Of a DNA stretch of 64,000 nt, positions 1 through 64,000 are shown one piece after another. The position numbers and the translations under genes were made by a program. Source of the stretch: Kibdelosporangium persicum (GTDB lineage Bacteria > Actinomycetota > Actinomycetes > Mycobacteriales > Pseudonocardiaceae); NCBI RefSeq assembly GCF_013280595.1, contig NZ_JAAATY010000002.1, positions 372,001 to 436,000 of the forward strand, in the 5' to 3' direction. The notes beneath the pieces are model-generated. The model searched no databases and had not been told where the DNA came from. It saw only the letters and a program-made list of their open reading frames with translations. How positions within the stretch are numbered: position 1 is the first letter of the stretch; each line of letters starts with the position of its first letter.

Positions 1-1380
1 CAACAGCAGGGCTATCAGGATGTAGTTCGCCAGCAGTGAGGAACCGCCGTACGAGAGGAAGGGCGCGGTGATACCGGTCATCGGGATCAGCGCGGTCACG
101 CCGCCGACCACGACGAACAACTGCATGATGATGGCGAACGACAGGCCGCCGCCCAGCAGTTTGCCGAAGCTGTCGCGCACGGCGACCGCACTGCGCAGGC
201 CCCGCATCGCCAGGATCATGTACACCATCAGCAGTGCGGTCAGGCCGATGAAGCCGAGCTCCTCACCGATCGCCGCGGTGATGAAGTCGGTGCTGGCCTC
301 CGGCACGATGTCCGGCCGTCCCGCGCCGAGTCCCGTGCCCGCCATCCCGCCGGTGCCCAGGCCGAACAGGCCCTGGGCGATCTGGAAGCTGCCGCCGAGC
401 TTCTCGAACAGGTCCTTGTCCATCGGGGTCAGCCAGTTCGCCACCCGCTGCTGCACGTGCGTGAACAGCGAGAACGCCACCAGACAGCCACCGATGAACA
501 GCGACAGGCCGATGACCACCCATGCGGCGCGTTCGGTCGCCACGTAGAGCATCGCGAGCACGATGCCGAAGATCAGCAGCGACGTGCCGAGGTCCTTCTC
601 GAAGACCAGGACGCCGAGCGCGACACCCCACGCGACCAGGATCGGCCCGAGGTCCCGTGCCCTGGGCAGTTCCATGCCGAGGAACCGGCGGCCTGCGACC
701 ATGAACAGGTCGCGTTTGGACACCAGGAACGACGCGAAGAACACCATCAGCAGGATCTTGGCGAACTCACCCGGCTGGATGTTGAAGAACCCGAGCTTCA
801 GCCACACCTTGGCGCCGTTGGCCTCCGAGATGCTGGCGGGCAGCATCGCGGGCAGGGCCAGCGCGAACAGGCCGACCAGGCCGGCGGTGTAGCCGTACTT
901 CGCCAGCACCCGGTGGTTGCGCACGACGAACAGCACGACCAGGAAGAACACCAGCGCGATGGCCGTCCACAGCACCTGTTTCGGTGCGGATGGGGCGTAC
1001 TCCCGTGCCCTGGCAAGCGCTTGCTCAGCCTTGGCCAGGTCGATCCGGTAGATCATCACCAGGCCGAACCCGTGCAGCAGCGCCACACACGGCAGGATCA
1101 GCGGGTCCGCGTACGGCGCCCACTTGCGCACCGCCAGGTGCGCGATGGTGAACACGGCGAAGAACGCCAGGCCGTACCAGAGGATCTGGATCGTCAGCTC
1201 TTGCTTCTGGTTGATCGAGACCAGCGTTAACGCGCTGGTGACCAGCGCGGCGGCGAAGGCGAGCATCCACAGCTCCGTGCCGCGCCTGGTCGGCGCGACC
1301 GGCTGCATACCGGGACTGCTGTTGTTGCCCTGCCCGGTCGCCGTCGCCGGACCCGCCCCGACGGGGACCGGTTGCGCCAT
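1..1380 (-). CDS. rodA: FtsW/RodA/SpoVE-family SEDS protein (partial, 3' end outside window)
   Basis: The reading frame is open from the ATG at 1380 to the left window edge (460 codons), so the C-terminus is missing. After a Pro/Gly-rich cytoplasmic N-terminus of about 35 residues there are many hydrophobic helices, with the SEDS signatures KDLGTSLLIFG and the glycine-rich loop GGMAGTGLGAGRPDIVPEA followed by TDFITAAIGEELGF. SEDS proteins are peptidoglycan glycosyltransferases that work with a class B PBP in elongation or division. The ATG overlaps the pstP stop by one base (TGATG), which indicates translational coupling. The position after fhaB-pstP matches rodA of the mycobacterial pknAB locus. 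An ftsW name cannot be excluded from sequence alone. Confidence 0.93.
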   Translation of the reverse strand, partial: MAQPVPVGAGPATATGQGNNSSPGMQPVAPTRRGTELWMLAFAAALVTSALTLVSINQKQELTIQILWYGLAFFAVFTIAHLAVRKWAPYADPLILPCVALLHGFGLVMIYRIDLAKAEQALARAREYAPSAPKQVLWTAIALVFFLVVLFVVRNHRVLAKYGYTAGLVGLFALALPAMLPASISEANGAKVWLKLGFFNIQPGEFAKILLMVFFASFLVSKRDLFMVAGRRFLGMELPRARDLGPILVAWGVALGVLVFEKDLGTSLLIFGIVLAMLYVATERAAWVVIGLSLFIGGCLVAFSLFTHVQQRVANWLTPMDKDLFEKLGGSFQIAQGLFGLGTGGMAGTGLGAGRPDIVPEASTDFITAAIGEELGFIGLTALLMVYMILAMRGLRSAVAVRDSFGKLLGGGLSFAIIMQLFVVVGGVTALIPMTGITAPFLSYGGSSLLANYILIALLL

Positions 1381-2786
1381 CAGCCGCCGCCACCCTCGTT
1401 GTGCTCGGGCCGGCAGTCCACACCCGGACGCGGCGACGACGACGGCATGGTGCTCGCCATCTCAGGGTTCGCCGGGTCCGTCGGCGGCGTGGACGTCGCC
1501 GACTGGTTCTGCTGTTGCTGCTGTGCGATCACGTCCGGGCACGGGTCGAGCACGTTCTCGGTCCGCAACCGGTTGATGAACTCACGTGCCTCGTTCAGGC
1601 TGCCATAAGTGTTGCTGCCGCCGAGCACAGTCGCCTTACCGGTTTCGTCGAGTTGGTCCACGTAACGCTTGTTGCACTTGGCCAGCGCCGGATCGCACGA
1701 CCCCTGCACCTCACGCTGCAAAGGAATACCCAGCACGCTGCCCGGAACACCCTGGAAGATCGCGATCTCGCCCTTGAACTGAGCGGTTCCTTCGCCCACG
1801 TAGTAATTTCGCAGCACGAAGTACCGGATGGTGAACACCCCGCCGACGACCAGGACCAGCACCGCCAGCACCAGCGCGGCGATCTTCAACCGCTTGCGGC
1901 CCTTGGCTTTCGGGTCTTCCGGCTCGGGCTGGTCCAGCTTGCGCGGTTCGGGACGCGGCTGCGCGGCGGCGGTCATCGCCGCGGCACGCGACGCGGAGGA
2001 GTCCGGCGGAGGCGGGTCCTCCCGGCCGTCTCCCGCGGCACCACCGACGATCGGGTCGTCGTCGCCGTAGTCGACGTCCACGACATCGGCGACGATCACG
2101 GTGATGTTGTCCGGGCCACCGCCCTTCAACGCCAACTCGATCATGCGGTCCGCGCACGCCTGCGGATCAGGGATCTGGATCGCCTCGGCCAGCGTCTCGT
2201 AGCTGACCACCGAGGAGAGCCCGTCGGAGCACAACAGGTACCGGTCGCCCGCACGGGCCTCCCGGACCGTCAGGCTCGGCTCGACGTCATGCCCGGTCAA
2301 CGCACGCAACAACAACGACCGCTGCGGATGGCTGGACGCCTCCTCCGCGGTGATCCGGCCTTCGTCGATCAACGACTGGACGAACGTGTCGTCATGGGTG
2401 ATCTGCGAGAACTGGTCCCCCCGGCGCATGTACGCGCGCGAGTCGCCGACGTGCACCAGCCCGATCCGGTTGCCGGCGAACAGCATCGCCGTCAACGTCG
2501 TGCCCATGCCGTCCAGCTCGGGATCGCTCGTCACCAGCTCGGAGATCGCGTTGTTGCCCGCGACGGTCGCGTCGCGCAACGGACCGAGCAGATCCTCACC
2601 AGGTGTGTCGTCGTCCAACGGCGCCAACGCGCCCACGACGACCTTGCTCGCCACCTCACCGGCGGCGTGTCCCCCCAGCCCGTCCGCAAGCGCGAGCAGG
2701 CGCGGTCCTGCGTACACGGAGTCCTGGTTGTTCGAACGCACCAGGCCCCGGTCGCTGCGGGCCGCGTAACGGAGGACAAGGGTCAT
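1380..2786 (-). CDS. pstP: PP2C-family Ser/Thr protein phosphatase PstP
   Basis: This 468-residue protein has an N-terminal PP2C domain (about 1-235) with the metal-binding Asp motifs SNNQDSVY (D22) and ADGLGGHAAGE (D35), GMGTTLTA, GDSRAY and GGPDNITVIV. A Pro-rich linker follows, then one transmembrane segment at about residues 300-325 and an extracytoplasmic domain of about 140 residues. PstP reverses phosphorylation by the PknA/PknB kinases and acts on FHA proteins and cell-wall enzymes. The gene lies between fhaB (4-bp ATGA overlap at its start) and rodA (1-bp overlap at its end), inside a tight operon. Confidence 0.96.
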   Translation of the reverse strand: MTLVLRYAARSDRGLVRSNNQDSVYAGPRLLALADGLGGHAAGEVASKVVVGALAPLDDDTPGEDLLGPLRDATVAGNNAISELVTSDPELDGMGTTLTAMLFAGNRIGLVHVGDSRAYMRRGDQFSQITHDDTFVQSLIDEGRITAEEASSHPQRSLLLRALTGHDVEPSLTVREARAGDRYLLCSDGLSSVVSYETLAEAIQIPDPQACADRMIELALKGGGPDNITVIVADVVDVDYGDDDPIVGGAAGDGREDPPPPDSSASRAAAMTAAAQPRPEPRKLDQPEPEDPKAKGRKRLKIAALVLAVLVLVVGGVFTIRYFVLRNYYVGEGTAQFKGEIAIFQGVPGSVLGIPLQREVQGSCDPALAKCNKRYVDQLDETGKATVLGGSNTYGSLNEAREFINRLRTENVLDPCPDVIAQQQQQNQSATSTPPTDPANPEMASTMPSSSPRPGVDCRPEHNEGGGG

Positions 2787-3241
2787 GAGCGCAGCTCGAT
2801 CACCGTCTTGCCGATGCGGATGGGAACCCCCAGCGGCACCCGCATGGGAGCCGTGACCTTCGCACGATCCAGATACGTGCCGTTCGTCGAGCCCAGGTCC
2901 TCCACGTACCAGTCAGTCCCGCGCAGGGAGATGCGCGCATGCCGGGTGGACGCGTAGTCGTCGTCCAGCACGAGCGTGGAATCATCGGCCCGGCCGATCA
3001 TGATCGGCCGACCGTCCAACGAGATCCGCGTGCCCGCGAGCGCGCCATGCGTCACCACGAGCTGCCGCGGCGCCTTGCCGCGCGCCTTGCCGGACTTGTC
3101 CCGGCGGAACCCCGGTATGCCGACCTTCAGCCCGGACGCCGCGTACAGATCCGAGCGGACAATCCGCAGCGCGGCAACCACGAACAACCAGAGCAGGACG
3201 AGAAACCCTGCTCTGGTCAGCTGCATCACCAGCTCTGGCAC
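2783..3241 (-). CDS. fhaB: FHA-domain membrane protein FhaB (FipA)
   Basis: The protein has about 152 residues: an N-terminal membrane anchor (residues ~6-24, starting LVMQLTRAGF) and a C-terminal FHA domain (about 65-150) with the phosphothreonine-binding elements GRADDSTLVL, STRHARIS and [15 protein letters not shown] domains read phosphorylated threonines made by PknA/PknB, and FhaB links this signal to division. I chose the GTG at 3241 because VPELVMQLTRAG aligns with the mycobacterial FhaB N-terminus as I remember it, and AGGGAG at 3254-3259 lies 12 nt upstream. An in-frame GTG at 3277 would add 12 residues. The end overlaps pstP by 4 bp. Confidence 0.93.
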   Translation of the reverse strand: MPELVMQLTRAGFLVLLWLFVVAALRIVRSDLYAASGLKVGIPGFRRDKSGKARGKAPRQLVVTHGALAGTRISLDGRPIMIGRADDSTLVLDDDYASTRHARISLRGTDWYVEDLGSTNGTYLDRAKVTAPMRVPLGVPIRIGKTVIELRS

Positions 3242-3278
3242 CTGTTGTGACCGCTCCCTAAAAATCGCAGCCGACACC

Positions 3279-3305
3279 GCTTGAATACAGAGACTGTATT
3301 CAAGC
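3279..3305. repeat. Perfect 12-bp inverted repeat between fhaA and fhaB
   Basis: GCTTGAATACAG at 3279-3290 and its exact complement at 3294-3305 are separated by only AGA. The palindrome is notably A/T-rich for this locus and lies in the short gap downstream of the fhaA stop and upstream of fhaB. It could be an operator, an RNA stem that separates fhaA from fhaB expression, or a processing site. There is no U-tract, so it is not a textbook terminator. Confidence 0.75.
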
Positions 3306-3323
3306 CCTGCGAACGACTGAACG

Positions 3324-4535
3324 TCAGCCCTGGGTGCGGAACACTAGGGACGAGTGACCGATGCGGATGACGTCGCCGTCAGCCAGTTGCCACGTCTGCA
3401 CCGGAGTGCCGTTCACCGTGGTGCCGTTCGTCGAACCGAGGTCTGCGAGTGTGGCACTCTGGCCGTCCCACGTGATCTCGAGATGACGCCGGGAGACACC
3501 CGTGTCCGGCAGCCGGAAGTCCGCGTCCTGACCACGGCCGACCACGTTTCCGCCCTGCTTCAGGGAGTACGTGCGGTTCGACCCGTCGTCCAGCTGCAGG
3601 CTCGCTGCCAGCTGACGCGGCCCCGTCTGCACGGCAGGTGGCGCATAACCCTGCTGGCCGTACGGGTCGGCCTGCTGGCCGTACGGGTCCGGCTGACCGT
3701 AGCCACCGGGCTGCTGGCCGTACCCACCTTGCTGCGGGTAGCCGCCGGGCTGCTGGCCGTAACCCTGGTCGTAACCGGGCTGGCCGTAGCCGCCCTGGCC
3801 GTAACCCTGGTCATAGCCGCCACCTTGCTGCGGGGGCTGGCCGTAACCCTGGTCGTAACCGGGCTGGCCGTAGCCACCACCGCCGGGCTGCTGGCCATAT
3901 CCCTGGTCGTAACCGCCCGGCTGCTGACCGTAACCCTGGTCATAGCCTTGCTGGCCGTAACCCTGCTGGCCGTACCCCTGGTCGTATCCGCCTTGCTGCT
4001 GCGGAGGCTGACCGTAGTTCTGATCGTTGCCGTATTGGCCCTGGCCGTATCCGTACTGGCCTTGCTGGCCGTACGGGTCACCCTCAGGCGGTTGGCCGTA
4101 GCCGGGAGGCTGGCTCATGGATCGGTCTCCTGCGTTGCGAGGTGATGCCGGCCGTCGGCTTACGTCAGGGTCGACGGACGAGCGTGTTCGGAACTGTCCG
4201 GTGTGCAGCGCGTCGGAGCGCTCCAGGGAGACTACGACGTCACCGTAGGTGTCCCACCCGTGCTCGGCGAGATTCTCGGAAATGACGTCCGTGAGCAGCG
4301 TGACGATGCGTTCCTCATCCACTGCGAGCCGGTCGTGGTCCGCCGGTCCCAACTGCACGACGTAGTGGTTGGGAGCCAGCAGCCTGCCGCCGGCCAACTC
4401 ACGGATGTTGTCCTCGCTCTCTCGCTGAAGCGCCTGCGCGACCTCCTGTGGCACGACGTTGCCACCGAACACACGCGCGAAGGTATTACCCACGATGCCT
4501 TCGAGCCGGCGCTCGAAGCGCTGCACGAGGCCCAC
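3324..4535 (-). CDS. fhaA: FhaA: DUF3662 + Gln/Gly/Tyr-rich linker + FHA domain
   Basis: The protein has 403 residues. The N-terminal domain (about 1-120, starting [20 protein letters not shown]) is the FhaA-type DUF3662 domain. A low-complexity linker (about 140-305) is built of repeated [13 protein letters not shown] and DPYGQQ units. The C-terminal FHA domain (about 320-403) keeps [18 protein letters not shown] and [12 protein letters not shown]. FhaA is a substrate and partner of PknB and binds the pseudokinase domain of MviN in mycobacteria. The gene is the first of the fhaA-fhaB-pstP-rodA operon. The short-period linker repeats may vary in length between strains. Confidence 0.95.
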
Positions 4536-4661
4536 GGATCATCCCTCCACACGTACGCTCCTCCCCCGATCGTATCCGGGCGCGGGCCGGGAGACACCGG
4601 GATGTTCCAACCCCCCGCAAACTGCCCCCAAACGCCGTGCTACGCTTCCGCGGTCACTTCA

Positions 4662-4744
4662 GGGCGAGTGGCGGAATGGCAGACGCGCACGGTTCAGGTC
4701 CGTGTGTCCGAAAGGACGTGAGGGTTCAACTCCCTCCTCGCCCA
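4662..4744 (+). tRNA. tRNA-Leu (anticodon CAG)
   Basis: The sequence folds as a class II tRNA. The 7-bp acceptor stem is GGGCGAG (4662-4668) with CTCGCCC (4737-4743) and discriminator A at 4744. The anticodon stem CACGG/CCGTG encloses loop TTCAGGT with CAG at 4695-4697. There is a long variable arm (GTCCGAAAGGAC) and a T-arm AGGGTTCAACTCCCT. CCA is not encoded. Its place beside fhaA matches the tRNA-Leu next to fhaA in mycobacteria. Confidence 0.97.
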
Positions 4745-4755
4745 CGAGACGCTTA

Positions 4756-4812
4756 GGCGCTCCCTGCTCGGTTGCTTCGCAACCTTCGCCGGGAGCGCCT
4801 CGTCATTATTTT
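4756..4812 (+). terminator. Terminator of tRNA-Leu
   Basis: GGCGCTCCC (4756-4764) pairs perfectly with GGGAGCGCC (4791-4799). Inside it lies a second perfect hairpin, GGTTGC-TTC-GCAACC (4770-4784). A T-rich run (TCGTCATTATTTT) follows. This is a convincing rho-independent terminator directly after the tRNA; its descending arm overlaps the first unit of the tandem repeat. Confidence 0.8.
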
Positions 4813-5137
4813 GGGGGGCCGAGCCCCCCACACCCCCACGGTGCGAGCTTCGCACCTTCCAGCGCTGGGCGCCTTGGTCTCGGACCAGCGTGTTTGCGGC
4901 TTCGCCGGGAGTGCCTCGTCGTTATTTCGGGGGCCGAGCCCCCCACACCCCCACGGTGCGAGCTTCGCACCTTCCAGCGCTGGGCGCCTTGGCCTTGGAC
5001 CAGCGTGTTTGCGGCTTCGCCGGGAGTGCCTCGTCGTTATTTCGGGGGCCGAGCCCCCCCATGCCCCCACGGTGCGAGCTTCGCACCTTCCAGCGCTGGG
5101 CGCTTTGGTCTTCACCAGCATGTTTGCGGCTTCGCCG
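4784..5137. repeat. Three tandem ~115-bp hairpin-rich repeats
   Basis: Units start at 4784 (116 bp), 4900 (115 bp) and 5015 (115 bp), each beginning CTTCGCCGGGAG and ending GTTTGCGG. A partial fourth unit begins at 5130 (CTTCGCCG). Each unit holds a G-rich hairpin (GGGGGCCGAGCCCCC type) and a perfect hairpin GGTGCGA-GCT-TCGCACC. The copies differ by a few substitutions and 1-bp indels. Frames are open across the repeat but code only for low-complexity peptides, so I treat it as non-coding. Confidence 0.9.
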
Positions 5138-5542
5138 CAAAATAGACGGGTTGGGACCTGTGCCGTTCTTTCGGTGGCTTTGCTGTCTTGGTCACATTCG
5201 TCCGGGCGTCTTGGGCGTTGGCTGTGTGGGGTTCCGCTCTCAATTCGGCACTGTGGGGCGGGGAATTACAGGCTTGTCATTCGGGTAATTGTGGCGGTGG
5301 TCACTTTCGGCCGGTGTGGTTCTTGTGGGGGACCGTCCGGCTTCTTCTCACCCGGACGGCCGCATCGCCCGGCTGAAGTCGTTCGACGGCTCACCGACCG
5401 GTCACCGACCGCTCAGCGCCGCCGGTCGCAGGGGAGCGGAACTCCGATCCCTGGGGCTGGCGTAGCTGGTACCAAATTCCATGTACCAGTTCGGCCCGTG
5501 ACCACCCAGGGGACACGGTCGAGTCGAAGGAGGCGGGGCTTC
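5138..5542. other. Intergenic stretch upstream of the hypothetical gene at 5543
   Basis: No convincing gene is seen. The first half is unusually T/G-rich. Two inverted repeats stand out: CCGTCCGG/CCGGACGG at 5333-5340 and 5352-5359, and CTGGTAC/GTACCAG at 5466-5472 and 5483-5489. The second is a possible operator 54 bp upstream of the next start codon. Confidence 0.5.
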
Positions 5543-6151
5543 GTGACCGGCATTCCAGGGCGCATGGCAGCAGTGACTCAGGACGCTGCTTCACTGCCGA
5601 TTCCGTCCGCCGTCGAGCTGCCCGCTCCGGACGACGAGCTCGCCTCGGCGGCCGTCGCCCAGCTCGGCTGGCCGGGTGTGGCTCTTCCCCCGATGACGCT
5701 GCTCGGTCGCCGGGTCTCGCTCGTCGCCGAACTGCTTCCCGACGCGCACGCCGAGCGGATCTGCCTCGGCCAGGCGCCGGTCACCGACCGGGCCACCGTC
5801 GCCACGTGGGTGTGGCCCGAGTTCGCCGGCCAGGTTCCTGCCGCGGCCGTGCGGATCGTCGGCGTCCTCGCCGTCGTGCGGCACTGGCGGACCGGTCTCG
5901 CCGCGCTGGCGCCGTTCGCGCGCTACGGCGACACCGCGATGGTCGTGCCTTCGTCCGTCGTGTTGACGCACGACTACCTCGCCAACTGCCTGCCGCGGGC
6001 GCGCAACTACGGCATCGCCGTCGTCAGCGCCGACCCGGACAACGGTGTCGAGCTGGACCTGCCCGGCCGCAACGACAAGGTCACCGCCGGGATCGACGCG
6101 GTGTCCCGGTGGGTCAACGAGGTGGCCTACGAGCGAGTTCTGTCCGCCTGA
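5543..6151 (+). CDS. Conserved-looking hypothetical protein (202 aa)
   Basis: The GTG at 5543 is preceded by a strong ribosome-binding site, GAAGGAGG (5526-5533). An ATG at 5564 is a weaker alternative without such a site. The protein is soluble-looking, with Ala/Val-rich segments and no signal peptide. It contains conserved-looking phrases such as WVWPEFAGQVPAAAVR and VVLTHDYLANCLPRARNYG. I do not recognise a family. The frame runs open far upstream through the repeats, but the ribosome-binding site fixes the start here. It lies 24 bp upstream of a co-directional SDR gene. Confidence 0.7.
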   Translation: MTGIPGRMAAVTQDAASLPIPSAVELPAPDDELASAAVAQLGWPGVALPPMTLLGRRVSLVAELLPDAHAERICLGQAPVTDRATVATWVWPEFAGQVPAAAVRIVGVLAVVRHWRTGLAALAPFARYGDTAMVVPSSVVLTHDYLANCLPRARNYGIAVVSADPDNGVELDLPGRNDKVTAGIDAVSRWVNEVAYERVLSA

Positions 6152-6175
6152 CCCAACCGCTCTACGCTGGTCCGC

Positions 6176-6847
6176 ATGCGAGTAGTCATCGCCGGTGGAC
6201 ACGGCAAGATCGCCCTGTACCTCGAACGTTTCCTCGCGACACGTGGTGATGAACCGGTCGGCTTGATCCGCGATCCGGCGCAGGCCGAAGACCTGCGCGA
6301 CGTCGGCGCCGAACCGGTCGTGCTCGACCTGGAGAAGACCGGCCCCGAAGCCGTGGCCAAGGTGCTGACCGGCGCGGATGCCGCGGTGTTCGCGGCGGGA
6401 GCCGGGCCGGGCAGCGGGATCCAGCGGAAGGACACCGTCGACCGGGCCGCCGCGGTCCTGTTCGCCCAGGCCGCCGAGATCGCCGGAGTGCGACGGTTCC
6501 TGCAGGTCAGCTCGTACGGACTCGACCGGGCCGAAGACCCGTCACTCGACGAGGTGTTCCGCGCCTACCTCAAGGCCAAGGCCGCCGCGGAGGAGGACCT
6601 GCGGTCCCGTGACCTCGACTGGACCATCCTGCGACCGGTGCAACTGACCGACGAGGTGGCGACCGGCCTGGTCAACCTCGACTTCCACGTGCCGCCGGGC
6701 AAGATCCCGCGCGAGGAGGTCGCCGCGGTGCTGGTCGCGTTGCTCGACGACAACGACACCATCGGGCTAACCCTGGAACTCGCCAAGGGACCGACACCGA
6801 TCGAGATCGCCGTCGATCAGGTCACATCGAGCACACGCTCCAAGTAG
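6176..6847 (+). CDS. Atypical SDR, NAD(P)-binding epimerase-like protein
   Basis: This 223-residue protein begins MRVVIAGGHGKIALYLERFL, a Rossmann motif in which the third glycine is Ala, as in the atypical SDR (YwnB/SDR_a5) group. LQVSSYGLDRA and the active-site-like YLKAK (Tyr-x3-Lys) follow, then DWTILRPVQLTD. Members bind NAD(P) and act as reductases or redox sensors; the substrate cannot be told. The last 31 bp overlap the 3' end of the convergent oxidase gene. Confidence 0.8.
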   Translation: MRVVIAGGHGKIALYLERFLATRGDEPVGLIRDPAQAEDLRDVGAEPVVLDLEKTGPEAVAKVLTGADAAVFAAGAGPGSGIQRKDTVDRAAAVLFAQAAEIAGVRRFLQVSSYGLDRAEDPSLDEVFRAYLKAKAAAEEDLRSRDLDWTILRPVQLTDEVATGLVNLDFHVPPGKIPREEVAAVLVALLDDNDTIGLTLELAKGPTPIEIAVDQVTSSTRSK

Positions 6848-8154
6848 GCGTTGCGGAACACCCGCTCGGGATCGACCTCGGCCCGCACCCGGCGGAAATC
6901 CTCGAACCTCGGGTAGAGCGCGCCCAGCGCGGCGGCGTCCAAGCTGTGCATCTTGCCCCAGTGCGGACGCCCACCGACCTGCGCCACGATCTTCTCGAAG
7001 GTGTCGAAGTACTCCCGATAGGGCATGCCCGGGTACTGGTGGATCGCGAAGTACGCGGAATCCCGCTGGTAGGCGGTGGACAGCCAGATGTCGTCGGCCG
7101 CCGCCACCCGCACCTCGACCGGCAGCATCACCGGGTTCGCCAGCTTCGGCACCATCGCGCGCAGCTCGTTCAGCACGTCGACCAGGGACTCCCTGGGCAC
7201 GGCGTATTCCGACTCGACGAACCGCACGTTTCGCTCGGTCACGAAAACGCGGTGCGACAGGTCACTGTAGGAACGCGGCGACAGCGCTGTCGACGAGAGC
7301 CGGTTCAACGGCTCCACCAACTTCGGCACCGCCCGGCCGGTCCGGCAGACCGCGTCGAACACGACGTTTTCCATGAAGGTGTATTCGAAGAACCGCCTGG
7401 CGCGGCTGAGCGGTCGTACTGCCGCGTCGAGCGGTAGACGGTCGTTCCGTTTCACTAAAGCCTTACGGCCATAGGGGAACCAGTAGAACTCCATGTGGTC
7501 GTGCCCGGTGATCAGTTCGTCGAGCCGCTCGATCACTTCCTCCAGCGGAACCGGCCGTTCGTCGGCCTGCAGGCAGAATGAGCGTTCGCAGCGCAAGGTC
7601 ACCGTGCTGATCACGCCGAGAGCGCCGAGCCCGACCCGCGCGGCGGAGAAAAGATCCGGCCGTTCTTCAGCCGAGCAGGTGACGACGGACCCGTCGGCCA
7701 GCACGAGCTGGAGCGCGACGACCTGGGTCGCGATTCCGCCGAGCTTGGCGCCGGTGCCGTGCGTCCCGGTCGAGATCGCCCCGGAGATCGTCTGCGCGTC
7801 GATGTCGCCGAGATTGATCATGGCGAGGCCGAGCCGGTCCAGTGCGGCGTTGAGCTGCTTGATCGTCGTTCCCGCGCGGACGGTCACCAGGCCGGACTCG
7901 ACGTCGGCCGACTCGACCCCGGTCCACCGGGACAGCTCGACGGCCGCGCCCGCGTGCGCCGAGGCGATCGCGGTGAAGGAGTGGCCCGTGCCGAGCGCCT
8001 TGACCGGCAGCTTCTTGGCCCGGGCTGTGGTGACGGCCTCGCAGATCTGTTCGACGCTGGCCGGCCGGGACACTGTCGCCGGGGCCGCGATCTCGTTGCG
8101 CGCCCAGTTCGTCCACCGGATCTGACCGTCAGCGCTGGTGTTCAGAGCAGTCAT
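6817..8154 (-). CDS. FAD-linked sugar-1,4-lactone oxidase/dehydrogenase (ALO/GulDH family)
   Basis: From the ATG at 8154 the protein has 445 residues. It has an N-terminal FAD_binding_4 (VAO-type) domain with GTGHSFTAIA and SGAISTGTHGTG, and the C-terminal D-arabinono-lactone-oxidase domain ending in HQYPGMPYREYF, GGRPHWGKMH and DPERVFRNAYLERVL. The family oxidises L-gulono- or D-arabinono-1,4-lactone; M. tuberculosis GulDH is similar in length and motifs. An upstream in-frame GTG (8190) would add residues unlike the family. It is divergent from the PLP enzyme at 8242, and the 50-bp gap between them holds a palindrome. Confidence 0.88.
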   Translation of the reverse strand: MTALNTSADGQIRWTNWARNEIAAPATVSRPASVEQICEAVTTARAKKLPVKALGTGHSFTAIASAHAGAAVELSRWTGVESADVESGLVTVRAGTTIKQLNAALDRLGLAMINLGDIDAQTISGAISTGTHGTGAKLGGIATQVVALQLVLADGSVVTCSAEERPDLFSAARVGLGALGVISTVTLRCERSFCLQADERPVPLEEVIERLDELITGHDHMEFYWFPYGRKALVKRNDRLPLDAAVRPLSRARRFFEYTFMENVVFDAVCRTGRAVPKLVEPLNRLSSTALSPRSYSDLSHRVFVTERNVRFVESEYAVPRESLVDVLNELRAMVPKLANPVMLPVEVRVAAADDIWLSTAYQRDSAYFAIHQYPGMPYREYFDTFEKIVAQVGGRPHWGKMHSLDAAALGALYPRFEDFRRVRAEVDPERVFRNAYLERVLDVT

Positions 8155-8195
8155 CGACGCAAGGCCTTCCGCGGCAGGTGTTCGCCACACCGTAA

Positions 8196-8210
8196 GTGAA
8201 TCCTATTCAC
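8196..8210. promoter_or_regulatory. Palindrome GTGAATCCTATTCAC in divergent promoter
   Basis: GTGAAT and ATTCAC form a perfect 6-bp inverted repeat with a 3-bp spacer. It lies midway between the divergent starts of the lactone oxidase (8154) and the PLP enzyme (8242), which is the expected place for an operator controlling both. No regulator gene is adjacent except the TetR at 9650-10270, and a link to it is unproven. Confidence 0.5.
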
Positions 8211-8241
8211 ATTTCAACCGGAATCGACGTACTGTGGACAC

Positions 8242-9444
8242 GTGACCCAGCAGGCCGACTTGGACACCGCCACCAAGGGACTGGACCCCCCGTTCGCCGT
8301 GGTGGACCTCGACGCGTTCGACGCCAACGCGCAGGAACTGGTGCGCCGCGCCGGTGGACGTCCGATCCGGGTGGCCAGCAAGTCGGTCCGATGCGCCTAC
8401 CTGCTCGAACGCGTGCTCGGCCGGCCGGGCTTCCAAGGCGTGATGGCGTACTCGTTGCGCGAGGCCCTGTGGCTGACCCGCAAATGGCGCGGGACTCCGT
8501 TGGCGGACACAGACATCCTGGTCGCCTACCCGACAACGGACCATGCCGCACTCCGTGACCTCGCCACCGACCCCGAAGCCGCCAGGGTCATCTCGGTGAT
8601 CGCCGACTCGACCGGGCATCTCGACCTGATCGACTCGGCGCTGGGTGCCGATCATCCTCCGATCCGCGTCTGCCTGGAGTTCGACGCGGCCTGGCGTCCC
8701 ATGCCCGGCGTGTACGTGGGCACCCGCCGATCCCCGGTCCACACCCCACGCCAGGCGGCCCGGCTGGCCGCGGCGATCGTCCGCCGCCCAGGCTTCGCGC
8801 TGGTCGGAGTGATGTCCTACGAGGGCCAGATCGCCGGCCTCGGCGACAAACCGCCGGGCAACCCGCTGAAAGGCGCGGTCATCGCCTGGATGCAACGCCG
8901 CTCCGGCCCGGAACTGATCAACCGCCGCAGCGCGGCCATCGCGGCGATCCGCGCGGTGGCCGACCTGGAGTTCGTGAACGGCGGCGGCACCGGCAGCCTC
9001 GAACTGACCTCCGGCGACCCGTCGGTCACGGAACTGGCAGCAGGCTCGGGCCTGATCGGCCCGTGGCTCTTCGACAGCTACCGCGGTTTCACCCCGCGGC
9101 CGGCGGCGTTCTACGCCCTGCCGGTGGTCCGCCGTCCCGCACCCCGGATCGCCACCTTGTTCGCGGGCGGGTACGTCGCCTCCGGGACCGGCACGCCCGA
9201 CCGTCTGCCGCAGCCGTTCCTGCCGCACGGCCTGAAGCTGCTCGGCTTGGAAGGCGCGGGCGAGGTCCAGACTCCCGTCGTCGGCAAGGCCGCGGACACC
9301 CTGAAACTGGGCGACCGCGTCTGGATGCGGCATTCGAAGGCAGGCGAACTGGCCGAGCGCTTTCAGGACTACCACCTGGTCAGAGGCGACCGCATCGAAC
9401 GGACCGTCCCGACCTACCGGGGCGAAGGCGTGAACTTCGGCTGA
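8242..9444 (+). CDS. Alanine-racemase-fold PLP enzyme (amino-acid deaminase/aldolase-like)
   Basis: The protein has 400 residues with a GTG start. The N-terminal half is an alanine-racemase-type barrel: PFAVVDLDAFDANAQEL, then the PLP lysine context RVASKSVRC, FEFDAAWRP-type strands, GVMSYEGQIAG and FVNGGGTGSLE (phosphate-binding glycines). The C-terminal part (about 310-400) resembles the D-serine dehydratase/D-threonine aldolase beta domain, including LGDRVWMRHSKAGE. The family covers D-threonine aldolases and D-serine dehydratases, so the reaction is probably on a D- or beta-hydroxy amino acid. A divergent partner of the GulDH-like oxidase. Confidence 0.8.
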   Translation: MTQQADLDTATKGLDPPFAVVDLDAFDANAQELVRRAGGRPIRVASKSVRCAYLLERVLGRPGFQGVMAYSLREALWLTRKWRGTPLADTDILVAYPTTDHAALRDLATDPEAARVISVIADSTGHLDLIDSALGADHPPIRVCLEFDAAWRPMPGVYVGTRRSPVHTPRQAARLAAAIVRRPGFALVGVMSYEGQIAGLGDKPPGNPLKGAVIAWMQRRSGPELINRRSAAIAAIRAVADLEFVNGGGTGSLELTSGDPSVTELAAGSGLIGPWLFDSYRGFTPRPAAFYALPVVRRPAPRIATLFAGGYVASGTGTPDRLPQPFLPHGLKLLGLEGAGEVQTPVVGKAADTLKLGDRVWMRHSKAGELAERFQDYHLVRGDRIERTVPTYRGEGVNFG

Positions 9445-9649
9445 CCCGCCGCCCCTCGCCATTCCGGCCCCAGTACAGCCCCCACCACTCCCAGGGGGGC
9501 GACCCCGGACCCAGTCTACCGGCGGGTAATGCCTGGTAGGAGGGTTACCGGCGGGTTGTGGACAACCAGATTCGCCGACGGTTCCACCGGTACGGTCGCG
9601 GCGTGTGGCCAGGCCTGCTCGACGGGGTAATCCAGGCGCCGCGACCGCG

Positions 9650-10270
9650 CTACTCGCCGACCTTGCTCGACAGGTATTGCCTGAGGAGGTATTTGCCCTC
9701 GTCGATGATTGTCTGGTCGCCTCTCGGGTCGCGGCGGAAGGCCAGTTTGTGGATGCCGTCCGTCGCCTCGACCGCGATGGTGATCGGCAGGATCAGGTCT
9801 TCGGCCGGCAGGCCCGCCTTGGACGCGACGATTTCCGTCAGGCGCTCGGACACGACCTCGTTGTTGTGTTTTCCTTCGCCGTCGTCGAGCAGTTCGAGGT
9901 CGACCACGTCACCGAAATGCAGTTTGCTGAAGCCGGGAATCGTCCTGTGCATGTCGACGTAGATGTCGATGGCCAGGTCGACCGCGTCCCACCAGTGGTC
10001 GACGCAGGTTGTCTCGAATCGTTCGCTGACGACTTTGAGGAAGTGCTCGAGGTTGCGGCGGGTCAGTTCCCGCACGACCGCCCGCTTGTCGGGGAAGAAC
10101 TGGTAGAGCGAGCCAACGGCGACGCCCGCGCGCTCGGCGATCAGGGTGGTGGTCACGCCGTCGTAGCCGACTTCCTCGATCAGCGCCGCGCAGGCCTCGA
10201 GCATCTGTTCCACGCGCTTCGTGCTGCGCTGCTGTACCGGCCTTCGCCGCAGTGGTGTCGGACTCGCCAC
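9650..10270 (-). CDS. TetR-family transcriptional regulator
   Basis: The 206-residue protein has an N-terminal TetR helix-turn-helix (about 18-65: QMLEACAALIEEVGYDGVTT, IAERAGVAVGSLYQFFPDK). A ligand-binding helical domain follows with no recognisable ligand signature. It is divergent from the GH1/MFS operon, so local control of glycoside uptake and hydrolysis is plausible but unproven. Downstream (9517-9556) the 11-mer TACCGGCGGGT occurs twice, 29 bp apart, with no known meaning. Confidence 0.9.
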   Translation of the reverse strand: MASPTPLRRRPVQQRSTKRVEQMLEACAALIEEVGYDGVTTTLIAERAGVAVGSLYQFFPDKRAVVRELTRRNLEHFLKVVSERFETTCVDHWWDAVDLAIDIYVDMHRTIPGFSKLHFGDVVDLELLDDGEGKHNNEVVSERLTEIVASKAGLPAEDLILPITIAVEATDGIHKLAFRRDPRGDQTIIDEGKYLLRQYLSSKVGE

Positions 10271-10391
10271 AAGTGTCTCCTCTGCTCAACCCCTATCTTG
10301 CCGTGAATCGGCCGCTGGCGTGTGAGTGACATCGCCTCTAGCATCCGAAGGAATTTCACGTTCTGCCCGGCTGAGTCGAGATGAGGTGCGG

Positions 10392-11687
10392 ATGGCGTTC
10401 CCGGACGACTTCGTGTGGGGTGTGTCCACGTCGGCCTTCCAGATCGAGGGCGCCACGAGGGAGGGTGGGCGCGGGGTGTCGGTCTGGGACACCTTCTGCG
10501 CGACTCCCGGCAGGATCCGCGACGGGCACAACGCCGACGTCGCGTGCGACCACTACAACCGGTTCCCCGAGGACGTCGCGTTGATGTCCGAACTCGGTGT
10601 GGGGGCGTACCGCTTCTCCGTCGCGTGGCCCCGGATCCAGCCCACTGGCCAGGGCGCGGTCAACATCGAAGGGCTCGACTTCTACGACACGCTCGTCGAC
10701 GCCCTGTGCGAAGCGGGCATCGCGCCGGTCGCCACGCTCTACCACTGGGACACGCCGCAGCCGATGGAAGACGCGGGCGGCTGGCTTGTCCGGGACACGG
10801 CAGAGCGGTTCGCGGAGTACGCGCAGATCGTCGGAGAACACCTGGGCGACCGGGTGGAAATGTGGATTCCGCTCAACGAACCGATGGTGGAGACGCTCTT
10901 CGGCTACGCGTTGGGCGAGTACGCGCCGGGCAAGACGTTGCTGTTCGACGCCTTGCCCGCAGCGCACTACCAGAACCTCGCGCACGGTCTCGCCGTCAGC
11001 GCTTTGCGTTCCGTCGGGGCGAAAGCCGTTGGCACGGCGAACAACCACAGTCCGATCTGGCCGGCCAGTCAGGACGCGGACGACCTGGTGGCGGCCAGGC
11101 ACCTCGGCGCCGTGATCAACTGGATGTACTCCGATCCCGTGCTGACCGGAACCTATCCGGCCGAAGTGATTCCCTACCTGCCAACGGGTTTCGCCGACGA
11201 CCTGAGCGAAATCGCTGTGCCGCTGGACTTCTACGGCGTCAACTACTACGAACCGCAGGGCGTCGGCAAACCCGGTGCGGGCAACCCGTTGCCGTTCGAG
11301 TTGCGGCCGGTCGAAGGATATCCCTTGACCACCAACGATTCCCCGGTCGTTCCTGATGGGCTACGGCAGTTCCTGACCAGCCTCAAGAGCCGGTACGGCG
11401 ACAAGCTGCCGCCGGTCCACATCACCGAGAGCGGCTGCAGCTTCGACGGCATCCACGACCGGCAGCGCATCGAGTACCACGCCGAACACCTTGCGGCGCT
11501 GGAGAAAGCGATGTCCGAGGGCGTCGATGTGCGTGGCTACTTCGTCTGGTCCCTGTTGGACAACTTCGAGTGGTCGAAGGGGTACCAACCTCGGTTCGGC
11601 TTGGTCCACGTCGACTACGAGACCTTGGCCCGTACTCCGAAGGACTCGTTCCACTGGTACCGCGCGCTGATCGGGGGCGCTCGGTGA
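10392..11687 (+). CDS. Glycoside hydrolase family 1 beta-glucosidase
   Basis: From ATG 10392 the protein has 431 residues, within the usual GH1 range, and starts MAFPDDFVWGVSTSAFQIEG, the classic GH1 N-terminus. The acid/base Glu is E163 in LNEPM and the nucleophile is E346 in ITESG. FSVAWPRI, YHWDTPQP and FVWSLLDNFEW are also present. It has no signal peptide and is therefore cytoplasmic, acting on imported beta-glucosides. The stop overlaps the MFS start (GTGA), so a sugar taken up by the transporter is probably split by this enzyme. Confidence 0.96.
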   Translation: MAFPDDFVWGVSTSAFQIEGATREGGRGVSVWDTFCATPGRIRDGHNADVACDHYNRFPEDVALMSELGVGAYRFSVAWPRIQPTGQGAVNIEGLDFYDTLVDALCEAGIAPVATLYHWDTPQPMEDAGGWLVRDTAERFAEYAQIVGEHLGDRVEMWIPLNEPMVETLFGYALGEYAPGKTLLFDALPAAHYQNLAHGLAVSALRSVGAKAVGTANNHSPIWPASQDADDLVAARHLGAVINWMYSDPVLTGTYPAEVIPYLPTGFADDLSEIAVPLDFYGVNYYEPQGVGKPGAGNPLPFELRPVEGYPLTTNDSPVVPDGLRQFLTSLKSRYGDKLPPVHITESGCSFDGIHDRQRIEYHAEHLAALEKAMSEGVDVRGYFVWSLLDNFEWSKGYQPRFGLVHVDYETLARTPKDSFHWYRALIGGAR

Positions 11688-12898
11688 CGACCGCGTTGGC
11701 GGAGCCGACGCGACGGGTCCGCGCGGGCTGGATCAGCCTGCTGTTCCTGGCCAACCTCGGGCTGTGGCTGGCGATCTACGCGCCGATCCAGATCCTGCTG
11801 CCGCAGCAGGCCGAACTGCTCGACGCCGCCGACAAGGAGCTGGTCTTCGGGATCGTCACCGGCGCGGGCGGCCTGGTGGCGCTGATCGCCAACCCGGTGG
11901 CCGGGCTGCTGTCGGACCGGACCACGTCCCGGTTCGGCAGGCGGCACCCGTGGACGATCGGCGGCGCGGTGGTCGGCGCGGCCGGGTTGGTAGTGCTGGC
12001 CTTGGCGGGCAATGTCGCCGTGATGGTGCTCGGCTGGTGCCTCGTGCAGGCCGGGCTGAACGCCATGCTGGCCACGTTGATCTCCGCCATCCCCGACCGG
12101 GTGCCGGTCGGGCAGCGCGCGCAGACCGGCGGGTTCGTCGGGATCAGCCAGATGTTCGGCACTGTGCTCGGCGCGGTCCTGGTCACCTCGATCGTGACGG
12201 GTCTGGTCGCCGGCTACCTCGCGTCCGCGGTGGTCCTGCTGCTCGGTGCCGCCGCGTTCGTGCTGTTCACGCCGGACGCCGTGCTCCCGAAGGAGCTCGT
12301 CCCGAAGACCAGGCTGGAGCTCTGGGTCTCGCCGCGCCGGCACCGGGGCTTCGCGTGGATGTGGTGCTGCCACTTCGTGATCAACCTCGGCAACGCGTTC
12401 GGCACGTTCTACCTGCTGTTCTTCCTCAAGGACGTGGTCGGGCGCGCGGACCCGGAGGGATCGCTGCTGGTCCTGATGGCGGGCTACGGTCTCGCGCTGA
12501 TCCTCGGCGCGCTCGTGGCCGGGCGGCTCTCCGACGCGTCCGGCCGACGAAAGCCGTATGTGCTGGTCGCGGTCGCGTTCATGGCCGGGGCCGCGCTGGT
12601 TCTGGTGGTCTGGCCGACCTGGGTGGCGTCGTTGATCGCCGGTCCGCTGCTCGGCGCGGGGTTCGGCATCTACTGGGCGGTCGCGATCGCGTTGCTCACC
12701 CAGTTGCTGCCCGCGGCCGCCGACCGCGCCAAGGACCTCGGCGTGGTGAACATCGCCAACGCATTGCCACAGGTCTTCGCGCCACTGCTGGCCTCGGGAA
12801 TCCTCGCCGGCCTCGGGTACGCCGGTCTGTTCGGCGCGTCCGCGCTGGCCACCCTCATCGCGGGCGTCTTCGTCACGCGAATCAGAACGGCTGCGTAG
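11684..12898 (+). CDS. MFS transporter, probably glycoside/sugar
   Basis: The GTG at 11684 overlaps the beta-glucosidase stop by 4 bp (GTGA) and gives 404 residues. About 12 hydrophobic helices are visible. The loop between TM2 and TM3 carries the major-facilitator motif LLSDRTTSRFGRRHPWTIGG, and a related RLSDASGRRKPY lies after the midpoint. Coupling to a GH1 enzyme suggests beta-glucoside or disaccharide import. The substrate cannot be read from sequence. Confidence 0.9.
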   Translation: MTTALAEPTRRVRAGWISLLFLANLGLWLAIYAPIQILLPQQAELLDAADKELVFGIVTGAGGLVALIANPVAGLLSDRTTSRFGRRHPWTIGGAVVGAAGLVVLALAGNVAVMVLGWCLVQAGLNAMLATLISAIPDRVPVGQRAQTGGFVGISQMFGTVLGAVLVTSIVTGLVAGYLASAVVLLLGAAAFVLFTPDAVLPKELVPKTRLELWVSPRRHRGFAWMWCCHFVINLGNAFGTFYLLFFLKDVVGRADPEGSLLVLMAGYGLALILGALVAGRLSDASGRRKPYVLVAVAFMAGAALVLVVWPTWVASLIAGPLLGAGFGIYWAVAIALLTQLLPAAADRAKDLGVVNIANALPQVFAPLLASGILAGLGYAGLFGASALATLIAGVFVTRIRTAA

Positions 12899-12923
12899 CC
12901 GTCCGCCCGGCAGAGAGTGGGAG

Positions 12924-13029
12924 CCGCAGGCCGGCGTTGTCGGGGGAGGGGGGAGTGCAAGACGCCGGCCTGCGGGGCTGTGGATGACGGTCCGGTTCGC
13001 CTCGCTCGGGGGGACGGACGAACCGGACC
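12924..13029. terminator. Two consecutive perfect inverted repeats between convergent genes
   Basis: CCGCAGGCCGGCGT (12924-12937) is perfectly complementary to 12962-12975 (24-nt loop). GGTCCGGTTCG (12989-12999) is perfectly complementary to 13019-13029 (19-nt loop). They fill the gap between the convergent MFS gene and the small gene ending at 13036, so a bidirectional terminator pair is the simplest reading. Neither stem has a U-tract, which is common in high-GC actinobacteria. Confidence 0.65.
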
Positions 13030-13035
13030 GCCGGT

Positions 13036-13380
13036 CTATCGGGCGCCGGCTACTACTCGGCGCGGAGTGGTCGAAGCCCTGCGGACGTGCCTGCCGCCTG
13101 CCGGCGCGAGACCGCCTGCGACCAGGTGCTCGTAGGCCGCACGCCAGACCGAGCACGGCGCCTTCTGCTGGCGCCACCGTGACGAACAGGTCGGGCAGTT
13201 GCCTCGCTCGTCGGGCTCGTGGGCCGAGAGCATCGCGCGCCAGCCTTCGGTCAGGCGGGGCAGCTCGGATCGGGCCACGGACAGCAGGGACGGGGCGTCT
13301 GCGCGGGTCGCCAGCTCGGAGAGCATGTCAAGGCGTTCCCACACCGCATTGCGCAAAACCTGGCCGAGTATCTCGTCCAC
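13036..13380 (-). CDS. Small Cys-containing hypothetical protein (114 aa)
   Basis: The frame from GTG 13380 encodes VDEILGQVLRNAVWERLDML and a Cys cluster, CPTCSSRWRQQKAPC (CxxC plus a later Cys), that could bind a metal. The C-terminus is Arg-rich. I do not recognise the family. The start lies 13 bp downstream of the stop of the 101-aa gene, so the two form an operon divergent from the XRE regulator. Earlier in-frame starts are possible but would overlap that gene heavily. Confidence 0.55.
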   Translation of the reverse strand: MDEILGQVLRNAVWERLDMLSELATRADAPSLLSVARSELPRLTEGWRAMLSAHEPDERGNCPTCSSRWRQQKAPCSVWRAAYEHLVAGGLAPAGGRHVRRASTTPRRVVAGAR

Positions 13381-13393
13381 GGGAGCGTCACCG

Positions 13394-13699
13394 TCACCTT
13401 TCCGCCTGCTCGGCGGCTTCTCGTAGGGCGTCCCGCAGCTGGCCGAGCTGGCCGCTGGACAGGACAGCGGTCTCGCCGGGAGGTCCGACGAGCACCACCT
13501 TGTTCTGATCATTGACCAGCACAGTGAGACAGCGGTCGCGGTTGATGACGTCGCCGCAGCTGATGTGCCACACCTGACGGCCGCTGAACGAGCCGGTCAG
13601 ATCTCTGAGGCCAGGGTTGTCCTGCGACTCCCCCTGCGGTGTTGTCGCAGGTGAGGCCGCTGGGGCGGGGCGAGTCACTGTCGAGCCGACCAGGTCCAC
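13394..13699 (-). CDS. Small hypothetical protein (101 aa)
   Basis: GTG start at 13699 with GGAGGG 12 nt upstream. The N-terminal 35 residues are Pro/Thr/Ala-rich. The remainder (VWHISCGDVINRDRCLTVLV, then VVLVGPPGETAVLSSGQLGQ) looks like a small folded domain with two Cys, ending in a short helix. The family is not recognised. It is divergent from the XRE regulator, a pattern that often marks a regulator with its target pair. Confidence 0.55.
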   Translation of the reverse strand: MDLVGSTVTRPAPAASPATTPQGESQDNPGLRDLTGSFSGRQVWHISCGDVINRDRCLTVLVNDQNKVVLVGPPGETAVLSSGQLGQLRDALREAAEQAER

Positions 13700-13822
13700 G
13701 ATCCGAAGTTTCCCTCCGTGCTCGAATGCTTACCAGAAACTAGATTGGTACGTGGCAAACTCGAGTGGGGTGATGGTGAGCTGATCGGGCAAGGTTTCAC
13801 GATAAGCGGTCAACGGACTTCG

Positions 13823-13848
13823 GCCCGACCGATCAGCCCGACCGATCA
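13823..13848. repeat. Perfect 13-bp tandem repeat in divergent promoter (candidate operator)
   Basis: GCCCGACCGATCA occurs twice head-to-tail at 13823-13835 and 13836-13848, about 70 bp upstream of the XRE regulator start. A related inverted half-site, TGATCGGGC, lies at 13782-13790. This is a plausible binding site for the adjacent helix-turn-helix protein. Confidence 0.5.
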
Positions 13849-13917
13849 CCACTTCTCGGCCCTGCCGCAATGTGTTTACTCTGCGGTTGACGCCCAACGG
13901 ACTGCAAGGGGGCGCGA

Positions 13918-15294
13918 GTGAACTCCACCGGGTCACAAGGTGCTGTGGTAACCGCCGATGTCTGGGAGAAACCGGAGATGCGGGCAGCCCTCGCCGCGAG
14001 GGAGATCAGTCAGGTCTACCGGCTGCTGCGCAAGCACGGCATCTCGCAACGGCAGATAGCCGCACAGACCGGCCAGTCGCAGTCCGAGGTATCGGAGATC
14101 CTCAAAGGTCGCCAGGTCATGGCCTATGACGTACTCGCGAGGATCGCCCAAGGCCTGGGCGTTCCAAGGGGATACATGGGCCTCGCGTATGACGAGGAGA
14201 CACGGGTCAGGGTCGTCGCCACAGTCGACGACCAGACCCCCGAGGAGGCAGAGTCGGTGAAGCGTCGGAAGTTCCTCGCGCACGCCGCGGCCGTCACGAT
14301 GGGCGCGAACGTGTTCGGCGCGGACTCCGGGCCGTGGGTGTCGAACCCGATCCAGACTCCGGCACCCGGACGGATCGGCATGACGGATGTGCGCCAGGTG
14401 GAGGCCGCCACCAGGGCGTTGCGGTCGTTGGACTACCAGTACGGCGGCGGGTCCTGCCGGGACGCGGTGATCGCGCAGCTGTCGTGGGGACAGCAGATGC
14501 TGGGGGCGTCGGCGACGGACGTGGTCAAGCAACGGCTGCACGTCGCCTTGGCGGACCTGCACAACCTGGCCGGCTGGACGTCGTTCGACATCGGCCTGCT
14601 CGATTCCGCCCGCAACCACTTCGGCAAGGGCCTGGAGCTGGCCAAAGAGGGCCGCAGTGAGCCGCTGGTGGCCAACATCCTCTACCGGATGGGCCGCGTC
14701 TACCTGCACAACGGCGCGCCGAACGACGCGCTCAAGATCTTCTCGCTCGGCCAGATCGCGGCGCAGAACTCCGGCTCGGAGCTGGCGGTGGCCGTGCTGT
14801 GCGCCAACGAGGCATGGGCCTACGCGATGATGGGCCAGCGTGAGCAGACGATGAAGCTGCTGGGCCGCACGCGTGACGAGTTCGCCCGCGCGGACCTCGA
14901 CGGCGCCGAGACGTGGGTGAAGTTCTTCACCGAGACCGACGTGCACGCCATGATCGGCACCGTGCACACCGTGTTGGCCCAGGAGGTCGACACCAAGCAC
15001 ACGAAGTACGCGATCCCCGCGTTGCAACGCGCCATCGACGCGTACGGCGACGACATGGCCCGCAGCAAGACCTTCAACCTCAGCGCGCTGGCCACCAACC
15101 ACCTGATCGAGGGCGACATCGACCACGGCGCCAAGGTCGGTCGAGCGGCGGTGGAGCTGGCCGAGAACCTGACCTCCGGCCGTGCCAAGGACCGCATGCG
15201 GCCGCTGAAGCAGGAGGCCGACAAGCGCCGCAACAACACCCAGGCCCGTGAACTCTCCGACGCGCTCAACAAGTACTTCGACGCGGACGCGTGA
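13918..15294 (+). CDS. XRE-type HTH regulator with long TPR-like C-terminal domain
   Basis: The 458-residue protein starts at GTG 13918, 5 nt after AAGGGGG. Residues about 28-85 form an XRE helix-turn-helix (YRLLRKHGISQRQIAAQTGQ, then SEVSEILKGRQVMAYDVLAR). A linker carries RRKFLAHAAAV. From about residue 175 to the end it is helical and TPR-like (LYRMGRVYLHNGAPNDALKI, ANEAWAYAMMGQREQTMKLL). Proteins with this layout in streptomycetes (NsdA-like) influence development and antibiotic production. Here it probably responds to a protein or peptide partner. Confidence 0.85.
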   Translation: MNSTGSQGAVVTADVWEKPEMRAALAAREISQVYRLLRKHGISQRQIAAQTGQSQSEVSEILKGRQVMAYDVLARIAQGLGVPRGYMGLAYDEETRVRVVATVDDQTPEEAESVKRRKFLAHAAAVTMGANVFGADSGPWVSNPIQTPAPGRIGMTDVRQVEAATRALRSLDYQYGGGSCRDAVIAQLSWGQQMLGASATDVVKQRLHVALADLHNLAGWTSFDIGLLDSARNHFGKGLELAKEGRSEPLVANILYRMGRVYLHNGAPNDALKIFSLGQIAAQNSGSELAVAVLCANEAWAYAMMGQREQTMKLLGRTRDEFARADLDGAETWVKFFTETDVHAMIGTVHTVLAQEVDTKHTKYAIPALQRAIDAYGDDMARSKTFNLSALATNHLIEGDIDHGAKVGRAAVELAENLTSGRAKDRMRPLKQEADKRRNNTQARELSDALNKYFDADA

Positions 15295-15322
15295 GCCGGC
15301 CGGGCCGCCCCGAGTACGGTCG

Positions 15323-16219
15323 ATGGAGACCTCGGAGGAACGGTTCAGCAGGGACAGCCTTGCCGCGGCGCTGACCCAGATCTGCGATTCGATCGGTCTG
15401 GACGCGACCGGGGCCACCTTGCTCAGGTTCACCAACAACGCGGTGTACCGCCTGGCCGGCGACACCGCGGTGGTCCGCATCGTCGGGTCACGCGGGCTGC
15501 GGCACCGGGTCGAGAAGGTCGTCAGGATGGCCGCGTGGTTCGCCGAGCACGACATCCCGGCCGTCCGGCTGCTGGCCGGTGTCGAACAGCCCATCCGCGC
15601 GGGTGAACATCTGGCGACGGTCTGGGACGTGGTGCCGGAGGGCGGCCGCCGGCCACGAGGGCGTGATCTCGGCGGGTTGCTGCGGCGCGTCCACAGCCTG
15701 CCGCCGCCGTTGGACCTGCCCGAGTGGGATCCGTTGGACGACGTGCGCAGGCGGATCGACGACGCCGAGGACATCGCGGACGAGGATCTGCAGTTCCTGC
15801 TGAAGACCTGTGACCGCCTGCGGGAGGAACTCGCCGGGCTGGAATTCGAACTGCCGCCCGCGATGCTGCACGGTGACGCGCATCTGGGAAATCTGATCCC
15901 GTCACCGGACGGGCCGGTGTTGTGTGACTTCGATTCCACTTCGGTCGGTCCGCCTGAGTGGGATCTGACGCCTGTCGCGGTGGGTGTCGGCCGGTTCGGT
16001 GAGCCCGCGCGTACGTACCGTGAGATTGTTCGGGCGTATGGCTTCGACGTCACCCGATGGTCCGGCTTCCGGGTGTTGCGCGAGGTCAGGGAGCTGAAGC
16101 TGATCACCAGTGTGCTACCCAGCGTGCGCAGCAATCCGATGGTCCGTCCCGAGCTGATGCGCAGACTGGGTGATTTCCGGCGTGGCGACACCCGTGCGCG
16201 ATGGGTCCGGTACACCTGA
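15323..16219 (+). CDS. Aminoglycoside-phosphotransferase-family (APH) kinase
   Basis: From ATG 15323 the protein has 298 residues. It shows the APH/choline-kinase fold: nucleotide-loop strands LRFTNNAVYRLAGDTAVVRI, the catalytic loop MLHGDAHLGN (D185, N190) and the metal Asp in LCDFDSTSVGPPEWDL (D202/D204). The real substrate may be a small alcohol or an antibiotic; the fold does not prove resistance. It starts 28 bp after the XRE regulator and may share its transcript. Confidence 0.82.
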   Translation: METSEERFSRDSLAAALTQICDSIGLDATGATLLRFTNNAVYRLAGDTAVVRIVGSRGLRHRVEKVVRMAAWFAEHDIPAVRLLAGVEQPIRAGEHLATVWDVVPEGGRRPRGRDLGGLLRRVHSLPPPLDLPEWDPLDDVRRRIDDAEDIADEDLQFLLKTCDRLREELAGLEFELPPAMLHGDAHLGNLIPSPDGPVLCDFDSTSVGPPEWDLTPVAVGVGRFGEPARTYREIVRAYGFDVTRWSGFRVLREVRELKLITSVLPSVRSNPMVRPELMRRLGDFRRGDTRARWVRYT

Positions 16220-16352
16220 ATGGCGGTAACGCCAGGGCCCTGAAGAGCGAATCCTTTCTCGACGGAGAGTTGCCGTTGCCCCAACCGGGTTATCGGCTAC
16301 TCTGTGTTCAAGTTCTCGTGGAATTTCGCTCACCAAGAGGTGATTGATCACG

Positions 16353-16658
16353 GTGTTGGGGCTGCTGAGCAGGACAGTAGGTGATGGTCGGCGCGCCAAG
16401 CGTGCGCTGCGGTCCGCGCAGGTGCTGGACGAAGTCGTGGAAGCTCAGCTCGCCCTGGTCTCCCGGTTGCCCGAGGACAGTCGCCGCCGTGCGGCGGACT
16501 ACCTCGCCGAACTCGTGATGCTGGCGCAGAACTACCGGCACTACGCCGCGGGCTGGATCACCCGCAAGGAGCTGGAGAAGCGTGGGGCCGCGACCATGCA
16601 GCGGCTTGCGGAGCTGCGCCGACCCCGCGAACAGGCGCAGTTCACCGAACAGGACTGA
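16353..16658 (+). CDS. Small helical hypothetical protein (~101 aa)
   Basis: The protein is almost entirely helical and charged (SRTVGDGRRAKRALRSAQVL, RAADYLAELVMLAQNYRHY) with no membrane segment or Cys. I chose the GTG at 16353, 12 nt after AAGAGG (16335-16340). A TTG at 16344 is also possible but lies only 3 nt from that site. The family is not recognised. It is convergent with copD. Confidence 0.6.
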   Translation: MLGLLSRTVGDGRRAKRALRSAQVLDEVVEAQLALVSRLPEDSRRRAADYLAELVMLAQNYRHYAAGWITRKELEKRGAATMQRLAELRRPREQAQFTEQD

Positions 16659-16745
16659 CCGCTCGACTCTTCGGCATTTCACACCGTACCGGCCGACGAG
16701 TGACGGCCGCCACATAATCTTCCACATGCGACGAACGGCGCATCC

Positions 16746-17762
16746 TCAAGCGACCGGCGCACGGGTGAGGACGACCGCGAAACCAAAAGCCAGACCCATG
16801 ATCGTGAGTTCGGCCGTCGCCCAGCCGGCCAGCGCGGTCCGCTGGTGGCGCATGATCCCCGGCAACAGCCGCCAGCGGATGTTCGCGCCGAGCAGTCCGA
16901 GCAGGACAATGCAGACGATCTTGAACAGCACCAGCAGGCCGTAACCGGTTCCGAACAGGTCACGCCACACCGAGCTGCCCGGCGTGAGCAGCAGTTCGGC
17001 GAACCCGTTGAACAGTCCGGTCACCGCGGACACCGCAATGCAGACCGTCGCCAGTTTGGAGAACCGCGGCAGCGCGTGTGCCAGCAGCGTGCGGTTGGCA
17101 GCCAGAAGCACCACGACCGCGCCGAGCCCGCCGGTCCACGCGACCGCCGCGAGCACGTGCAGTTCCATCGAGACCATCGTGATGTCGTGCCAGGACCAGT
17201 CGGTGGCGTGACCGGTCACCGGCAGCGGCAGGAGCGTGAACAACGCGGCGGCCGCGCGCAGTTCGGCGGGGACGGACTCGCCTTTGCGGACTGTCCACAC
17301 CGCTAACACCGCACACAGCATGGCGAACAGGAACACCGCCACGAGCGCCTTGCCGGCGCCGACAGTCCGGACGTAGTCCCAGATCGCGTCGAGCGTGACC
17401 GATTGGGACAGTCGCAGCTCGGCGGTCTGCAGCACGAGCGCGACCAGCGCGGTGACCGCCCACGTCAGTGCGCTGATGACAGCCACCCGCCGGGTGCCCG
17501 CGAGCACGGCCTCGGCGAGCTTGGGCCGGTCGAAGCCGATGAGCAAGGGCAGCAACGAAAGCCCGACCGTGACCACGGCCGCCATGTCCAGCAGCACCCG
17601 CACGACCGGAATGCCGTACCGGACCACCGCGTCCGGCTCGACGATCCCCGGCAGCGCACTGGTCGCGGTGATCGTCAGTCCGATGAGGACACCGATGATC
17701 GCCGCCATGACCAGGACACCGACCAGGGCGAGCCGAGGAGCCGCGGTGGTCCGGTACGGCAT
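16746..17762 (-). CDS. copD: CopD-family copper-transport membrane protein
   Basis: The 338-residue protein has about eight hydrophobic helices and the CopD_dom region (SWHDITMVSMELHVLAAVAW, with His residues in the membrane). CopD proteins are believed to move copper across the inner membrane together with periplasmic CopC. The start overlaps the copC stop by one base (TGATG). It is the last gene of a four-gene copper operon. Confidence 0.9.
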   Translation of the reverse strand: MPYRTTAAPRLALVGVLVMAAIIGVLIGLTITATSALPGIVEPDAVVRYGIPVVRVLLDMAAVVTVGLSLLPLLIGFDRPKLAEAVLAGTRRVAVISALTWAVTALVALVLQTAELRLSQSVTLDAIWDYVRTVGAGKALVAVFLFAMLCAVLAVWTVRKGESVPAELRAAAALFTLLPLPVTGHATDWSWHDITMVSMELHVLAAVAWTGGLGAVVVLLAANRTLLAHALPRFSKLATVCIAVSAVTGLFNGFAELLLTPGSSVWRDLFGTGYGLLVLFKIVCIVLLGLLGANIRWRLLPGIMRHQRTALAGWATAELTIMGLAFGFAVVLTRAPVA

Positions 17763-18319
17763 CAGGCGTCTTCCTCTTTACCGCCCATCCGCAGCGCGAA
17801 CACGATGCCGGCGCCGAGCACCACGACAGCGCCGACGATCCACACCCAGGTGGGGATGCCGCCGCTGTCCTCAGTGGCGCCGGGCTGCGCGGTGCCCGCG
17901 CCGTTCTTGAACTTCGCCAGTTCGTCCGCGGGCAACGGCGTGCCGTTGCCCGCCTTGCTCAACGTGAACGACAGCTGGCCCTGCACGGGATGACCGTCGG
18001 CCGACAGCACCCGCCACGAGATCTGGTAGACCCCGCTCGGGCCGAGCGGCCGCACCGGCGCGCTCACGACCGTGCTGTCCACCTGCGGCGGAGCCGCTTC
18101 CCAGTGGTTGCCCTGCGGGTCGAGGACCGAGATCGTGTTGATCCCCTCGACGTTCTGCACCGGCTGGTCGAACGTCAGCTTGACGGTCTGCGGGCCCGTC
18201 TCCACGGACGCCTTGTCCTTGGGGTTCGAGTCCACCAGCGAGTTGTGGGCGAGTGCCGGGGTGGCCAGCCCGACGAAAGCCAGGCCGGCCAGCACGGCAG
18301 CGGCTGCGAACCGCCTCAT
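17762..18319 (-). CDS. copC: CopC-family copper-binding protein, membrane-anchored
   Basis: From ATG 18319 it has 185 residues: a signal peptide ending ATPALA, after which the mature protein begins with His (HNSLVDSNP), the usual N-terminal Cu(II) ligand. The CopC beta-barrel follows (VKLTFDQPV, SWRVLSADGHPVQGQLSFTL). Unlike short secreted CopC, this protein has a C-terminal transmembrane helix (WVWIVGAVVVLGAGIVFAL) and a charged tail. The start overlaps the upstream gene stop (ATGA). Its partner CopD follows directly. Confidence 0.93.
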   Translation of the reverse strand: MRRFAAAAVLAGLAFVGLATPALAHNSLVDSNPKDKASVETGPQTVKLTFDQPVQNVEGINTISVLDPQGNHWEAAPPQVDSTVVSAPVRPLGPSGVYQISWRVLSADGHPVQGQLSFTLSKAGNGTPLPADELAKFKNGAGTAQPGATEDSGGIPTWVWIVGAVVVLGAGIVFALRMGGKEEDA

Positions 18320-19089
18320 GCCTGCTCGCCTCCGCGAGCGGCGGCGCTCACCCGCTTCGCCCGCAGGGTCGCGCCGAGGCCGAGACCCAGGCCGAGCGCA
18401 CCGACGACCAGGCCGATGCCGCCCAGCCACCGGGCGGTGTTGTCCGTGCCCGCCGAGGCGGCCTCGGTGTTCGTGTCGGTGGCCGCGGGCTTCACGTCGG
18501 CCTGCGTCCCGGCGCTGCCGTGGGCGTCCTCACCCGTACCTGCGGCGACCAGCTTGACGACCGGGGCGGGGTGCTCCGGCTCGGCGCCGGTGGTCGGCGG
18601 GGCGTCCCACTTCACGTCGCCCTTGGCGCCGTCGTACGTCTGGATCGCCGGGATGACCAGCTGGTCGGTGTCCGGCAGCGGGCCCGCGGAGACGTCGAAC
18701 TCCTGGAACTCGCCCGGGTTGATCCGGGTGCCGGGCTGCGCGGTCCAGGTGATCGTGTCGATCGCCTCCTTGATCTCCGCGCCGTGGCTGCCCTTGACCG
18801 GCTTGTCCAGCGCGACCTTCTTGACCTCGGAGGTCCAGCCCGGCACCGGCTTGGGCCGGGCACCGGTGAGCGGGGTGTCCTTGGGGAACACCAGCGTCAG
18901 CTTGATCGTGCCCTGGGTGTTGTCCTCGTTCGGCACCCGGAAGGTGATCTTCGAGTAGCCGCCCTTCTTGGCGGGCTCGGTGACGTTGGCCGTGACGTGG
19001 GCGCTGGCCACGCCGCCACCGGCGAGCACGACCGCTCCGGCGGCGACCGCCACCGCGAAACCGCGCGCCAAGTATCGATTTGTAGACAT
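18316..19089 (-). CDS. YcnI-family (DUF1775) copper-associated exported protein
   Basis: From ATG 19089 it has 257 residues: a signal peptide ending GGGVASA and a mature start at His31 (HVTANVTEPAKKGGY). In YcnI proteins the N-terminal His ligates copper. The DUF1775 domain includes GWTSEVKKVALDKP and TRINPGEFQEFDVSAGPLPD. A Pro/Ala/Thr-rich stretch and one C-terminal transmembrane helix follow. YcnI is thought to be a periplasmic copper chaperone. It overlaps copC by 4 bp. Confidence 0.92.
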   Translation of the reverse strand: MSTNRYLARGFAVAVAAGAVVLAGGGVASAHVTANVTEPAKKGGYSKITFRVPNEDNTQGTIKLTLVFPKDTPLTGARPKPVPGWTSEVKKVALDKPVKGSHGAEIKEAIDTITWTAQPGTRINPGEFQEFDVSAGPLPDTDQLVIPAIQTYDGAKGDVKWDAPPTTGAEPEHPAPVVKLVAAGTGEDAHGSAGTQADVKPAATDTNTEAASAGTDNTARWLGGIGLVVGALGLGLGLGATLRAKRVSAAARGGEQA

Positions 19090-19138
19090 GGTGTTACTGC
19101 TCCTGAGTATGCAGGGATGAGTGGAAAGTGTCGGTTTC

Positions 19139-19699
19139 TCAGGAACAAGCAGGTGGACCCCGCCGGGCGTGCACTCGGCGCAGCAGTACGGCACGGATGT
19201 GATCGGTACGTTCCGGCGCGTCAGGCAGCGCGTGGATCGCGCTCGCGACCGCCGGGAACCGGGGTGGCTCGATCAGGTCGAGCAGCAGCCGCATCGCCGA
19301 GCCGATCAGGCTGACCGCCGCGTCGGCCTTGGCCAGCAGCGAGGCGGTCACCACGGTCGCGACCGCATGGGTCGCCAGCATCACCATCGGGTCGACGGGT
19401 GCCGCTTGGTGACCGATGTGCGAGGGCACCGCGTAGTTGAGTACGAGGTGCATCGCTCCCTGGGCCATACCCAGGGCTGTGAGCACCGACAACAGCCCGT
19501 CGAACCGGCTGGCGACAGCTGTGCCCGCCCACGCGACGATCATCGTCAGCAGGACGGCCAGGGCAGTGTCCGGCGTCGCCCCGCCCGCCATGCCGTGCGC
19601 GGCGATCGCCAGCGCACCCGAGCTCACGGCAAGCGTCCAGCCGCGCATCGCACTGCGTGCTGTGGCTCGGCGCTTCCTCACAGGCAGGAGCGTAGCCAA
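19139..19699 (-). CDS. Hypothetical membrane protein, first gene of the copper operon
   Basis: The frame starts at TTG 19699; a GTG at 19681 gives 180 residues and is equally likely. About four hydrophobic helices are visible (for example WTLAVSSGALAIAAHGMAGG and MVMLATHAVATVVTASLLAK), with His residues that could touch metal. A basic C-terminal tail follows. It sits 49 bp upstream of the YcnI gene on the same strand, which suggests a role in copper handling. The family is not recognised with confidence. Confidence 0.65.
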   Translation of the reverse strand: MATLLPVRKRRATARSAMRGWTLAVSSGALAIAAHGMAGGATPDTALAVLLTMIVAWAGTAVASRFDGLLSVLTALGMAQGAMHLVLNYAVPSHIGHQAAPVDPMVMLATHAVATVVTASLLAKADAAVSLIGSAMRLLLDLIEPPRFPAVASAIHALPDAPERTDHIRAVLLRRVHARRGPPACS

Positions 19700-19700
19700 C

Positions 19701-19720
19701 CGACACGGTGAAGCGTGTCG
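19701..19720. promoter_or_regulatory. Palindrome upstream of the copper operon
   Basis: CGACACG (19701-19707) and CGTGTCG (19714-19720) are a perfect 7-bp inverted repeat with a 6-bp spacer, immediately upstream of the first gene of the operon and downstream of the gene ending at 19746. It could be an operator or a terminator stem. It does not resemble a CsoR site. Confidence 0.45.
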
Positions 19721-19745
19721 GCCGGATTAATGAAACACCGACCGC

Positions 19746-20186
19746 TCAGATGCCCAACTTGTGCAGGATCCGCTGCTCCAGCTGGTCCAACTCGGCCGAG
19801 ACCGCCTTGTGCACCGTCTTGCGCCGCGCGGTGGGCATGCGTTCGGCCGCCCGCACGGCGGAGGTGAGCTGACCGAGCTTGTCCGAGGTCTCGGCGGTGA
19901 ACGCGGTGTCCTTGCCGCGGTCGGACAGCTCCTGCAGCACGTCGGCCAGCCCGGCCATCCGGGCGTGCAGCATGGCCCCTTTGCCGGTGTATTTCGCCAG
20001 GTCAGTGACGGGCACGCCAAGCTTGTGCGCCCGGCGGGCGTCCTTGAGGTCGCGCAGCGTGGCGGCGGCCTTGGCGACGAACGGGATCAGCACGGGCGCC
20101 ACCGCCGGACCGATCACCTTCGCGACGGCGACAGCGTTCTTGGCGTTACGCGGGTTGATCCGTGGCGTTCGCTTCGTCACGCTCAT
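19746..20186 (-). CDS. Actinobacterial hypothetical protein (146 aa; DUF6474-like)
   Basis: From ATG 20186 the protein starts MSVTKRTPRINPRNAKNAVA and is basic and helical, with a hydrophobic stretch VAKVIGPAVAPVLIPFVAKA that may touch the membrane. RAHKLGVPVTDLAKYTGKGA and a long C-terminal helical part follow. The pattern reminds me of the DUF6474 family; I hold this name loosely. Function unknown. It is divergent from the nuclease gene at 20261. Confidence 0.7.
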   Translation of the reverse strand: MSVTKRTPRINPRNAKNAVAVAKVIGPAVAPVLIPFVAKAAATLRDLKDARRAHKLGVPVTDLAKYTGKGAMLHARMAGLADVLQELSDRGKDTAFTAETSDKLGQLTSAVRAAERMPTARRKTVHKAVSAELDQLEQRILHKLGI

Positions 20187-20260
20187 GCTCGACAACCTAC
20201 TGGCGAGGGGCAACAGGAGCATCTCGGCTGTCGGTGGGCTCGCCTAGAGTGCTCACTGTG

Positions 20261-21895
20261 ATGGATTCGGTGCTGCTCGACGCTGGTGTGGTCAACCGTT
20301 GCCGGCGGCGGGTGCACTTGGAGCACGACCCGGCCATGCGGGACGCTCCCAGAGCCGCCCCGGACCCCACCGGCCAGCAACGCAAAGCCGACGCGACGGC
20401 GCACCGCAGGGCGGTCGCCGACCGTGTCGCGCGACTGGTCGGACCGGACTGGATGGAGGTCCCGGCAGGCGCCGACCTGCGTGGATCCGACCGTGAGCAG
20501 GCGACGCTGGCGTTGCTGACCGCGGGCGCCCGGTTCATCTGGGCCGCGCAACTGCCGCGTGATCCCCTCGGTGGCCGTCGAGGCTCGATCGACCTGCTGG
20601 TGAAGAGTGACAAGGGGTATGTGCCGGTGCTGGTCGTCCGGCACAAGGTGACCGACCCCGGGCAGGGTGCCCGCACGTCGCCGCTGGGTGAGCCGATGCC
20701 GGGCGGCAGCCGCGTGGACCCGTTGCGCAAGATCCGGCCGCAGCCGCGTGACCAGATGCGACTGGCGCATGCCTGGCGGATGCTGCAGGCCGCCGGGTAC
20801 GCGGCGACCGGCCGTGCCGTCGGCGGAGTGATCGGCCTGGACGCCGATGTGGTGGCCTGGCACGACCTCGAGGCGCCGACGTGGCCGGGTGGCCGGACCG
20901 CGCTGTCCGAATACGACCACCGGTTCTCCGACCGGCTCGCCGTCGCGGCCGCGGCCGCCAACGGCGGGCAGCCGCTGGCGCGCCCGTCGCGGATCCTGGA
21001 GTGCCGCAGCTGCCCGTGGTGGCCGATCTGTGAAACGGTCCTGTTGGAGAAGCGGGACGTCAGCCTGGTGGCCCGCGGCGAGGACGCGGTGACGTTGCGG
21101 GCGGCCGGCGTGCAGACGGTCGACGAACTGGCCCAGGTCCCGGCAGGCACCGACCTGCAACTGGTCGGGCTGCCCTCGGACGACGCGATCGCGCTGGCCA
21201 AGGCCTGGCTACGGGACCTGACCATGGTCCGCCGTGTGTCCGAGGTGTCCGTGCCACGGGCGGACGTCGAGGTCGACGTCGACATGGAGAGTTTCGGCGA
21301 CGCGGGCGCCTACATGTGGGGCGTGATGCTCAGCGGCGTCGACGTCGGTGAACGGCAGGGCTATCGCGCGTTCGTCACGTGGGAGCCGTTGCCCACCAAG
21401 GACGAGGCGCGTTCGTTCGCCGAGTTCTGGGAGTGGCTGACCAGCGTGCGCCTGCGGGCTCGTGCGCGTGGCCTGACGTTCCGGGCGTACTGCTACAACG
21501 AGCTCGCCGAGAACCGCTGGCTGCTCGCGTCCGCCCGCCGGTTCAAGGGCCGGCCGGGCATCCCGACCGAGAGGCAGGTGCAGGACTTCATCGACTCGGA
21601 CGCCTGGTTCGACCTGTTCCGCAGCGTCCAGGAGCAGTTCCTGTGCGCGCAGGGCAAGGGCCTGAAGATCATCGCCCCGGCGGCGGGCTTCAGCTGGCGC
21701 GACCCGGAGGCCAGCGGCGAGAACTCGATGCGCTGGTACCGCGACGCGGTGGGGATGGACGGCGGCGAACCGCAACCGGACCAGCGCACCCGCCTGATCG
21801 AGTACAACGAGGACGATGTCCGCGCGACCATGACGTTGCGGCAGTGGATGTCCTCGCCGGAGGTCAAGAAGATCCCGTACGTGGGGGATCTGTGA
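20261..21895 (+). CDS. TM0106-type nuclease: Cas4/RecB-like domain + DEDD exonuclease domain
   Basis: The 544-residue protein has a RecB/Cas4-like N-terminal half: Cys14, GRRGSIDLLVKSD (D111), and a triad C248-x2-C251-x5-C257 (CRSCPWWPIC). These four Cys match the 4Fe-4S staple of Cas4/AddB nucleases. A helix-hairpin-helix-like stretch (RAAGVQTVDELAQV) links to an RNase-H-like DEDD exonuclease domain with the DxE motif at D341/E343 (VDVDMESF) and YNEDDVRATM near the C-terminus. The usual ExK of the PD-(D/E)xK core reads VVRHK here. Its role in DNA processing is inferred. Confidence 0.85.
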   Translation: MDSVLLDAGVVNRCRRRVHLEHDPAMRDAPRAAPDPTGQQRKADATAHRRAVADRVARLVGPDWMEVPAGADLRGSDREQATLALLTAGARFIWAAQLPRDPLGGRRGSIDLLVKSDKGYVPVLVVRHKVTDPGQGARTSPLGEPMPGGSRVDPLRKIRPQPRDQMRLAHAWRMLQAAGYAATGRAVGGVIGLDADVVAWHDLEAPTWPGGRTALSEYDHRFSDRLAVAAAAANGGQPLARPSRILECRSCPWWPICETVLLEKRDVSLVARGEDAVTLRAAGVQTVDELAQVPAGTDLQLVGLPSDDAIALAKAWLRDLTMVRRVSEVSVPRADVEVDVDMESFGDAGAYMWGVMLSGVDVGERQGYRAFVTWEPLPTKDEARSFAEFWEWLTSVRLRARARGLTFRAYCYNELAENRWLLASARRFKGRPGIPTERQVQDFIDSDAWFDLFRSVQEQFLCAQGKGLKIIAPAAGFSWRDPEASGENSMRWYRDAVGMDGGEPQPDQRTRLIEYNEDDVRATMTLRQWMSSPEVKKIPYVGDL

Positions 21896-22047
21896 TCAGG
21901 CGGATGTCCGTCTGGACGCTGGCCGAGGTGCTGGAGCGGGCCGGGACGACGGATCGGGTCACGATCGCCCGGCTGGTCGAGCCGTGGCGTGATGCCCGGG
22001 AGATGCCGGTCATCCCGTTCGCCGAGCCGCAGGGGAGCCAGGCATGA
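21892..22047 (+). CDS. Small 51-residue protein coupled to both neighbours
   Basis: The GTG at 21892 overlaps the nuclease stop (GTGA) and its stop overlaps the next ATG (ATGA, 22044-22047). This double overlap is strong evidence that it is translated. The peptide (RRMSVWTLAEVLERAGTTDR, then LVEPWRDAREMPVIPFAEP) is amphipathic with no membrane segment. The family is not recognised; it could be a small adaptor of the nuclease. Confidence 0.7.
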   Translation: MIRRMSVWTLAEVLERAGTTDRVTIARLVEPWRDAREMPVIPFAEPQGSQA

Positions 22048-22844
22048 CCGAAGCCAGAATGATCATCTGGTTACCGGCGCCTGTCGACGAGGTACGTCAG
22101 GCGCTGCACAAAAGCGGTGTCGGCGCGGGTGTGGTGGTTCCGGTCGAGTCGGGGACAGTGGTGGTGCCCCGGGGCCTGATGGGCCTGTCGATCGCCGCGC
22201 AGTGGATCTATCGGGCGCGTCGGCGGCTGGGCAGGCCCGCGCTGCTGATCGGGTGGGACGACGAGGCGTCCGTGGTGTCCGTCCTCGGTGGTCCGGCGAC
22301 GCTGGCCTGGGGGTGGGGCAGGGTGGCGGCCGGGCGCCGGTTGTTGGCGCGCCTCGGTGGTCTCGGGCCGCTGCGGCGAGCGCTCCTGTCCCTGAACGTG
22401 GCACTGGTCGGGTCACAGCGTGGTTCACGCAGGCAGGCGAAAAGTGCCAGAACCATCGCGACCGCGTTGGGTGCCGACGAAGCCCTTGTGCTGCGGTACG
22501 TCCAGCAGGACGAGAAGCGGCTGCCGCCCGAGGTGCTGCTGCGGGAGGTCGGCAAGCCGGACGTGGCCGACCTGGTGGTCATGGTCGAGCGCGGGGCGTT
22601 CGACAAGTGGCGCACGGGCAAGCCGGTGACCATGGGATGGGCCAACGCGTTGCTCGCACTGGCGTTGGTCGTCGCGACGGCCTTGCTGTTCTTCGTTCCG
22701 GTTGAGGCTCTGGTGGTCTATCTGATCGGACTTGTGCTCACCGTTGTGCTTCTTGTCGTCTCGCAGCGGCTTCGTTACCGGTATGCGCGTCAGCCCGTCG
22801 ACGAGGTGCTGCCGGTGGCGTCGGACAACCAGTCGGCCAGATAG
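22044..22844 (+). CDS. Hypothetical protein with two C-terminal transmembrane helices
   Basis: The 266-residue protein has a cytoplasmic N-terminal region of about 190 residues (WLPAPVDEVRQALHKSG, LGRPALLIGWDDEASVVSVL) and two adjacent hydrophobic helices (ALLALALVVATALLFFVPV and ALVVYLIGLVLTVVLLVV). Function unknown. The start overlaps the 51-aa gene, so it is the third member of the nuclease operon. Its last 55 bp overlap antisense with soxG. Confidence 0.72.
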   Translation: MTEARMIIWLPAPVDEVRQALHKSGVGAGVVVPVESGTVVVPRGLMGLSIAAQWIYRARRRLGRPALLIGWDDEASVVSVLGGPATLAWGWGRVAAGRRLLARLGGLGPLRRALLSLNVALVGSQRGSRRQAKSARTIATALGADEALVLRYVQQDEKRLPPEVLLREVGKPDVADLVVMVERGAFDKWRTGKPVTMGWANALLALALVVATALLFFVPVEALVVYLIGLVLTVVLLVVSQRLRYRYARQPVDEVLPVASDNQSAR

Positions 22845-23335
22845 GTCGCGAACGAGCCGCGCACGAGCAAGCGGTAGACCGGTTCGTCCGAGGTCTGCCA
22901 GAGGATCACCTGGGTACGGGCGATCATCGTCTGCGCGCACCGGCCGGCGTGGAACGCGCGCGGGTGCAGGTCCAGTGTGCAGCCGTGTTCCAGCAGGTCA
23001 CGGCTGCGTACCTCGATCGTCGTGCGGTTCGCCGACACGTCCACAACGGACGCCGACGGTTCTCGCAGCAGGTCCGGCAGCCCGGTGTCGCCGTCCGGGC
23101 CGACCACCAGCCACTCGTCCGGGCCGAGCATGAGGATGTGCCGGGAACCGGCGTCCACCACGGAGTTCGGCACGACCGGCAACGGGCCGCCGAGCCGTTC
23201 GGAGATCCGCGCGGCCGCGTCGCCGGTCGGCCTGACCCGGACGTTGACCATGGTCAGGAACGGGATCTCGGTGATGCCCGGGTAGCCCGCCAACGGGCTG
23301 CGGCGCAGTGACATCAAGGGGGACTCAACCGTCAC
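22790..23335 (-). CDS. soxG: Sarcosine oxidase gamma subunit
   Basis: The 181-residue protein begins MTVESPLMSLRRSPLAGYPG and shows the GcvT-like gamma-subunit pattern ILMLGPDEWLVVGPDGDT, VVDVSANRTTIEVRS and GCTLDLHPRAF, TQVILWQTSDEPVYRLLVR. SoxG is the small scaffold subunit of heterotetrameric sarcosine oxidase. The GTG start at 23335 overlaps soxA by 11 bp. The 3' end overlaps the convergent membrane-protein gene. Confidence 0.93.
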   Translation of the reverse strand: MTVESPLMSLRRSPLAGYPGITEIPFLTMVNVRVRPTGDAAARISERLGGPLPVVPNSVVDAGSRHILMLGPDEWLVVGPDGDTGLPDLLREPSASVVDVSANRTTIEVRSRDLLEHGCTLDLHPRAFHAGRCAQTMIARTQVILWQTSDEPVYRLLVRGSFATYLADWLSDATGSTSSTG

Positions 23336-26012
23336 GGCGGGCGCCTTCCTTGTCGTAGAACACCGGCTCGGTCACGGTCGCGGCGATCACCCGGTCGCCG
23401 AGCGGCGCCAGCAGGGTCTCGCCGATCCGGTGACGGCCGTTCTTGATCAACGCCAGCGCGAACGTCCGCTCCAGCACCGCACTGCGGTAACTCGAGGTCA
23501 CGTGTCCTTCCATCGGGACCGGCGGGGTGAGCGGCGCGTCGGAGGCGACCATCTGCGCGCCTTCCGGCAGCAACTCGGCCGGGTCGACGGGCAGCAGCCC
23601 GACCAGGTGTTTGCGGTCGGGCCGGGCGGTGTCCGGGCGCCTGAGCGAGCGCTTGCCCACGAAGTCCTTCTGCCGGGACACGATCCACGACATGCCCAGG
23701 TCGTGGGGTGTCACCGTGCCGTCGGTGTCCTGCCCGACGATCGGAAAGCCCTTCTCCGCTCGCAGGACGTGCATCGTCTCGGTGCCGTAGGGAGTGATGT
23801 CGTACGGCTTGCCTTCGTCGTGAATCGCGTTCCATGCCGCGAGGCCGTACCAGCCGGACACGTTGACCTCGTACGCCAGTTCGCCGGAGAACGAGATCCG
23901 CGCGATCCGGGCGGGAATGCCGTTCACCAAGGTTGTCTCGCGGAACGTCATGAACGGGAAGGCTTCGTTGGACACGTCGAGATCCGGCGCCACCAGGCCG
24001 ATCACCGCGCGGGACTGCGGGCCGACGACCGCGATCGTGGACCACTGCTCGGTCACCGACGTGAAGCGGACGTCCAGCTCGGGCCATTCGGTCTGGGACC
24101 ACTCCTCGAACCAGTCGAGCACGTTCGCCGCGCCACCGGTCGTGGTCGTGACGTAGTAACGGTCGTCGGCCAGCCGCATCGTCACGCCGTCGTCGAAGAC
24201 CATCCCGTCGGCCTTGCACATCATCCCGTACCGGGCCGACCCGACCGGCAGCTTCTTGAAACCGTTGGTGTACATGCGGTTCAGGAACTCACCCGCGTCC
24301 GCGCCGACCACCTCGATCTTGCCGAGCGTGCTCGCGTCCTGCATGGCCACCCCGGTACGGGCCGCCCGGCATTCGCGCAGCACGGCCGTTTCCATGTCCT
24401 CGCCGGGTTTCGGGTAGAACCACGGCCGTTTCCAGTGACCGACGTTCTCGAACTCGGCGCCGTGCGCGACGTGCCACGAGTGGATCGGCGTCGTCCGGAT
24501 CGGATCGTGCAGCTTGCCGCGATCACGGCCCGCCATCAGCGCGAACGACACCGGCACACTCGGTGCTCGGAACGTTGTGGTGCCCAGGTCGCCGGGCGTC
24601 ACGCCGAGCTCGGCGGCGATCACGCCCAACGCCGGGACGTTCGAGGTCCGGCCCTGGTCGGTGCCTGTGCCGATGGTCGTGTACCGCTTGACGTGCTCGG
24701 GTGACCGCATCCCGGCACCGACCGCGCGCCGGATGTCCGCGACCGTCGCGTCGCGTTGCAGGTCGACGAACTGGTTCCGCGGATCACCGGGCACGAGCCA
24801 CACCGGGCTCGCCGGCGTGATCTCCCGTTCCCGCACGGCAGGAAGAGGCGGTGGCGGCACCGGATAGCCGACTGCTGCCGCGGCTTCGACGCCTGCCTCG
24901 GTTGCCTCGATCAGCGCCGCTCGGGTGTCGAAGGTTCCGTTCGCGGCGCCGACCACATGGTTGGCCTGGGCCGGTGTGTCCGGGACGAACGCCTGGCCGT
25001 TCCACCGCAACGTGCCGCGGGACTGGCTGAACAGGTGCACCGCGGGCTGCCAGCCGCCGGACACCGCGAGCAGGTCGCACTCGATCCTGCGGTCTTGTGT
25101 GGACACTGCGGTGAGCCGTTCGGGCCCGTCGGTGTTCGTGATCAGGCCACTGATCACCTCGACGCCTTGGGGCGCCAGATCAGGCGGATTGGGCCGTGAA
25201 TCGACGACCGTCACCTCAGCGCCGGACTGCACGAGAGCGGCCACGGTCGCGTACGCGCTGTCGTTCGTGGTGAAGACAACGGCCTTACGGCCGGGTAGGA
25301 CCGCGTAGTTGGTGATGTACTTGCGGACCGCGCCTGCCAGCATGATCCCGGGGCGGTCGTTGTTCTCGAACACGATCGGCTGTTCGTGCGCGCCGGTCGC
25401 CAGGATCACCCGACGAGCCCGGACGTGCCACAGCGTCTGCTGGTGCGCGACCAGAACGTAGTTGCTGTCGTAGTACCCGAAAGCCCTGGCACCACTCAGA
25501 ACCCGCAGCTCCGCAGCCCCGTCCGCAGGAGGAATTCCCTGGGGGGAACCCCTGAATCTCACGTTACCGGAGGGGTACGACAATCCGACGAGCATGACGC
25601 GGGCACCACCGGCAGCCGCGGTCGTGGCGGCCATGCGCCCGGCCGGGCCCGCGCCGATCACCAGCACGTCCGTGTGCGTGTATCGCTTGTCGTACCTGCG
25701 TTGTCCGGAGTCCGGCGTGAGACGGCCGACGCCGGACAGCGTGCGGGCCACCAGGCCGTCGGTGAGCCTGACCGTCGTCGCCTGGAGCGACGGCTCGGGA
25801 CCGACTTGGACGAGCGCGTTCGGCTCCTCGATGCCCGCCGAGAAGATGCCGCGTGGCCGGTGCCGGTACAGCGAAGGCGCTACCTGCAGAACACCGTTGG
25901 CGATCATCGCGGACGCCAGCGTGTCGCCTTCGAAGCCCGAGTACTCGACGCCGTCGAGAGTGAACGTGAGTGGTTTCGTGCGGTCGATCTCGCCGCCCTC
26001 GGGCAGCCTCAT
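23325..26012 (-). CDS. soxA: Sarcosine oxidase alpha subunit
   Basis: From ATG 26012 the protein has 895 residues. The N-terminal region (FTLDGVEYSGFEGDTLASAM) is the SoxA_A3-type domain. An NAD-binding Rossmann domain follows (VLVIGAGPAGRMAATTAAAG). The C-terminal ~350 residues form a GcvT-like folate-binding domain (LGKIEVVGADAGEFLNRMYT, AEKGFPIVGQDTDGTVTPHD). SoxA channels formaldehyde from sarcosine oxidation to tetrahydrofolate, giving 5,10-methylene-THF. The start overlaps the soxD stop (ATGA). Confidence 0.96.
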   Translation of the reverse strand: MRLPEGGEIDRTKPLTFTLDGVEYSGFEGDTLASAMIANGVLQVAPSLYRHRPRGIFSAGIEEPNALVQVGPEPSLQATTVRLTDGLVARTLSGVGRLTPDSGQRRYDKRYTHTDVLVIGAGPAGRMAATTAAAGGARVMLVGLSYPSGNVRFRGSPQGIPPADGAAELRVLSGARAFGYYDSNYVLVAHQQTLWHVRARRVILATGAHEQPIVFENNDRPGIMLAGAVRKYITNYAVLPGRKAVVFTTNDSAYATVAALVQSGAEVTVVDSRPNPPDLAPQGVEVISGLITNTDGPERLTAVSTQDRRIECDLLAVSGGWQPAVHLFSQSRGTLRWNGQAFVPDTPAQANHVVGAANGTFDTRAALIEATEAGVEAAAAVGYPVPPPPLPAVREREITPASPVWLVPGDPRNQFVDLQRDATVADIRRAVGAGMRSPEHVKRYTTIGTGTDQGRTSNVPALGVIAAELGVTPGDLGTTTFRAPSVPVSFALMAGRDRGKLHDPIRTTPIHSWHVAHGAEFENVGHWKRPWFYPKPGEDMETAVLRECRAARTGVAMQDASTLGKIEVVGADAGEFLNRMYTNGFKKLPVGSARYGMMCKADGMVFDDGVTMRLADDRYYVTTTTGGAANVLDWFEEWSQTEWPELDVRFTSVTEQWSTIAVVGPQSRAVIGLVAPDLDVSNEAFPFMTFRETTLVNGIPARIARISFSGELAYEVNVSGWYGLAAWNAIHDEGKPYDITPYGTETMHVLRAEKGFPIVGQDTDGTVTPHDLGMSWIVSRQKDFVGKRSLRRPDTARPDRKHLVGLLPVDPAELLPEGAQMVASDAPLTPPVPMEGHVTSSYRSAVLERTFALALIKNGRHRIGETLLAPLGDRVIAATVTEPVFYDKEGARRDG

Positions 26013-26251
26013 GACTGGAACTCGTTCGTCACGGTGTCGCGCACGGTGTTGAACCAGCGACGGCACCCGGCGCTGTGCACCCAGCGCTCGGCGAAGGCGC
26101 CCTTGGGGTTGTCACGGAAGAACACGTACTGGGCCCATTCCTCGTCCGACAGCGACTCAGGATCAGCGGGATAGGCGACGAACGCCTGGCCGCCGTAGTG
26201 GAACTCGGTCTCCTCGCGTTCACCGCACCAGGGACAACTGATCAGCAGCAT
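26009..26251 (-). CDS. soxD: Sarcosine oxidase delta subunit
   Basis: This 80-residue protein is a typical full-length SoxD. It carries Cys6 and Cys9 (CPWCG), His59 and Cys63 (VHSAGCRRW), the positions known to hold the structural zinc. EEWAQYVFFRDNPKGAFAER is also characteristic. It lies 10 bp after soxB and overlaps soxA by 4 bp. Confidence 0.96.
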   Translation of the reverse strand: MLLISCPWCGEREETEFHYGGQAFVAYPADPESLSDEEWAQYVFFRDNPKGAFAERWVHSAGCRRWFNTVRDTVTNEFQS

Positions 26252-26261
26252 GCGGCCCCTC

Positions 26262-27464
26262 CTAGTGGGCCACGGCGGCGGCGCCGTGTTCGTCGATCAG
26301 GGCGCCTGTGGTGAAGCGCTCCAGGGTGAAGGGTTCGTTCAGGGCATGCGGTTCACCGTGCGCGAGCGTGTGCGCGAACACCCAGCCCACGCCGGGTGTC
26401 GCCTTGAACCCGCCGGTTCCCCAGCCGCAGTTGACGAACAGGTTCTCCACCGGCGTGCGGCCGATGATCGGCGACGCGTCCGGGGTGACGTCCACGATCC
26501 CGCCCCAGGTGCGGATCAGGTGCGCGTTCGCGAAGATCGGGAACAGCTCCAGCGCCGCGGCCATCTGCTGCTCGATCACGTGCACCGAACCGCGCTGGCC
26601 ATAGGAGTTGTACGAGTCGATGCCCGCGCCCATCACGAGCTCACCCTTGTGCGCCTGGCTGACGTAGACGTGCACGTGGTTCGACATGACCACGGTCGGG
26701 TGCACGGGCTCCAACAGCTCGGACACGAGCGCCTGCAACGGATGGCTCTGCAGCGGCAGCCGGATTCCCAGCGTCGAGGCGAGCACGCTCGTGTGCCCGG
26801 CTGCCGCGAGCCCGATCCGCCCCGCGTGGATCGGGCCACGATTGGTCCGCACGCCGGTGACCCGGTCGCCGTCGGTGATGAACCCCGTGACCTCGCAACC
26901 CTGGATGAGGTCGACGCCGTACCGGTCGGCCTTACGCGCGAAAGCCCAGGCCACGTAGTCGTGCTTGGCGATCCCGGCGCGCGGTTGCCACGTGCCGCCG
27001 AGCACGGGATACCGCACGTCCGGCGACACGTCGACGATCGGGCACACCTTGGCGACCTCGTCAGGAGTCAGCCACTCGCCGTCGATCCCGTTGAGCCGGT
27101 TGGCGTTCACCCGCCGCGTGCCCTCGCGGACGTCCTGCAGCGTGTGCGCCAGGTTGAGCACGCCGCGCTGGCTGAACAGGAAGTCGTACTCCAGGTCCTC
27201 CTGTAGGCCTTCCCACAGCTTCAGCGCGTGCTCGTAGATCGCCGCGCTCTCGTCCCACAGGTAGTTGGACCGGATGATCGTGGTGTTGCGGGCCATGTTC
27301 CCGCCGGCCAGCCAGCCTTTCTCCAGCACGGCCACGTTCGTGATGCCGTGGTTGCGCGCGAGGTAGTACGCGGTGGCCAGGCCGTGGCCGCCCGCCCCGA
27401 CGATGATGACGTCATACGACCTGCGCGGCTCCGGCGTGCGCCAGAGCCAGTCGGGGTGCTCCAT
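26262..27464 (-). CDS. soxB: Sarcosine oxidase beta subunit
   Basis: The 400-residue flavoprotein has the dinucleotide motif [15 protein letters not shown] at residues 22-36. [16 protein letters not shown] places His168 where the family attaches FMN covalently, and [16 protein letters not shown] lies near the C-terminus. SoxB holds both flavins and oxidises sarcosine to glycine. The gap to the upstream dimethylglycine oxidase gene is only 3 bp, so dmg-soxBDAG form one operon. Confidence 0.96.
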
Positions 27465-27467
27465 CCG

Positions 27468-29913
<2,446 letters not shown>

Positions 29914-29938
29914 AGCGTCGCGCGGCGGTGCTTTCGTG

Positions 29939-31228
29939 TCAAGCGTCGGGCAGCCAGTTGCCGTGGAAGCCCGCCGGAACCCGGCGGGGCAGCCGGACCG
30001 ACGCGGTGAACTCCAACGTCCTGGCGTCCAGGACAAGCAGTTCGGAGCCGCTGCCGTCGTGCTCGGTCACGACGGACATCAGCCAGCCGTCGTCCTCGTC
30101 CTTCGCGTCCTGCCTGCGGACGAACTCCGCCTCGCCGGGGTTTCGGCCCAGCTCGTTGACCTCGTTGTGGCCGTTTCCGGTGTCGTACTTGACGATCGCG
30201 TTGTCGGTGACCGTGTACAGGTACCGGCTCGGGCGGCCCAGGTGCTCCTCGTTGAACGACGGGAACTCGATGTCCCGGTCGTCCCGCAGTTCTTCCACGA
30301 CCTTGCCGGTGTCCAGGTCGAGGATCCACCGGTACAGCCCTGATCCGACCGCGGCGACGACAGGGTTGGTCTCGCCGCTGACCTCTCCCCAGATGTCGGC
30401 GAACTTGCCTGGCGAGTACCGCACGGCGTCGAGCACGATCCGGCCGTGGTCCTCGTAGGCGTTGCCGACGTGGAAGACGTAGCACGGGTCCACGTCGAAC
30501 CACTGGACCTCGCCGCCCCGGGGCATGACGCCGATCCGGGCGCCGTAGTCGTCGTCCCACCTGACCGGCATGCCGGAGTCGAGCAGTGACAGGTCGAAGA
30601 CCGCGGGCAGGTCCAGCCAGATCACGTGGTTCTCGGTGATCGCGAAGTCGTGCATCATCGTCGGGCCGGGCACGTCGATGACCCGGCTTTCGGCCAGGTC
30701 ACCGGCCGCGGTCAACCGGTGGTAGGTCAGGAACGGCGCGACGACGCTGTAGCCGAAGAAATGCAGTTCACCGGTGACGGGGTCCTCTTTGGGGTGCGCG
30801 GTCATCGCGCTGGTCAGCCTGCCGTCGAAGTCGCACGGCCCGACAGTGTCCAGATCGGGCGTCATCTCGTACGGAAACCCGCTCTCCACCAAGGCGAAGA
30901 TCTTGCCGGCGTGCCGGATGACGTTCGTGTTCGCGTGGACCGCGGTCAGGTCGAACCCTTGCTCGGTGATGTACGGGGCGCCGTCCAGCAGCCGGGTCTT
31001 GACCCAGCGGTTGCGGTACCACTCGGCCCGGCCGTCGCGGATCCGGACGCCGTGGATCATCCCGTCGCCCGCGAACCAGTGCCCGGGATCTTGGCCGGGC
31101 AGCGGGTTCGGGCCGTTGCGGAAGTACCGCCCGGTCAGTTCACGGGGCAACTCGCCGGTCACCGGCAGGCTGACCGCCTCGATCTCGTCGGCCACTGGCG
31201 CGAGCAGGCCTTCCAGGTACGCGGGCAT
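29939..31228 (-). CDS. Carotenoid cleavage oxygenase (RPE65 family)
   Basis: From ATG 31228 (AAGGAG 7 nt upstream) the protein has 429 residues. The start GRYFRNGPNPLPGQDPGHWF and FAGDGMIHGVRI are signatures of the carotenoid oxygenase beta-propeller. The iron His ligands are in context: TAHPKEDP, MMHDFAIT, the EEHLGRPSRY region and GFHGNWLPD at the C-terminus. Members cleave carotenoids or stilbenes; the substrate is unknown. It is divergent from a PadR regulator, and it lies upstream of dmg in the same direction, separated by the regulon boxes. Confidence 0.93.
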   Translation of the reverse strand: MPAYLEGLLAPVADEIEAVSLPVTGELPRELTGRYFRNGPNPLPGQDPGHWFAGDGMIHGVRIRDGRAEWYRNRWVKTRLLDGAPYITEQGFDLTAVHANTNVIRHAGKIFALVESGFPYEMTPDLDTVGPCDFDGRLTSAMTAHPKEDPVTGELHFFGYSVVAPFLTYHRLTAAGDLAESRVIDVPGPTMMHDFAITENHVIWLDLPAVFDLSLLDSGMPVRWDDDYGARIGVMPRGGEVQWFDVDPCYVFHVGNAYEDHGRIVLDAVRYSPGKFADIWGEVSGETNPVVAAVGSGLYRWILDLDTGKVVEELRDDRDIEFPSFNEEHLGRPSRYLYTVTDNAIVKYDTGNGHNEVNELGRNPGEAEFVRRQDAKDEDDGWLMSVVTEHDGSGSELLVLDARTLEFTASVRLPRRVPAGFHGNWLPDA

Positions 31229-31247
31229 CACGTTCTCCTTCCAGTAG

Positions 31248-31308
31248 TGACATGTCAAAACTAGAAGGTCAAAATTCGACATGTCAATGCTGGAATGTCA
31301 AAATGACC
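31248..31308. promoter_or_regulatory. Likely PadR operator region (repeated GACATGTC)
   Basis: The 8-bp palindrome GACATGTC occurs at 31249-31256 (inside TGACATGTCA) and again at 31278-31285, 29 bp apart. A third imperfect inverted repeat, GTCA-AAA-TGAC, lies at 31297-31307. The sites fill the gap between the divergent carotenoid oxygenase and padR, and ATGT/ACAT inverted repeats are typical of PadR operators. Autorepression plus control of the oxygenase is inferred. Confidence 0.65.
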
Positions 31309-31830
31309 GGCATGAGCCTTCGCCACGCCGTGCTCGGTCTGCTCACCACGGGCCCGGCCAGCGGCTACGACCTGCTGAAACGCTTCGAGGTTTCGCTCGC
31401 CTACGTCTGGTCGGCGACGCAGAGCCAGCTCTACGGCGAACTGGCCAAGATGGCCGACGAAGGGCTCGTCGAAGTCGCCGCCGAAGGCCCGCGCGGCCGC
31501 AAGGAGTACGCCATCACGGCGGACGGCCGAGCGGCCCTCCTGCACTGGATGACCGAGGTCGAGCCGGAACCGTTGCGCCGCAACGGGATGCTGCTACGGG
31601 TCTTCTTCCTGCACCTGGTCGACCCGGACAAGGCGGTCGCCTTCCTGCGTCGCCAAGCCGACCTGGCCGCGCAACAGCACGACGAGCTCAGCAAAGTCGC
31701 CGAACTCGTCGAACAGGAAGAACCCGACCAGGAGAACAAGTCCGGCCGGGTGGTCCTGGAATGGGGCCTGCGCGCCAGCGCGACCTACCGCGACTGGGCC
31801 CGCTGGGCCGAAACCCAGATCTCCTCGTGA
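31303..31830 (+). CDS. PadR-family transcriptional regulator
   Basis: From ATG 31303 the protein has 175 residues (a second ATG at 31312 is possible). The winged helix is typical PadR: MSLRHAVLGLLTTGPASGYD, TQSQLYGELAKMADEGLVEV, GRKEYAITADGRAALLHWM. A C-terminal helical dimerisation part (LRRQADLAAQQHDELSKVAE) follows. It is divergent from the carotenoid oxygenase, which is its most likely target. The stop codon lies inside the terminator stem. Confidence 0.93.
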   Translation: MTGMSLRHAVLGLLTTGPASGYDLLKRFEVSLAYVWSATQSQLYGELAKMADEGLVEVAAEGPRGRKEYAITADGRAALLHWMTEVEPEPLRRNGMLLRVFFLHLVDPDKAVAFLRRQADLAAQQHDELSKVAELVEQEEPDQENKSGRVVLEWGLRASATYRDWARWAETQISS

Positions 31831-31869
31831 GTGTTTGTCCGGGTTAGAACACGGACAAACACTCACGAG
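31824..31869. terminator. Bidirectional terminator between padR and the betaine-binding protein gene
   Basis: CTCGTGAGTGTTTGTCCG (31824-31841) is perfectly complementary to 31852-31869, an 18-bp stem with a 10-nt loop. It begins inside the last codons of padR and ends 6 bp before the stop of the convergent gene at 31876, so it probably ends both transcripts. Confidence 0.85.
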
Positions 31870-31875
31870 GGCTGA

Positions 31876-32844
31876 TCAGGAGGAACTCGGCAGCCAGGCC
31901 TTGACCTTGTCCGGGTTCTCGTCCACCCACTTCTTGGCCGCGGCGTCCGGGCTCATCTTGTCCACCGCGATCCACCTGGCGACGATGTTCTGGTCGTCGT
32001 TGGTCCACTTGAAGTTCTTCACCAGCTGGTACGCCGGACCGTTGGCGTCGGCGAACTTCTTGCTGACGATCTTGTCCAGGTCGTAGTCCGGGTAGTCACA
32101 GGCGACCTTCTCCGGCACCGCGTCACAGCCCGGCGTGTACGGCGGCAGCTTCACCTTCTCCAGCTTGATCTCCGAGAACAGCCACTGCGGCGAGTAGAAG
32201 TAACCGATCAGCGGCGTCTTGCGCTCCTCGGCCTGCTTGAACGCCTGGATCAACGCGGTCTCGCTGCCGCCGTAGACCACCTTGTAGTTCAGGCCGAGGT
32301 TCTTCACCAGCGCCTCGTCGTTGGTCACGAACGACGGGTCGCCGTCGAGCAGCTGACCCTGGGCGCCGGACTCGGAGGTCCGGAACATCTCCGCGTACTT
32401 GTTCAGGTTGTTCCAGTCCAGGATGTCCGGGTGCTGCTTGGCCAGCCACGGCGGGACGTACCAGCCGATCTGCCCCTTCACCCCGGTCGACCCGGCCGAG
32501 ACGCCGGTCTTCTGCTCGTCGATGTACTTCTTGCGCAGGTCGTCGTGGCCCCAGTTCTCCACCACCGCGTCCACTTCGCCGGTGCCGAAGCCCTGCCAGG
32601 CCACTTCCTCCTTCAGGTCCTTCTTGGTCACCCGGCAGCCGAGATTCTTCTCCGCGACGTACGCGATCACCGCGGCGTTGGCCTCGTAGCCGACCCACGG
32701 GTTGATCGCGATCTTGAACTCGCCGCACGACGCCTGCGAACCGCCGCCGCCACCGCCACCAGGGCTCTCACCGACCTTCGCGCCGCCGCAGCCGGTCAAC
32801 GCCAGCCCCGCGACCGTGAACACGACCGCCAGAGTCCTCTTCAC
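31876..32844 (-). CDS. proX: Glycine betaine/quaternary-amine ABC transporter, substrate-binding lipoprotein
   Basis: From GTG 32844 (GAGGAGG 6 nt upstream) the protein has 322 residues. The lipobox LALTGC puts the lipidated Cys at 19. The OpuAC domain follows a Gly-rich linker: FKIAINPWVGYEANAAVIAY, VAWQGFGTGEVDAVVENWGH and WYVPPWLAKQHPDILDWNNL, with Trp and Tyr suited to an aromatic betaine box. The start overlaps the permease stop (GTGA). It fits uptake of betaine for the catabolic genes nearby rather than osmoprotection alone. Confidence 0.92.
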   Translation of the reverse strand: MKRTLAVVFTVAGLALTGCGGAKVGESPGGGGGGGSQASCGEFKIAINPWVGYEANAAVIAYVAEKNLGCRVTKKDLKEEVAWQGFGTGEVDAVVENWGHDDLRKKYIDEQKTGVSAGSTGVKGQIGWYVPPWLAKQHPDILDWNNLNKYAEMFRTSESGAQGQLLDGDPSFVTNDEALVKNLGLNYKVVYGGSETALIQAFKQAEERKTPLIGYFYSPQWLFSEIKLEKVKLPPYTPGCDAVPEKVACDYPDYDLDKIVSKKFADANGPAYQLVKNFKWTNDDQNIVARWIAVDKMSPDAAAKKWVDENPDKVKAWLPSSS

Positions 32845-34811
32845 CGTGAACCTCCTCTTTGCGTGCGGTTGGCCGCCGCCTGAGTCAGGCGGTCGAGCAT
32901 CACTCCGAGCAACACGATCGCGATACCGGCCGCCAGTCCCTTGCCGTAGAGCTGGCCCTGCGAGAACCCCGCGACGACGTCGTAACCGAGCGCTCCCGCG
33001 CCGACCAGGCCGCCGACGACGACCATCGAGAGCACGTAGATCAATCCCTGGTTGGTGGCCAGCGTCAGGGCCCGGACCGACATCGGCAGCTGCACCTTGG
33101 TGATCGTCTGCCAGGTGCTGGAGCCGGACGCCACCGCCGCCTCCACTGTCGTCGCCGACACGCCGCGGATCCCGTCCGCGACGATCTTCACCGCGACCGG
33201 TGCCGCGTACACGACCGCCGCGGCGATCGCGGTGAACCTGCTGGCCGCGAACAAGGCCAGGAACGGCACCAGGTACACGAACGCGGGCATGGTCTGGGCC
33301 GCGTCGAGCACCGGCCGGATCACCCGGTCGGCCCGCTGCGAACGGCCCATCCACACGCCGACGACGACCCCGATGACCATCGTGAACACCGTGGCCACGA
33401 GCGTCGACGCCAACGTGGTCATGCCGTCGGACCACAATCCCGTCGCGACAAGCAATCCCAAGCACACCGCGGACACGATGGCTGCCCGCACACTGCCGAT
33501 CACCACCGAGATCGCGACGATCGCCACGGCTACCAGCCACCACGGCGAGTCGGCGAGCAAGGCTTGCAACGGGTCGATCAGCACCCACGTGAAGGCGTCC
33601 TTGATGCCGTTGGTGACCGGCGCGAGGGTCGACTGCACCCAGTCAGTCGCTTCCCCGGCCCATAAGACGATGGTGCTGCCGATGTCCAGCCGTGCATCGA
33701 ACTCCGCGGCCCAGAGATAGGTGTACGACAACCAGATCGCGAACACCGTCGCCGCCGCGCCGGCCAGCAGGACGATCCGGTTCGGCCGCCGGCGGCCCCG
33801 GTCCGCGGCCGCGGTGGTGACGCGGTCGAGCACGATCGCCATCACGACGATCGCCAGGCCGGCGTTGAACGCGGTGCCGACATCGAGTGTCTGCAACGCC
33901 TTGATGACCGTCTTGCCCAGACCCGGCGCGTCGATCAGGGCCGCGATGGTGACCATCGCCAGCGCCGCCATGATCGTCTGGTTCACGCCGAGCACGATGG
34001 TCCGTTTCGCCGCGGGCAGCAGAACCTTCGTCAGCATCTGGGTTCTGGTCGAACCGAGCGATTCGCCCGCCTCGACGGTGTCGTGCGGCGCGGATCTGAT
34101 GCCGTGCGCGGTCAGCCGGATCACCGGCGGGGCCGCGTAGATCAGGGTCGCGATCGTCGCGGACGCCGGGCCGATCAGGAAGAACAGCGTCAACGGCGCC
34201 AGGTACACGAACGACGGCATGATCTGCATGAAGTCCAGCACCGGTGTGATCAGCCTGGCGAACCGGTCGGACAGGCCCGCCCAGATGCCCAGCGGGATGC
34301 CGATCACCAGCGAGATGATCACGGCGGCCAGCGTGAGCGCGAGCGTGTCCATGCTTTCGCGCCACAACCCTTGCAGACCAAGGACGAAGAACCCGGCGGT
34401 GGCCAGCACCGCGACACGGATGTTGGCCACGGCGTACGACACGAAGCCGACCAGCGCGACCACGCCGAGCCAGCCGATCAGCGGTAACGGCCTGCCGAAG
34501 GACGGCTGGGCGATGACCGACTGGACGAAGATGACGAACTCGTCGACGAACAGCCGGATGTAGTTGAAGAAGTACAGGAAGACCGGGTTGGAGTTGCGGT
34601 TCGCCCCGATCACGTCGTTGAGGTTGTTGAACCAGTGGTGGACCGACGTGAGCTGCGCGCCGCCGAGGGCCAGTGTGTGCATCCCACGCAGGAACACCCA
34701 CAGCAGCAGCCACACGGCCAGGATGCCGAGCACGATCCGGCCGCGGTCGCGCACCACGATGTGCACCCTGGGCAGCGTCCTGGACACCGGGGAACTCGAT
34801 GTCGCCGCCAT
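32841..34811 (-). CDS. Betaine ABC transporter, fused double permease
   Basis: The 656-residue protein contains two BPD_transp_1 permease domains in one chain: about 150-340 (LALTLAAVIISLVIGIPLGI ... GESLGSTRTQMLTKVLLPAA) and about 445-645 (LASTLVATVFTMVIGVVVGV ... AVASGSSTWQTITKVQLPM). Each has the EAA loop that contacts the ATPase. OpuAB/ProW proteins usually carry one domain; a tandem fusion gives the whole membrane channel in one polypeptide. The start overlaps the ATPase stop by 1 bp. Confidence 0.92.
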   Translation of the reverse strand: MAATSSSPVSRTLPRVHIVVRDRGRIVLGILAVWLLLWVFLRGMHTLALGGAQLTSVHHWFNNLNDVIGANRNSNPVFLYFFNYIRLFVDEFVIFVQSVIAQPSFGRPLPLIGWLGVVALVGFVSYAVANIRVAVLATAGFFVLGLQGLWRESMDTLALTLAAVIISLVIGIPLGIWAGLSDRFARLITPVLDFMQIMPSFVYLAPLTLFFLIGPASATIATLIYAAPPVIRLTAHGIRSAPHDTVEAGESLGSTRTQMLTKVLLPAAKRTIVLGVNQTIMAALAMVTIAALIDAPGLGKTVIKALQTLDVGTAFNAGLAIVVMAIVLDRVTTAAADRGRRRPNRIVLLAGAAATVFAIWLSYTYLWAAEFDARLDIGSTIVLWAGEATDWVQSTLAPVTNGIKDAFTWVLIDPLQALLADSPWWLVAVAIVAISVVIGSVRAAIVSAVCLGLLVATGLWSDGMTTLASTLVATVFTMVIGVVVGVWMGRSQRADRVIRPVLDAAQTMPAFVYLVPFLALFAASRFTAIAAAVVYAAPVAVKIVADGIRGVSATTVEAAVASGSSTWQTITKVQLPMSVRALTLATNQGLIYVLSMVVVGGLVGAGALGYDVVAGFSQGQLYGKGLAAGIAIVLLGVMLDRLTQAAANRTQRGGSR

Positions 34812-35866
34812 CAGGAGTCACTTCCTCCCGCGATGACCGACAGGATCTCCTCGTCGCCGACGATGCCGAGCAGTTCACCGTCCCTGACGACCTTCACCGG
34901 CTTCTCCGCCGCGAGCACGCTGCGCGTCGCCTCCCGGACGACCACGTCCGGTCCCAGTTCCGGCCCGTCGAGCGGGTCGTCGTCCCGCGGCGGGCGCATG
35001 ATCCACTTCAGCGTCAGCACGTGCGAGCGCGGCACGTCCCGCACGAAGTCGCGGACGTAGTCGTCGGCCGGTGCGGCGACCAGTTCGTCACCCGTGCCGA
35101 TCTGGACGAGCGCGCCGTCCCGCATGATCAGGATGCGGTCGCCGAGCTTGAGCGCCTCGGACAGGTCGTGGGTGATGAACACCATCGTCTTGCCGACCTC
35201 GCGGTGCAGCCTGATCACCTCGCTCTGCATGTCCCGCCTGATCAGCGGGTCGAGCGCGGAGAACGGCTCGTCGAACAGCAGCACGTCCGGGTCGACGGCG
35301 AGCGCACGGGCGAGCCCGACTCGTTGCTGCATGCCGCCGGAGAGCTGGTCGGGGTAGGACATCTCGTACCCGCCGAGGCCGACGAGTTCGATGACCTCCT
35401 TGGCGCGCTTGGTCCGTTCGGCCTTGGCCACGCCACGGATCTCCAGGCCGTACGCCACGTTGTCGACGACACACCGGTGCGGCAGCAGCCCGAAGTGCTG
35501 GAACACCATGGCGAACTTGTGCCGTCGCAGGTCTCTGAGCCGCTTGGGGTCGCAGGCGAGGATGTCCTCGCCCTCGAAGATCACTTCGCCCGCGGTCGGC
35601 TCGACCAGCCGGGTGAGGCAGCGCACCAGGGTCGACTTGCCCGACCCGGACAGGCCCATCACCACGAAGACCTCGCCGGGGGCGACGTCGAAATCGATGT
35701 CGCGGACCGCGGCCGTGCAGCCGGTACGGTCCATCAGTTCCCGCCGGGACAGCGCACCCAGCTCGGCCGAGCCGGGAACCCGCGCGGCCTTGGGTCCGAA
35801 CACCTTCCAGAGGTTCCGGACAGAGATGACCGGTTGTTGCGTATCGTGCACCTGAGTTCCGTGCAT
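34811..35866 (-). CDS. proV: Glycine betaine ABC transporter ATP-binding protein
   Basis: The 351-residue protein has all ABC motifs: Walker [14 protein letters not shown]-loop [10 protein letters not shown], signature [14 protein letters not shown], Walker [15 protein letters not shown] and switch FITHDLSEA. The insertion after [11 protein letters not shown] and the C-terminal CBS-like remnant ([20 protein letters not shown]) are typical of ProV/OpuAA. A regulon-like box lies inside its first codons (35835-35849). It is 61 bp downstream of the iclR gene. Confidence 0.93.
35835..35849 (+). promoter_or_regulatory. Single betaine-regulon-like box at the proV start
   Basis: TGTTGCGTATCGTGC on the plus strand matches the left half of GTTGCG-N5-CGCAAC. 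A looser palindrome, GTTCCGTGCATGGAAC, lies beside it at 35856-35871. Unlike the other four sites it falls inside the proV coding start, so its function is less sure. Confidence 0.45.
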
Positions 35867-35927
35867 GGAACACCATCATTCTACGACCGGTTCTTAGTCA
35901 AGACCGCGTCGTGGTGCAAATGGGTTT

Positions 35928-36704
35928 TCAGTGGCCATGCCATCCCAGTCTGCGGGACACCTCCCGTCCGGCGGCCACCACTCTGGCGGCGACATCCGGC
36001 ACGTGATCAGGTGTGATGCGGAAGCCGGGACCGGAAGCACTGATGGATCCGACCACTGTTCCGTCGGCGCTGCTGATCGGTGCGGCGATGGCGGTGAGCC
36101 CGATCTCGAGCTCGTCGATGGCGACCGCGTAGCCGCGCTGCCGGACCTCGTCGACCTGGGCCCGCAGTTCGGCGCGGTCGGTGATGGTCTTGTCGGTGAA
36201 GCGCTTCAGCGTGCCCGACGTCAGCTCGTCGAACCGCACTTCGGACAGGCTCGCGAGCAGCACCTTGCCGTTTGACGTGGCGTGCAACGGAATCCGCTGG
36301 CCGACCCAGTTGTGCAACTGCAGCGCCGCCGAACCGGCGACCTGGTCGACGTACAACGCCTCATGACCGGACAGGACCGTGATGTTCACGGTCTCGCCGA
36401 CCACCTCGGCCAGCCGCTGCGACACGGGCTTGGCCCGTTGCACCAGGTCGAGCTTGGCCGTGGTGGCGCCGGCGAGTTGCAGCACGCCGACGCCCAGCCG
36501 GTACTTGCCGCGTTCCGAGTGCTGTTCCACCAGGTCGTGCAGTTCCAGTGTGGTGACCAGGCGGAACGCCGTCGACTTGTGCACCTTCAGCTTGGCCGCG
36601 ATCTCGGTGACGCCCAGTTCGCCGTGCCGGGCGAGCAGCCGGAGCACGGTCAACGCCCGGTCGACGGACTGGATCGTGCTCCCGCTCTCGCCGCCGGCCC
36701 TCAT
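35928..36704 (-). CDS. IclR-family regulator (first of two in the betaine island)
   Basis: From ATG 36704 the protein has 258 residues: an N-terminal winged helix ([40 protein letters not shown]) and the C-terminal IclR effector domain ([37 protein letters not shown]). The start overlaps the betA stop by 4 bp (ATGA), so it is co-expressed with choline dehydrogenase and likely senses a pathway compound. It is clearly paralogous to the IclR at 39335-40111. Confidence 0.93.
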
Positions 36705-38341
36705 GGCTTGTGGTGGCGGTAGAAGGTGACGTCGGACGGCGGCAGTGGCGTGTTGCCGAGGATGAGGTCGCTGGCTTTCTCGGCGACCATCATCACCGGC
36801 GCGTAGATGTTGCCGTTGGTGACGTACGGGAACACCGACGCGTCCACCACACGCAGGCCCTCGACGCCGTGCACGCGCATGGTCGCCGGGTCCACAACGG
36901 ACATGTCGTCGACGCCCATCTTCGCCGTGCACGACGGGTGGTACGCGGTCTCGGCGTCCTTGGCGACCCATTCGAGGATCTGCTCATCGGTCCGGACCCC
37001 GGGCCCTGGCGAGATCTCGCCGTCGTTGAACTCGTCGAACGCGGGCTGGCCGAGAATCTCGCGGGCGACCCGGATCGCCTCGACCCATTCCCGCCGGTCC
37101 TGGTCGGTGGACAGGTAGTTGAACCGCAGCGCCGGGTGCTCCCGCGGATTGGTGGACCTGATCTTCACCGAGCCGCGGGCGTCGGAGTACATCGGCCCGA
37201 TGTGCACCTGGTAGCCGTGGCCCGCGGTCGGCTGCGAACCGTCGTAGCGCACGGCCAAAGGCAGGAAGTGGAACATCAGGTTCGGGTACTCGACGTCCTC
37301 GTTGCTGCGGGCGAATCCGCCGCCCTCGAAGTGGTTGGTGGCGGCCGGGCCTTTCCTGCCCAGCAGCCACTGCAGGCCGATCAGCGGACGGTTGCGCCAC
37401 TTCAGCGCGGGGTTGAGCGACACGGGCTTCTTGGACGCGTGCTGCACGTAGACCTCGAGGTGGTCCTGCAGGTTCTCGCCGACGCCAGGCAGGTCGTCGA
37501 CCACGTCGATGCCCAGCGCCTGCAACTCGGAAGCGTTGCCGATGCCGGACAGCTGGAGCAACTGGGGTGTGTTGATCGCGCCGCCGCAGAGGATGACCTC
37601 CTTGCCGCGCACCGTTCTGGTCCGGCCGAACCGGCTGATCTCCACGCCGGTCGCGCGCTTGCCGTCGAACAGCACCTTGTTGACGTGCGTGTAGCACTTG
37701 ACCGTCAGGTTCGGACGGTCCATCACCGGGTGCAGGTACGCGCGGGCCGCGGAGAGTCGCCGTCCTTTGTGGATGTTCCGGTCGAACTTGGCGAAGCCTT
37801 CCTGCTGGAAACCGTTGACGTCCTTGGTGATCGGGTAGCCGGCCTGCTGCACGGCCCGGAAGAACGCGCCGAACAGGGGATTGGTGGCCGGGCCGCGTTC
37901 CAGCACCAGCGGCCCGTCGTCGCCGCGCCACGCGTCACCGCCTGCCAGGCAGTTCTCCATCTTCTTGAAGTACGGCAGGCAATGCGCGTAGTCCCAGTCC
38001 TTCATGCCCGGGTCGGCGGCCCAGCGTTCCAGGTCCAGCGGGTTGCCGCGCTGGAAGATCATGCCGTTGATGCTGCTGGAACCGCCGAGCACCTTGCCGC
38101 GGCCGTGCGAGACCCGGCGGCCGCCCATGAACGGTTCCGGCTCGGAGTGGTACTTCCAGTCGTAGAACCGGTTGCCGATGACCATGGTCAGCGCGGCGGG
38201 CATGTGGATGAAGACGTCCCAGCTCCAGTCCGGCCTGCCTGCCTCCAGGACCAGCACTTTTGTGGAGGGGTCCGCGGACAGCCTGTTGGCCAGCGCGCAG
38301 CCGGCCGACCCGCCGCCGACGATGATGTGGTCGTAGCCCAT
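36701..38341 (-). CDS. betA: Choline dehydrogenase-type GMC oxidoreductase
   Basis: From ATG 38341 (GGAGGG 4 nt upstream) it has 546 residues. The FAD motif is [22 protein letters not shown] signature 1 is [18 protein letters not shown], and signature 2 is [16 protein letters not shown]. The C-terminal active site is [12 protein letters not shown], then [19 protein letters not shown]. BetA oxidises choline to betaine aldehyde and often on to betaine. No betaine aldehyde dehydrogenase is in the window. It is divergent from purU across a region with four regulon boxes. Confidence 0.92.
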
Positions 38342-38354
38342 CGCACCCTCCATG

Positions 38355-38388
38355 TGTTGCGTAATACCCAACCCCGTTCGTAATGCGA
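38355..38388. promoter_or_regulatory. Betaine-regulon boxes upstream of betA
   Basis: On the plus strand TGTTGCGTAATACCC starts at 38355. A weaker copy, CCGTTCGTAATGCGA, starts exactly 19 bp further on at 38374. The first box begins 3 nt upstream of the betA ribosome-binding site, the same layout as for purU, dmg and the Rieske operon. Confidence 0.6.
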
Positions 38389-38439
38389 AGCATTAGCAGG
38401 CTAGCCGGGGTTGACGCCGACGCCAACCGCTGCCGAAAC

Positions 38440-38476
38440 TGTTGCTTATTGCGTTTTATGTCGCGTACAGCGCAAC
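38440..38476 (+). promoter_or_regulatory. Tandem betaine-regulon boxes upstream of purU
   Basis: TGTTGCTTATTGCGT starts at 38440 and TGTCGCGTACAGCGC at 38459, 19 bp apart. The second extends to GTCGCG-TACAG-CGCAAC (38460-38476), an inverted repeat with one mismatch. It abuts the AGGAGG ribosome-binding site. Confidence 0.7.
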
Positions 38477-38487
38477 AGGAGGTCGCC

Positions 38488-39333
38488 GTGAGCGATGAGT
38501 TCGTGCTGACCCTCACCTGCCCCGAGCAACTCGGGATCGTGCACGCGGTCTCCGGGTTCCTGCTGGACCACGGCTGCGACATCGTCGACAACCGCCAGTT
38601 CGACTCGGAACGGTTCTACATGCGCGTGCACTTCGCCGCCCGCCGCGAACCGGTCGCGCTGGAGACCCTGCGCGCGTCCTTCGCCAGGACCGCGACCGTC
38701 TACGGCATGGAATGGCAGCTGCACGCGGTGGACGAACGCCCACGCGTGCTGATCATGGTGTCCCGGTTCGGGCACTGCCTCAACGATCTGCTCTACCGCT
38801 GGCGGACCGGTCAGCTGAAGATCGACATTCCGTTGATCGTGTCCAATCACCGCGACTTCGAGCCGCTGGCCCGGACCTACGGCATCCCGTTCGAACACAT
38901 CCCGGTCACCAGCGAGACCAAAGCGGACGCCGAGGCACGCCTGCTCGAACTGCTCGAACGCCACGACATCGAGCTGACCGTGCTCGCCCGCTACATGCAG
39001 GTCCTCTCGGACGACCTGTGCCGGAAGCTGGACGGACGAGTGATCAACATCCACCACTCGTTCCTGCCCGGTTTCAAGGGCGCCAAGCCCTACCACCAGG
39101 CGTTCGAACGTGGTGTGAAAGTCGTCGGCGCCACGGCCCACTACGTCACGGCCGACCTCGACGAAGGGCCGATCATCGAGCAGGAGGTGATCCGCGTCGA
39201 CCACACCCAGGACGCGAACCAGCTCGCCGTGATCGGCCGGGACGCCGAATGCCTGGCCCTGTCCCGAGCCGTCCAGTGGCACGTCGAGCGCCGTGTCCTG
39301 CTCAACGGCCACCGGACGGTCGTGTTCCGCTGA
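38488..39333 (+). CDS. purU: Formyltetrahydrofolate deformylase
   Basis: The GTG at 38488 lies 5 nt after ACAGGAGG and gives 281 residues. An N-terminal ACT domain (FVLTLTCPEQLGIVHAVSGF) is followed by the formyltransferase-type catalytic domain with N187 and H189 (INIHHSFLPGFKGAKPYHQA) and D225 (TADLDEGPIIEQ). PurU hydrolyses 10-formyl-THF to formate and THF. Here it would regenerate THF after methyl groups from dimethylglycine and sarcosine are loaded on folate, as in Arthrobacter dmg/sox clusters. Confidence 0.95.
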   Translation: MSDEFVLTLTCPEQLGIVHAVSGFLLDHGCDIVDNRQFDSERFYMRVHFAARREPVALETLRASFARTATVYGMEWQLHAVDERPRVLIMVSRFGHCLNDLLYRWRTGQLKIDIPLIVSNHRDFEPLARTYGIPFEHIPVTSETKADAEARLLELLERHDIELTVLARYMQVLSDDLCRKLDGRVINIHHSFLPGFKGAKPYHQAFERGVKVVGATAHYVTADLDEGPIIEQEVIRVDHTQDANQLAVIGRDAECLALSRAVQWHVERRVLLNGHRTVVFR

Positions 39334-39334
39334 C

Positions 39335-40111
39335 TCAGGCCTCTCCGAAGTAACCCACGCGGGAGCTGATCTCGGCGGCGCCGACGCGGAGCGTCTCGGC
39401 CACCGCCGGGAAGGACTCGACGGTGAGCCGGTAGGCCGGCCCGGAGACGCTGACCGCGGCGATCACGTCGCCGCTGCCGCCCCTGATCGGCGCCGCGATC
39501 GCGTTCAGCCCGATCTCCAGCTCCTCGTTCGTGCTGCCCCAGCCGCGTTCGCGGATCAGGTCCAGTTCGGACAGCAGCTTCGACCGGCTGGTGATCGTGG
39601 ACGGGGTGTAGCGCTCCAATGTGTCCGTCGCGGCGGTCAGTTCGTCCTCGTCCGCCCAGGCCAGCAGGACCTTCCCGCTGGAGGTGGCGTGCAACGGGGT
39701 CCGCTGCCCGATCCAGTTGCGGGTCGTCACGGCCGCGGTGCCGTAGACCTGCGTGATGTTGGTGGCCTGCCCGGAGTCCAGCACCGCGACGTTCACCGTC
39801 TCGTCCAGTTCGGACGCGAGTCTCTCGCAGACGGGCTGGCTCTCTCTGGGCAGATCGAGTCTGGCGGTGGTGGCGCCGGCGAGCCGGACGATGCCGAACC
39901 CGAGGCGGTACTTGCCGCGCTCGGCCACCTGTTCCACCAGCCGGCGCTGTTCCAGCGCGCCGATCAGCCGGAACGCCGTGGACTTGTGCACGTCCAGTTC
40001 GGCCGCGATCTCGGTGACCCCGGCCTCCCCTCGGATGGCCAGGATGTCCAGGATCGCCAGCGCGCGGTCTACCGACTGAACCTGGACCGTGGCGGGCTTT
40101 TCGTTCCCCAT
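39335..40111 (-). CDS. IclR-family regulator (second in the betaine island)
   Basis: The 258-residue protein has the IclR winged helix ([40 protein letters not shown]) and effector domain (QATNITQVYGTAAVT, HATSSGKVLLAWAD, ELEIGLNAIAAPIRG). It is divergent from the Rieske operon and converges on purU with a 1-bp gap. It is similar throughout to the IclR at 35928, which suggests duplication and split control of the pathway. Confidence 0.93.
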   Translation of the reverse strand: MGNEKPATVQVQSVDRALAILDILAIRGEAGVTEIAAELDVHKSTAFRLIGALEQRRLVEQVAERGKYRLGFGIVRLAGATTARLDLPRESQPVCERLASELDETVNVAVLDSGQATNITQVYGTAAVTTRNWIGQRTPLHATSSGKVLLAWADEDELTAATDTLERYTPSTITSRSKLLSELDLIRERGWGSTNEELEIGLNAIAAPIRGGSGDVIAAVSVSGPAYRLTVESFPAVAETLRVGAAEISSRVGYFGEA

Positions 40112-40184
40112 GCCGCAACTTTACTCACCGGTCACGTACTTCCCCTGGTTGAACCCTTGACGCACCTCGAACCAAGCCTCACTC

Positions 40185-40221
40185 TGTTGCTTATCGCACG
40201 ACTTGTTGTGTATCGCACAAC
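40185..40221 (+). promoter_or_regulatory. Tandem betaine-regulon boxes upstream of the Rieske operon
   Basis: TGTTGCTTATCGCAC starts at 40185 and TGTTGTGTATCGCAC at 40204, 19 bp apart. The second is a perfect inverted repeat, GTTGTG-TATCG-CACAAC (40205-40221), and touches the CGGAGG ribosome-binding site. The site lies between iclR (40111, minus) and the operon, so it may serve both. Confidence 0.75.
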
Positions 40222-40232
40222 GGAGGCTGAGC

Positions 40233-40550
40233 ATGATTCCAGTCTGCGCGCTGGCCGACATCCGTCCCGGCGAGGCGGTCCGGGTGGACGGCGACCCGCC
40301 GATCTCGGTGTTCAACGTGGACGGCGAGCTGTACGCGATCGACGACACGTGCACCCACCAGGACGCCTCGCTGGCCGACGGCTGGCTGGAAGGCTGTTTG
40401 ATCGAGTGCCCGTTGCACGCGTCGTGCTTCGACCTGCGGACCGGTCAGCCGACCGGCCCGCCCGCCAAGGTTCCTGTGCGCACCCATGAGGTGGTGGTCC
40501 AGGACGGTCACGTCTACGTACTAGCCGTCGCCGTCCCGGTCACGACCTGA
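40233..40550 (+). CDS. Rieske-type ferredoxin
   Basis: The ATG at 40233, 6 nt after CGGAGG, gives 105 residues. The Rieske cluster ligands are C40-T-H42 (DDTCTHQDASL) and C59-P-L-H62 (ECPLHASCFDLRTG). This is the small ferredoxin of multicomponent oxygenases (BphA3/HcaC type). It would pass electrons from the reductase encoded next to the oxygenase at 41707. Confidence 0.94.
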   Translation: MIPVCALADIRPGEAVRVDGDPPISVFNVDGELYAIDDTCTHQDASLADGWLEGCLIECPLHASCFDLRTGQPTGPPAKVPVRTHEVVVQDGHVYVLAVAVPVTT

Positions 40551-41710
40551 TGCGCACGATCACCGTGGTCGGCGCCTCACTCGCCGGCCTTTCCGCCGCG
40601 CGTGCCTTGCGAGCACAGGAATTCGCGGGACGCGTCATCGTGCTCGGCGACGAGCGACACGAGCCGTACGACCGGCCGCCGTTGTCCAAGACCTTCCTGG
40701 ACGGTTCCGCGTCACTCGACGACATCTCACTGATCACGTCGGACGACAACCTCCTGGACATCGACTGGCGCCTCGGCACTCGCGCCGCCGCGCTGGACCC
40801 GTCGGAGCGTGCGGTCGTGCTCGACACGGGCGAACGCGTCGTGACCGACGGCGTTGTCCTGGCCACAGGTGCTCGCGCCCGGAAAATGCCAGGTCCGGCG
40901 GGCGTCCACACGCTCAGGACGCTCGATGACGCGCTGGTTCTCCGTGAGGAGCTGAGGCAGGGCGGCTCGGTGGTCGTCATCGGCGCGGGCTTCATCGGCG
41001 CCGAAGTCGCGTCGACCGCCCGTCGACTGGGGCTCGACGTCACGGTTGTGGAAACGCTGCCCACGCCGATGGCCGGACCGCTGGGCGTGGAGATGGGCCA
41101 GGTCTGCGCGGGATTGCACGCCCGCAACGGCGTCCGGCTCATCACGGGCGTACCGGTGTCCGGATTGGTCGGCTCGTCCCGTGTTCGCGCGGTGCGGTTG
41201 GCCGACGGGCGGGAGATTCCGGCGGACATCGTGGTCGTCGGCATCGGCGCGGTCCCGAACGTCGAATGGCTGGCCGGATCGGGACTGACCATCAACGGCG
41301 GCGTCGTGACCGACGCACGGTGCATCACCGACATCCCCGAAGTGGTCGCCGTGGGGGACTGTGCGTCCTCGTTCAACGACCACGCGGGCACGGTGATCCG
41401 TCTCGAGCACTGGACGAACGCGTTGCAGCAGCCCAAAATCGCCGCCGCGAGCTTGCTCGGCCGCACCAGCGTGCACGCCACGCGGTACTCCGTGCCGTAC
41501 TTCTGGTCCGACCAGTACGGCTCACGGTTGCAGTTCGCCGGTCACCGTCGTGACGGCGACGAAGTCGAAGTCGTCGAAGGCTCGCTGGACATGTCGTTCG
41601 TCGCCGTCTACCGCCGCGACTCGCGGCCCGTCGCCGTGCTCGCCGTCGACCAGCCTCGCTTGTTCGGGCGCTGGCGCCGTGAGCTTGCCTCAGAAGGGGT
41701 GTTGAGTTGA
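40550..41710 (+). CDS. FAD/NAD(P)H ferredoxin reductase (BphA4 type)
   Basis: The 386-residue protein has two dinucleotide motifs (VVGASLAGLSAARAL at 6-20 and VVIGAGFIGAEVAS at 142-155), the FAD-contacting YDRPPLSKTFL and the Asp motif VVAVGDCASSFND. It reduces the Rieske ferredoxin with NAD(P)H. The start overlaps the ferredoxin stop (TGATG) and its stop overlaps the oxygenase start (TTGA), so the three proteins are translationally coupled. Confidence 0.93.
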   Translation: MRTITVVGASLAGLSAARALRAQEFAGRVIVLGDERHEPYDRPPLSKTFLDGSASLDDISLITSDDNLLDIDWRLGTRAAALDPSERAVVLDTGERVVTDGVVLATGARARKMPGPAGVHTLRTLDDALVLREELRQGGSVVVIGAGFIGAEVASTARRLGLDVTVVETLPTPMAGPLGVEMGQVCAGLHARNGVRLITGVPVSGLVGSSRVRAVRLADGREIPADIVVVGIGAVPNVEWLAGSGLTINGGVVTDARCITDIPEVVAVGDCASSFNDHAGTVIRLEHWTNALQQPKIAAASLLGRTSVHATRYSVPYFWSDQYGSRLQFAGHRRDGDEVEVVEGSLDMSFVAVYRRDSRPVAVLAVDQPRLFGRWRRELASEGVLS

Positions 41711-42822
41711 CCGTCAGCCTGCCGCCCAGCCTGCTCGCCACGCTGCCGGGCCGCTTCTACACCGACCCGTCGATCTTCGCCGTCGAGCAGGAGCGGGTCT
41801 TCGAGTCGATGTGGTTCGCGGTCGCGCGGTCGTCCGACCTCGCCACACCCGGCAGGTTCGAAACCGCCGACGTGGGCCGCGAAAGCGTTCTGATCGTGCG
41901 TGGGCGCGATGGGCGGTTGCGGGCTTTCCTCAATGTTTGCAGGCATCGTGGCGCCAAGCTGTGCGTCGAGCCTGCGGGCGAGACCAAACGCCAGCTGCAA
42001 TGTCCTTACCACGCTTGGACTTATGGCCTGGACGGCAAACTGGTCGCCGCGCCGAACCTGACGAAGATGCCGGACATCGACCGGGTCGAGTACGGCCTGA
42101 TCCCCGTGCACCTGCGGGAATGGCTCGGCTACGCCTGGGTCTGCCTCGCCGGCGATCCACCATCCTTTGAGGACACCGTGGTGGGCGCGGCCCGGGCGCG
42201 TCTCGGTGACGCGGAGATGATCAACCACTGGGAAGTGGACACGCTCGACGTGGGCCGCCGGATCGTCTACGACGTCAAGGCGAACTGGAAACTGATCATC
42301 GAGAACTTCATGGAGTGCTACCACTGCGCGACCATCCACCCGGAACTCACCGAGGTCCTGCCGGAGTTCGCCGACGGGTACGCGGCGCAGTACTACGTCG
42401 GGCACGGCGCGGCATTCGCCGAAGAGGCACAGGGTTTCACGGTCGACGGCAGCGAGGGCTTCGACAGGATCGGCGGGGTGGGCGAGGAGCAGGACCGCAA
42501 GTACTACGCGATCACGGTGAACCCGCAGGTGTTCATCAACCTGGTGCCCGACCACGTGATCTTCCACCGGATGTTCCCGAGGTCGGCCGACCGGACCGTG
42601 GTGGTCTGCGACTGGCTCTACACCAAGGAAGTCGTGGCCGGCGGGAAGGACGTGTCGCGTTCGGTGGAGCTGTTCCACCGGGTGAATCGACAGGACTTCG
42701 ACGCGTGCGAACGGTGTCAGCCCGCGATGTCGTCACGTGCTTACGCGAAAGGCGGCGTGCTGGTGCCGAGTGAGCACCACATCGCCGCCTTCCACGACTG
42801 GCTCACCGCGAAGTTGGCCTAG
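41707..42822 (+). CDS. Rieske oxygenase alpha subunit, probable glycine betaine monooxygenase
   Basis: The TTG at 41707 gives 371 residues. The Rieske ligands are C78-R-H80 and C99-P-Y-H102. The mononuclear iron site is ENFMECYHCATIHPEL (H206, H211), with Glu203 at the bridging position where aromatic-ring dioxygenases have Asp. A bridging Glu is known from oxygenases of quaternary amines such as carnitine monooxygenase CntA. With dmg, sox, betA and a betaine transporter nearby, demethylation of glycine betaine to dimethylglycine is the best call. Stachydrine or carnitine are alternatives. Confidence 0.85.
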   Translation: MTVSLPPSLLATLPGRFYTDPSIFAVEQERVFESMWFAVARSSDLATPGRFETADVGRESVLIVRGRDGRLRAFLNVCRHRGAKLCVEPAGETKRQLQCPYHAWTYGLDGKLVAAPNLTKMPDIDRVEYGLIPVHLREWLGYAWVCLAGDPPSFEDTVVGAARARLGDAEMINHWEVDTLDVGRRIVYDVKANWKLIIENFMECYHCATIHPELTEVLPEFADGYAAQYYVGHGAAFAEEAQGFTVDGSEGFDRIGGVGEEQDRKYYAITVNPQVFINLVPDHVIFHRMFPRSADRTVVVCDWLYTKEVVAGGKDVSRSVELFHRVNRQDFDACERCQPAMSSRAYAKGGVLVPSEHHIAAFHDWLTAKLA

Positions 42823-42867
42823 CGGTGGGAATCGCGACCACGAGCGACGCAGGCGGCCCACAGCGAA

Positions 42868-42911
42868 GGCGCGATTTTGTGTGGCGCAGAGGCTCCACAC
42901 CAAATCGCGCC
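42868..42911. terminator. Bidirectional terminator between the Rieske operon and the SDR gene
   Basis: GGCGCGATTTTGTGTGG (42868-42884) pairs with 42895-42911 with one mismatch in 17 bp and a 10-nt loop. It lies between convergent stops (42822 and 42919). Confidence 0.8.
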
Positions 42912-42918
42912 GCCCCAG

Positions 42919-43674
42919 CTACCGAGGAGCCATCCGCAGCGCACCATCCATCCGGATGACCTCGCCGTTCAGGTAGTCGTGGTCGATGATCGCCAGCGCC
43001 AGCTTCGCGTACTCGGCGGGCAGCGCCAGGCGCTTCGGGAACGGCACGCCGTCGGCCAGCGCGGCCCGGAACTCTTCGCCCACCCCGGCCAGCATCGGGG
43101 TGTCGACGATGCCGGGGGCGATCGTCATCACGCGGATGCCGGACGAGGCGAGATCCCGCGCGGCAGGCAAGGTCAGGCCCACCACGCCGCCCTTGGAGGA
43201 CGAGTACGCGGCCTGGCCGATCTGGCCGTCGAACGCGGCGATCGAGGCGGTGTTGATGATCACGCCACGCTGGCCGTTCTCGTCGGCGTCGGTCTTGGCG
43301 ATCGCCTCGGCCGCCAGCCGCAGCACGTTGAACGTGCCGATCAGGTTGATCTCGATGACCTTGCGGTAGACGTCCAGGTCGTGGACGCCCTTCTTGGACA
43401 GGATCCGGCCGGCCGTGCCGATCCCGGCGCAGTTCACCGCGACCCGCAGCGGCGCCTCGCCCGCGGCCTGGTCCACCGCGGCCCGCACCTGCTCCGGGCT
43501 GGTCACGTCGGCCGCGACGTACGTGATCCCGTCGACGGCGTCCGCCTTCTCGATCGCACCGGGCAGATCGAGCGCGAACACCTTGGCGCCCTGCTTGGCC
43601 AGCGCCTGGGCGGTCGCACCGCCGAGACCTGACGCGCCACCCGTGACCACCGCCGCGATACCGCTGACCTGCAT
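42919..43674 (-). CDS. SDR family 3-hydroxyacyl-CoA dehydrogenase-like (HSD17B10 type)
   Basis: The 251-residue classical SDR has [17 protein letters not shown] (NAD site), a conserved NCAGIG, the catalytic Ser/Tyr/Lys in [24 protein letters not shown], and [10 protein letters not shown]. The phrases resemble the type 2 3-hydroxyacyl-CoA dehydrogenase (HSD10) subgroup, so oxidation of 3-hydroxyacyl-CoA is plausible. The ribosome-binding site AAAGGAG lies 6 nt upstream. There is no clear link to the betaine pathway. Confidence 0.9.
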
Positions 43675-43722
43675 GCCTGCTCTCCTTTGGGCTCTGAACG
43701 GGAGAGAGGCTAGCCGTCGCGG

Positions 43723-43857
43723 TCAGGCGCGGTCGCTTGGTGTGACCTCCTTAACGGGTTGCCGTTGTTCCACCGCGTGCAACAGCAGCACGAGCGGCAC
43801 CGCCGCCAACGCGGCCAGCACCACGACCCCGAGCACGATCGCCATGACCTCCCACAT
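43723..43857 (-). CDS. Small single-pass membrane protein (44 aa)
   Basis: From ATG 43857, with GGAGGG directly upstream, the peptide is MWEVMAIVLGVVVLAALAAV followed by a few more hydrophobic residues and a charged tail (EQRQPVKEVTPSDRA). It has one transmembrane helix and a cytoplasmic or exposed C-terminus. Such peptides are common and often unannotated in actinobacteria. It is upstream of and co-directional with the SDR gene. Function unknown. Confidence 0.5.
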   Translation of the reverse strand: MWEVMAIVLGVVVLAALAAVPLVLLLHAVEQRQPVKEVTPSDRA

Positions 43858-44043
43858 GCCCTCCACTCTCGTCCGCGCAGCACCACGACCGCGTCGGCCG
43901 GCAGTGCGGTATTCGAGTCCTTCCGAGGGACGTCCCAGATCACCCACCGCTACGACTCAGGTCTGACGTCGCCCTGTCAGGGCAGCCCTTGCGTCAGCCG
44001 GGCTCGGGCGATAACACCCAACGGGAGACATCCGACTGTGTAC

Positions 44044-44063
44044 GTGTAGTGATCACTCGACAC
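44044..44063. promoter_or_regulatory. Possible Crp-type palindrome upstream of the Crp/Fnr gene
   Basis: AGTGATCACT (44048-44057) is a perfect 10-bp palindrome inside the looser dyad GTGTAGTGATCACTCGACAC, 19 bp upstream of the regulator start. The flanking GTGT and ACAC echo a Crp half-site arrangement. Autoregulation is inferred. Confidence 0.45.
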
Positions 44064-44075
44064 TAGGGGACCGCG

Positions 44076-44765
44076 TTGCCGGAGCAATGGCCGAAAGGCA
44101 CCCTGATGGCCGGCCTTTCCACACAGCATCGCGAGGAGTTGCTTTCTCTCGCACCGTCGATGCGGTATCCGGCGAATGCGGTCCTGCTCCGCCAGGGTGA
44201 GTCGAGCACGAACGTGTACTTGCTGCGCGGCAGCCCGAACGGGCACCTGGCGTGTGTCAAGGTGACTGCTTCGCTGCGCGACGGAACGGAGGCGTTGCTG
44301 GGCATCCGCGTCGTCGGCGACATCGTGGGAGAACTCGCGACACTACGCGAGACGCATCGAAGTGCGACGGTCACTACTTGCATGCCGATCGTTGTGCACG
44401 CGATCCCGAAGAACAGTTTCCAAGCGTTTCTCGATCGGCACAACAGTGCCTGGCAGGCGATCAGCCGGATGGTCGCCGACCGGCTTGACTGGGCGAACCG
44501 GCGAAGGCTCGACTTCGCCGCCTATGACGTACCTGTCCGGCTTGCCAGGGTGCTGATCGAATTGCGCGAACGATTGCATCAGGATGGCCGCGAGTTGGGA
44601 GTGGATCTGTCCCAGACCGAGCTCGGCAGGCTTATCGGTGCGAAAACCGATGCGGTCGGCATGGCCATCCGCAAGCTGGGGGCGCTCGGGCTCATTCGAT
44701 GGAGTTACCGTAAGGTAACCATTCTGAACCTCGACGCACTGTTGGAGTTCGCCGATCTTGCCTAA
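44076..44765 (+). CDS. Crp/Fnr-family regulator with intact cyclic-nucleotide pocket
   Basis: The TTG at 44076 gives 229 residues; the N-terminus PEQWPKGTLMAGLS fits the family better than a start at ATG 44106. The cNMP-binding barrel keeps the phosphate-binding cassette VGELATLRETHRSATV (G85, E86, R95, S96, A97), as in E. coli CRP. The C-terminal winged helix is LSQTELGRLIGAKTDAVGMA followed by RKLGALGLI. There are no Fnr-type Cys clusters. It is 99 bp upstream of a nucleotidyl-cyclase-like gene, so a local cyclic-nucleotide circuit is likely. Confidence 0.9.
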   Translation: MPEQWPKGTLMAGLSTQHREELLSLAPSMRYPANAVLLRQGESSTNVYLLRGSPNGHLACVKVTASLRDGTEALLGIRVVGDIVGELATLRETHRSATVTTCMPIVVHAIPKNSFQAFLDRHNSAWQAISRMVADRLDWANRRRLDFAAYDVPVRLARVLIELRERLHQDGRELGVDLSQTELGRLIGAKTDAVGMAIRKLGALGLIRWSYRKVTILNLDALLEFADLA

Positions 44766-44864
44766 CGAAATGTGGCAAACCCGTAGTTTTCCGTAGTTCC
44801 CGTTACTCCGCGCAGGCAAACTACCGTCCGATCGTGGCAGCCTCAGCCGAAGGACGTAGGTACG

Positions 44865-45593
44865 TTGCCTGTGGAAGAAGACTTCACTCGTCGCCTGTTC
44901 ATCGCCATGGACGCCAAGGGGTACGGGAGCGCGGATCACCTTCAGCAGAAAGACATTCAGGCCGCACTGCTACTGGCGGCGGACACCGCCGCGCTCCGCA
45001 GTGGACTCGACCGCTCCACTTGGGACAAGCAGCCCGGCGGCGATGGTGAACTCGCCGCGCTGCCCGCGGACATGAGTGGCATTGAGCCGAAGGTGGTCGA
45101 TGACTACCCGCGTGAATTCGCCGCCGCACTGTCCAAACACAACCACTCGCTGCGGCCGGCAATGCGGCTGCGCGTGCGGATGGCCATTCATTATGGGGTG
45201 GCGACTCCCGGACCGAACGGACACGTCGGCCAGGGGCCCGTTGTGGTCAGCCGGCTTGTGGACAGTGCGCCGGTGCGCGCGGTTCTCGCCGTGAACGACC
45301 AGATCGACTTCGTGGTCGTGCTGTCCCGCCAGGTCTACACAGACGTGGTGCTCCAGCGGCACACCTCGTTGCGGCCGGAGCACTTCCGTCGGGTCGCGGT
45401 CCAGAACAAGGAGTTCACCGAAGAGGCATGGGTGCGGGCTCCGGGACACGAGATTTCCGAGCTCAGTGTCGACGAGTCCGGGTCGGCCCCGGTGACGCCG
45501 CCCGCGTCCGGAGATCACCTGCACGCCTCGGTGATCAACAAAATGGACTACGTTCACGCGCCGAACTCGGTTTTCGGAGTCTCGAACCCCTGA
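44865..45593 (+). CDS. Class III nucleotidyl cyclase-like domain protein
   Basis: From TTG 44865 (AAGGA 10 nt upstream; GTG 44871 is an alternative) the protein has 242 residues. The first half follows the class III cyclase plan: RLFIAMDAKGYG places D16 at the first metal Asp, DKQPGGDGELAALP places D60 at the second, and MAIHYGVA is the dimer-strand region. In GPVVVSRLVDSA the Arg (R130) is kept but the usual Asn is Val. It may be an active, altered or signal-binding cyclase. Its C-terminal ~90 residues are unassigned. Its stop overlaps the NTPase start (TGATG). Confidence 0.75.
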   Translation: MPVEEDFTRRLFIAMDAKGYGSADHLQQKDIQAALLLAADTAALRSGLDRSTWDKQPGGDGELAALPADMSGIEPKVVDDYPREFAAALSKHNHSLRPAMRLRVRMAIHYGVATPGPNGHVGQGPVVVSRLVDSAPVRAVLAVNDQIDFVVVLSRQVYTDVVLQRHTSLRPEHFRRVAVQNKEFTEEAWVRAPGHEISELSVDESGSAPVTPPASGDHLHASVINKMDYVHAPNSVFGVSNP

Positions 45594-47611
45594 TGACCGA
45601 AACTCCCGAGAAGACGGAGAGTCCGTCAGCGACCGCAGCCGGTCCCGCCGCGAGCAAACAGGCCGACAGTTCGCGTGAGCAGATCAAAGGCGCCGCCGTG
45701 AACTTCACCATCGAGACGCTCAATGCGCATGGCTCGGTGTTCGGTGCGACCGAGCGGCCGCCTGCCCGGCTGCGTGCCGACACCGGACGGCTCGATGACC
45801 CGGAAATTGCGAAAGAACTTCGGGTGTTCGTGCCGCCAACGTCCTTCGACGACGCGTTGGCCTCGCTGAGCAGTGACCACGCAGTCGTTCTGCAAGGGGA
45901 TGCTGGGACAGGAAAGCGGTTGTCGGCCATCGCGTTGCTGCGGGAGGTGACGGACGGGCCGTTGGCCCAGCTCTCGCCGATCATCACCTTGAAGCAGTTG
46001 GCCGAGCGCGAGTACGCCAAGAACAACGGATACATAGTCGTCGACCGCAAAACGGAAGACCGCGCCGCGGACACTGACTTCACCTGGCGCACTGTTCGTG
46101 ACCGGGTCCGTGACCACGGAGCTTTTCTGGTGGTCACCGCCACCTGCAAGGCGGACAAGGCTGCCGCCGAAGCCGTGGCGCACATCGACTGGCAACAGCC
46201 GGAGTTCAGGGATGTCCTGCGAGCACATCTGGACACCATGGCGGACCCGGAAACGGTGATCGCCGAACTGGTGGAGATGTGGCCAGGCTGCCGCAAGCTC
46301 GCGGACGTCGCCGCCGTGGCCAAGGGCATTGCCGACGGCAAGGATCTGACGGCCGCGTTGGATTTGCTGGATACGACGTCATCGCAGGAGGTGCACCAGT
46401 GGTTCAACGAACCACGGTCGCGCCAGGAAGTGCTCAGCGTGACGGCACTGGCCTTTTTGGCGGGAGTCAGTCAGCGCACGTTCGAGTCCCTCCTGGCCGC
46501 CCTGGCGTCGAAGGCCGACGAGTTCATCCCGGTCGACAGCGGACCCGAGGATCGGCCCACGCCCACCGATCTGATGCCACAGAACCGGCGTCAGCTCTAC
46601 CCCGAGGACGGACTGGTCAAGGTGGTGCGTGCCGACGCCCAAGGCGTCGCACGCCACCAAGTCCACTTCGCGGAGGGCAGGTATCGGCAGCATGTGCTGG
46701 CCGAACTGTGGCAACGCATGGACGCGCCCTTCTGGGACGCCGTCAGGGCTTGGCTTCCTGACGTCATCGAGGAACACGGCCTCGAAGTCGCGTCCGGGCT
46801 CACCGAACTGGCCAGGACGGCTTTCGACGAGGTCGACGATCTGATCTGGCCGTGGTCCGACGGTGAACTGGGCTGGCCCGGCCAGATCACCGCGATCTAC
46901 GTGCTGTGGCTGATGTCCTTCGACGACACGCTGGCACCGGAGGCCTTGCAACGCGCGACGATGTGGGCCAACAGCACTCCGGCGCGGCGGTGGACGGCTG
47001 CTGTCTCGTTCAGCCAGGTCCTTGGTGTCCGGTATCCCCATGAGGCGGCCAAGAGACTGTGGCAGCTGATCAGGCAGAGCGACGCCGTCGCAGGGGACGC
47101 TTACTACGCGCTAGCCGCACTGTTCTGCACGCTCACCGAGGAGACCGACGACGCGGGCATCGTGTTGGTTCTGCTTGACGGACAACTCAACAAAACGAGG
47201 CCGAAACCGTGGCTGAGGAAGGTCACGATGACGGCGACCGTGATGGTCCTTCTGGCCACTGAGCGCACAGGGCGTTCGGCAGTCATCCGCTACCTCCATG
47301 ACCGCCCGGAGAAAGCAGGTGTACTCGGCAGGCTTTGGGCAGCTGTCATCCGTAACCGTCCGACCAGGAAGAACGCGCTCATCGCCCTGCGGGACGGGCT
47401 GAAGGACCTCAGGGATATCAGCGATGACCCGGGCAGTCTCGCCCGCACCTTGGGCGAGGCGCTGGCGAGCAGCCTCCCGGCCGACGAACACGAGCCCTTA
47501 CGCCGGGATCTGGCCTCGCTGGAGGCCCGCAACCGCAAGGACACGTCTCCCTTGATCGAGCAGCTACTCGACGCGATAACGCAGATAACGCAGGAGAAGG
47601 AAACGGGATGA
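45593..47611 (+). CDS. P-loop NTPase with helical C-terminal region
   Basis: The 672-residue protein has a Walker A, VVLQGDAGTGKRLSA (G102-R109; Arg replaces the usual Ser/Thr), and a possible Walker B, GYIVVDRKTED (D150). After about residue 260 it is long and helical, repeat-like, rich in Trp and Leu, and without a named domain. The N-terminal ~35 residues are Ser/Thr/Glu-rich and probably disordered. It might be a STAND- or AAA-like switch protein. It overlaps the cyclase-like gene by 1 bp and the SPFH gene by 4 bp, so it is the centre of a coupled cassette. Confidence 0.72.
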   Translation: MTETPEKTESPSATAAGPAASKQADSSREQIKGAAVNFTIETLNAHGSVFGATERPPARLRADTGRLDDPEIAKELRVFVPPTSFDDALASLSSDHAVVLQGDAGTGKRLSAIALLREVTDGPLAQLSPIITLKQLAEREYAKNNGYIVVDRKTEDRAADTDFTWRTVRDRVRDHGAFLVVTATCKADKAAAEAVAHIDWQQPEFRDVLRAHLDTMADPETVIAELVEMWPGCRKLADVAAVAKGIADGKDLTAALDLLDTTSSQEVHQWFNEPRSRQEVLSVTALAFLAGVSQRTFESLLAALASKADEFIPVDSGPEDRPTPTDLMPQNRRQLYPEDGLVKVVRADAQGVARHQVHFAEGRYRQHVLAELWQRMDAPFWDAVRAWLPDVIEEHGLEVASGLTELARTAFDEVDDLIWPWSDGELGWPGQITAIYVLWLMSFDDTLAPEALQRATMWANSTPARRWTAAVSFSQVLGVRYPHEAAKRLWQLIRQSDAVAGDAYYALAALFCTLTEETDDAGIVLVLLDGQLNKTRPKPWLRKVTMTATVMVLLATERTGRSAVIRYLHDRPEKAGVLGRLWAAVIRNRPTRKNALIALRDGLKDLRDISDDPGSLARTLGEALASSLPADEHEPLRRDLASLEARNRKDTSPLIEQLLDAITQITQEKETG

Positions 47612-48882
47612 GCTACCCGATCGTGCAACAGCGACCGCTTGACCCGTCCCAGAAGCGTGGATGGCTTGGCTTGCGCGGACGGGCACGCGAGTCTGGTGAA
47701 CTGCCCAAGCCCGCCGCGCACCAGGTCCTGGTCTACCGGGTCAACGGCCACTACGTGGTGGACAACGCCGAACGGGCGCTGAACTCCGAGGACGTGGTCG
47801 AAGCCTCGCACGTGAGCGTGGTCGACATGACCCGCAACGCCGAGGTCATGGTGCAACTGGGCATTCCGTCGAAGGACGCCGACCAGTTCACCATGCAGGT
47901 CACGTTCGTCTGCACCGTCTCCAACCCGGCAGTGGTGGTGCGTGAGGGGATGACCGACGCGCAGGCCATGCTTCGTGCGTACCTCAAGAGCCACAACCGG
48001 ATCTTCGAGCTGGGGCTGGCGCACAAGCTCGACGACGTCAACGAGGTCCGGCGGAACGTCAATGCTCAGGTCAAGGCGTTCGCGACGGTCAAACCGCCGG
48101 TGATGCCCGGGATCGACATCGAAGTCCGCAGTGTCGAGGTACTGACTCCGGCCGGACTGGCCGAATTCGAACGCAAACGCACGCAGCAGCAACGCCAGCA
48201 TCGGCTCGTGGCCGAGCAACAGGGGTTCGACCAGGCACGGGAGTTGGACCAGGACGAACACACCCAGCTGCGGTCCACCAAACAACAGCGCCACGACCTC
48301 AGTCGTGAGGCGGAACGCAAGGACTTCGACAGGTACCAGCGGCGCGAGGACCGCCTGGAGTTGAACGAGCTGTCCGAGGCTATTCGCAACGACCCGCAGC
48401 GGGTGTTGCTGCTGGCCTGGGAACAGGGCCTGCTCGGCCCAGTCGAGATGGCGGAACGGATGTCGGCCGAAGCACGTCGGGTCGAGGACAACGCGCGCGA
48501 GGACCGGGCGGCCGAACTCGAGCACAAACGGGCGATGGAACGTGCCCAGTTGGAGCAGTCCACGGAAGATCGTCGATGGCGACGGGACATCGAGCAGCAA
48601 CAGCTGCTCTGGCGGCGCGAAGACGAGAGCTTCCGGCGTGAGGACGTCCGTCAGCAGCGGCAGATCAAACTCGAGGTGATCAGGGAACTCGGCAAGCATG
48701 GGTACCTCGACATGACAAATCTCGACCCCAACCGCCTGGTGGACGAACTCACCACCAAGGACGACGCGCCGCAGGTGGGCCCCGCGGACGAAACGCCCGC
48801 TTTGCCCAGTGCCGCGGACGTGGACCTGGAGGACGACGAGGACGACGAGGACACGGGCGTGAGGGAAGAGGATGCCGGTTAA
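47608..48882 (+). CDS. SPFH/band-7-like protein with long coiled coil
   Basis: The 424-residue protein has a band-7-like domain at about residues 35-180 (QVLVYRVNGHYVVDNAERAL, FTMQVTFVCTVSNPAVVV, INVQ-like GIDIEVRSVEVLTPAGLAEF). A charged coiled coil follows (about 180-355, rich in Arg, Glu and Gln), and the tail is acidic (DLEDDEDDEDTG). SPFH proteins form rings on membranes. There is no N-terminal transmembrane helix, so it may be held by the DUF4407 protein encoded next, whose gene overlaps it by 11 bp. Confidence 0.75.
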   Translation: MSYPIVQQRPLDPSQKRGWLGLRGRARESGELPKPAAHQVLVYRVNGHYVVDNAERALNSEDVVEASHVSVVDMTRNAEVMVQLGIPSKDADQFTMQVTFVCTVSNPAVVVREGMTDAQAMLRAYLKSHNRIFELGLAHKLDDVNEVRRNVNAQVKAFATVKPPVMPGIDIEVRSVEVLTPAGLAEFERKRTQQQRQHRLVAEQQGFDQARELDQDEHTQLRSTKQQRHDLSREAERKDFDRYQRREDRLELNELSEAIRNDPQRVLLLAWEQGLLGPVEMAERMSAEARRVEDNAREDRAAELEHKRAMERAQLEQSTEDRRWRRDIEQQQLLWRREDESFRREDVRQQRQIKLEVIRELGKHGYLDMTNLDPNRLVDELTTKDDAPQVGPADETPALPSAADVDLEDDEDDEDTGVREEDAG

Positions 48883-50206
48883 GCACCACATTGTCAGCCG
48901 TGCCCTGCCTGCTGACGTTCCACTCGGAACGTACCGTCCGGCTGTCTCGGTCACCGGCCCCAGCACATGGCTGCGGCGGGTCGCTGGGATCCGCGAGGAG
49001 ATCCTCGATTGGGTGCCCGAAGAGCGGCCCAAGTACACCAGGCTGGGCGCGATCGTGCTCAACACCGGTCTGCTCGCCGGGATCTCACTGCTGGTCGCCC
49101 TTGCGCGGCTGGTGGACGCGCCTTGGGTGGTGATCCTTCCCGCGGCCATGCTGTGGGCGTTGTTGATCATCACGTTGGACAGCTGGCTGGTGGCCAGCAC
49201 GCACGGGATATCCAGTGTGAGCAGAGTGGTGAAGTTCCTGCCTCGCCTGGTGATCTCCGTGCTGATCGGCGCGGTGATCGCGGAACCGCTGTTGCTGTGG
49301 GTGTTCCAGCCGGCCATCCACAAGGAGGTTCAGGACTTCCGTCAGCAGGAACTGATCAGCTACGAGAGCGCGTTGCGCAACTGCAATCCGCCGAGTGGTG
49401 AACTCGTCGCGAACCCCGCCTGTGCGGAGATGCTCGTGAACATCCCCAACTCCCCGCAAGCCGCCCGGGACGAGCTGGCCACGGTCGTCAAGAATCGCGA
49501 CGAGCACAAGGCGATGGTCGAAGGCCTCACCGCGCAGTGGGAGCAGAAGGAAAAACTGGCTCGGGACGAATGCGCGGGTACCAGCGGCCAAGGGCTGTCC
49601 GGGGTTGTCGGCAACGGCCCGGAATGCCGGCGTAACCGGGAGATCGCCGACAAGTTCAAGGTGGACAGCCAGCTGACCAAGCACCAGGAGAAACTGCTGG
49701 CGTTGAACAGCCTGGTCGACGACATGACCAGGAAGAGGGCGGACGCCGAACAGACAGCCGCCCAGCAGATCAGTACTGCAATCAGGACGAAGGTCGACGA
49801 GAAGCGCAGTCATCAGAACAAGATCGGAATCCTCGACGAAGCAGCCGCGCTGGGGCGTCTGTCGGACCAGAGCGCATTCGTGTTCGTGGCCCAATGGCTG
49901 GTGCGGTTGTTGCTCGTCGCGATCGACTGCATGCCTGTGTTGGCCAAGCTGATGAGCGGTTCGACCAAGTACGACGTTCTCGTCTCCAGGCAGATGGACA
50001 CGGCCAACCGGCTGCATGACAAGCACGTGACCATGCGTGAACGTCAGGACGCCGGTGACATGGACGTGCAGTTGCACCGGTTCGACCACAACCAGCGAAC
50101 TCGGATCAAGAACATTGACGAAGAGGACCGGGCGGCTCGGGCCAAACAAGCAGCCGACCTGGACGCTGAGATCGACGCACTGGCCGCGAAACTCCGCGAG
50201 CAGTAG
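48872..50206 (+). CDS. DUF4407 membrane protein
   Basis: The 444-residue protein has three transmembrane helices near the N-terminus (about 58-80, 84-104, 123-146). A large exposed coiled-coil region with Cys pairs follows (about 150-320), then a fourth helix (near 325-350, AQWLVRLLLVAIDCMPVLAK) and a charged coiled-coil tail. This matches DUF4407. The Cys-containing segment probably faces outside. The start overlaps the SPFH gene, and a strong terminator 25 bp after the stop ends the cassette. Confidence 0.8.
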   Translation: MPVKHHIVSRALPADVPLGTYRPAVSVTGPSTWLRRVAGIREEILDWVPEERPKYTRLGAIVLNTGLLAGISLLVALARLVDAPWVVILPAAMLWALLIITLDSWLVASTHGISSVSRVVKFLPRLVISVLIGAVIAEPLLLWVFQPAIHKEVQDFRQQELISYESALRNCNPPSGELVANPACAEMLVNIPNSPQAARDELATVVKNRDEHKAMVEGLTAQWEQKEKLARDECAGTSGQGLSGVVGNGPECRRNREIADKFKVDSQLTKHQEKLLALNSLVDDMTRKRADAEQTAAQQISTAIRTKVDEKRSHQNKIGILDEAAALGRLSDQSAFVFVAQWLVRLLLVAIDCMPVLAKLMSGSTKYDVLVSRQMDTANRLHDKHVTMRERQDAGDMDVQLHRFDHNQRTRIKNIDEEDRAARAKQAADLDAEIDALAAKLREQ

Positions 50207-50231
50207 TTGACGCCCGTCCTGAGGACCTGGT

Positions 50232-50257
50232 GAAGGCGGCCGTCATCGGCCGCCTTC
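50232..50257 (+). terminator. Terminator of the cyclase/NTPase/SPFH cassette
   Basis: GAAGGCGGCCG (50232-50242) and CGGCCGCCTTC (50247-50257) form a perfect 11-bp stem with loop TCAT, 26 bp downstream of the DUF4407 stop and well separated from the folD leader. Confidence 0.85.
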
Positions 50258-50305
50258 GTGGTCCGCGCGACTGCGGACATGGCGGTCCACCGATTACCAT
50301 GAGGC

Positions 50306-50380
50306 CTGGGCCGTGACTGGCGTTCAGGTGGAGTACCACCGGGGAGCGGCTCCGCAGAGTCCTGCCGCGCGCCTGGGCGA
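50306..50380 (+). ncRNA. ZTP (pfl) riboswitch upstream of folD
   Basis: The leader carries the conserved pfl blocks in order: CCGTGACTGGCG, AGGTGGAGTACCACCGGGG with GGGGAGCG, and then GCGCCTGGGC at 50370-50379. The P2-like hairpin GGTGG/CCACC is intact. ZTP riboswitches turn on one-carbon and purine genes when ZTP/ZMP accumulates because 10-formyl-THF is short. The folD start lies 25 bp further on, with AAGGAG between. Confidence 0.9.
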
Positions 50381-50404
50381 TTTCCTCACCGCAAGGAGTC
50401 GCGG

Positions 50405-51262
50405 ATGGCCCTGATGTCCGGCACCGATGTCGCACGGGAGATCACCGAGCAGACGACCAAGCGTGCCCACGAGTTCGAGCAGCGCACCGGCCGGAAGCCC
50501 TGTTTGGCCGCGGTCCTCGTGGGCGAGGACCCGGCGTCGGTCACCTACGTGAAGATGAAGCGCAACCGAAGCGCCAAGGCCGGGATCGAGTCCCGGTTCG
50601 TGCATCTGCCCGCGGAGACCACGACCGAGCAGCTCGTCGCGGAGATCACCAAGTTGTCCCGGGACCCCGGGGTCGACGGCATCCTGTTGCAGCACCCGGT
50701 ACCGCACCACATCGACGAGCGGGCGGCCTTCGAGGCGATCGCGCCGAGCAAGGACGTCGACGGCGTGACCATGCACTCCTTCGCGGCCATGGCGTTCAGC
50801 GAGCCCGGGTTCGCCTCGGCCACGCCCGGCGGCATCATGCGGCTGCTGGAGGCCTACGAGGTCGACCTGAAGGGTAAGCACGCCGTCGTGGTCGGCCGTA
50901 GCCCCATCCTGGGCAAGCCCGTGGCCATGCTGCTGCTGGCGAAGGACGCCACCGTGACGATCTGCCACTCCAGGACGGAGAACCTCGGCGAGATCGTGCG
51001 GACCGCGGACATCGTGGTGGCCGCGGTCGGCAAGCCCAGGTTCATCACCGACGTCAAGCCCGGCGCCGTGGTGATCGACGCCGGCTACAACGAGGGCAAC
51101 GTCGGCGACGTCGACTTCGACAAGCTGGCCGGCAAGGCGGGCCTGATCACGCCGGTCCCCGGTGGGGTCGGCCCGATGACCATCGCCTTGCTGCTCGAAC
51201 AGACGGTGTCAGCGGCGACCAGGCGGGCAGATCTCGTCGATGAGCGCGAGATCCTCGGCTGA
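50405..51262 (+). CDS. folD: Methylene-THF dehydrogenase/methenyl-THF cyclohydrolase
   Basis: The 285-residue bifunctional enzyme has the catalytic YVKMK (Y48, K52), the folate-binding GILLQHPVPHHID, DVDGVTMHS, and the NADP site VVGRSPILGKPVAMLLL and HSRT, ending PVPGGVGPMTIALLLEQTV. It interconverts 5,10-methylene- and 10-formyl-THF. It is preceded by a ZTP riboswitch, and the last 54 bp overlap antisense with the aldo-keto reductase gene. Confidence 0.97.
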   Translation: MALMSGTDVAREITEQTTKRAHEFEQRTGRKPCLAAVLVGEDPASVTYVKMKRNRSAKAGIESRFVHLPAETTTEQLVAEITKLSRDPGVDGILLQHPVPHHIDERAAFEAIAPSKDVDGVTMHSFAAMAFSEPGFASATPGGIMRLLEAYEVDLKGKHAVVVGRSPILGKPVAMLLLAKDATVTICHSRTENLGEIVRTADIVVAAVGKPRFITDVKPGAVVIDAGYNEGNVGDVDFDKLAGKAGLITPVPGGVGPMTIALLLEQTVSAATRRADLVDEREILG

Positions 51263-52171
51263 CGGGCGCCACTTGACCGCGGCGGCGTTCTCCACGACCT
51301 GCTCGGGCGTGGTCGCGCCCGCGATCACCGAAGCCACCGGGTTCTGCGCGGTCAGCCAGGAGATCGCCAGCGTGGTCAGCGAGATGCCCCGCTCGTCGGC
51401 GAACGCCCGGAGCCGTTCGATCCGGTCCCACGGTGCCTCGGCCAGCAGCTTGCGCCTGCCCGCCAGGCGGGCGCCGGGCGGTGGTTCGCTGTCCCGCCGG
51501 TACTTGCCCGTCAGCAGGCCGTTGGCCAGCGGGAAGTACGGCAGCACACCGAGCCCGAACCGCCGGGCGGCCGGGTTGACGTCACGCTCGGCCTCCCGCT
51601 CCAGCAGCGAGTAGTGGTTCTGCGCGGCGATCGGCTGGGCCGCGTGCTGGGTCCGTGCCGTCCACGCCGCGTCGGCGATCTGCCAGCCCGCGAGGTTGCA
51701 GACGCCGGCGTAGCGGATCTTGCCTTCGGTGATCAGCTCGGACAGCACGCCGAGCGTCTCGCCGATCGGTGTCTTCGGGTCCGCGCGGTGCAGCTGGTAC
51801 AGGTCGATCCAGTCGGTGCCCAGGCGGCGCAGCGACGACTCGACCGCGCGCCGGACGTACCGCCGTGAGCCGCGTGCGCCGAAGTCGGGGCCGTTGCCGC
51901 CCTGCATGTCCACGCCGAACTTGGTGGCGATGATCGCGTGGTCCCGTCTGCCGGCTAACGCCTGGCCAAGCAGTTCCTCACTGCGGCCGCGGGGTGCGCC
52001 GTACACGTCGGCGACGTCGAAGAAGGTGATCCCGGCGTCGAGGGCGGCGCCGACGACGGCCCTCGATCCGGCGAGTGACTCCGCGGGTGTTCCTGGCCTG
52101 CCGAGGTTGTTGCAGCCGAGTCCGACGGCACTGACCACGAGCCCGGACTCACCGAGATGTCGGTGCTCCAT
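51209..52171 (-). CDS. Aldo-keto reductase
   Basis: The 320-residue TIM barrel starts MEHRHLGESGLVVSAVGLGC. The AKR tetrad is visible: Asp and Tyr in FFDVADVYGAPRGRSE, Lys in IIATKFG, and His in DLYQLHRADPKTP. The C-terminal NADPH site is SVIAGATTPEQVVENAAA. The substrate is unknown. The 3' end overlaps folD by 54 bp on the opposite strand, so the last ~18 residues of each protein share DNA. Confidence 0.93.
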   Translation of the reverse strand: MEHRHLGESGLVVSAVGLGCNNLGRPGTPAESLAGSRAVVGAALDAGITFFDVADVYGAPRGRSEELLGQALAGRRDHAIIATKFGVDMQGGNGPDFGARGSRRYVRRAVESSLRRLGTDWIDLYQLHRADPKTPIGETLGVLSELITEGKIRYAGVCNLAGWQIADAAWTARTQHAAQPIAAQNHYSLLEREAERDVNPAARRFGLGVLPYFPLANGLLTGKYRRDSEPPPGARLAGRRKLLAEAPWDRIERLRAFADERGISLTTLAISWLTAQNPVASVIAGATTPEQVVENAAAVKWRPSAEDLALIDEICPPGRR

Positions 52172-52302
52172 GCAGCGGGACCCTATGTCGGAGTGAGCCG
52201 GGAGTTCCAGCCGCGTGGCGTCGCACGGAGTATTCGAGCTCGCCAGCTGGAGTTTTCGCGGCGGTCAACTCCGGCTGCGACCGTCCCCAGTAACGAACGG
52301 GG

Positions 52303-53583
52303 GTGGTTCGATTGCAGCGAAGGATCGCGGTGGTCGGCACCGGGTACGTCGGCCTCACCACCGGGGCCTGCCTGGCCGCGTTGGGACATCACGTCGTCTG
52401 CGCGGACATCGATCAGGGCAAGGTGGACCGGCTGCGCCACGGCCTCGTGGACATCCTCGAACCCGGACTGGACGAGCTGGTCAGGCGCGGGCTCGCGGCG
52501 GGCAACCTGGAGTTCGTCCTGGGCGCGGCGAACGCCGTTTCGGCTGACACCGACGTGCTTTTCCTCTGCGTCCCGACGCCGATGGGTGCGGACGGCGCCG
52601 CTGACCTGCGCGCGGTCGAGTCCGTGCTCGCCGAGGTCGGCGACTTGTTGCCGGCGGGCTGTGCCGTCGCGACGAAGTCGACGGTCCCGGTCGGCACCAC
52701 GGACCGGTTGCGGCACATGGTCAACGTGCCGATCGTGGCGAATCCCGAGTTCCTGCGGGAGGGCAGCGCGGTCGACGACTTCCTGAACCCCGACCGCATC
52801 GTCGTCGGTTCGGCGGATCGCGAAGCGGCGCAACGGGTCGGCGAACTGTACGCGGCGTTGCAGGCACCGACGCTCGTGCTCGACGCGGCCAGCGCGGAGA
52901 TGGTCAAGTACGCGGCCAACTGCTTCCTCGCGGTGAAACTGTCCTATGTCAACGCGATCGCGCAGCTGTGCGACCGGGTCGGCGCGGACGTCCGTGAGGT
53001 GACCGAGGGGATGGGCCTCGATCCGCGCATCGGCCGGTCGTTCCTCCGGCCCGGGCCCGGCTGGGGCGGGTCGTGCCTGCCCAAGGACACCAACGCGTTG
53101 CTGCACGTCGCCGAGTCCGCCGGGTTGGACTTCGCGTTGCTGCGGGCGGCGATCGAGCAGAACGACCGTCAGCGGCAGGACGTGGTCGACCGGATCAGGC
53201 AGGCGTGCGACGGCACGATCAGCGGTGCGCGGATCGGCCTGCTGGGCCTGGCGTTCAAGGCGGGCACGAACGACCTGCGGGACTCACCGGCGATCCGGAT
53301 CGCGGACGCGCTGATCGCCGAAGGCGCGGAGGTCACCGCGCACGATCCGGCAATTTCGGGTGAACTGCCGGGAATGCGCCTTGTGGACGATCCCTATGAG
53401 GCGGTGAAGGGCGCGATCGCGGTGGTCGTGCTCACCGAGTGGCCGGAGTTCCGCACATTGGACTGGACCAGGGTGGCGGAGCTGATGGACGGCTTCACGG
53501 TCGTGGACACCCGTGATCTGCTCGACGGCGCCGACCTGGCCCGGGTGGGCCTGCGCTGGAAGGCCATCGGCCGGGCCGGTTGA
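52303..53583 (+). CDS. ugd: UDP-glucose 6-dehydrogenase
   Basis: The 426-residue protein begins with the NAD motif RIAVVGTGYVGLTTGACLA. TKSTVPVGTT and NPEFLREGSAVDDFLNPDRI are typical of the family, and the catalytic Cys is in GWGGSCLPKDTNAL. LGLAFKAGTNDLRDSPA is the UDP-binding part. It makes UDP-glucuronate for surface polysaccharide, in line with the glycan cluster further right. GTG 52303 is the first start; TTG 52312 has the better spacing to GGGGG and is a real alternative. Confidence 0.95.
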   Translation: MVRLQRRIAVVGTGYVGLTTGACLAALGHHVVCADIDQGKVDRLRHGLVDILEPGLDELVRRGLAAGNLEFVLGAANAVSADTDVLFLCVPTPMGADGAADLRAVESVLAEVGDLLPAGCAVATKSTVPVGTTDRLRHMVNVPIVANPEFLREGSAVDDFLNPDRIVVGSADREAAQRVGELYAALQAPTLVLDAASAEMVKYAANCFLAVKLSYVNAIAQLCDRVGADVREVTEGMGLDPRIGRSFLRPGPGWGGSCLPKDTNALLHVAESAGLDFALLRAAIEQNDRQRQDVVDRIRQACDGTISGARIGLLGLAFKAGTNDLRDSPAIRIADALIAEGAEVTAHDPAISGELPGMRLVDDPYEAVKGAIAVVVLTEWPEFRTLDWTRVAELMDGFTVVDTRDLLDGADLARVGLRWKAIGRAG

Positions 53584-53616
53584 AACGATCGAACGCGGCG
53601 GCTTAGATAGTTAGCT

Positions 53617-55407
53617 ATGTTCACGACTCGTCCCGAGCTGGCCGGTACGCACGGAATGGTGGCTTCCACCCACTGGCTGGCCTCGGCGGCGGGGATGGCG
53701 GTCCTGGAGGACGGCGGCAACGCGTTCGACGCCGCCGTGGCGGCCGGGTTCGTGTTGCAGGTGGTCGAACCGCACCTCAACGGCCCGGGCGGGGAAGTGC
53801 CCGCGGTGTTCCAGGCCGCGGGCGAAGCGCGGCCACGAGTGCTGTGTGGACAGGGCGTCTCGCCGGCAGGCGCGACCATGGCGCACTACCGTGACCTCGG
53901 CCTGGAACTGGTCCCCGGCAGCGGACTGCTCGCCGCGACCGTTCCGGGTGCGTGGGACGGGTGGCTGATCCTGTTGCGCGACTACGGAACCAAACGTTTG
54001 CGCGACGTCCTCGACAAGGCGATCGGCTACGCCCGAAGCGGATTTCCGATCCTGCCGAGGATTCCGGACACGATCGACGCGGTCACCACGCTGTTCAGGG
54101 ACCACTGGCCCAGCTCGGCCGAACTCTGGCTGCCCGGCGGGCGATCGCCCGCGGCGGGCACGCTGTTCCGCAACCCGGTACTGGCCGACACCCTGGAGCG
54201 GTTGCTCGCCGAGGCCGAACGCGCGGGCTCTGACCGGGAGGCCCAGATCGAAGCCGCCCGCCGGGCCTGGTACCAGGGTTTTGTGGCCGAGGCGATCGAC
54301 TCGTTCGCCCGCAACGCCTTCCACGACGACTCCGGCCGGGACCACGCCGGTGTGCTGACCGGCCAGGACCTGGCTTCGTGGCAGGCGTCCTTCGAGGACG
54401 CGCTGACCGTCGACTTCGGCGACTGGACCCTGGTCAAGTGCGGCCCGTGGACCCAGGGCCCGGTGCTGGCGCAGCAGTTGCGCCTGCTCGAAGGCTTCGC
54501 CGACCGACTGTCCTATGTCGACTCGCTGCCGACCGCGGAGACGATCCACCTGGCGATCGAGTGCGCCAAACTGGCCTTCGCCGACCGGGAAGCGTGGTAC
54601 GGCGACGATCCCTCGGTGCCGCTCGGCACACTGCTCTCCGAGGACTACGCGGCCAACCGGCGTGCACTGGTCACGTCCCACGCGTCGTTCGAGTTACGCC
54701 CGGGCTCACCCAACGGCCGACCGCCCCGACTGCCGGAGTTCGCGGTGCCGTATTTCGTGCCCGCCGAGGAAATCTCCGGCGCGTTGGGCGAACCGACCGT
54801 CGGCAACAGCGGCGTCGTCCGTGGCGACACAGTCCACATCGACGTGGTCGACGCGGCCGGGAACATGATCTCCGCGACCCCGTCGGGCGGTTGGCTGCAG
54901 TCCTCGCCGACCATCCCCGAATTGGGCTTCTGCCTGGGCACGCGCGCCCAGATGTTCACCCTGGAACCGCATTTCGCGAGCTCACTGCACCCAGGACGGC
55001 GACCCCGGATCACGCTGTCGCCGTCGATGGCGTTGCGTGACGGCGTCCCACGGCTGGCGTTCGGCACGCCCGGCGGTGACCAGCAGGACCAGTGGCAGCT
55101 GTGTTTCTGGCTGGCCCACATCGGCGCGGGCCTGAACATGCAGGAAGCGATCGACGCGCCCACCTGGCACTCGGGTGCGTTCCCGAGCTCGTTCTTCCCG
55201 CGCTACTGGCAACCAGGCGAACTGGTGGTGGAATCGCGGATCGGCGAGGCCGCCATCGCGGAGCTGCGTGACCGCGGCCACCTCGTGACCGACGCCGGCC
55301 CCTGGACCCTCGGCCGGATGTCCGCCGTCTCCCGTGACCCGGCGGACGGAATGCTGCGCGCGGCGGCGAATCCGCGCGGCATGCAGGGATACGCCGTCGG
55401 CCGCTAG
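53617..55407 (+). CDS. Gamma-glutamyltransferase-family protein
   Basis: The 596-residue protein is a complete Ntn-hydrolase of the GGT family: the large-subunit start HGMVASTHWLASAAGMAVLE, GGNAFDAAVAAGFVLQVVEP and NGPGGE, a probable autoprocessing Thr in GVVRGDTVHIDVVDAAGN, SPSMALRDG and FGTPGGDQQ. It lacks a signal peptide, unlike classical secreted GGTs, so it is probably a cytoplasmic acylase- or transferase-like member. Its TAG stop is part of the left CTAG of the adjacent MITE-like element. Confidence 0.9.
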   Translation: MFTTRPELAGTHGMVASTHWLASAAGMAVLEDGGNAFDAAVAAGFVLQVVEPHLNGPGGEVPAVFQAAGEARPRVLCGQGVSPAGATMAHYRDLGLELVPGSGLLAATVPGAWDGWLILLRDYGTKRLRDVLDKAIGYARSGFPILPRIPDTIDAVTTLFRDHWPSSAELWLPGGRSPAAGTLFRNPVLADTLERLLAEAERAGSDREAQIEAARRAWYQGFVAEAIDSFARNAFHDDSGRDHAGVLTGQDLASWQASFEDALTVDFGDWTLVKCGPWTQGPVLAQQLRLLEGFADRLSYVDSLPTAETIHLAIECAKLAFADREAWYGDDPSVPLGTLLSEDYAANRRALVTSHASFELRPGSPNGRPPRLPEFAVPYFVPAEEISGALGEPTVGNSGVVRGDTVHIDVVDAAGNMISATPSGGWLQSSPTIPELGFCLGTRAQMFTLEPHFASSLHPGRRPRITLSPSMALRDGVPRLAFGTPGGDQQDQWQLCFWLAHIGAGLNMQEAIDAPTWHSGAFPSSFFPRYWQPGELVVESRIGEAAIAELRDRGHLVTDAGPWTLGRMSAVSRDPADGMLRAAANPRGMQGYAVGR

Positions 55408-55530
55408 GTCGTGTTTCGAATGTCCCGGTCGATGAGAGTCTGCCCCGGCCGGAGGCCGGAATCGGCTCGGTGGCGTCAGGGGCCGCATCCGGCCCGGCTA
55501 TCGCGATCGGGCATTTGAAACACGGCCTAG
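55404..55530. mobile_element. MITE-like element with imperfect terminal inverted repeats and CTAG flanks
   Basis: A ~119-bp non-coding body (55408-55526) has ends reading GTCGTGTTTCGAATGTCCCG and, on the other strand, GCCGTGTTTCAAATGCCCGA. It is flanked on both sides by CTAG (55404-55407 and 55527-55530), which fits the YTAR target duplication of IS5-group elements. There is no transposase. Each CTAG supplies the TAG stop of a flanking gene (GGT on plus, the 30-aa gene on minus). An alternative reading is a large terminator palindrome. Confidence 0.6.
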
Positions 55531-55619
55531 CTCTTACGGGGCCGCTTGAGCAGGACGTGCGTCAACCGGCCCAGGAAGAACGCGGTGACCAGGGCCACGA
55601 TCGCGACATGTACCCACAT
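55527..55619 (-). CDS. Tiny single-pass membrane protein (30 aa)
   Basis: ATG 55619 has GGAGG 4 nt upstream. The peptide starts MWVHVAIVALVTAFFLGRLT and ends in the basic VLLKRPRKS, a typical one-helix membrane peptide with positive-inside tail. Its stop is in the CTAG flank of the MITE-like element, so insertion may have set or truncated its C-terminus. It is downstream of and co-directional with the SGNH protein gene. Confidence 0.5.
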   Translation of the reverse strand: MWVHVAIVALVTAFFLGRLTHVLLKRPRKS

Positions 55620-55708
55620 GAGGCCTCCGTCGGTGGTCGTCTTACGTTCCTTGGACGTCCACGGGGCTGCGTCGGTTGAGTCTGTGACCCGGGTAACACG
55701 GTGGTGCG

Positions 55709-57001
55709 CTACTTGCGGATCGGGTTGTCCTTCAGCACACGGATGATGCCGTCCACGACCTCGGGTTGCAGCAGCTGGTTGTTGCCCGACGCGATGGTCC
55801 GTTCGACCACCTCGATGGCCACGACCTCGTTCTGCGCCAGCATCTCCCCGGCGGCCCGGCCGTTGTCGGTGTTCACCTTGCCGTAGTGCAGCACGGTCAG
55901 ATCGCCGAACGAAGCGGCCAGGTACCGCAAGGCCCGGATGGTGAACGAGTCGCCGAGCATGCCGACCGACTGCGTCACGGTGCCCTGGCCGGTCGCGTGC
56001 CCGACCTGGACCGGCGTGGAGAAGTCCGGCGGAACGGCCCGGGTCTGGTCGCGCACGCCGTCCGGCTTCAGCGAGTACATGAACCCCTTGTTGGTCCCGG
56101 ACAGGCCGATCAGCGGAGGAGTGTCGGCCGGGACCGAGTACTCCTCGGTCGGCGTGGTCACCCATTTCCGGGTGATCGTCGGGTGCACGGCCTCGGCCAT
56201 CCGGCGGGCCATGATGATGCCGCCCTCGTCCCACCAGTGGCCGTCCAGCGGCGGGTAGACCGGGTGGCCGAGTTGCTTTCCGCGCGCCTGCAGTTCGCCG
56301 CGCAGGTCGACCATGCCCGCCTCCGCGGTGAGCAGCGGCCACATCTCGCCGTTCACCTTCTGCAGGCAGTCCTTGCCCGCGTAGGTGTTCGGCAGGTTCT
56401 CCGGCACGATCGTGGACTTGTCCGGGGCGACCACCAGAACGAACTTGCGGCCGGACGCCTCGACGCCTTCCCGGAGCCGGCGGATCAGGTCCAGTGTGGA
56501 CCTGAGGTCGCGTACCTGGTTGCAGCGGCTGACCACGTCGTCGCCGTAGTACATCCAGCCGTTCTTGCCCTCGATCGCCAGCGGGATCGTGATGCCCGGG
56601 TTGATCTGGCGTTTGTCCCCGCCCTGCGGGCCGGGCACCCCGGCGACCGGGCCGGACGACTGCGGGCTGCGGCCCAGGGCCGGCGGCTCGCCGAACAGGC
56701 CGCGGCTGATCCCGTTGACCGCGTCGATCGCTTCCCGGCGGAACGGCAGGTGGTCATTCGACCAGCCGTTGAAATTGGTGAAGAACGACCAGCCGTCACC
56801 GGGATTCGGAAATGACGCCAGCCGGTGGTTCTCCAATTCCGTCGGACGCATTCCGACGGCCAGGGAAATGACCGGCATCGCGAAGAAGACGACCGCGCAG
56901 ATGATCGCGGTGAGCTGCCGGGCGCCGTGCCTCGGCCGGTAGAGGGTGTGTTCCTTGGGCAGCCACGCTTCGTGGATCGGAGGTAACGTGCCGGTCGCCA
57001 T
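55709..57001 (-). CDS. AlgX/AlgJ-type SGNH acetyltransferase-like membrane protein
   Basis: The 430-residue protein has a short cytoplasmic N-terminus, one transmembrane helix (LTAIICAVVFFAMPVISLAV) and an exported SGNH-like domain. FNGWSNDHLPFRREAIDAVN, GKNGWMYYGDD, VVAPDKSTIVPENLP, PLDGHWWDEGG and the GDSFT box (GMLGDSFTIRA) match the AlgX/AlgJ family of O-acetyltransferases. It probably acetylates an exopolysaccharide outside the membrane. It is 28 bp after the methyltransferase gene in the glycan operon. Confidence 0.85.
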   Translation of the reverse strand: MATGTLPPIHEAWLPKEHTLYRPRHGARQLTAIICAVVFFAMPVISLAVGMRPTELENHRLASFPNPGDGWSFFTNFNGWSNDHLPFRREAIDAVNGISRGLFGEPPALGRSPQSSGPVAGVPGPQGGDKRQINPGITIPLAIEGKNGWMYYGDDVVSRCNQVRDLRSTLDLIRRLREGVEASGRKFVLVVAPDKSTIVPENLPNTYAGKDCLQKVNGEMWPLLTAEAGMVDLRGELQARGKQLGHPVYPPLDGHWWDEGGIIMARRMAEAVHPTITRKWVTTPTEEYSVPADTPPLIGLSGTNKGFMYSLKPDGVRDQTRAVPPDFSTPVQVGHATGQGTVTQSVGMLGDSFTIRALRYLAASFGDLTVLHYGKVNTDNGRAAGEMLAQNEVVAIEVVERTIASGNNQLLQPEVVDGIIRVLKDNPIRK

Positions 57002-57029
57002 GAGTCATACCCTAGCCCGGTTCGGCCGG

Positions 57030-58157
57030 TCATAGACCGTGATTGATGTCCACCCGGTATTCGCCGACCTCGATCGCGTAGAAGTAACTCACCCAATCGC
57101 TGCCCGCGCGGTCGTCCGGCGTGGCCTCGAGCACGGTGCAGCCGATTTGCTCGAACAAGGCACACACAAGGTCCTTGCGCACGCCGTGCATCTCCATCGC
57201 GCCGATGGTCGCCGGGGCGGCGGCGGGCTCGGGAGTGTCAGCCGGCGAAGGCGCTTCGACGGCGGGAGCGGCCGCACGGACCTCGACGGGCACGCGCACG
57301 GTCTGGCTGCCGCGATCCGCCCACCAGGCCACGGATTCCTGCACGACGTCGACTTCCAGCTCGTACGAGCCGGGCTCGGCGGGTGCCTTGATCCGGATCA
57401 GCGCCTCGGTGTGCTCGCCCGGCTTCAACGGGCAGCGGACACTGTCCCGCCCGTCGTCCTGCACGGCCATCAAACCGTTGCGGCGCCAGTGGTTGCCCGC
57501 GTTCAACAGCTGCCCGGACGGCCATTCGCCGTCACTGGCGTTGGTGACGCCGACGCGGATGTAGCTGTTCTCGCCGACTTCGAGCGTCGACGGCGCCTCC
57601 AGCACGTGCAGCTCGGCTTTGCTGTGCCACGGCGGGATCGGCCGCACGGCCGGGATGTGGCTCGGGACCTGGAAGAGCAGGTGCCCGCCGGGGCGGACGA
57701 TCCTGGCCATCTCCAGCATGTAGCGCAGCGACAGCGCGGGCCTGATGTGCTGCAACGTGATCACGCTGATCACCAGGTCGACCGAGTCGTCGTCGAACGG
57801 CAGCGTGGCGGCGTCGTTGTGGACGAACCGCACACGGTCGGGGAACGGGTTGCTGGCCCGTGCCTCCTCGATCATCGAGCGGGCCACGTCAACACCGGTG
57901 ACGTGCTTGAAGTGCTCGGCGAGGGCGTAGCTCAACCGGCCGACACCGCACCCGAAGTCCACGGCGGCGTCGCCGTACGGCCTGCGGTGCTTGTCCAGGA
58001 CGTCCAGCAGCTTGCGGATCTCGGCACGGCCGCTGTCGAAGAACCTGGTCTTCGCCTCGCCACCGTGGAACTCGTGTTCGGTGAGCACCGCCCAGTACGG
58101 GTCGGACGTGCCCAGCGTCTCCCACGCGTCGCGGACCCGGTCAAGCTCCTTGCTCAT
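57030..58157 (-). CDS. SAM-dependent methyltransferase with inserted beta-sandwich-like domain
   Basis: From ATG 58157 it has 375 residues. A class I methyltransferase core occupies about 1-170 (motif I VDFGCGVGR at 66-74, GVDVARSMIEEA, PFDDDSVDLVISVITLQHI, RPGGHLLFQVPS). A beta-rich region (about 185-292) and an Ala/Pro linker follow. The last ~55 residues (EMHGVRKDLVCALFEQIG, SDWVSYFYAI) look like the final methyltransferase strands, so the middle domain appears inserted. The gene overlaps the glycosyltransferase by 17 bp, and a sugar acceptor is likely. Confidence 0.82.
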   Translation of the reverse strand: MSKELDRVRDAWETLGTSDPYWAVLTEHEFHGGEAKTRFFDSGRAEIRKLLDVLDKHRRPYGDAAVDFGCGVGRLSYALAEHFKHVTGVDVARSMIEEARASNPFPDRVRFVHNDAATLPFDDDSVDLVISVITLQHIRPALSLRYMLEMARIVRPGGHLLFQVPSHIPAVRPIPPWHSKAELHVLEAPSTLEVGENSYIRVGVTNASDGEWPSGQLLNAGNHWRRNGLMAVQDDGRDSVRCPLKPGEHTEALIRIKAPAEPGSYELEVDVVQESVAWWADRGSQTVRVPVEVRAAAPAVEAPSPADTPEPAAAPATIGAMEMHGVRKDLVCALFEQIGCTVLEATPDDRAGSDWVSYFYAIEVGEYRVDINHGL

Positions 58158-60921
58158 CTGACGATTCCCCTCTGGCAAGTCGTTCGTCCAGCATCCGTTC
58201 CACCTTGCCGAGCTGCTCGGTCAGCTGCTCGATCCGGTCGGACACCTGGTTCTCCAGCAGGTCGATCCGCATGTTCTGGGCGTCGGTGGTGTCCACGAAC
58301 CGGCGGTTGAGCCGGTCGAGCGCGTTCTGCACGCCGTCCGTCAGCGTGGCCATGACCTTGCGCTGATGCACGTCGTAGTGGTCGATCACGCGCAGCACGA
58401 CGCGTCGCATCGCGGGCGCCAACGGCAGCCGCGACGGACCGTTCGTCTCCGCACGCCACCGCACCGCCTCGCGTGCTTCGACCAGTGGCCGCAGCACGGG
58501 ATCGGTCGACGCCAAGGACGGTGACGATGTCTCGGTCTTGCGTTCCTGCCATGTCTTGTAGGCGTCCCGCAGTTGTGTGGTGACCCAGGCCGCGGCGGCC
58601 TCCGGGGAACGGGTCCGCAGGACGTACTCCCGGGCGGCGCGGCCACGGCGGTCGGCTTCCGCCGGGTTGTCCGCGATCTCCCGCATCGCCTCCGCGGCGG
58701 CGTCCAGATCCGGATCGGCCCACTGCGCGTTCTCCTGGTACGGCGCCCAGCCAGGGCCGACTTCGACCATCCGGTACGGGATCGGCCAGCCGACCTCGTC
58801 GTTGAAGAACTCCGTCGTGCTGGAGTAGTCCGTGGAGATGACGGCCATTCCGCGCACCATCGCCTCGGCGACGGTCAGGCCGAAACCCTCACTGCGGTGC
58901 AGCGAGACGTAGCAGTCGCTGTCGGCGTAGAGCTTGTTGAGCTCCGCCACGCTGAGGTACCGCTCGACCAGTTCGATCCGCGGGTCGCCGTCGATCACGT
59001 GCAGCAGGCGCTCAACCGCCTTCGCGTGCAGCTGCCCGTTGGTCGCCTTGATCACCAGCTTGACGTCGTCCCGGCCTTCGAACGCCTTCTTGAAGGCGGT
59101 GACCACGCCCCAGGGGTTCTTGCGCTGCCCGGTGCTGTTGTAGTCGAACGCGAAGAAGAACTGGACGGTCTTGCCCGGGTCACGCGGCGGCCGCGGCGGC
59201 AGCCCGGGATCCATCACCGGAACCGGGATCACCTTCACCGGCACCGGCGAGTGCTTGGCGAACGCCTTGGCGCAGAACTCGCTGACGGTCCAGATCTCGT
59301 CGACGAAGTCGTAGCCCATGTGCTGCCACGCCGGGAAGTCCTCGAGTTCCCACGCCCACAGCCCGATCCGGTACCGCTCGTGGCCGACCTCCGGGTAGCT
59401 GGCCATCAGCAACTCGGTCTGGTCGGCGTTCACCGCCATGATGGTGACCGGGAACCGCGGCCTGCCCGCGGTCGGCGGCAGGTCCAGCGCGGTGCTACAG
59501 GCCAGCGAGTGCTCCTCGACCACGGACACCAGCGGAACTCCGGCCCGCTCGACCACCTTGCTGATGATCCGGCCCATTTCGCCGAGCCCCAGTTCCGCGG
59601 TGAGGTACCCGGCGATGTTCACGCCGAACTCGTCGACCGGCGCCCGCAGCGACCGGGGTTCCTTGGGCAGCGCCCATTTCGGGACCATCTTCTCCTGCAC
59701 GCCGTACGTCCGGCACCACTGCCGGTACGCCGCCGCATCGGCACCGCACGGCCACGGGAAGGCACGCTGCAGGTCACCGCGGTTGGCCCAGACGGCCATC
59801 AGCAACCGGTTCATGCCCGCCGCCTCCTCGGGCGGCGAGCTCGGCGAGGCGAGCCAACGCTGGAAGCCGACTCCGCCGTCGGGGCCGAACGGGTGCGGCG
59901 GGATCTCGGTGATCGCCCGCTTGAACCGGAGCTGTTCGGCGTCCGGCTCCTCGGCCTCCATCCAGGCGTGCCGGAACATCCGGCGCAACGGCATCGTCAG
60001 CTTCGTGCCGTCCGGCAGGGTGTCGAAACCGTACGGAACCGACTTCAACGGCTCGACGTACCCGTTGGCCAGCAACGACTTCCGGTAGTCGTCACACAGC
60101 CGCTTCAAGTCGGGGTGCTCGGAGAGCCGCACGCGCGGCCGGACCTGGCAGTGCCTGCTCAGCAACCACGGGTCCTCCGGCCGGTACCCGCTGAAGTGGA
60201 AGAACCGCACCGGCGCCGGGCCGGCTAGCAGCGTGCCGTCGGCCTTCACCGTCAGCGGCCGCTCGTGCAGGTTCCAGTACGCGACGTTGAAACCGGGGTC
60301 GCGGATCACCGTGTGCCGGAACAGGGTCGGGATCTGGTCGGCCCACCGCTGGTCGGCGAACATCTGCACGGCGGTGTCGATCACCGCGTCCTGGCGCAGC
60401 CGTTCGGCCCAGAAGTCCAGGAAACCCCTGGCGCCCCGGCTGACCGCGAGGAAGCCGAGGTCGAACATGCCCTCGCCGAGGATCGCCGCCTCGGTGGGTT
60501 CCCGGCCGTCCCGCGGAAGCGGGTTGAGAAACCGGGGCGTGAGCACGATCTCGTGGTTCGCGGCCAGCTCCGCCACCTCGGGCATCGGCGCGAACACCTG
60601 GATGTCCGGCTGGAGGTAGACCACGACCGGAGCCCGGTCGAGCAACCGGCGCAGCAGCAACGGTTTCACCGCGCCGGCCAGCTCGGCGACCGAGTACGAG
60701 GTCGCCATCCGCAGGTAGTCGGTCTCGCTGACGTCCAGCAGCTCCGGCCCGGCCAGCTGGTAGCCGTCGCCGGTCACGCCCTCGGGAACGCCATCGGTGA
60801 CGACCACGACGAACTCGTGGTCCGGATGGTGGTCCAGGTACGACTTCGCCAGTACACGCGCGAGAGGCAGGTAGTTACGCGCGACGATCGTGCACGCGAT
60901 GACGCCGAGTCTGTCAGCCAT
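58141..60921 (-). CDS. Large glycosyltransferase (GT8-like N-terminus + GT4 domain + coiled coil)
   Basis: The 926-residue protein starts like sugar-nucleotide transferases (GVIACTIVARNYLPLARVLA, VVYLQPDIQVFAPM with a QPD in place of DxD). A GT-B/GT4 domain at about 430-790 has VQFFFAFDYNSTGQRKNPWG and the donor-binding HRSEGFGLTVAEAM, STDYSSTTEF. The C-terminal ~80 residues are a coiled coil (DLLENQVSDRIEQLTEQLGK). Two catalytic regions in one chain could add two sugars in turn. It overlaps the upstream gene by 8 bp. Confidence 0.88.
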   Translation of the reverse strand: MADRLGVIACTIVARNYLPLARVLAKSYLDHHPDHEFVVVVTDGVPEGVTGDGYQLAGPELLDVSETDYLRMATSYSVAELAGAVKPLLLRRLLDRAPVVVYLQPDIQVFAPMPEVAELAANHEIVLTPRFLNPLPRDGREPTEAAILGEGMFDLGFLAVSRGARGFLDFWAERLRQDAVIDTAVQMFADQRWADQIPTLFRHTVIRDPGFNVAYWNLHERPLTVKADGTLLAGPAPVRFFHFSGYRPEDPWLLSRHCQVRPRVRLSEHPDLKRLCDDYRKSLLANGYVEPLKSVPYGFDTLPDGTKLTMPLRRMFRHAWMEAEEPDAEQLRFKRAITEIPPHPFGPDGGVGFQRWLASPSSPPEEAAGMNRLLMAVWANRGDLQRAFPWPCGADAAAYRQWCRTYGVQEKMVPKWALPKEPRSLRAPVDEFGVNIAGYLTAELGLGEMGRIISKVVERAGVPLVSVVEEHSLACSTALDLPPTAGRPRFPVTIMAVNADQTELLMASYPEVGHERYRIGLWAWELEDFPAWQHMGYDFVDEIWTVSEFCAKAFAKHSPVPVKVIPVPVMDPGLPPRPPRDPGKTVQFFFAFDYNSTGQRKNPWGVVTAFKKAFEGRDDVKLVIKATNGQLHAKAVERLLHVIDGDPRIELVERYLSVAELNKLYADSDCYVSLHRSEGFGLTVAEAMVRGMAVISTDYSSTTEFFNDEVGWPIPYRMVEVGPGWAPYQENAQWADPDLDAAAEAMREIADNPAEADRRGRAAREYVLRTRSPEAAAAWVTTQLRDAYKTWQERKTETSSPSLASTDPVLRPLVEAREAVRWRAETNGPSRLPLAPAMRRVVLRVIDHYDVHQRKVMATLTDGVQNALDRLNRRFVDTTDAQNMRIDLLENQVSDRIEQLTEQLGKVERMLDERLARGESSDEQGA

Positions 60922-62122
60922 TCGCGGCCAGGATCTTCAGCTGCTCGGCGAGCAGGTCGTTGAACGCCTCGGTGACGGTCACCAGGTCGTTGCCCGCGAC
61001 CTGGATGCGGACCAGGGTGTTCTTGTGGGCGTAGTGCGCCCGGATGAACGCGGGGGTCTCGCCCTTCTTGTCGGCCTTGGCCGCGACCACGCCGGTCGGC
61101 GGGTTCTCCACCGCTGTCGCGCCGTAGACCAGCTGCTGTTCGGCCAGCTTGTCCCGGGCGGTGGTCGCGGTCTCGGCCGAGGTCGCCTCGGTGGTGAACA
61201 CCAGGACGTTGATGCTCTCCGGCGTGTCCGACACCGCCAGGCGGGCCTTGCCCGCGCCCGCGTCGGTCAGGATGCGGATCTCGTCCGGGGTGAGGAACTT
61301 CACGTTCTGCGCGTCCGCGAACGTCTTCACCTGGCTGAAGTCGGAGGCCTTGCCGGGCAGGTCCGCGATCGACAGCGAGTCGCGTGGCTTCGGCGCGGAG
61401 GTGGACGTCTGCGACGGGGGCGGCGGTGCCGCGGTGGCGCCCGGGTCGTTGTTGTCCTTGCCGGTGAAGAAGACGAAGTAGGCGCCCACGCCGAGGCCGA
61501 TCACCAGCACTAACGCGACGAGGATCTTGGCGCCCTTGCCGAACTTCGAGCCCTTGTCCTCGGCGAAGACCTCCGGGCCCTGCGCGAGCCACGTCGGCTG
61601 CAGCGACGGCATCGGCTGGTCTTCCATGCCCCACGGCGACCCCTGGTTCGGGGCCGGCGGCGTGGAGTGCCACGGCGCCTGGTGCTGGACGCCCGGCTGC
61701 CCGACCGGCCGCACCACCTGCGTGCGCTCGGCCTCGGCACCCGACTGCGGGCCCACGACCTGCGTCACGTCCGGGTTGCCGCCCGGCTGCTGGCCCACGA
61801 TCTGGGTGGACTCGTTGGTCGCCTCCCACCGGAAAGGCGTCGGGAAGGGCCCGCTGTTGGGCGACTGGCCACCGGGCTGGTGCACCTGCGTCGCCTCAGT
61901 GGACTGCGGTGGCTGCGCGGGCGTGGGTGGCTGCGGCTGCGGGGCCGGCTGAGCCGGCTGAGCCGGGAACGGGTTGCTGGTCGGCTCGGAGACCGCTGGG
62001 GGCGTCGTCGCCCCGGTGGCCGTGGCCAGCAGCTGATCCCTGCGTTTGCGGTAGTCGTCGGCGTGGATCCGCCCCTCCGCAAGCGCTTGGTCAAGCTGCC
62101 TGAGGTCTTCCTGCCAAGACAT
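60914..62122 (-). CDS. Single-pass membrane protein with short helical N-terminal domain (paralogue A)
   Basis: The 402-residue protein has an N-terminal SHOCT-like helical hairpin (SWQEDLRQLDQALAEGRIHA, DDYRKRRDQLL). A Pro/Gln/Thr-rich linker of about 170 residues follows, then one transmembrane helix (ILVALVLVIGLGVGAYFVFF) and an extracytoplasmic domain of about 180 residues that I do not recognise. The same layout recurs in the next gene upstream. The gene lies in front of the glycosyltransferase operon and overlaps it by 8 bp. Confidence 0.75.
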   Translation of the reverse strand: MSWQEDLRQLDQALAEGRIHADDYRKRRDQLLATATGATTPPAVSEPTSNPFPAQPAQPAPQPQPPTPAQPPQSTEATQVHQPGGQSPNSGPFPTPFRWEATNESTQIVGQQPGGNPDVTQVVGPQSGAEAERTQVVRPVGQPGVQHQAPWHSTPPAPNQGSPWGMEDQPMPSLQPTWLAQGPEVFAEDKGSKFGKGAKILVALVLVIGLGVGAYFVFFTGKDNNDPGATAAPPPPSQTSTSAPKPRDSLSIADLPGKASDFSQVKTFADAQNVKFLTPDEIRILTDAGAGKARLAVSDTPESINVLVFTTEATSAETATTARDKLAEQQLVYGATAVENPPTGVVAAKADKKGETPAFIRAHYAHKNTLVRIQVAGNDLVTVTEAFNDLLAEQLKILAANG

Positions 62123-62222
62123 CCGACCCTCCAGAATCGTTCAACGGGTCTCATTGTTGCGCATGCTCCCCGAGCTCCCGACGTCGCTGTCGTCCGCTGG
62201 ATATGCGCTGGGTATCGCGGTG

Positions 62223-63224
62223 TTACTTCGGCTTGATGGACGTGACCGCCATTTCGACGGTCCGCTTCATCGCACCGGCCACCTGCCGCTCGTTGTTCGG
62301 CCCCGACTGCAGTACGACGAGCCGGACGGCACCGCGTTCCGTCGGGTACACCGCTTCGTAGATCGCGGAGCCCTCGACGAGGATCTTCGTGACGGTCACG
62401 TTGGCGGGCAGGCCGTCGATTGTGGCCGAGGTCATGCTGGCCCGCTTGCCGCGCTCCAGTGCTCCGGAGACGATCCGTGCGCCGCCTGTGTCGGTCTGGG
62501 TCTGGAACGCGAAGAGCTGGTAGCTGAGGTTGCCGACGACGACCGTCCGGAAGTAGATCCGCTGCAGGTCGGTGGCGCTGAGGTACGCCGCCTCGTCCGG
62601 CCGGATCAGGTTGTTGGTCTGGGCCTGGTCGACCGTGAGCACGCCCGCGGTCGACAGCGGGGAGTCGGTCGGGTTCGGCAGCTTCTCCAGCGTCAGCTCG
62701 CTGCTGACCGGGGGCGGGGGCGGAGCGGCCGTGCCGTTGCCGGTGTTGCCGTTGCCGCGGAACGCGAACCACCACGTGCCCGCGGCGATCAGGGCGAGCA
62801 CCACGACCGCGATGAGGAATTTGGGCACCTTGGACGACTTGGCCGGGCCGGTCGGCGGCGTGCTGAAGACCTCGGAGCCGATCATCGGACCGGGGGGCGG
62901 TGGCGGCGGCTGGCCGATCGGCGGGCCGGACGGCTGCTGTTGCGGCGCCTGTGGCGGCCGGGCCGTGGTCCACGCGCCCGGCGAGACCTGCTGGGTCACG
63001 TCGGCCGACTTGCCGGTGTCCGGCTTGGTGTCCCCGTTGAACGCGTTGGCGATGGACGGCTTCGCGATGGACGGTGACTTCTGGCGCTGCACCCGGCGCA
63101 GGCTGACCGCCCCGCTCGATGCCGCGGCGAGCAGTTCGTCGCGGCGTTTGCGGTACTCCTCGGCGCGGATCTGGCCCGCGGACAACTGCTCGTCCAAGCT
63201 CTGCAGCTCATCCTGCCAACCCAT
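62223..63224 (-). CDS. Single-pass membrane protein with short helical N-terminal domain (paralogue B)
   Basis: The 333-residue protein has the same layout as the gene at 60914: GWQDELQSLDEQLSAGQIRA and EEYRKRRDEL, a Pro-rich linker, a transmembrane helix (FLIAVVVLALIAAGTWWFAF) and an exported domain (DAVYP-like EAVYPTERGAVRLVVLQSG). The two are tandem duplicates that have diverged in the linker and C-terminus. It is the first gene on the minus strand of this cluster, with a 100-bp gap before paralogue A. Confidence 0.75.
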   Translation of the reverse strand: MGWQDELQSLDEQLSAGQIRAEEYRKRRDELLAAASSGAVSLRRVQRQKSPSIAKPSIANAFNGDTKPDTGKSADVTQQVSPGAWTTARPPQAPQQQPSGPPIGQPPPPPPGPMIGSEVFSTPPTGPAKSSKVPKFLIAVVVLALIAAGTWWFAFRGNGNTGNGTAAPPPPPVSSELTLEKLPNPTDSPLSTAGVLTVDQAQTNNLIRPDEAAYLSATDLQRIYFRTVVVGNLSYQLFAFQTQTDTGGARIVSGALERGKRASMTSATIDGLPANVTVTKILVEGSAIYEAVYPTERGAVRLVVLQSGPNNERQVAGAMKRTVEMAVTSIKPK

Positions 63225-63624
63225 GTGTCAGCCCCCTTCATCCCGGCAGTGGAAGCCCTGTGGCGATTCTCGCTCCCAGCCGTCAGCGGTGCGGCGCGAC
63301 CGGGGCGGACTTACGTATCGGCAAGGTCGAGGCCCTGCGAACAAGGACGGTGATCAATCCTCTCGGGTTGCCGGCGGTTCACCGTGACAGGCGAATCTTG
63401 CCATTGTTGTACTACGGACAGTTCATGGCGGTCACCCGAATGGGCTTATCGGGATGTCAGCGGTCGGCCTGACGCGCCCAGTGGACCGAAGTATTTGCTT
63501 TCGCATGGTCGGAGCGTTCCGTCGAGCGGTCCGCCCGGCCCGCCCCGGTCAAGTATTGTCGCCGCTGGGTGTTCGCTGCTCAAGGGACGCGCGGCCCGTG
63601 AATCCGGTGGTTGCGGGGGGATAG
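63225..63624. other. Divergent intergenic region
   Basis: The 400 bp separate the minus-strand membrane-protein cluster from the plus-strand gene at 63625. I see no convincing gene, RNA or long repeat here; promoters for both directions presumably lie within it. Confidence 0.5.
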
Positions 63625-64000
63625 TTGATCACTGAAGCGGTTGCCCCTGAGCGCACCGGGTCGGGCTGGCTCGAGCCCCCGGCCCGTGCGGGGCGTGCCA
63701 GACGGCTGCGCGAGCCGCTGCTGGTCATGTCCGGCGGGCTCGCCCTGACGCTGGCCTTCTGCTGGCCGATCGTGCGTGACCTGCGGTCGACGGTCCTGTT
63801 CGACCTCGGCGACCCGTTGCTGCAGACGTGGGAACTGGCGTGGTTACGCCACTTCCTGTTCAACGGCGGGGAGTTCTGGACCGCCAACATCTTCAGCGGC
63901 GCGGAGAACAACTTCGCGTTCACCGACTCGCTGCTGGGTTATCTGCCGTTCAGCCTGATCGGCGGCGACGGTCAGCACGGCGCCATCCTGCGCTACAACG
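63625..64000 (+). CDS. Polytopic membrane protein, N-terminal fragment (cut by window end)
   Basis: TTG 63625 lies just after GGGGGG, and the frame is open to the window end (125 codons). After a basic N-terminus (RTGSGWLEPPARAGRARRLR) comes a transmembrane helix (LLVMSGGLALTLAFCWPIV). FDLGDPLLQTWELAWLRHFL and FTDSLLGYLPFSLIGGDG follow, which resemble the lumenal loops of large GT-C-type or YfhO-like membrane proteins. With glycan genes next to it, a lipid-linked sugar transferase is possible. Confidence 0.65.
   Translation, partial: MITEAVAPERTGSGWLEPPARAGRARRLREPLLVMSGGLALTLAFCWPIVRDLRSTVLFDLGDPLLQTWELAWLRHFLFNGGEFWTANIFSGAENNFAFTDSLLGYLPFSLIGGDGQHGAILRYN

Follow-up and report, generated by a model that had tools for sequence, protein, structure and literature searches.

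Pycsar pairs a PycC cyclase with PycTM or PycTIR, and the BASS amyloid NLR signalosomes reportedly go back to work by Dyrka in 2020. In the passages of three papers on BASS (PMC7889193, PMC8086366, PMC12261475), a short motif pair is divided between the C-terminus of an effector and the N-terminus of a STAND protein, encoded by adjacent genes in filamentous actinobacteria; these passages name Bell, CHAT and TIR as effector partners, and a count of "cyclase" gave 0 for the three papers. According to passages of PMC12931631, Avs5 (AVAST type 5) joins an nSTAND3 NTPase and helical repeats to a fused Sir2 effector. In Bacillus subtilis, the PspA-YdjGHI stress operon combines PspA, a soluble SPFH protein and integral membrane partners, and the passages of PMC8581546 mention neither STAND proteins nor cyclases. 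Finally, passages of PMC7159879 (Kaur et al. 2020) describe conflict systems with coupled cNMP cyclase and Band-7 domains and with homotypic adaptor domains in actinobacteria.

Part of a five-gene cassette in Kibdelosporangium persicum resembles known anti-virus systems; no account of this cassette was recognised in the titles, abstracts and passages of open-licence papers. Its cyclase, Band-7-like and adaptor-like components recall the systems of Kaur et al., of which, in contrast, those that combine cyclase and Band-7 are centred on MoxR-vWA; "DUF4407" and "amyloid" have 0 counts in the text of PMC7159879. The cassette lies in a 64,000-nucleotide stretch (contig NZ_JAAATY010000002.1, positions 372,001 to 436,000), the whole of which is called the window here. 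The layout given in a preliminary description proved accurate: all five genes are on the plus strand within 44044..50257 (Table 1), and the last four overlap by 1 bp (cyclase-like/NTPase), 4 bp (NTPase/SPFH-like) and 11 bp (SPFH-like/DUF4407), while a 99-bp gap separates the Crp gene from the cyclase-like gene. The start of the latter is taken as the TTG at 44865; our own gene caller put it at 44871. The strong terminator claimed for the 3' end held in part: the G+C-rich hairpin, with a 10-bp stem as read from the sequence, is real, but it has no T-run and was not listed by the terminator scan at ~50233-50256. A sigma-70 promoter scan found no promoter.

Table 1. Features of the cassette, in window coordinates
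Feature	Position	Strand	Basis
Islet: five genes, upstream region and end hairpin	43968..50282		Flank homology breaks against five same-genus genomes
Crp/Fnr-family regulator, cNMP-binding domain and wHTH	44076..44765	+	Pfam; phosphate-binding cassette GELATLRETHRSA
Imperfect 22-bp palindrome-type site AAACCCGTAGTTTTCCGTAGTT, candidate Crp operator	44777..44798		Consensus match and held-out score
Class III nucleotide cyclase-like protein	44865..45593	+	Profile match; both metal Asp, transition-state Arg
C-terminal tail motif ASVINKMDYVHAPNSVFGVS of cyclase-like protein	45525..45584	+	Shuffle and family permutation tests
STAND-type NTPase (nSTAND3-like), helical repeats, GKR P-loop	45593..47611	+	Pfam; model/Foldseek of relative
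N-terminal head motif AAVNFTIETLNAHGSVFGAT of NTPase, predicted partner of cyclase tail	45692..45751	+	Motif-pair tests
SPFH-like N-terminal domain (~residues 1-180) and charged tail	47608..48882	+	Relatives' fusions; hydropathy; Foldseek
DUF4407 integral membrane protein, ~4 TM helices	48872..50206	+	Pfam; sequence features
G+C-rich hairpin AAGGCGGCCG-TCAT-CGGCCGCCTT, 3' of last gene, without T-run	50233..50256 (about)	+	Sequence reading

The linkage exceeds chance: NTPase and SPFH genes stand directly upstream of DUF4407 in 26 of 27 testable actinobacterial loci, and all five genes occur together in 22 of these 27. The downstream genes thus co-occur beyond this genome, as the cassette reading demands. 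The counts derive from 28 DUF4407 loci, L050 being excluded because its contig ends there; L024-L026, L102 and L110 were removed as duplicates of named loci, and genes in related loci were called with a simple caller of our own that missed some genes. The window copy is an islet of ~6.3 kb, absent from 5/5 comparable same-genus sites, where SDR and folD are adjacent (5/5 genomes); flank homology stops near 43967-43975 and restarts near 50283-50295. The islet genes include no integrase, and a plasmid search with the NTPase returned one record only, chromosome-sized.

The regulator combines the cNMP domain, phosphate-binding cassette and wHTH of Crp/Fnr proteins (Pfam cNMP_binding 2e-13, HTH_Crp_2 8e-11), the cassette having been read from it earlier. 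In its strict form the cassette pattern is present in 28/46 family members, and many of the others have a looser version. The region before the cyclase gene contains a recurring palindrome, presumably the Crp operator. In a held-out test of the 30 loci with both cyclase and NTPase called, 19 operator regions fell within the top 1% of background and 11 failed this threshold; each locus and its near relatives were kept out of training, with the training sites still chosen by the family consensus, itself read from some of the same loci and circular to that extent. The window site fits 13/18 consensus positions, and its held-out score was reached by 1/490 background regions. A generic palindrome search without the consensus gave p < 0.05 in 7/59 regions, little above chance, and operator-like matches also precede cyclases without a Crp gene called nearby (L109, L111, L112, L067).

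Pfam gave no match for the cyclase-like protein; a profile of 16 members matched the Ma1120 cyclase (PDB 5d0g) at 5.6e-6 and 3mr7 at 1.7e-3, which supports the proposed cyclase fold. Weak repeated RecA stretches in the same PDB list (3cmt, 1.6e-4) are a summing artefact. As first described, both metal Asp (D16, D60) are present and the usual Asn is missing; its position is taken by Val126. Among the readable rows of 55, the metal Asp pair is kept in 53/53 and 53/53 and the transition-state Arg in 52/54, and the transition-state Asn occurs in 14/54 relatives, none of them of the window's type. Since this Asn is missing, the window-type cyclases may bind rather than make nucleotide. Membership in PycC was rejected: PADLOC gave no match to the cyclase at E up to 1.

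The match of the window NTPase to Pfam nSTAND3 (4e-4) stayed below the curated cut-off (20.4 against 27.2 bits); with an E limit of 0.01, this profile was matched by 10/14 family members, the best of them at 1.2e-7. The P-loop that had struck the preliminary description as odd reads GDAGTGKR and departs from Walker A in its canonical form, GK[ST]; none of 36/36 readable window-type rows (40 rows) has Ser/Thr after GK, a family-wide trait, so the NTPase may not hydrolyse ATP. The fold evidence comes from an AlphaFold model of a naturally fused relative, to which the window NTPase is 34% and the window SPFH-like domain 42% identical. Foldseek searches with this model ranked Avs5 at the top (1.5e-5) and also matched Avs4, SAMD9, 2qen and MalT; query-normalised TM-scores for the two-domain model were low (0.12-0.20) because it has several domains, and stomatin and prohibitin were matched at probability 1.00 but at weak E-values (0.012-0.014). 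As judged from the relative, these matches support a STAND fold for the proposed NTPase and an SPFH fold for the next protein; PDB sequence profiles of the two families gave nothing convincing. The nSTAND3-like NTPase, helical repeats and top Foldseek match are points of likeness to Avs5 (passages of PMC12931631); in contrast to Avs5 with its fused Sir2, the putative cassette effector is a separate cyclase, and SPFH occupies the proposed sensor end.

The window SPFH-like protein has no Pfam Band_7 match, 1/14 relatives has one (0.0016), and hydropathy indicated no TM helix. Alignment of its domain by hhalign with the canonical SPFH proteins of this genome was weak and in register (0.5% probability, or 16% with a closer bridge added). 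In three relatives the SPFH domain is fused to the NTPase C-terminus, and this end is the proposed sensor end. The last protein matched Pfam DUF4407 at 1.8e-75 and contains a ~190-residue loop with four invariant Cys.

The cyclase C-terminus and the NTPase N-terminus have a common motif that co-varies by locus. Across 35 divergent loci (NTPases <40% identical), cognate pairs scored 49.0 against 29.4 (sd 1.37), a value reached in 0/20,000 permutations, and six controls were null (absolute z at most 1.0). The window's own pair is modest (score reached by 20/5000 shuffles; cognate rank 3/35), and the tails of L029, L033 and L135 did not match their own heads (ranks 35, 27 and 25 of 35). A motif pair at effector C-terminus and STAND N-terminus, encoded by adjacent genes, is, as far as sequence can tell, the geometry of bacterial amyloid-signalling pairs, and likewise of BASS; in contrast to BASS, the candidate effector is a nucleotide cyclase, and the likeness is one of arrangement. 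No amyloid-motif family was among the Pfam matches of the window proteins and their relatives, and AlphaFold placed a low-confidence helix, and no strands, at residues 3-19 of the modelled relative, reaching into the head motif.

BTAD or TIR-like proteins sometimes occupy the cyclase slot upstream of the same NTPase family, some with matched tails (as a group of six, above chance; 192/20000); plain BTAD transcription factors replace the output in L046 and L108, and some BTAD and TIR variants contain degenerate cyclase domains (judged partly by eye). In known STAND proteins, BTAD and TIR domains are outputs. Since such proteins are exchanged into the cyclase slot, this slot is probably the output of the module, the domain order of STAND proteins being taken from passages of PMC12931631. 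The signalling logic had been described as nucleotide signal, NTPase switch and membrane assembly; the order is probably reversed, with the cyclase in the effector slot and SPFH at the sensor end, because of the BTAD/TIR swaps, the fusion of the cyclase domain to the N-terminal side of NB-ARC-TPR, as seen in two proteins from the same genome, the motif pairing with the NTPase N-terminus, and the position of SPFH at the opposite end.

With a little better than even confidence, we regard the cassette as a self-contained, patchy, membrane-anchored STAND module, in which a sensor drives the cyclase and Crp reads the nucleotide signal. DUF4407, an integral protein whose outer loop bears cysteines, would form the membrane and sensor end together with the soluble SPFH-like protein, and the STAND NTPase with its helical repeats the switch, signalling from sensor to NTPase to cyclase in response to envelope damage or phage. 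Once activated, the NTPase would engage the cyclase tail through its head motif, like for like and perhaps as amyloid. Class III cyclases act as dimers; this contact would cluster cyclase domains, so that a cyclic mononucleotide might be made or bound. Crp would then read this nucleotide and control the cyclase-NTPase-SPFH-DUF4407 operon through the palindrome that precedes it. A PycTM-like membrane effector is probably a further target of this signal in relatives, where a TIR domain or BTAD transcription factor can also stand in for cyclase/Crp as the output. The observed basis of this model is synteny, motif co-variation, slot occupants, the operator-like palindrome, PycTM association and the islet; its fold basis is a profile match or the model of a relative.

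A STAND-gated antiphage system of Pycsar type appears rather unlikely. In such a system the cyclase would be switched on by phage damage to the envelope, its nucleotide would act through PycTM to kill or arrest the cell, and Crp would only boost expression; PycTM would have been lost from the window copy, or a different effector would serve there. This reading would account for the PycTM-like genes, which resemble the Pycsar effector gene, next to 20/71 NTPase loci: 12/35 of window type (among them L107, without DUF4407) and 8/36 others, L044 and L045 missing from the count because the caller missed genes there. Six of the 12 (L053, L055, L056, L060, L103, L106) have this gene between Crp and cyclase, and Pfam, with an E limit of 0.01, recovered 14/20, compared with 18 PF18967 places in 148 class genomes. 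The nSTAND3/Avs5-like NTPase, the islet, the patchy spread and the PADLOC matches of Crp to PycTIR and PycC, confined to its cNMP-domain half, are in line with it, and the class III cyclase fold and cNMP-binding protein recall Pycsar in the passages of PMC9117128. In contrast to Pycsar, however, the cyclase has no PycC match, a Crp transcription factor acts as the putative receiver, the cassette includes a STAND NTPase and SPFH/DUF4407 in addition, and a genome-wide search found no PF18967 (PycTM) in this genome. The window copy's neighbours also argue against it: a Rieske dioxygenase (Pfam match) and, judged by sequence, an SDR, a FolD and an aldo-keto reductase look metabolic, which leaves a defence-island setting unsupported here. 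PADLOC, run without a control set on 94 flank proteins of related loci (picked from 132 after removal of repeats and some spurious ORFs, plus the window folD), matched 82 families at 1e-10, of which the 25 listed each matched 1-2 flank proteins. Some of these families are generic (UvrD-type helicases), and the output did not name the matched proteins.

Equally doubtful is a Psp-like envelope-stress regulator outside defence, in which SPFH and DUF4407 watch the membrane and cyclase and Crp tune transcription. YdjI and YdjG/H show a like arrangement, with an operon that encodes a soluble SPFH protein alongside membrane partners (passages of PMC8581546), and the plain BTAD outputs, the operator-like site before the operon and the absence of visible defence neighbours at the window copy agree with such a role; in contrast, the Bacillus operon has PspA, and the link to PycTM, the relatives of TIR type and the islet-like spread, with any relative at 1e-10 in only 41/394 class genomes, are more like conflict systems. 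It is improbable that the cyclase-like protein is instead the input, a dead domain that binds nucleotide and signals to the NTPase through the motif, with an SPFH/DUF4407 ring as membrane effector: the missing Asn, the degenerate variants and a membrane protein ending the operon would suit this, but BTAD and TIR, which are outputs in known STAND proteins, share the slot, SPFH is fused at the sensor end, and metal Asp and Arg are retained.

Returning to the sensor-driven STAND module, the conflict or membrane-stress role suggested at the outset is plausible, given the nSTAND3/Avs5-type NTPase, SPFH, the relatives' PycTM and the islet. More tentatively, and as something possible that still falls short of probable, the cassette may represent a new inflammasome-like class of signalling in prokaryotes, in which a membrane-anchored STAND/SPFH/DUF4407 sensor templates, via exchangeable paired prion-like motifs, how a nucleotide cyclase assembles and becomes active, and the messenger acts on a transcription factor, with a Pycsar membrane effector as a further target in relatives. 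New here are the motif co-variation, the exchangeable effector slot, the recurring palindrome, the PycTM neighbours, and the STAND/SPFH fold evidence on a relative.

To our knowledge, the bacterial outputs of amyloid-type STAND signalosomes and the upstream sensors of cyclic-nucleotide defence are both largely unknown, and the cassette would be a meeting point of the two. Should the motif pair act in the proposed way, the link from sensor to cyclase would be named, DUF4407 would be given a role, and dozens of naturally varied pairs would be at hand for the study of like-for-like specificity; the operator-like palindrome would make the output measurable by reporter. If the inflammasome-like reading is true, amyloid NLR signalling and cyclic-nucleotide immunity would be joined in one pathway.

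The five genes lie in the order and overlap pattern of the preliminary description, the last four overlapping by 1, 4 and 11 bp.

Genes of the cassette in Kibdelosporangium persicum (window coordinates)
Gene	Position	Strand
Crp/Fnr regulator	44076-44765	+
Cyclase-like	44865-45593	+
NTPase	45593-47611	+
SPFH-like	47608-48882	+
DUF4407	48872-50206	+

In the 10.35 Mb K. persicum genome, the window falls on contig C2. The cassette is missing, with SDR and folD adjacent, from all five same-genus genomes that have this stretch; the remaining two of seven gave no close folD match. Homology of the flanks ends at about 43967-43975 and resumes at about 50283-50295, delimiting therefore an islet of about 6.3 kb, which carries the five genes, their own upstream region and an end hairpin, without an integrase; its gain in K. 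persicum would be a simpler account than loss in the other same-genus genomes. A small hydrophobic ORF on the minus strand (43723-43947) adjoins the islet and is 60% identical in one of the five genomes.

Scanning genomes with an alignment of DUF4407 yielded 28 loci, whose upstream genes were checked by tblastn; L050, at a contig end, was excluded from the synteny count. NTPase and SPFH genes stood directly 5' of DUF4407 in 26 of the remaining 27 loci (the SPFH match being short in L059), the exception being a partial DUF4407 in Frankia (L071); among the same 27, tblastn found no Crp in L046, L057, L059, L067 and L071, and no cyclase in L046. Co-occurrence of the five genes across actinobacterial genomes, which the preliminary description proposed to count, is complete in 22 of 27 loci; genera represented are Amycolatopsis, Plantactinospora, Kutzneria, Allorhizocola, Lentzea, Actinomadura, Herbihabitans, Saccharothrix, Kitasatospora, Kibdelosporangium, Streptomyces, Microbispora, Nonomuraea, Labedaea, Streptosporangium, Actinokineospora and Goodfellowiella. 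With the NTPase as query, relatives were found at 1e-10 in 41 of 394 genomes of the class, and better than 1e-100 in 12 of 394, at 13 places including the window; DUF4407 was present at 11 of the 12 other places, and an SPFH call in order likewise at 11 (two of the 12 are L061 and L068 again).

Profile comparison of the cyclase-like family gives the Ma1120 cyclase (5d0g) as a match at 5.6e-6. Across the 55 family members, both metal-binding Asp residues are kept in 53 of 53 readable rows and the transition-state Arg in 52 of 54; the transition-state Asn occurs in 14 of 54 and is absent from the window's type, the subtype of cyclase/NTPase loci that includes the K. persicum copy. The early remark that the usual Asn is missing while both metal Asp are kept was therefore right, and it marks a subtype. 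Elsewhere in K. persicum, contig C9 carries an orphan Crp and cyclase-like pair (L036:9770-11344), its cyclase 46% identical to that of the window; no NTPase was found beside this pair.

A palindromic site of 22 bp is found repeatedly upstream of the cyclase gene; with a held-out matrix, trained only on loci less than 60% identical, at sites chosen by a consensus drawn partly from the same loci, 19 of 30 loci, window included, score within the highest 1% of 490 background regions. Among those that fall short are the Lentzea and Herbihabitans loci with two Crps. Some hits lie at loci where no Crp was called in the vicinity, so we infer Crp binding and regard the palindrome as a putative Crp-bound site. 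A different CRP-like palindrome, TGTGCACACGGTCACA, recurs by eye before the cyclase in L114, L115, L117, L125 and L129.

Of 14 members of the NTPase family, 10 match nSTAND3 at an E-value of 0.01 or lower; the window NTPase scores below the curated cut-off. The odd P-loop is general to the window's type, which after GK has Arg, Gln, Trp, His, Tyr or Gly, and Ser/Thr in 0 of 36 readable rows. The SPFH domain is fused onto the NTPase C-terminus in three relatives, and such a natural fusion from Herbihabitans (795 residues; 34% identity to the window NTPase, 42% to its SPFH domain) was modelled with AlphaFold from a 24-row alignment at a mean pLDDT of 88.1. Its Foldseek matches include the Avs5 filament (1.5e-5), SAMD9, Avs4, archaeal STAND ATPases, MalT, importin-type repeat proteins, and human stomatin and prohibitin (E 0.012-0.014, probability 1.00); the multidomain make-up of the model keeps TM-scores low. 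In DUF4407, about four TM helices are accompanied by a loop of some 190 residues bearing four invariant Cys; the N-terminal part of DUF4407 (26% of the query) matches six Prevotella phage Lak megaphage records (H2-H7) at 32% identity. Relatives without DUF4407 (L115:10444-12156 and L118:1987-5976) finish in other genes, either a HELGH-bearing integral protein (M48-peptidase-like, by eye) or weak Band_7, PP2C and sub-cut-off APH.

Cyclase and NTPase have a motif of about 20 residues in common, in the cyclase tail and the NTPase head (ASVINKMDYVHAPNSVFGVS and AAVNFTIETLNAHGSVFGAT in the window, a score reached by 20 of 5000 shuffles). Same-locus (cognate) pairs averaged 49.2 against 33.5 for permuted pairs in 26 loci of the window's type, window included (0/20000 permutations), and 49.0 against 29.4 (0/20000) in 35 divergent loci, drawn from 66 so that their NTPases were less than 40% identical; here the cognate partner ranked first in 16 of 35, with a median rank of second. 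Six control pairings, of other parts of the same proteins and of Crp tail/cyclase head, NTPase tail/SPFH head and SPFH tail/DUF4407 head, gave no cognate signal (absolute z at most 1.0). The motif differs in kind from locus to locus yet stays matched, as in L141 (VTGGDMTFGDHHGDK with VTGGDITHGDHHGDK) and L028 (GNVNGDVVGRDK with GDVTGDVVGRDS); among the 66 loci, no match was found in L029, L033, L109 and L135. In the Herbihabitans model, residues 3-19 are drawn as a helix (pLDDT near 65), and the low-confidence stretch 21-36 behind them covers part of the head motif. Bacterial amyloid signalling, as described in published accounts, likewise matches an effector C-terminus to a STAND N-terminus encoded by adjacent genes (PMC7889193, PMC8086366, PMC12261475); the cassette has the same arrangement, and its motifs may form amyloid.

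At other loci with this NTPase family, different proteins fill the cyclase slot. A BTAD transcription factor occupies it in L046 and L108 (Pfam; tail matches ranking 2 and 8 of 35). In L029 (profile match) and in L030 and L038 (by eye) the occupant is of BTAD type and carries a degenerate cyclase domain; in L033 it is a TIR-like protein (by eye) with a degenerate cyclase domain (profile), and in L131, L135 and L137-L140 it is TIR-like (by eye). Six non-cyclase loci as a group match better than chance (192/20000), L135 not matching. Two K. persicum proteins (L039, L042) carry a cyclase domain N-terminal to NB-ARC and TPR, and STAND proteins are described as running from N-terminal effector through NTPase to C-terminal sensor (PMC12931631). 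Together, exchange, fusions and order argue that the cyclase occupies the effector position, and SPFH/DUF4407 the predicted sensor position. K. persicum has a second system with an NTPase of this family on contig C10 (about 118830-123290; L038:6830-11288), consisting of a BTAD-type protein (by eye), an nSTAND3-like NTPase and a weak Band_7 protein.

Of 71 loci, 20 have a gene resembling PycTM, the Pycsar membrane effector (PF18967), no more than 6.5 kb from the NTPase; among the 35 loci of the window's type the number is 12. Pfam detects PycTM in 14 of the 20 at E up to 0.01. Across 148 genomes of the class, PF18967 was found at 18 places in 14 genomes, and four of these places adjoin L107, L112, L121 and L136; it is absent from the K. 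persicum genome. Because PycTM genes adjoin related loci, a true nucleotide signal becomes more likely for the cassette family; for the K. persicum copy it would be a prediction.

The individual parts belong to known kinds; for their combination and the motif-paired cyclase, no account was recognised in the open-licence literature searched. Sequence does not discriminate between a role in defence and one in envelope stress. On the comparative evidence, the cassette is a membrane signalling unit built around a STAND NTPase, conserved and patchy in its distribution, with a predicted cyclase output and a putative Crp reader.
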